Source: Ectocarpus siliculosus
Taxonomy: Eukaryota > Sar > Phaeophyceae > Ectocarpales > Ectocarpaceae
Direction of reading: 5' to 3'
NCBI GenBank assembly: GCA_000310025.1
Contig: FN648925.1
Location: forward strand, 1-20,378
DNA: 20,378 nucleotides
In this document: positions 1 to 20,378 of the stretch, piece after piece
How the letters are laid out: every line of letters begins with the position of its first letter
Numbering within the stretch: position 1 is the stretch's first letter
The notes under the pieces: model-generated
What the model saw: only the letters and a program-made list of their open reading frames with translations
The model's database searches: none
Told to the model about the DNA's origin: nothing
Program-made: the position numbers and the translations under genes

Positions 1-45
1 ACTCGAGCAACTACAACGAAAGCAAATATCGCCATTTGTGGGCAG

Positions 46-1403
46 GCATCGGAAGCCGAGGTGACCGGAGCATCATCCGCTACAACCACATCGAAGACAC
101 GGACGGGGCGGGTGTCCGTTTAGGAGGCCACACGGTGGACGGCATTGAGTACGGCGCCAACAACCAGGTGCTGGTGTGACCTCAGGCATACACCGAGAGT
201 TCTGAGTGTATGCGATGGAAAGGTGCCGCGGTTTCCCCCACACGGGTAGCGCTTGTTTTTGTGACATTCAAAGGCTGGGCCAAGGAAGGTTCGTCCGAGG
301 AAGTTTCATCTCACCCGAATATTTACTTCTGTCGTCAACGTGGTGGGTGTCCAACAGTAGGACGCTGCTCTCACCGTGAGTCAGATACTTCTTTGACCCC
401 CATCCTACCTCGGTTGAAAGGCTGAATATTTCGCACCGTTACACAGACACGCACCTACCTGTCGACGGCTTCCCCAGGTCCCCCAGGAACTTGAACGCCG
501 AGGGCGACATCGCCTCGTCGCCGATTTCGGATAGATAGTGTTTTCGAGCCGGAACATCTTCCCACGCATCGACTTGGAAGAGATGAGACGGTGTCGAGCG
601 AGTCCACATACAACAGTCAGTGATGATTCAACCAACTCATACGCGAACCACGGCCTCCCGTCCCTCCTCCCGCCCCCCCGGCCCTCTACCTATCCGGCCC
701 GTCCGCGCATGCAACAGGTATACGAAAACACCATGGTCAACTGCCGGGCCTCCGGCATAAAGGTCATGGTTACTCCCCAGGGTCAGATCTGCGGCAACGA
801 CATCGAGGTTCCTGACACCGATGATGACGCCGACGTGAGTGTTGAGCCCTAGATTGGAGACCGATATTTTCCCTGGCCTGCTGTTCTGGTGGGTACGATA
901 CTCAAGGGTGGCGGGGGGCGTTACGGCCATCGATCACAAGTACTTGGTGGATACTTCCTTAGAAAAAACCTAGATCATGGGGGTAGGAGCCGCTTTTCTG
1001 GCCTCCAAGGTTACTACCGAAACCTGACATATGTTTTGAACATGACCCACAACACCCGTCTCCATAGTAGAAGAGCACACAATAGGGAGTGGCAAGTGGC
1101 TCTGTTGCAGGAATGTAGCTCGGTTCCGCGTCAGTCCCCGCTGAACCACGTCCGATAATGATTGATTCAGAGAACAAGCAGGAGCGCGGCCGCCTTTGCC
1201 ACTCCTCTGAGCTCCGTCTTCCTCTCTCTCTCTTTCTCTCTCTCGCTTCCTCTCTCTCTCTCTCTCCCACTCTCTTTCTCGCTCTCTCCTTGCACTGGGC
1301 GTCATGAACGCAGTACAACTATTCCGGAGGAGCCTACTACTACGACCCGTTGATACCCTGTGACTCTTCGTCCTCATCGGCGCCTGGGTCAACCTCTGCA
1401 TCG
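46..1403 (+). CDS. Exons 11-13 of left copy: last beta-helix rungs
   Basis: Exons 46-167 (phase-1 start, GIGSRGDRSIIRYNH...), 718-834 (VYENTMVNCRASGIKV...) and 1314-1403 (YNYSGGAYYYDPLIPCD...). They encode the C-terminal rungs and Ser-rich exit. Compared with the right copy I find one exonic difference, C to A at 756 (Gly GGC against GGA), which is silent. The intron at 835-1313 holds the CT-rich tract. Confidence 0.78.
1217..1288 (+). repeat. CT-rich microsatellite in intron 12 (left copy)
   Basis: An imperfect (CT)n tract with TTTC interruptions, about 25 bp upstream of the exon 13 acceptor, so it may act as an extended polypyrimidine tract. It is repeated unchanged in the right copy (about 17193-17264). 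Arg/Glu-rich minus-strand readings across it are not genes. Confidence 0.85.
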
Positions 1404-1753
1404 GTGAGCTCGATTCTCTTATAGAATACACTAGCGAGAGAGAACACTAGCAAAAGAGAGACCGAGATACGATGGCGACAAGGCGTAGTGCGATCTACTT
1501 GTCTTGCTGGAGCCGTCCATTCGATCGCGAGATGTAGGTGTGGGCCGTTCGTTCTTTGCTCGGGTAGCGAGACTCGTCCATTGTCTCCGATGTGCTGCTT
1601 GGTATCACAACTCCAGTAAGGTCTTGGCGCGTTCTGATACCAAACGTTTCGAATCGGCTGTCATTTGCATTTTGCCGTTTACATAGAAGTCGAAGTACCC
1701 GCAGCACCAGGTAGCAGTAATCTCTGGTTGTTCCGCTCTGTTGGGACTGGAAG

Positions 1754-1807
1754 CCGCTTGGTCTAGTTGTATTATAGGCTCCGCTTGGTCTTGTTGTATT
1801 GTAGGCT
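1754..1807 (+). repeat. Two tandem 27-bp units in intron 13 (left copy)
   Basis: Two adjacent units starting CCGCTTGGTCT and ending TAGGCT, with two mismatches between them (A/T and A/G). The same pair is at about 17730-17783 in the right copy. It lies within intron 13. Confidence 0.8.
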
Positions 1808-2206
1808 CGACACTTGATATTCGGGCGACCATGCATGGATAGATGCGCGGGAGGGAAGTTAAACACCGCCGAGGCGTGCAATGGGCGATTCACCCTCTGG
1901 CGTGGAAAGGTTCGGTTCGTGCATGCATGTGCGTGTGCACTTAGGGGCAGGGTGTGAGCGAAGCCCTCCTCATGGGTGCAAGGCGGCGGCATGCGGGCCG
2001 CACAATATATCCGTGGCCGACGCGACCACGGGCCTTAGTTCTTCAGCCAAAGAGGCAACATTCGTGGAGTAGTGTAGCGCATAATAGGTAATGCAGAGTG
2101 CGCCCCATAGTGATACACTCCAGATGTGAGGATGGAAACGAACTACATGGAAAACAACGACTACAGTAACCCTCATAACAAGCGCGTTTCGTTGTCGTGT
2201 GCCCAG

Positions 2207-2517
2207 GTGACCCCGGCACCTGAGCCAACGCCCGAGGCAACGACCGAGGCATTTGCCGAGGCAATGAACGAGGAATCCTCCGAGCCAACGATCGAGTCAA
2301 CAATCGCGCCAACGCCTGCGGCAACGCTCGAGCCAACGACCGACGCCAACGCCCGCGGCAACGACCGTCCCGACGTCTGAAGCAACGATCGCGCCAACGA
2401 TCGCGCCAACGCCTGCGGCAACGCTCGAGGCAACGCCTGCGGGAACGCTCGAGCCAACGGCTGAAGCAACGATCGCGCCAACGACCGAGCCAACGACCGA
2501 GCCAACGGCTGAAGCCG
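2207..2517 (+). pseudogene. Exon 14 of left copy, with +1 frameshift
   Basis: Pro/Thr/Glu/Ala linker exon. It reads in frame through ...ATLEPTTD, then shifts into DANARGNDRPDV and a TGA at 2378-2380. The base following GACCGA is an extra C relative to 18319-18322 in the right copy. After the insertion the original frame resumes intact to the GT donor at 2518, so only one base separates this exon from function. Confidence 0.75.
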
Positions 2518-3549
2518 GTGAGTATTTCCGAAGACAGACCAATCCTCCTGCCCTTGCTGTACGCTACCACTCAGTATGTTAGAATGTATGCCATAATGGT
2601 ATGGGACATTACAAGAATGATACTGTAGTCCCAATGTGCCCCAAAATTCCAAAACCGAACGGCACCGATACTTAGGGGAAATCGACCGCGTTGTACGCTG
2701 GGTTGGGGAGCCAAAATTCGGGTATGAGTGGGGATAAGTATCCAACCATCATGATCCACAGCAAGTAGCCCACACGCACACACAAATAGCCATCTGGCGG
2801 CGGGGCGCGTTTGAAGGCCTCCCTGAAAGGGCGACGTGAAGAAGGCGGTGCAGAAACAATACAGGGTACAAGAAATCTAAGCGATCGAAAAGGAGCGCGT
2901 ACACGAGCATTGGACCTATTGGCGTCGCCGTGCTATCTGTTGGGCAGTCACGCCGAAAAACATACATGATTCACAAGAGCAGGGACAACTCGTAGCGGGA
3001 GAGAGTGTTCCACACAGGAAAACCGACAGATGGTTCGAAAACGTGAGGGGGAGCCGAAACGACACTACTGTAGTTCTTGGCCGACGCCAACAATGACGAG
3101 AAAGCAGAACATGCTTGCTGTGCGAAGTATTGGCAGACTGTTCCACTAGGAAGTCCCAGTATTTTGGAAGACTGCTGATAATGCGGGAGAAGAGACAACG
3201 ACAGCGACGTCTTGGCATAGAACAGCAGCAGGGGAACTGTCACCCACCGCATGGCCGAAGGATGAAAACATATTGTATGGAAAGCGTGCTATTGAGCTAC
3301 AGCAGTATAGTGGGCAACATGAGTTTGGGGGAATAATACATAGCAGCACAACAAGTCCATCGAAATGAACACGAAATGAAGTAGTAGGCTGCGGTCCCGT
3401 ACGTGTTATTGAGAAGCTTGGTTGGTCGCCCTGCTGCGCCACTAAAAAACAACAAACGAGCACACTCCGTTCCAACTATCACCAACATTTTTCGCGTACT
3501 TCTCGCGCCCGCACGACCCGATCTCCAACCCGTACGTTTCAAGAAACAG

Positions 3550-3825
3550 AGAGTACGTGTCGCGACGGCATTGAGGGCATCGACGGCCGCGTCGTCTGCT
3601 GCCCGCTCGAGTGTGGCCAGTGCGGAGGGACGGGATGCAGCACTTCTGGCGCCGCGTACGGTCTTGGCGCTGACTCTTGCTGTAGAGAACCGGTCAGTTC
3701 TAGCGGCAAATACTGTGACGACACCGGCGAAGCCCCATGCATCTACGGCAGTGCCCCCGATGCTGACGACGACGACGACAACGACGACACCAACGAGGGT
3801 GATGCTGAGGACGACGATGACGAAG
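3550..3825 (+). CDS. Exon 15 of left copy: first 10-Cys module
   Basis: Same ten cysteines and acidic stretch as 19525-19800. The only difference I see is GAG against GAA (Glu) at 3809, which is silent. The acceptor context is TTTCAAGAAACAG|AGAGTACGTG. It can only be translated in its original frame if the upstream frameshift is absent or skipped. Confidence 0.75.
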
Positions 3826-4004
3826 GTGAACGCCATAGCATTCTGGTAGCCCAAACATCCTGTCCGCTTACAGTGGCTATGTGCCATGAGCAAGGATATG
3901 CGTCGGGGAAAATCTTGATGGCAGTGCTGCCTGCACCTCAAAATTTCGAACTCACCATCACAAAACAAAACCGAAATTCATTGGACTTGCCCGTTTCAAA
4001 ACAG

Positions 4005-4402
4005 AGAGTACGTGCAGCAATGGCCTCGAGGGCATCGACCACAGAGGCGAGATCTGTTGTTCGCTCGGGTGTGGCCAGTGCGGAGGTCCAGGATGCGACG
4101 CTTCGGGCGCTTCGAACGGTCTCGGCGCTGAGTCTTGCTGCCCACCAGAGGTGCACGATAGCGGCAGATACTGTGACGACACCAACGAGGCCCCGTGTAT
4201 CATTATAGCCGACGACGACCACAACGACGACGACGAGGACGACGACGACGACCATAACGACGACAACGACGACGATAACGACGACGATAACGACGACGAC
4301 GACCACGACGACCACGACGACGACGACGACGACCACGACCACGACGACCACGACGACCACGACGACGATAACGATGATAACGACGACGACGATACTGCCT
4401 GA
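4005..4402 (+). CDS. Exon 16 of left copy: second 10-Cys module and Asp/His/Asn tail
   Basis: The Cys module is identical to the right copy, with one silent change (GGC against GGT). The tail starts to differ at ADDDHN against ADGDHN, then in order and number of Asp, His and Asn, and ends DDDDTA rather than HAA. The exon is 398 nt against 389 nt. The stop TGA is at 4400-4402. Confidence 0.78.
4208..4393 (+). repeat. Coding (GAC)n-type trinucleotide repeat (left copy)
   Basis: Imperfect GAC/GAT repeat with CAC and AAC units, translated as the Asp/His/Asn tail of exon 16. The antisense reading is almost pure valine and is not a gene. It differs from the right copy in length (nine bases longer) and in unit order, while its flanks are nearly identical. 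Confidence 0.88.
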
Positions 4403-6479
4403 AGGGGGAGTATGAATCGGAGACCTAAACGTAGAGCGCCACATTTTTCTTCACCGTCAATCTCGTCCTATTCCGGGCGGATGTCTGCGCATTTTTTTAA
4501 CGACCACCTGTGCGGTGGCATTTTCCATCAACAACAGCGGGATCGTGTAAGTGGGCGATGGTCGCAAGTGCATTCCCATCGACCGGGGGGCAACTAGTGT
4601 CTCCTTTTTGTTTACGTTGCAACCTATTGTCTCGCCGGATCCTCGTTGCATTGTTGCTGCCTGTGGAGGGAGTGTTTTTGAGGTATTCAGGCGTCGTTGC
4701 CACGTACCACTCATCAAGCGAAACTGTTCGTTGCATTCTGGTAGTCTAGGAATAACCATTTAGCCTGTTTCGAGGCCCCCCTTTTTGAGTCGAGGCCACG
4801 TCTTACGAGACGCGAATATGCCTCTGAAGCAGGACCGAAAGTCCGGACAAGTTTTTGACTCGGCTCATTAACCCTGAAGCGTGCACTGCCTCGCATGACG
4901 GGTGCCTGCACAATGTTGATACTATTTAGTCTACAATAGTTGCATGTTAGGTTTTTTTCAGCTGTTTTTTTGCTCAGGTATGGGTGTGCAATGCACGTAG
5001 GGAGGTGCTTTTTCTTTACCCCATCGACAACGTCGTCAATTGTTTTACAACCCGTTGTGACGGTGTTGCTTAGTTACCCATCTCGTAGGAGTACCGCTAC
5101 TGCGGTATTATGAGTATGGTGTCGATGAAGTATATAGGCATTACTTTCTTTTTGCGAAGCAGCATATACTGTAGTACAATATGCAGGTCTTGTTTTTGGT
5201 GTTGGGTGATGTTGGCTGTTTCGTGGTTTCGAGGAGACACTCACGACACATGCTGAAGATGTTTTTGGTCGTGATGCGATTTTGGTCCACCACCGCTCGA
5301 GTTTGAGTTGATGTTTTGAAGAAAAGCTCGATATCGTGTCCGCATGCATGTACTGCATAGTCAGGGTTACGTGTCAAATTAAATTAATATTTTAAGCCTG
5401 GGTGCGCGTTTAAAGCCGACAGGTTGTTTGTTTTGTTCGGCACGACGGGTGGGTCTAATCAAATAGCACGAGAGGAGCGTGTGAGAATAGGTACATAATG
5501 GAATGCATCGTGCACGTGAGGGTTCGCGTGAGAGTTCGGGGTCGTTTGTGTACCCGTAACATACTGTTTCCGAGAAGCACTATCTTTCATAGAGGAGGGG
5601 GGGGGTGGCCAAGCCCTATTCGAATTCCAATTGTAAGAAGAAACTCAGATGTGTCTCGCATCTACAGTAGTTCGATGTGCCCATGGACAACCTCCTGTCC
5701 AAAAGCGGAACCTTCTTGTTTCTCGCGTCGACTGCTAAACCTCTGGGCCTTCGCTAGGATCGAGATTGATGCTCCTGGGTTATTCAGTGACTGGAGAACA
5801 TGCATCTCTGCATGGTTGGATAGTTGAACTGATGATTTTGTTGACACAAACGGCCAGATTTTGACAGCCGTTTCTGGTGGCTTGTTTTCCTTTCTCGGCG
5901 CACGCGTTCTTTCTGCTGCGTCTTTCAGCGAAGACCAAATTCAGCAGGCACCGCTTCGTCGTGTTAGTTACAATATCACTGAAGGATTGTCGGAGTACTA
6001 CCGGAGACGGACACATCTCGAGGAGATGTCCTCGACCCCTTTTACCAGCCAACCAGGTCCATCCCCCGACCAGTTCGGTCTCAAGACAGGTAGTTTCTAG
6101 AAGCACCTCATCCCGAGTCCCACCATTGCAAAACGCAAAATAATTAGTTGTGTTGGCCTTCATTCGTCGCTCTCTGGCGATATTATACCGAACCAAAAGC
6201 ATTTCGTTCTTTTCTTGGACGGAAACTTCGCAACAATTTCCACGGCATTTCAAACATGAATCGACGACGTGTGAGTTTCAAACGTTTACTGCGGAATAGT
6301 TGTCGACGATGTAGAGGTTGGAATGAAAGGAGGCCTCCGCTACGCCATGGGACCCACGGATACTTCATGTTGATGACCTTCTATTTCTTGCTGTTGTCCG
6401 ACTTTTTTCCCCATACTTCTCGATCGAAGACAGAGGAACCTGAAGTTCACGAAGCTACAGCGACCGCCATTCATTGCCC
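4403..6479. other. 3' flank of the left gene, no further gene recognised
   Basis: About 4440-5420 is T-rich on the plus strand with runs of six to seven T, as expected of a 3' UTR and downstream sequence of the left gene. I cannot place the poly(A) site. From 5420 to 6479 there are only short, unrecognised reading frames, a run of nine or more G near 5597, and copies of CTAC(A/T)GTAG at 5167 and 5662. The right end may contain more of the mobile element seen at 6480-7850. Confidence 0.55.
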
Positions 6480-7850
6480 TTGGTTATCCAAAAGCCGAAA
6501 ATCGTTCGGTGCGTTCTTCTTGCAACGGGAGATCGACTGTCTCCATGTACAACCGCTCCTCTTCCTCATGCTGACTCTGAACTTGCCCGCACCTAGCAGC
6601 AACACCTCCCCCTTGTATCGTGGGTCCGACATATCGCTGTGCAAACCCGTGCGTTTTCCATCCCACAAAGCCCATAAGGGCTTCTCGTGCAGTCCCCGCC
6701 AACGACTGGTTCACCGCTCCGCCTACCCTCAATAAATGCATAGTTTACTGGTACCTGCATCTCCCAGACGGCCTTCGTGTATGTGAGCTTGTAACGACGC
6801 TGTCGTGCTGCCGACCACTGTGACGACCCCCTCAAGCCGTCGGCGTTGACCTTGGGTAACAAGCACCGTATCGCTCGCAATGGACAGAGCTCGGTACACT
6901 GGCGGTCTCGTCTAACCGCCACCGCATGCGACGAGCTTCTCAGGGTCTTGCCGAAGTGAAAATTGAAAAGCATCCCTGTCCCGTCGGGAAGGCTCAAGAC
7001 TTGTGCCGCCAACGCGCGCGCCAAGTCGAACCATCGTTGCATCGTGTGAACGCAGTGATGAACAGCGCGATGTCTCTACTGCGAGCCACACGCTCGCCCA
7101 CCGTGTACAGGTGGTTCCCCGTCTTGCGCATGTACCGTGCAAGACGCAGGAGGAGTGGGGCGGGCATCGGTCTGGCATGCTTAACTGTAATCCCCACTCG
7201 GCGCTGCTCTGCTTGATCCCCCTCGGACCGCCGTGCTATCGGCAGCGTCACCTCTCTTCTCACATTTGTATCCCACGGATCTGACTTCCCCAATATCTCC
7301 GACATTGCACACTTGAGTTTCGACACAAACGCTTTGTCCTATGTTTGGGCTGCGTGCCGGTTCGCGCCAGTGCTATCCTTTCGACACGCCGCCAACGAAT
7401 TGGACCAGATCTCAGTGCAGTCGACCGCATGAACCACCTTCGTACCGTTGCCGTGAGAATCAAGCCAGCAGAGCCAGTCCTGCACATCGACGTCGGTAGC
7501 ACTTTCCATCCCCGATTCCCGTCCGTGTGCGCTCTGAGGAACGCATCAAGCTTATCCGCCACGGCGCATTTGCGTTGCTGACTGGCCTTGCTCCTCAGGG
7601 ATGCTAACACGGTCTCTTCACGCGCGGTGCTAAGCGGGACTTATCGATGACCACGGTCGCCCCAGGTACCCGAGGTTCCAAACACCTGGAACGGGGGCGT
7701 CCCACAGTGTTGGCAGAAGTTGAACGTCGCGTCGTTCTGGGCCCTGCAGTACGTACTACACAATACTTGCGGTATCCTGTCCTGTACGAGCGGGGCTCTG
7801 GAGGGAACCCGCTGGAGGACCCCCGCCACATACTGCTGATGACACAATGA
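6480..7850 (-). pseudogene. Decayed zinc-ribbon tyrosine recombinase (mobile element relic)
   Basis: Read on the minus strand, at least four frames join into one protein-like series. An N-terminal zinc ribbon (YCRAQNDATFNFCQHCG, 7700-7750) is followed by a helical stretch (KLDAFLRAHTDGNRGWKV, about 7510-7560). Next come a core-binding-like part (VSKLKCAMSEILGKSDPWD, 7260-7326, then KHARPMPAPLLLRLARYMR and RDIALFITAF) and a catalytic part with a candidate box-I Arg (QRWFDLARALAAQV, about 7000-7040) and LFNFHFGKTLRSSSHAVAVR. The end has HLLRVGGA (HxxR, 6727-6738), FVGWKT (Trp at the usual His/Trp position, 6658-6660) and AQRYVG (candidate nucleophile Tyr, 6631-6633). Order and motifs fit tyrosine recombinases. 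Frame changes, an in-frame stop and an apparent deletion before the HxxR segment show it is dead. The DIRS-like, Crypton-like or other affiliation is not decidable here. Confidence 0.72.
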
Positions 7851-8759
7851 AGACGAACACGACCATTAAGAAACAAGGAAATGACGGCAACCATATCTCG
7901 AAAGTCCAAATCCACCGCTCGCATTCCGTGTCGTACATTGACACAGTCTCGTACTCCTTCCTGATGGTAAGGATATCCGAAACTCCCGTTCTCGGTAACA
8001 CGAACGATTTCACCGTGGCTCGTAAGGCTCGCGGCCACCGAAAATCTCGTACATCTGGCACACCACGGCGGCGTGAAACTCGGCACTCGGACAGATGTTG
8101 GATATTGTGTCTCGCCATGACGAGAGGCGGTAAACTGTACCCGAACGCCGGCGTGCCCAGCCCCGGCGTCGCATGGCGAACCTCTTTCCACACCGTGGCC
8201 AAACCCTGCTACCCTATAAGCTTTCGTGGTTAGGTGCAATTTCGTGGATCTATGTATGTAGTCTAAGGGCTCCTCACACCGATTGTGGTTCCATCACCGG
8301 CACACTTCTTCCCACACATGAACGACCCTGGCGGTAATAGCGTTTGGAACAATATCGCCAGAGAGAGCGACGGAAGAAAGGCAAGATAACGCCTGCAACG
8401 CAAGTACCGGGCAACCATCAAGTCCCGCCGTCGGAGGCAGCATGCTGTATCGCCGATTCTATCAACAACCCTCGACGTAGAGCACAACACCCCGCATCTG
8501 AACATGTCAACAACCGTCGTAGGAAACATCGCGCCAATAGAGCCGGCCACTTTAATGTGGCGCCACGAACATCACCACCAGGACAGGATCGCTAGTAGTC
8601 TGTTTTCGACTACTGTACCGAGTAGACTATCTACCCAACGGGCTTACGTGTGGACCTCACATCGTCGAAGACTTACCCTCTTATTTCGTGCCGATGTAAT
8701 CATTGCCTCTCATCTACTTCTTCTGCCCCACTGGGGGGCGGGGGGGCAATCGTTCCCCC

Positions 8760-8778
8760 TAGTCTAGTACCTAGACTA
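8760..8778. repeat. Perfect inverted repeat, 8-bp arms, 3-nt loop
   Basis: TAGTCTAG-TAC-CTAGACTA. A second inverted repeat lies 150 bp upstream (AGTAGTC / GACTACT at 8594-8614). It lies in the gene-free stretch between the recombinase relic and the right gene. There is no T-run, so it is not a terminator. Confidence 0.6.
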
Positions 8779-9883
8779 CGTACCAGTCAACGAGATGCAC
8801 CCTTGAAAATACATGACCACCGTAGTGTCAATGATCAGCTGAGGTGGTAGTAGGTGAGAAAATCTTCAAACATGGATACACATGTGTACATGTAAGATGC
8901 CTATCTCTGCCGTCACATAAATCAATGACGACGTGTGGGCAAAGCATCAAGAAAAATCGTACCGTGTAGCTTGGAGCGGGTGAATTGCCCACCTGAACGC
9001 TGCGCAGAATATCCAATGCCGTTGTTGACGCATGTGTGCATGTACATCAACCATGAGATAGCGTCTTCCTCGCAACAATGAAGCAAGGACGGTACTTTGT
9101 TTCCATCAGGCGATTTTCGTTCGGGTATGCAACAGCTGGTACGCAACAATCGCCGAGAGAACGCAGCTACTACTGTAGATGTTTACACGGAGATAGATGG
9201 AGATGAGACTGGTATGCACAACCATTGCACGTAAAAGGTGCTCCATAGATTCTACAGTAGCAGAAAATCGGAGAGCTGAAGCTTTTCTCGACTACCCCTC
9301 AGTCAGCTGATGACCATTGACAAAGAGTAGAAAGCTGCTGTAGACTAGCATATCTATAATGACCTAATATTAGTATCATTTTCCAGCGTTTGACGTATCT
9401 TGTTAGACTGGTACACATGTTCTGTAGTCTTTTGAGCTCCTGCGGTATTTGATAATCTGAGAAACCGCTTCTTCCTCCCACGGCTACAAAAAAGTGACAA
9501 CAATTCCTTCGAGATGAGGCAGGCGACAGCGAGAATGAGGGTCGGTCGTGCGTGCCGTCGTGCGTCCGTGCTCGTACGTGCCAATACAGACGTAAGCGGT
9601 TGTAGCTCGCGTAGATGCTAGGACCACGCGTTCCAGTCAAGAGAACAAGGAACCGAGTCAATCAACATATACCACGAACGAGTGAAGTCTGTTGTTGTAG
9701 TTTGAAACAGGCGGGTCGTCGAACAGATGACCCGAGGAGCGCACGAAAGGCAGTTGCACGTAATAAACCCCAATGTAGAACAAGTCGTGAGGATCTACAC
9801 CATCCGTATGGTGCCCCAATTGACTTGGGTTACTCGTTGGTGCCCTGGTCTGACCTCTAACCCAAGTCTAACCTCTGAAGTTC

Positions 9884-9900
9884 AACCGTTTAAAACGGTT
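9884..9900. repeat. Perfect inverted repeat, 8-bp arms, 1-nt centre
   Basis: AACCGTTT-A-AAACGGTT, about 450 bp upstream of the right gene's ATG. Both arms contain AACCGTT/AACGG, the core bound by Myb-type proteins in other eukaryotes. Relevance here is speculative. Confidence 0.45.
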
Positions 9901-10160
9901 CAGACCGCCAACGGAAAGAGGCGTACCGAAAACTTGACAGTCCGCCCGCGTTTCGCAATAGTCTACATGCATGTATTTGTCTACGTATGAGGTTGGCAAA
10001 CAAGAACGCAGAACGTATGTTGCCAGGGAGACACCGTGGAGTCTCCATATCAACCGTGTGGTTAGGAAATTCCAAGGGGACGAAGACACAATCAGCCAAC
10101 ATCCACCCGAAAGAACAGTTGCATCCACCCGACAATTTTGAAAACTTGGCCGGGTCGAAC

Positions 10161-10189
10161 ACTCACTCACACTCACTCACACTCAACTC
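10161..10189 (+). repeat. Short CACTCA-type tandem repeat
   Basis: A run of ACTCACTCAC units, about 29 bp, in the 5' flank roughly 170 bp upstream of the exon 1 ATG. It is a simple repeat with no evident coding role. Confidence 0.6.
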
Positions 10190-10354
10190 CTCGCACGGTC
10201 GTTCATTACTAACGCCACCCCACTAGTCTCCATTTCCCGACTACTGCTGAACGGGCTAAACCCTCGTGGTATCACCAGCACCACTACCGTGCTTACACTT
10301 CCGTCATAGCGACGGATACACTGCGATAAGGTGCTACTTAGACCAACAGATCCA

Positions 10355-10453
10355 ATGTCCTCGCTCCTGCTGCCACTGCTCTTCCTAGGCTGTTCAACGT
10401 TCTACGGCCAGTGCGCCACCATATCGATCTCTCCGGGAGGCACCGCATTTCAG
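10355..10453 (+). CDS. Exon 1: signal peptide and first beta-strand
   Basis: Encodes 33 residues beginning MSSLLLPLLFLGC, a short N-region followed by a Leu-rich hydrophobic core. A plausible signal peptidase site follows GQCA near residue 21. The mature chain then opens with ISISPGGTAFQ, the usual first strand of a secreted beta-helix. The exon ends in phase 0 at CAG|GTACAG. No other in-frame ATG gives a signal sequence. The next exon is 1271 bp away. Confidence 0.8.
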
Positions 10454-13400
10454 GTACAGACAACGTGGTTGTAGTGTGGAGCGCCTTTTGAGCCTCGATA
10501 GGTTTTTGTTTGAGCCTCCGTCAGTTCTCGGATGCTCCGGGATCAACATGATCAAGGTCTGGAAATTCAACACCAATGTCGAATGGACACAACTATCGGA
10601 GATTGTCGGCGGAACTCGTCACTATATCTATGTGCATGTGCAGCAGTATCGGTATACTGTAGCTTCGTCCAAGGTTGTGTGTGTGCGTGTCGCTTTATAC
10701 AGTAGAGCCTCAGACTACCTAATAGATGTTTTCTTTCGATACTCGGACCGTCATATCTGGGGAAATTAGCCCCGGCAACGTGTCCATGCTTCGCCGTAAA
10801 GGCGCAGGCCATGCCGACACTCCAATGAGTAACGTCATTGAGTCATGACTTCGCTCATGACCCCCGGCTTCGTGACCCGCTCATGATCAGATCATGACCG
10901 AGTCATGCGACGAGTTTGTACGTAGTGTGGGGCGTATTCGAACACTGTGTGCAGGTTAGATGCTCAGTTTCGGTCCGATTCCTTCCTCGTCCTTCCTTTC
11001 TCTCCCAGTCGCTCGCTATCGCTCACTCCCAGGCAACACTAACACGTGCCAGAGGGAACGTCATACCTTGCTCGTGCTGCCATTCATGGTTCCGTTGCTT
11101 GCTTCAAACTCGGAACACAACAAATCATCTACTGTAATGTTGGCAGTAGTGGTGGGTGTATTCCACAGGATACGCACGAATGTTCGGCCAGATGCTGGAT
11201 CATGATCCAGTCATGATCCTGCCACGATTATGATTGTGTCATTGCCGGGTCAACATGAGTTGGGCCAAGACCGTGACAGAGATGATCATGTCATGATCGG
11301 GTTATGACCCAGTTCATGCCCGTCACGACAGAGCCAAGACCCATGATCGGGTCATTGCTGAGCCGTACCCCGATCATCCCGATCATGACTGAGTCATGAT
11401 CAAAACCCCTCCATGTAAATATCAAAGCCCGCCGGTTGGGAATGGATTTCGCGGGGTACCACAATCAATCTTCGCCGTAGACCTCAAGACCGAATCATTA
11501 CTCATGTGCGTATGTGAACCACTTTCATTCAGCAAGGGAACAACCAAGCGTAGAGCCAAGATATACGAAAAATGCTTGGCCCCACTCTTTGAGCAGGTTA
11601 AATGTACGTACAGTAGTCTGAACCGTTTCGGACTTTGAGTACACTGTACTTCAATCATCCACTCAAGGTTTCCACGTGCGAACCGCTGCACTGATTGGCA
11701 CAACGCGCTACTTGCTGGCCTCAGGATGCCCTCGATGAGGTCAACCCTGGTGACGTCATCGAGGTCGGGCACGGAGATTACTGGGAAGATATCAAAACAA
11801 CGGTGGGTGGACGGCGGTGTGGCCTCGCATGTGCACTCAGGGTTGTCTGCATCTACAAAAGGCCATCGCGTGTACAGAAGCCCAGTCAGAAGTGGGAGTT
11901 CTACTGTAGTACTGCTGTCGTCGGTTGCGATACCATTGAGCGCCCACAAATGTTAGGCGTTCTTTTTTATTTTGAAGGGTCCCACTCTGCTGTGCCGTCG
12001 AACCTGTCGAGCAATGGCGTCTCGTGAGAATAGCACTGGACGGCCGCTTCTCGCGGCCAAGCCTTGATCTCGGTTCATTCTCTCACTTCATCGTCGCCGC
12101 TCTGTAGATCGATGGAACGGCCGACATGCCGATCACTATCCGCGGGGCTGGGGGGACGGACGACAGAGACAACGTGGTTCTGCGCGGCGATGGCACTAGC
12201 AGCAGGGTCTTCGAAGTCAAGCACGACTACTACATCATCGAGGTGCGAATATCGTCGGCTACGGCGCCGCATGCACTGCGAAAACATCATGACTACTTCA
12301 CTGTGTATATATTGTTAGTGGGCCGAACGCAGCCGCGCATTCATATCGGTCGTTGAGGACCGAAGAACTCCAAAGGATAGGCCAACATGGAGGTGGCCTG
12401 TGATGGCGAAGTGCCATCATGACAACTGAAGCGCTGCTTCGATGCAAATCATTGGTACCACACGTAACCGGGCAGGCGAGTATACTTACTCTATGCCGCA
12501 ATATACCTATTGGATGTCGCATGCTAGCGATCGAGTCGCCGAGTACATGGGCGACGTCATGGGCGTGTGGTGCATGGTATTTTCGTCTGGAGCGTTGTCG
12601 TGCCCTTTGGCGCTTGTCATAGTATCAGGCCTGCCTCTAAAGGCATTCGCGAGCAAGGAGTGAAGAGCATCATCACTCGACCATGCGTGTGGCGAACAAC
12701 CAACTATCAGACGCTGTGGTAAAACGAACAATTCTTGCCGTGTCCGCTCGCCCCAACCAGGACTTCACAGTGAACGGAGACGCGGAAGATGATCCAGACC
12801 GCGGTACGGGTTCCGATTCCATCAAGGAATTGTGGCGCGACATACTAATCTACGCCACCGGTAGGAGATTTCCCAACCATGGCGTCGTTGCTTTGGTGTA
12901 AGCGGCTCCCTTTGTAGAGGTTTCGTTGATACTGTTGTTTCCGTTGCCAAGATCGTCTCGGGGCCCCATCCCAAGGTTGTTCGCAACCCTCCACAACGAC
13001 AAGACCACAAAGTTACAATACCACAAAGGAAACGCTTGCAACGGGAAAGCTTTGGCTGGACAAGTGCAGAGGGGTCCGTTCCTCGCGTCCGTTGTACGAG
13101 AAACGTGCTGATGGTAAACCCTAGTGGCCCGTCGTCGCCGATGTCTGGCCATTTATTTGTCTTGACTGTCAACGTTGGCATGGCCCCTGTGGCTATCCAC
13201 GCGTGCAACGAAAGCTCAGGCCGCTACTCCCCCTCCCACCTATACTCACCCAGTTCGTTGTAACGCATGGATGTTGACCGTTGTTTCCACTCCCTCCGTC
13301 GGTCAACCAGGCGGGCGGGAGCCTACCGAAAGAGATGGGGGCTATGTTTCTGGCATAGACGGCCTGGTAATTCGCAACATGGCGATTGCCAATGCCGGTG

Positions 13401-16400
13401 GCGAGTGCATCCGCTTACGCGGTAAGCGGAGAAGCAACAAATAGTGTTCTCGTCGCACACACGGGGTCCGTCTCTCGCATGCGAAGTGCGGTGACCAACT
13501 ATTCGTTGCCGTCAATTTCTTCTCGCACGAATCGATGCTAACTGCCGCGTTCATTCGAAAACGTGAGCGTGCTGTGTCGCGTGTTTGAGTGTCTGATGCT
13601 CGGTCGTACGCAGTGCTTCAAGGGCGTGCTACGTGCAAATTTCCCTTGTCTCCGTGAAGCCAGCTGTTCTTCAAGCAGTCTCCAGTTGCGTCTCAGAGGA
13701 CAAAGTCTGACTGCGTCTAGAGTGAACTCATGCGCAGGCGGCACAAATTGGAATCACTATTGTTAACACCTCGAACCATTTTTCCTTTCGGCGTTCGTGC
13801 TCTACTTCCACCAAACACGCGGCCGCTCCTGCCGCTGCCCATCTTTCCTCTCAAGACCACGTGACGTACGCCGAGGTGTACGGCAACACTATCACCGACT
13901 GCGGTAAGCTTCAGCCATAGCCTTTTTCAATGCCTTAGCACAAGCTCCACATCGCTGACACCAGGGCTGGCGAACCCTAGTACCCAAACAATAACCTCCA
14001 CCCCACCCCATCTCTTGCTTTCCGACGCTCCCGTTCCCGTCTTCGTGCGCCCAGGAATCTACGACTTCAGGTTCGAGTAGCCCCAATGCACCCAGGCTCG
14101 ACCTGATTCGACTTGAAGAGCGGCGCGTTCTTGACATGTCAAGCGATTTTTCCCGAAATACCTCGCGTTACGCGTTTACCGGTGGCGGGCCTGGGTGGTT
14201 TGTTTTGTAGTTTGGTGGGGTGCGCAGAAAAAACCGGTGCAAGCGAACCCGTCAAACAGTTTGTTGTGCGGGGTGGAAAAGAGAGTGGCCGCTTCGAAAT
14301 TCTCTGTTGCAGTCACAGTAGCGCGTCACGCCCGCACCTCTCGCTGGTACGTTCTGTTCCAATTCTTCTTCCCTCCACCCTTTCGGCCTTATCCTCCGTG
14401 TCATCTCCTTCCTCCCGCTCCCTCCCCCCCCGGGCTTCCACGCACCTGAAGGGAAGAAGGCACTGAGGGCAAGAACGGGGAAGGTGTATGTGAGTGGGAC
14501 CAAACAACGAGAGTACTCTGGCGTGATTTATTCCCGGGGTAGGCGTGCGGTTGCAGTCAACAATGACAGGAACTGTCGCACAGTTTGAAGCATGACGGTG
14601 CCGTTAACAACGTCCAACAGTTCGGATTCTACGGATTTTAGTCAAGCACCTTGCCGCAATGAGCGTCAACGATGTCCTGCTGAGGCTACGCCGAAAGTGT
14701 ACGCTTCGTGCTTGGGTCCCCCGCATGGGCCAGGCGTCTTTCGGAAGTGAGAAATGTGTAGGCAACTTTCGCCACTCATAGAAACGTTGGACAATACACC
14801 CAAATCATGGTACAGTGTGTGTGTGCTTCGACATGTTTATTGTCTCCCCTCTGACATGTTTCGATGGTCAACACGCAGATATCGGAACCTCCAGCACTCA
14901 GTGGGACGACGGTGACAATTGGAGTGACGGGCCGGACGTGTGCCAGGGTATCACAGTCCGTGACAACTTCATCAGGACAAAGGTAAGGGAAGAAGAATCG
15001 AACCTCGTCATCATGCTTACCACGAAAACAAATGTGCGCATTAACGTCATCGTACATCACTGCATGATATGTTGGTTAGAGCTGCACTTTGTCATACGTC
15101 GTGCCAGAACCAAGCATCACAGCGTCATGTTGCGACAATTATCGCGAGCTTCATGGCATTTGACACGAGGTTGGTGATCTCAAACGGACAGACAGGTTTA
15201 GAATCGAATCGAAAAAGGCAGGAACCTGTTAGTTGCCGGACTCGAAGCCCGACAACGACGCAAAGCGCAAGTTTCCCGCAAAACGATTGCCCGTTGTGGT
15301 TTGATGCTTGGCGAATTGGGGGTGAGGTGAGACTCTCTGCGATCTGCTAATAGGGCGGTGTACTTTATGCAGTTGCGGCCGCTCCTCGCCGGTTACCAGA
15401 TTACCAGAAGTCCGCCTTGTCCGCACGAACTCATGTTCGCTCCGTGGCCACTACTGCGCTGTACTACTTCCATCAGGGTAACGAAGGCATTGAAGTGAAA
15501 GAAGGAACCGTTGAAACCCTGATCGAGGGCAACGAGGTGTACATGCAATACGACGCTGAGTCCGGAGGTGAGTCGGAGAGGCGAGGACAGAGAGATCAAA
15601 CAGCTCCGGTTGTTCACACAACGAGTCGGCGAGACATTGATTGATTGGAGTATGAAAACATTGAGTAACAGTCTTGGACCCGGTCTATCACATACCTGGG
15701 ACGCATCTTAAAGATTGCCCCAATCGCCACAGGAGAAACAACGTTGTCACAAGTCTTGATTACTCGTGCAGCATTGTACACGATGCATCCGGCTTACGCA
15801 AAACATGTGATGGGAATTCGTCTTCTCCCGGTGATGTCATGCACACTTCGAGGTTTTCCGGAGCACGAAAGTGTGTGTACCCAAACTGTAGGCTTTTTCG
15901 ATAGCGCAAGACGTTTCCCCTGAGATGCGTCTTCGCACCAACCTTCTGCGGGGGCACAGAAGCAATCGCGAATACCACTCGAGCAACTACAACGAAAGCA
16001 AATATCGCCATTTGTGGGCAGGCATCGGAAGCCGAGGTGACCGGAGCATCATCCGCTACAACCACATCGAAGACACGGACGGGGCGGGTGTCCGTTTAGG
16101 AGGCCACACGGTGGACGGCATTGAGTACGGCGCCAACAACCAGGTGCTGGTGTGACCTCAGGCATACACCGAGAGTTCTGAGTGTATGCGATGGAAAGGT
16201 GCCGCGGTTTCCCCCACACGGGTAGCGCTTGTTTTCGTGACATTCAAAGGCTGGACCAAGGAAGGTTCGTCCGAGGAAGTTTCATCTCACCCGAATATTT
16301 ACTTCTGCCGTCAACGTGGTGGGTGTCCAACAGTAGGACGCTGCTCTCACCGTGAGTCAGATACTTCTTTGACCCCCATCCTACCTCGGTTGAAAGGCTG

Positions 16401-19400
16401 AATATTTCGCACCGTTACACAGACACGCACCTACCTGTCGACGGCTTCCCCAGGTCCCCCAGGAACTTGAACGCCGAGGGCGACATCGCCTCGTCGCCGA
16501 TTTCGGATAGATAGTGTTTTCGAGCCGGAACATCTTCCCACGCATCGACTTGGAAGAGATGAGACGGTGTCGAGCGAGTCCACATACAACAGTCAGTGAT
16601 GATTCAACCAACTCATACGCGAACCACGGCCTCCCGTCCCTCCTCCCGCCCCCCCGGCCCTCTACCTATCCGGCCCGTCCGCGCATGCAACAGGTATACG
16701 AAAACACCATGGTCAACTGCCGGGCCTCCGGAATAAAGGTCATGGTTACTCCCCAGGGTCAGATCTGCGGCAACGACATCGAGGTTCCTGACACCGATGA
16801 TGACGCCGACGTGAGTGTTGAGCCCTAGATTGGAGACCGATATTTTCCCTGGCCTGCTGTTCTGGTGGGTACGATACTCAAGGGTGGCGGGGGGCGTTAC
16901 GGCCATCGATCACAAGTACTTGGTGGATACTTCCTTAGAAAAAACCCAGATCATGGGGGTAGGAGCCGCTTTTCTGGCCTCCAAGGTTACTACCGAAACC
17001 TGACATATGTTTTGAACATGACCCACAACACCCGTCTCCATAGTAGAAGAGCACACAATAGGGAGTGGCAAGTGGCTCTGTTGCAGGAATGTAGCTCGGT
17101 TCCGCGTCAGTCCCCGCTGAACCACGTCCGATAATGATTGATTCAGAGAACAAGCAGGAGCGCGGCCGCCTTTGCCACTCCTCTGAGCTCCGTCTTCCTC
17201 TCTCTCTCTTTCTCTCTCTCGCTTCCTCTCTCTCTCTCTCTCCCACTCTCTTTCTCGCTCTCTCCTTGCACTGGGCGTCATGAACGCAGTACAACTATTC
17301 CGGAGGAGCCTACTACTACGACCCGTTGATACCCTGTGACTCTTCGTCCTCATCGGCGCCTGGGTCAACCTCTGCATCGGTGAGCTCGATTCTCTTATAG
17401 AATACACTAGCGAGAGAGAACACTAGCAAAAGAGAGACCGAGATACGATGGCGACAAGGCGTAGTGCGATCTACTTGTCTTGCTGGAGCCGTCCATTCGA
17501 TCGCGAGATGTAGGTGTGGGCCGTTCGTTCTTTGCTCGGGTAGCGAGACTCGTCCATTGTCTCCGATGTGCTGCTTGGTATCACAACTCCAGTAAGGTCT
17601 TGGCGCGTTCTGATACCAAACGTTTCGAATCGGCTGTCATTTGCATTTTGCCGTTTACATAGAAGTCGAAGTACCCGCAGCACCAGGTAGCAGTAATCTC
17701 TGGTTGTTCCGCTCTGTTGGGACTGGAAGCCGCTTGGTCTAGTTGTATTATAGGCTCCGCTTGGTCTTGTTGTATTGTAGGCTCGACACTTGATATTCGG
17801 GCGACCATGCATGGATAGATGCGCGGGAGGGAAGTTAAACACCGCCGAGGCGTGCAATGGGCGATTCACCCTCTGGCGTGGAAAGGTTCGGTTCGTGCAT
17901 GCATGTGCGTGTGCACTTAGGGGCAGGGTGTGAGCGAAGCCCTCCTCATGGGTGCAAGGCGGCGGCATGCGGGCCGCACAATATATCCGTGGCCGACGCG
18001 ACCACGGGCCTTAGTTCTTCAGCCAAAGAGGCAACATTCGTGGAGTAGTGTAGCGCATAATAGGTAATGCAGAGTGCGCCCACATAGTGATACACTCCAG
18101 ATGTGAGGATGGAAACGAACTACATGGAAAACAACGACTACAGTAACCCTCATAACAAGCGCGTTTCGTTGTCGTGTGCCCAGGTGACCCCGGCACCTGA
18201 GCCAACGCCCGAGGCAACGACCGAGGCATTTGCCGAGGCAATGAACGAGGAATCCTCCGAGCCAACGATCGAGTCAACAATCGCGCCAACGCCTGCGGCA
18301 ACGCTCGAGCCAACGACCGAGCCAACGCCCGCGGCAACGACCGTCCCGACGTCTGAAGCAACGATCGCGCCAACGATCGCGCCAACGCCTGCGGCAACGC
18401 TCGAGGCAACGCCTGCGGGAACGCTCGAGCCAACGGCTGAAGCAACGATCGCGCCAACGACCGAGCCAACGACCGAGCCAACGGCTGAAGCCGGTGAGTA
18501 TTTCCGAAGACAGACCAATCCTCCTGCCCTTGCTGTACGCTACCACTCAGTATGTTAGAATGTATGCCATAATGGTATGGGACATTACAAGAATGATACT
18601 GTAGTCCCAATGTGCCCCAAAATTCCAAACCGAACGGCACCGATACTTAGGGGAAATCGACCGCGTTGTACGCTGGGTTGGGGAGCCAAAATTCGGGTAT
18701 GAGTGGGGATAAGTATCCAACCATCATGATCCACAGCAAGTACCCCACACGCACACACAAATAGCCATCTGGCGGCGGGGCGCGTTTGAAGGCCTCCCTG
18801 AAAGGGCGACGTGAAGAAGGCGGTGCAGAAACAATACAGGGTACAAGAAATCTAAGCGATCGAAAAGGAGCGCGTACACGAGCATTGGACCTATTGGCGT
18901 CGCCGTGCTATCTGTTGGGCAGTCACGCCGAAAAACATACATGATTCACAAGAGCAGGGACAACTCGTAGCGGGAGAGAGTGTTCCACACAGGAAAACCG
19001 ACAGATGGTTCGAAAACGTGAGGGGGAGCCGAAACGACACTACTGTAGTTCTTGGCCGACGCCAACAATGACGAGAAAGCAGAACATGCTTGCTGTGCGA
19101 AGTATTGGCAGACTGTTCCACTAGGAAGTCCCAGTATTTTGGAAGACTGCTGATAATGCGGGAGAAGAGACAACGACAGCGACGTCTTGGCATAGAACAG
19201 CAGCAGGGGAACTGTCACCCACCGCATGGCCGAAGGATGAAAACATATTGTATGGAAAGCGTGCTATTGAGCTACAGCAGTATAGTGGGCAACATGAGTT
19301 TGGGGGAATAATACATAGCAGCACAACAAGTCCATCGAAATGAACACGAAATGAAGTAGTAGGCTGCGGTCCCGTACGTGTTATTGAGAAGCTTGGTTGG

Positions 19401-20368
19401 TCGCCCTGCTGCGCCACTAAAAAACAACAAACGAGCACACTCCGTTCCAACTATCACCAACATTTTTCGCGTACTTCTCGCGCCCGCACGACCCGATCTC
19501 CAACCCGTACGTTTCAAGAAACAGAGAGTACGTGTCGCGACGGCATTGAGGGCATCGACGGCCGCGTCGTCTGCTGCCCGCTCGAGTGTGGCCAGTGCGG
19601 AGGGACGGGATGCAGCACTTCTGGCGCCGCGTACGGTCTTGGCGCTGACTCTTGCTGTAGAGAACCGGTCAGTTCTAGCGGCAAATACTGTGACGACACC
19701 GGCGAAGCCCCATGCATCTACGGCAGTGCCCCCGATGCTGACGACGACGACGACAACGACGACACCAACGAGGGTGATGCTGAAGACGACGATGACGAAG
19801 GTGAACGCCATAGCAGTCTGGTAGCCCAAGCCTCCTGTCCGCTTACAGTGGCTATGTGCCATGAGCAAGGATATGCGTCGTGGAAAATCTTGATAGCAGT
19901 GCTGCCTGCACCTCAAAATTTCGAACTCACCATCACATAACCAAACCGAAATTCATTGGACTTGTCCGTTTCAAAACAGAGAGTACGTGCAGCAATGGCC
20001 TCGAGGGCATCGACCACAGAGGCGAGATCTGTTGTTCGCTCGGGTGTGGCCAGTGCGGAGGTCCAGGATGCGACGCTTCGGGCGCTTCGAACGGTCTCGG
20101 CGCTGAGTCTTGCTGCCCACCAGAGGTGCACGATAGCGGTAGATACTGTGACGACACCAACGAGGCCCCGTGTATCATTATAGCCGACGGCGACCACAAC
20201 GACGACGACGACGACCATAACGACGACGACCACAACGACGACGACGATAACGACGACAACGACGACGACGATGATGACGACGACCACGACGACAACGATG
20301 ACGATGAGGACGACGACGACGATAACGACGACGACGATGACGACCACGATGACGACCACGCTGCCTGA
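10355..20368 (+). CDS. Secreted beta-helix / 10-Cys / poly-Asp protein, complete 16-exon gene (right copy)
   Basis: Spliced model, exons: 10355-10453, 11725-11802, 12108-12242, 12761-12860, 13311-13421, 13856-13903, 14055-14070, 14452-14489, 14879-14982, 15477-15567, 16022-16143, 16694-16810, 17290-17379, 18184-18493, 19525-19800, 19980-20368. All 15 introns are GT-AG, all phases agree, and the coding length is 2124 nt (707 residues plus TGA). Order: signal peptide 1 to about 20; right-handed beta-helix about 22-360 with recurring G-N/D-x-I/V rungs (VRDNFIRTKGNEGIEV, IIRYNHIEDTDGAGV); Ser-rich 370-383; Pro/Thr/Glu linker 384-487; Cys module 488-551 plus acidic stretch; Cys module 580-644 plus Asp/His/Asn tail to 707. 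Opening words such as ISPGGTAFQ, NPGDVIEV and MPITIRG are typical of pectin-lyase-like folds. No family-specific catalytic set was recognised, so no lyase or epimerase activity is claimed. Likely secreted to the wall or matrix. The start is the ATG that opens the signal peptide. Least certain points are exons 7 and 8 and any missed alternative splicing. Confidence 0.83.
10843..11399 (+). repeat. TCATGA-rich degenerate repeat in intron 1
   Basis: Nine copies of the palindrome TCATGA (starts 10843, 10855, 10881, 10892, 11200, 11211, 11291, 11383, 11394) in about 560 bp, many as GATCATGATC or GAGTCATGA, in two clusters separated by about 300 bp. It lies inside the long first intron of the right gene. 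It could be an eroded minisatellite or a binding-site cluster. Confidence 0.7.
11725..17379 (+). CDS. Exons 2-13: right-handed beta-helix domain (right copy)
   Basis: Twelve exons of 16-135 nt carry residues 34-383. They read as successive beta-helix rungs: DALDEVNPGDVIEVG (exon 2), DNVVLRGDGTSSRVFEV (3), DFTVNGDAEDD (4), IDGLVIRNMAIANAGGECI (5), VTYAEVYGNTITDCG (6), GIYDF (7), KNGEGVY (8), GITVRDNFIRTK (9), GNEGIEVKEGTVETLIEGN (10), GSRGDRSIIRYNHIEDTDG (11), VYENTMVNCRASGIKV (12). The aromatic and Ser-rich exit is in exon 13 (YSGGAYYYDPLIPCDSSSSS). Three paired Cys-containing rungs could be disulphide linked. The fold assignment rests on this repeat pattern; the substrate is unknown. Confidence 0.78.
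17193..17264 (+). repeat. CT-rich microsatellite in intron 12 (right copy)
   Basis: Same tract as 1217-1288, with no length change that I can see. This is unusual for a dinucleotide repeat if the two copies are old, and so supports very recent duplication, gene conversion or an artefact. Confidence 0.85.
17730..17783 (+). repeat. Two tandem 27-bp units in intron 13 (right copy)
   Basis: Counterpart of 1754-1807, with the same two internal mismatches, showing that the small tandem predates the long duplication. Confidence 0.8.
18184..18493 (+). CDS. Exon 14: Pro/Thr/Glu/Ala linker (right copy)
   Basis: A 310-nt exon encoding 103 residues plus one base, nearly all P, T, E, A, I, S or L, built from three-residue units such as EPT, APT, AAT and EAT. 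Threonine is almost always ACG and proline CCA or CCC, so the DNA is a degenerate 9-18 nt repeat. It joins the beta-helix to the Cys modules. By analogy with other P/T-rich extracellular linkers it is probably extended and O-glycosylated. It is intact here, but its left counterpart carries a frameshift. Confidence 0.8.
19525..19800 (+). CDS. Exon 15: first 10-Cys module plus short acidic stretch (right copy)
   Basis: Residues 488-579. Ten cysteines spaced C-x12-CC-x3-C-x2-C-x4-C-x13-CC-x10-C-x7-C, with conserved words GIEGIDG, ECGQCGG and YCDDTGEAPCI, followed by an Asp-rich stretch of about 23 residues. The exon is symmetrical (phase 1 at both ends), so it can be duplicated or skipped without shifting the frame. 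I know similar Cys modules only from uncharacterised stramenopile extracellular proteins; their function is not known to me. Five disulphides are likely. Confidence 0.78.
19980..20368 (+). CDS. Exon 16: second 10-Cys module, Asp/His/Asn tail and stop (right copy)
   Basis: Residues 580-707. A second copy of the module with cysteine spacing C-x13-CC-x3-C-x2-C-x4-C-x13-CC-x10-C-x7-C (words GLEGID, GCGQCGGPGC, YCDDTNEAPCI). It is followed by about 60 residues made almost only of Asp, His and Asn, ending ...HAA and TGA at 20366-20368. The tail is an imperfect GAC/GAT repeat in which CAC (His) and AAC (Asn) differ from GAC at the first codon base. It is three residues shorter than the left copy. 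A polyanionic, His-containing tail suggests binding of divalent cations, but this is inference. Confidence 0.8.
20183..20359 (+). repeat. Coding (GAC)n-type trinucleotide repeat (right copy)
   Basis: Counterpart of the left tract. It has more GAT and fewer consecutive CAC units, and its unit order cannot be aligned base for base with the left copy, as expected of slippage or unequal exchange in a short tandem array. Confidence 0.88.
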
Positions 20369-20378
20369 AGGGGGAGCA

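Follow-up and report, generated by a model that had tools for sequence, protein, structure and literature searches.

A candidate secreted, modular PL41 alginate lyase with an uncatalogued ten-cysteine module in Ectocarpus siliculosus

Gene model and copies in the window

The window, meaning the whole stretch of 20,378 nucleotides that was analysed, is contig C358 (bases 1-20378) of the 189-Mb genome of Ectocarpus siliculosus. A gene was predicted on its forward strand from an ATG at 10355 to a TGA at 20368, with 16 exons encoding 707 amino acids. All 15 predicted introns have GT-AG borders and the phases are consistent throughout. The predicted product consists, in this order, of a signal peptide, a beta-helix, a Pro/Thr-rich linker, two modules of ten cysteines and an acidic tail. 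The features of the window are as follows.

1..4402, + strand: upstream copy of the gene, represented by its 3' part, with a one-base length change that disrupts the frame of the linker exon
10355..10453, + strand: exon 1, with the start codon, a signal-peptide-like N-terminus (about residues 1-20, judged by eye) and the start of the mature chain
11725..12860 (11725-11802, 12108-12242, 12761-12860), + strand: exons 2-4, N-terminal coils of the predicted beta-helix
13311..14070 (13311-13421, 13856-13903, 14055-14070), + strand: exons 5-7, coils with ECIRLR, R174 (equivalent to PsAly Arg156) and a 16-nt microexon
14452..14982 (14452-14489, 14879-14982), + strand: exons 8-9, with GEGVYIGTSSTQW, including E206 and Y209 (equivalent to PsAly Glu181 and Tyr184)
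15477..15567, + strand: exon 10, with GNEGIEVKEG, including E246, E249 and K251 (equivalent to PsAly Glu216, Asp219 and Lys221)
16022..17379 (16022-16143, 16694-16810, 17290-17379), + strand: exons 11-13, last coils (R278, R298); the catalytic domain ends near C369
18184..18493, + strand: exon 14, Thr/Ala/Pro/Glu-rich linker of 12-bp-based repeats, residues 384-486
19525..19800, + strand: exon 15, first ten-Cys module (from residue 487) followed by an acidic spacer
19980..20182, + strand: first part of exon 16, second ten-Cys module (from residue 579)
20183..20368, + strand: last part of exon 16, Asp/Asn/His tail (residues 647-707) encoded by a degenerate (GAC)n microsatellite, and the stop codon

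The original prediction, made from the same DNA, had described a single phase-consistent 16-exon gene, and comparison with paralogs supports this model at the level of predicted splicing. The two short exons at 14055-14070 (16 nt) and 14452-14489 (38 nt) are conserved in both paralogs on contig C8, and in one of these (L015/L016) the counterparts of twelve exons (2-13), both short exons included, splice in phase. A 14-exon model was dropped; distant paralogs carry residues after ITDC that are absent from this shorter version. Between the catalytic part and the same C8 paralog, dN was 0.135 and dS 0.252 over 343 codons, and the resulting dN/dS of 0.53 suggests moderate, not strong, constraint. 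The predicted mature start in exon 1, ATISIS, is similar to the ATTYK given for the alginate lyase SjAly in the accessible text of PMC6426991. In intron 1, dense TCATGA-like palindromic words were seen by eye at 10820-11400.

Positions 1-4374 of the window were 98.9% identical to positions 15977-20355, the two copies lying 15,976 bases apart. Each end of the contig lies within a copy or immediately beyond one, an arrangement like that of a broken tandem repeat. Two further copies were found on contig C47 in opposite directions. The one-base length change in the linker exon of the upstream copy is absent from the three other copies compared; either this copy is a pseudogene or the change is a sequencing error. 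Between the two copies of the window, positions 6500-8300 form a dispersed repeat that matches the own genome 27 times, counting the query. A minus-strand ORF in this repeat had a weak match, below the cut-off, to the KDZ transposase cysteine cluster (PF18804, E 0.009).

Catalytic domain and its relatives

A pectin-lyase-like beta-helix had been proposed for the N-terminal part of the protein. When the protein in its 14-exon version was searched, two generic Pfam models, NosD (1.5e-8) and Beta_helix (4.6e-8), exceeded the cut-off, in agreement with this proposal; in NCBIfam the beta-helix matches were all far below the cut-off. Seven algal paralogs, of which three are partial, were aligned, and the PDB was searched with the resulting profile (A1). 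6KFN came first among the ten matches (E 6.5e-13), followed by the PL6 enzyme AlyGC (E 6.2e-8), of which the best stretch covered positions 6-82 of 333 and two further stretches were weaker. It was the AlyGC match that led to PL6 being considered. 6KFN is PsAly, an enzyme of family PL31, according to the accessible part of PMC8618178.

In PsAly, Tyr184 and Lys221 were reported to be essential by mutation, and a cation is bound by Glu181, Glu216 and Asp219 (PMC6796002, accessible text). The 6KFN chain index plus 34 gives the published numbers, and residues were mapped by counting on the A1 profile alignment. Glu181, Tyr184, Glu216, Asp219 and Lys221 correspond in this way to E206, Y209, E246, E249 and K251 of the window protein, while Arg156, His154, Asp250 and Lys252 correspond to R174, R172, G276 and R278. 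His154, Asp250 and Lys252, which the accessible text of PMC6796002 gives as fully conserved in PsAly homologs, are thus not kept. The same text states that SjAly retains Glu181, Tyr184, Glu216, Asp219 and Lys221 of PsAly and that SjAly activity is nevertheless cation-independent. Four of these five shared residues are identical in the window protein, and the fifth, Asp219 to E249, is a conservative replacement. SjAly, the founding member of PL41, was compared through its published antibody peptide, GEGIYIGTSSTQWKNGEDRC, residues 203-222 of the enzyme (PMC6426991, accessible text). Over this 20-residue peptide, which stands here for the full-length protein, residues 205-224 of the window protein are identical at 13 positions, 12 of them within the first 13. 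With the SjAly peptide, PsAly and the residues reportedly common to both as the basis of the assignment to PL41, the gene product is very probably a secreted alginate lyase of this known brown-algal family.

A beta-helix that binds alginate without cleaving it would instead make the protein a structural cross-linker, near the role originally proposed. The Glu and Gly in place of Asp219 and Asp250, the dN/dS of 0.53 and the added modules would all fit such a binder. It is nevertheless unlikely, as the equivalents of Tyr184, Lys221, Glu181, Glu216 and Arg156 are all kept in the window protein and invariant in A1.

Scanning of bacterial genomes gave 123 confirmed relatives, of which 80, with 32-44% identity, were kept. 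They include the PL41 groups named in the accessible text of PMC11468063 (Gamma- and Alphaproteobacteria and Actinobacteria), together with Chloroflexota and candidate phyla, and they were read as single ORFs, in contrast to the 16 exons of the window gene. At the Glu216 and Lys221 positions all 79 bacterial ORFs have E and K, respectively, and the Asp219 position is D in 63, E in 15 and N in one. These ORFs had been chosen via the motif GE..Y, so that conservation of Glu181 and Tyr184 among them is not independent evidence. In a tree, the seven algal rows fell on one side of a single branch with weak support (61/87), branches being long and three of the rows partial; one or several transfers are therefore both possible.

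An AlphaFold model of a Hahella relative (L034), made with 24 other bacterial relatives, had a mean pLDDT of 91.8 and many short strands resembling a beta-helix. The first match of this model in Foldseek was 6KFN (E 9.5e-12), and 6KFN was also first in VIA-align (Z 33.7, rmsd 2.1 over 279 residues), ahead of a glycoside hydrolase (Z 31.2) and the alginate epimerase/lyase 8JA4 (Z 29.7). In a phmmer search of L034 against the PDB, 6KFN was not among the matches listed. Using L034 as a proxy of about 40% identity, a right-handed parallel beta-helix is predicted for the window protein as well. 6KFN was the best match of both the A1 profile and the L034 model, and the pectin-lyase-like beta-helix of the original prediction is supported.

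The DPHD motif, with its catalytic His-Asp, belongs to the mannuronan C5-epimerase AlgG. Neither DPHD nor DPH was found in the 707 residues of the window protein, the sole HD pair within the beta-helix being at 98-99. The lack of DPHD argues against a mannuronan C5-epimerase or a mixed epimerase/lyase, which would have the same fold and the same chemistry of C5 proton removal. Such an enzyme would agree with the presence of 8JA4 and the A-modules of AlgE6 and AlgE4 among the next structural matches of L034 (Z 28.7-29.7). It is very unlikely in view of the 4 Z units by which 6KFN exceeds 8JA4, and of the closest characterised protein by peptide, SjAly, being a lyase.

A viral origin was also considered, since Ectocarpus homologs bear an annotation derived from FirrV-1-B30 of a Feldmannia virus (PMC6426991, accessible text). 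No relative was confirmed in viral contigs for either the beta-helix (0 of 46 pattern-matching stretches) or the Cys module (0 of 93), an absence that carries little weight in both cases.

Linker, cysteine modules and tail

The duplicated cysteine modules and the Pro/Thr-rich linker were recovered as first described. The linker (residues 384-486) contains 27 Thr, 22 Ala, 19 Pro and 17 Glu. Both modules have ten cysteines, all of which are invariant in 11 of 11 aligned modules. No Pfam model matched any of these 11 modules at E<=1, and five further ORFs with Cys modules gave no Pfam match either; a sixth ORF, near a Cys-module ORF, had a WSC match just under the cut-off (26.8 against 27.8). No relative of the module was found in the PDB (best E 1.1), and AlphaFold gave no usable model (pLDDT 42) for the two modules of the window and their two copies. 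EsV-1-7 repeats are Cys/His repeats. They were considered as the identity of the module and set aside; the module has ten cysteines and no conserved histidine.

With 150 of the 178 candidates scored, the own genome yielded at least 140 matches to the module at E<=0.01, some incomplete or interrupted by a stop. They form 65 clusters, of which 39 are single and the largest has 23 members. This is a stretch of contig C4 (5401679-5427136) with 23 modules on one strand, about 1 kb apart; in the part that was read (L113), modules alternate with Pro/Thr-rich stretches. WSC domains had at least 133 matches (150 of 244 candidates scored). Of the 133 listed, 12 have a Cys module on the same strand at most 5 kb away, and none has one on the opposite strand; chance alone would give about 0.25. 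Six of the 12 pairs fall in one region of contig C21, so that the events are not independent. Among the titles and abstract openings listed in the literature search, none dealt with the module or with PL41 proteins that carry Cys modules; as the module lacks a name that could be searched, no claim is made that it is unpublished. The words WSC and cysteine are both absent from the main text of PMC11468063, as accessible. As judged from its sequence, the module looks like a large uncatalogued family.

The C-terminal part differs between paralogs. Two PL41-like paralogs, L022 on C16 and L024 on C26, carry F5/8 type C domains (Pfam 7.9e-22 and 1.2e-13), a variant that is likely carbohydrate-binding. 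On C15, one paralog (L019) has a Pro/Thr-rich linker, a WSC domain (Pfam 3.6e-14; split over exons and missing from the WSC match list) and a Cys module, and in another (L021) the Cys module follows a Ser-rich linker. In the C8 paralog L016, a third, damaged module with an in-frame stop was seen at 5144-5281, behind the other two. According to the accessible text of PMC6426991, four Ectocarpus homologs (CBJ32331, CBJ32749, CBN76926 and CBN76927) have C-terminal extensions of 171-281 residues, so that modular PL41 members as such are not new.

Twenty-one beta-helix loci were listed by hand from 76 exon matches obtained with the 14-exon version, excluding the truncated upstream copy of the window, which has both modules. 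A Cys module follows within 12 kb on the same strand at eight of them. At the other 13, a few of which sit on short contigs or have single-exon support, no Cys-module match lies in that range. This would fit a model that falsely joins two adjacent genes, one for a lyase (exons 1-13) and one for a Cys-module protein (exons 14-16). A false join is improbable, hardly more than a marginal alternative. The phases fit throughout, the order of beta-helix and Cys module is kept at the eight loci, and in L021 a single exon of 505 nt spans the C-terminal catalytic segment, the linker, the Cys module and the stop.

The 61-residue tail is present as first described, with 43 Asp, 7 Asn and 6 His. The last 61 codons of the gene are GAC (35), GAT (8), AAC (7), CAC (5), CAT (1), GAG (1) and others (4), that is, a GAC repeat with point changes, and TRF reports the same repeat. 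The four near-identical gene copies have four different tails; two are alike except for two residues, and one has a single His. The C8 paralog L018 stops immediately after its second module, with a short GAC run beyond the stop, and L019 and L021 end shortly past the Cys module without an acidic tail. In contrast to the tail, the acidic spacer that separates the two modules has been retained by both L018 and L016. Going by these sequences, the tail is recent and variable. The proposed role of a polyanionic, His-containing, cation-binding tail finds no support in these comparisons: with a tail that varies and is missing from L018, L019 and L021, a conserved role in calcium binding is unsupported. 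A calcium role is possible, with no support from conservation.

Proposed role and comparison with known systems

Taken together, the predicted gene structure, a domain of PL41/PL31 type and the retention of the catalytic residues make it likely that the window gene encodes a secreted, modular PL41 alginate lyase. By analogy with PsAly, cleavage would be a syn beta-elimination in which K251 abstracts the C5 proton from a mannuronate unit and Y209 protonates the glycosidic oxygen; E206, E246 and E249 would be positioned to bind a cation at the carboxylate. SjAly works without cations, so the cation step may not apply to the window protein. The linker could be a flexible spacer, and the Cys modules could retain the enzyme in the wall or attach to a ligand there, an arrangement of stalk and anchor. 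A wall-held enzyme might then trim alginate locally during growth or gamete release, the latter idea coming from the accessible text of PMC12629598. The acidic tail is most likely a by-product of the microsatellite; any electrostatic effect would be loose at best. It is conceivable, as a tentative suggestion, that the Cys module is a brown-algal lineage-specific unit for wall docking or ligand binding, present in well over 100 copies and exon-shuffled onto alginate lyases and WSC proteins, which holds enzymes at chosen places of the alginate matrix.

The original prediction of one secreted gene product with alginate as the likely ligand agrees with this reading. The beta-helix, on the other hand, is recognisable as an enzyme domain, that of a PL41 lyase with the catalytic Tyr and Lys kept, and is not an undescribed fold; the Cys module is uncatalogued in Pfam. 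The window protein would accordingly be a modular member of a known enzyme family. According to the accessible text of PMC11468063, which cites the SjAly work for PL41, no other lyase family has been reported from brown algae; the mean gene number per genome is put at 19 in one place and at 22 in another. The family is thus known and large; less known is the ten-Cys appendage, which is used in many other genes of the genome. Alginate is both synthesised and remodelled by the brown algae themselves; the question is how so many similar PL41 enzymes are told apart in the wall. Paralog-specific C-termini (F5/8 type C, WSC and Cys modules) would offer a concrete and testable answer.

The PL41 enzyme SjAly of Saccharina japonica likewise has a secretion signal, a predicted beta-helix and the motif GEG(I/V)YIGTSSTQW (PMC6426991, accessible text), and the catalytic residues listed for it in the accessible text of PMC6796002 are common to the window protein. 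SjAly is described as having 359 residues and seven exons and no C-terminal extension (PMC6426991, accessible text), whereas in the window protein the signal and catalytic part is spread over 13 exons and about 338 residues follow C369. PsAly (6KFN, PL31) has Glu181, Tyr184, Glu216, Lys221 and Arg156 in common with the window protein, in which its Asp219, Asp250 and Lys252 are replaced by Glu, Gly and Arg. 6KFN is the best structural match of the bacterial relative L034, yet the two are only 19-22% identical. The Ectocarpus proteins CBJ32331, CBJ32749, CBN76926 and CBN76927, by their description in the accessible text of PMC6426991, combine, as the window protein does, an SjAly-like domain with a C-terminal extension.
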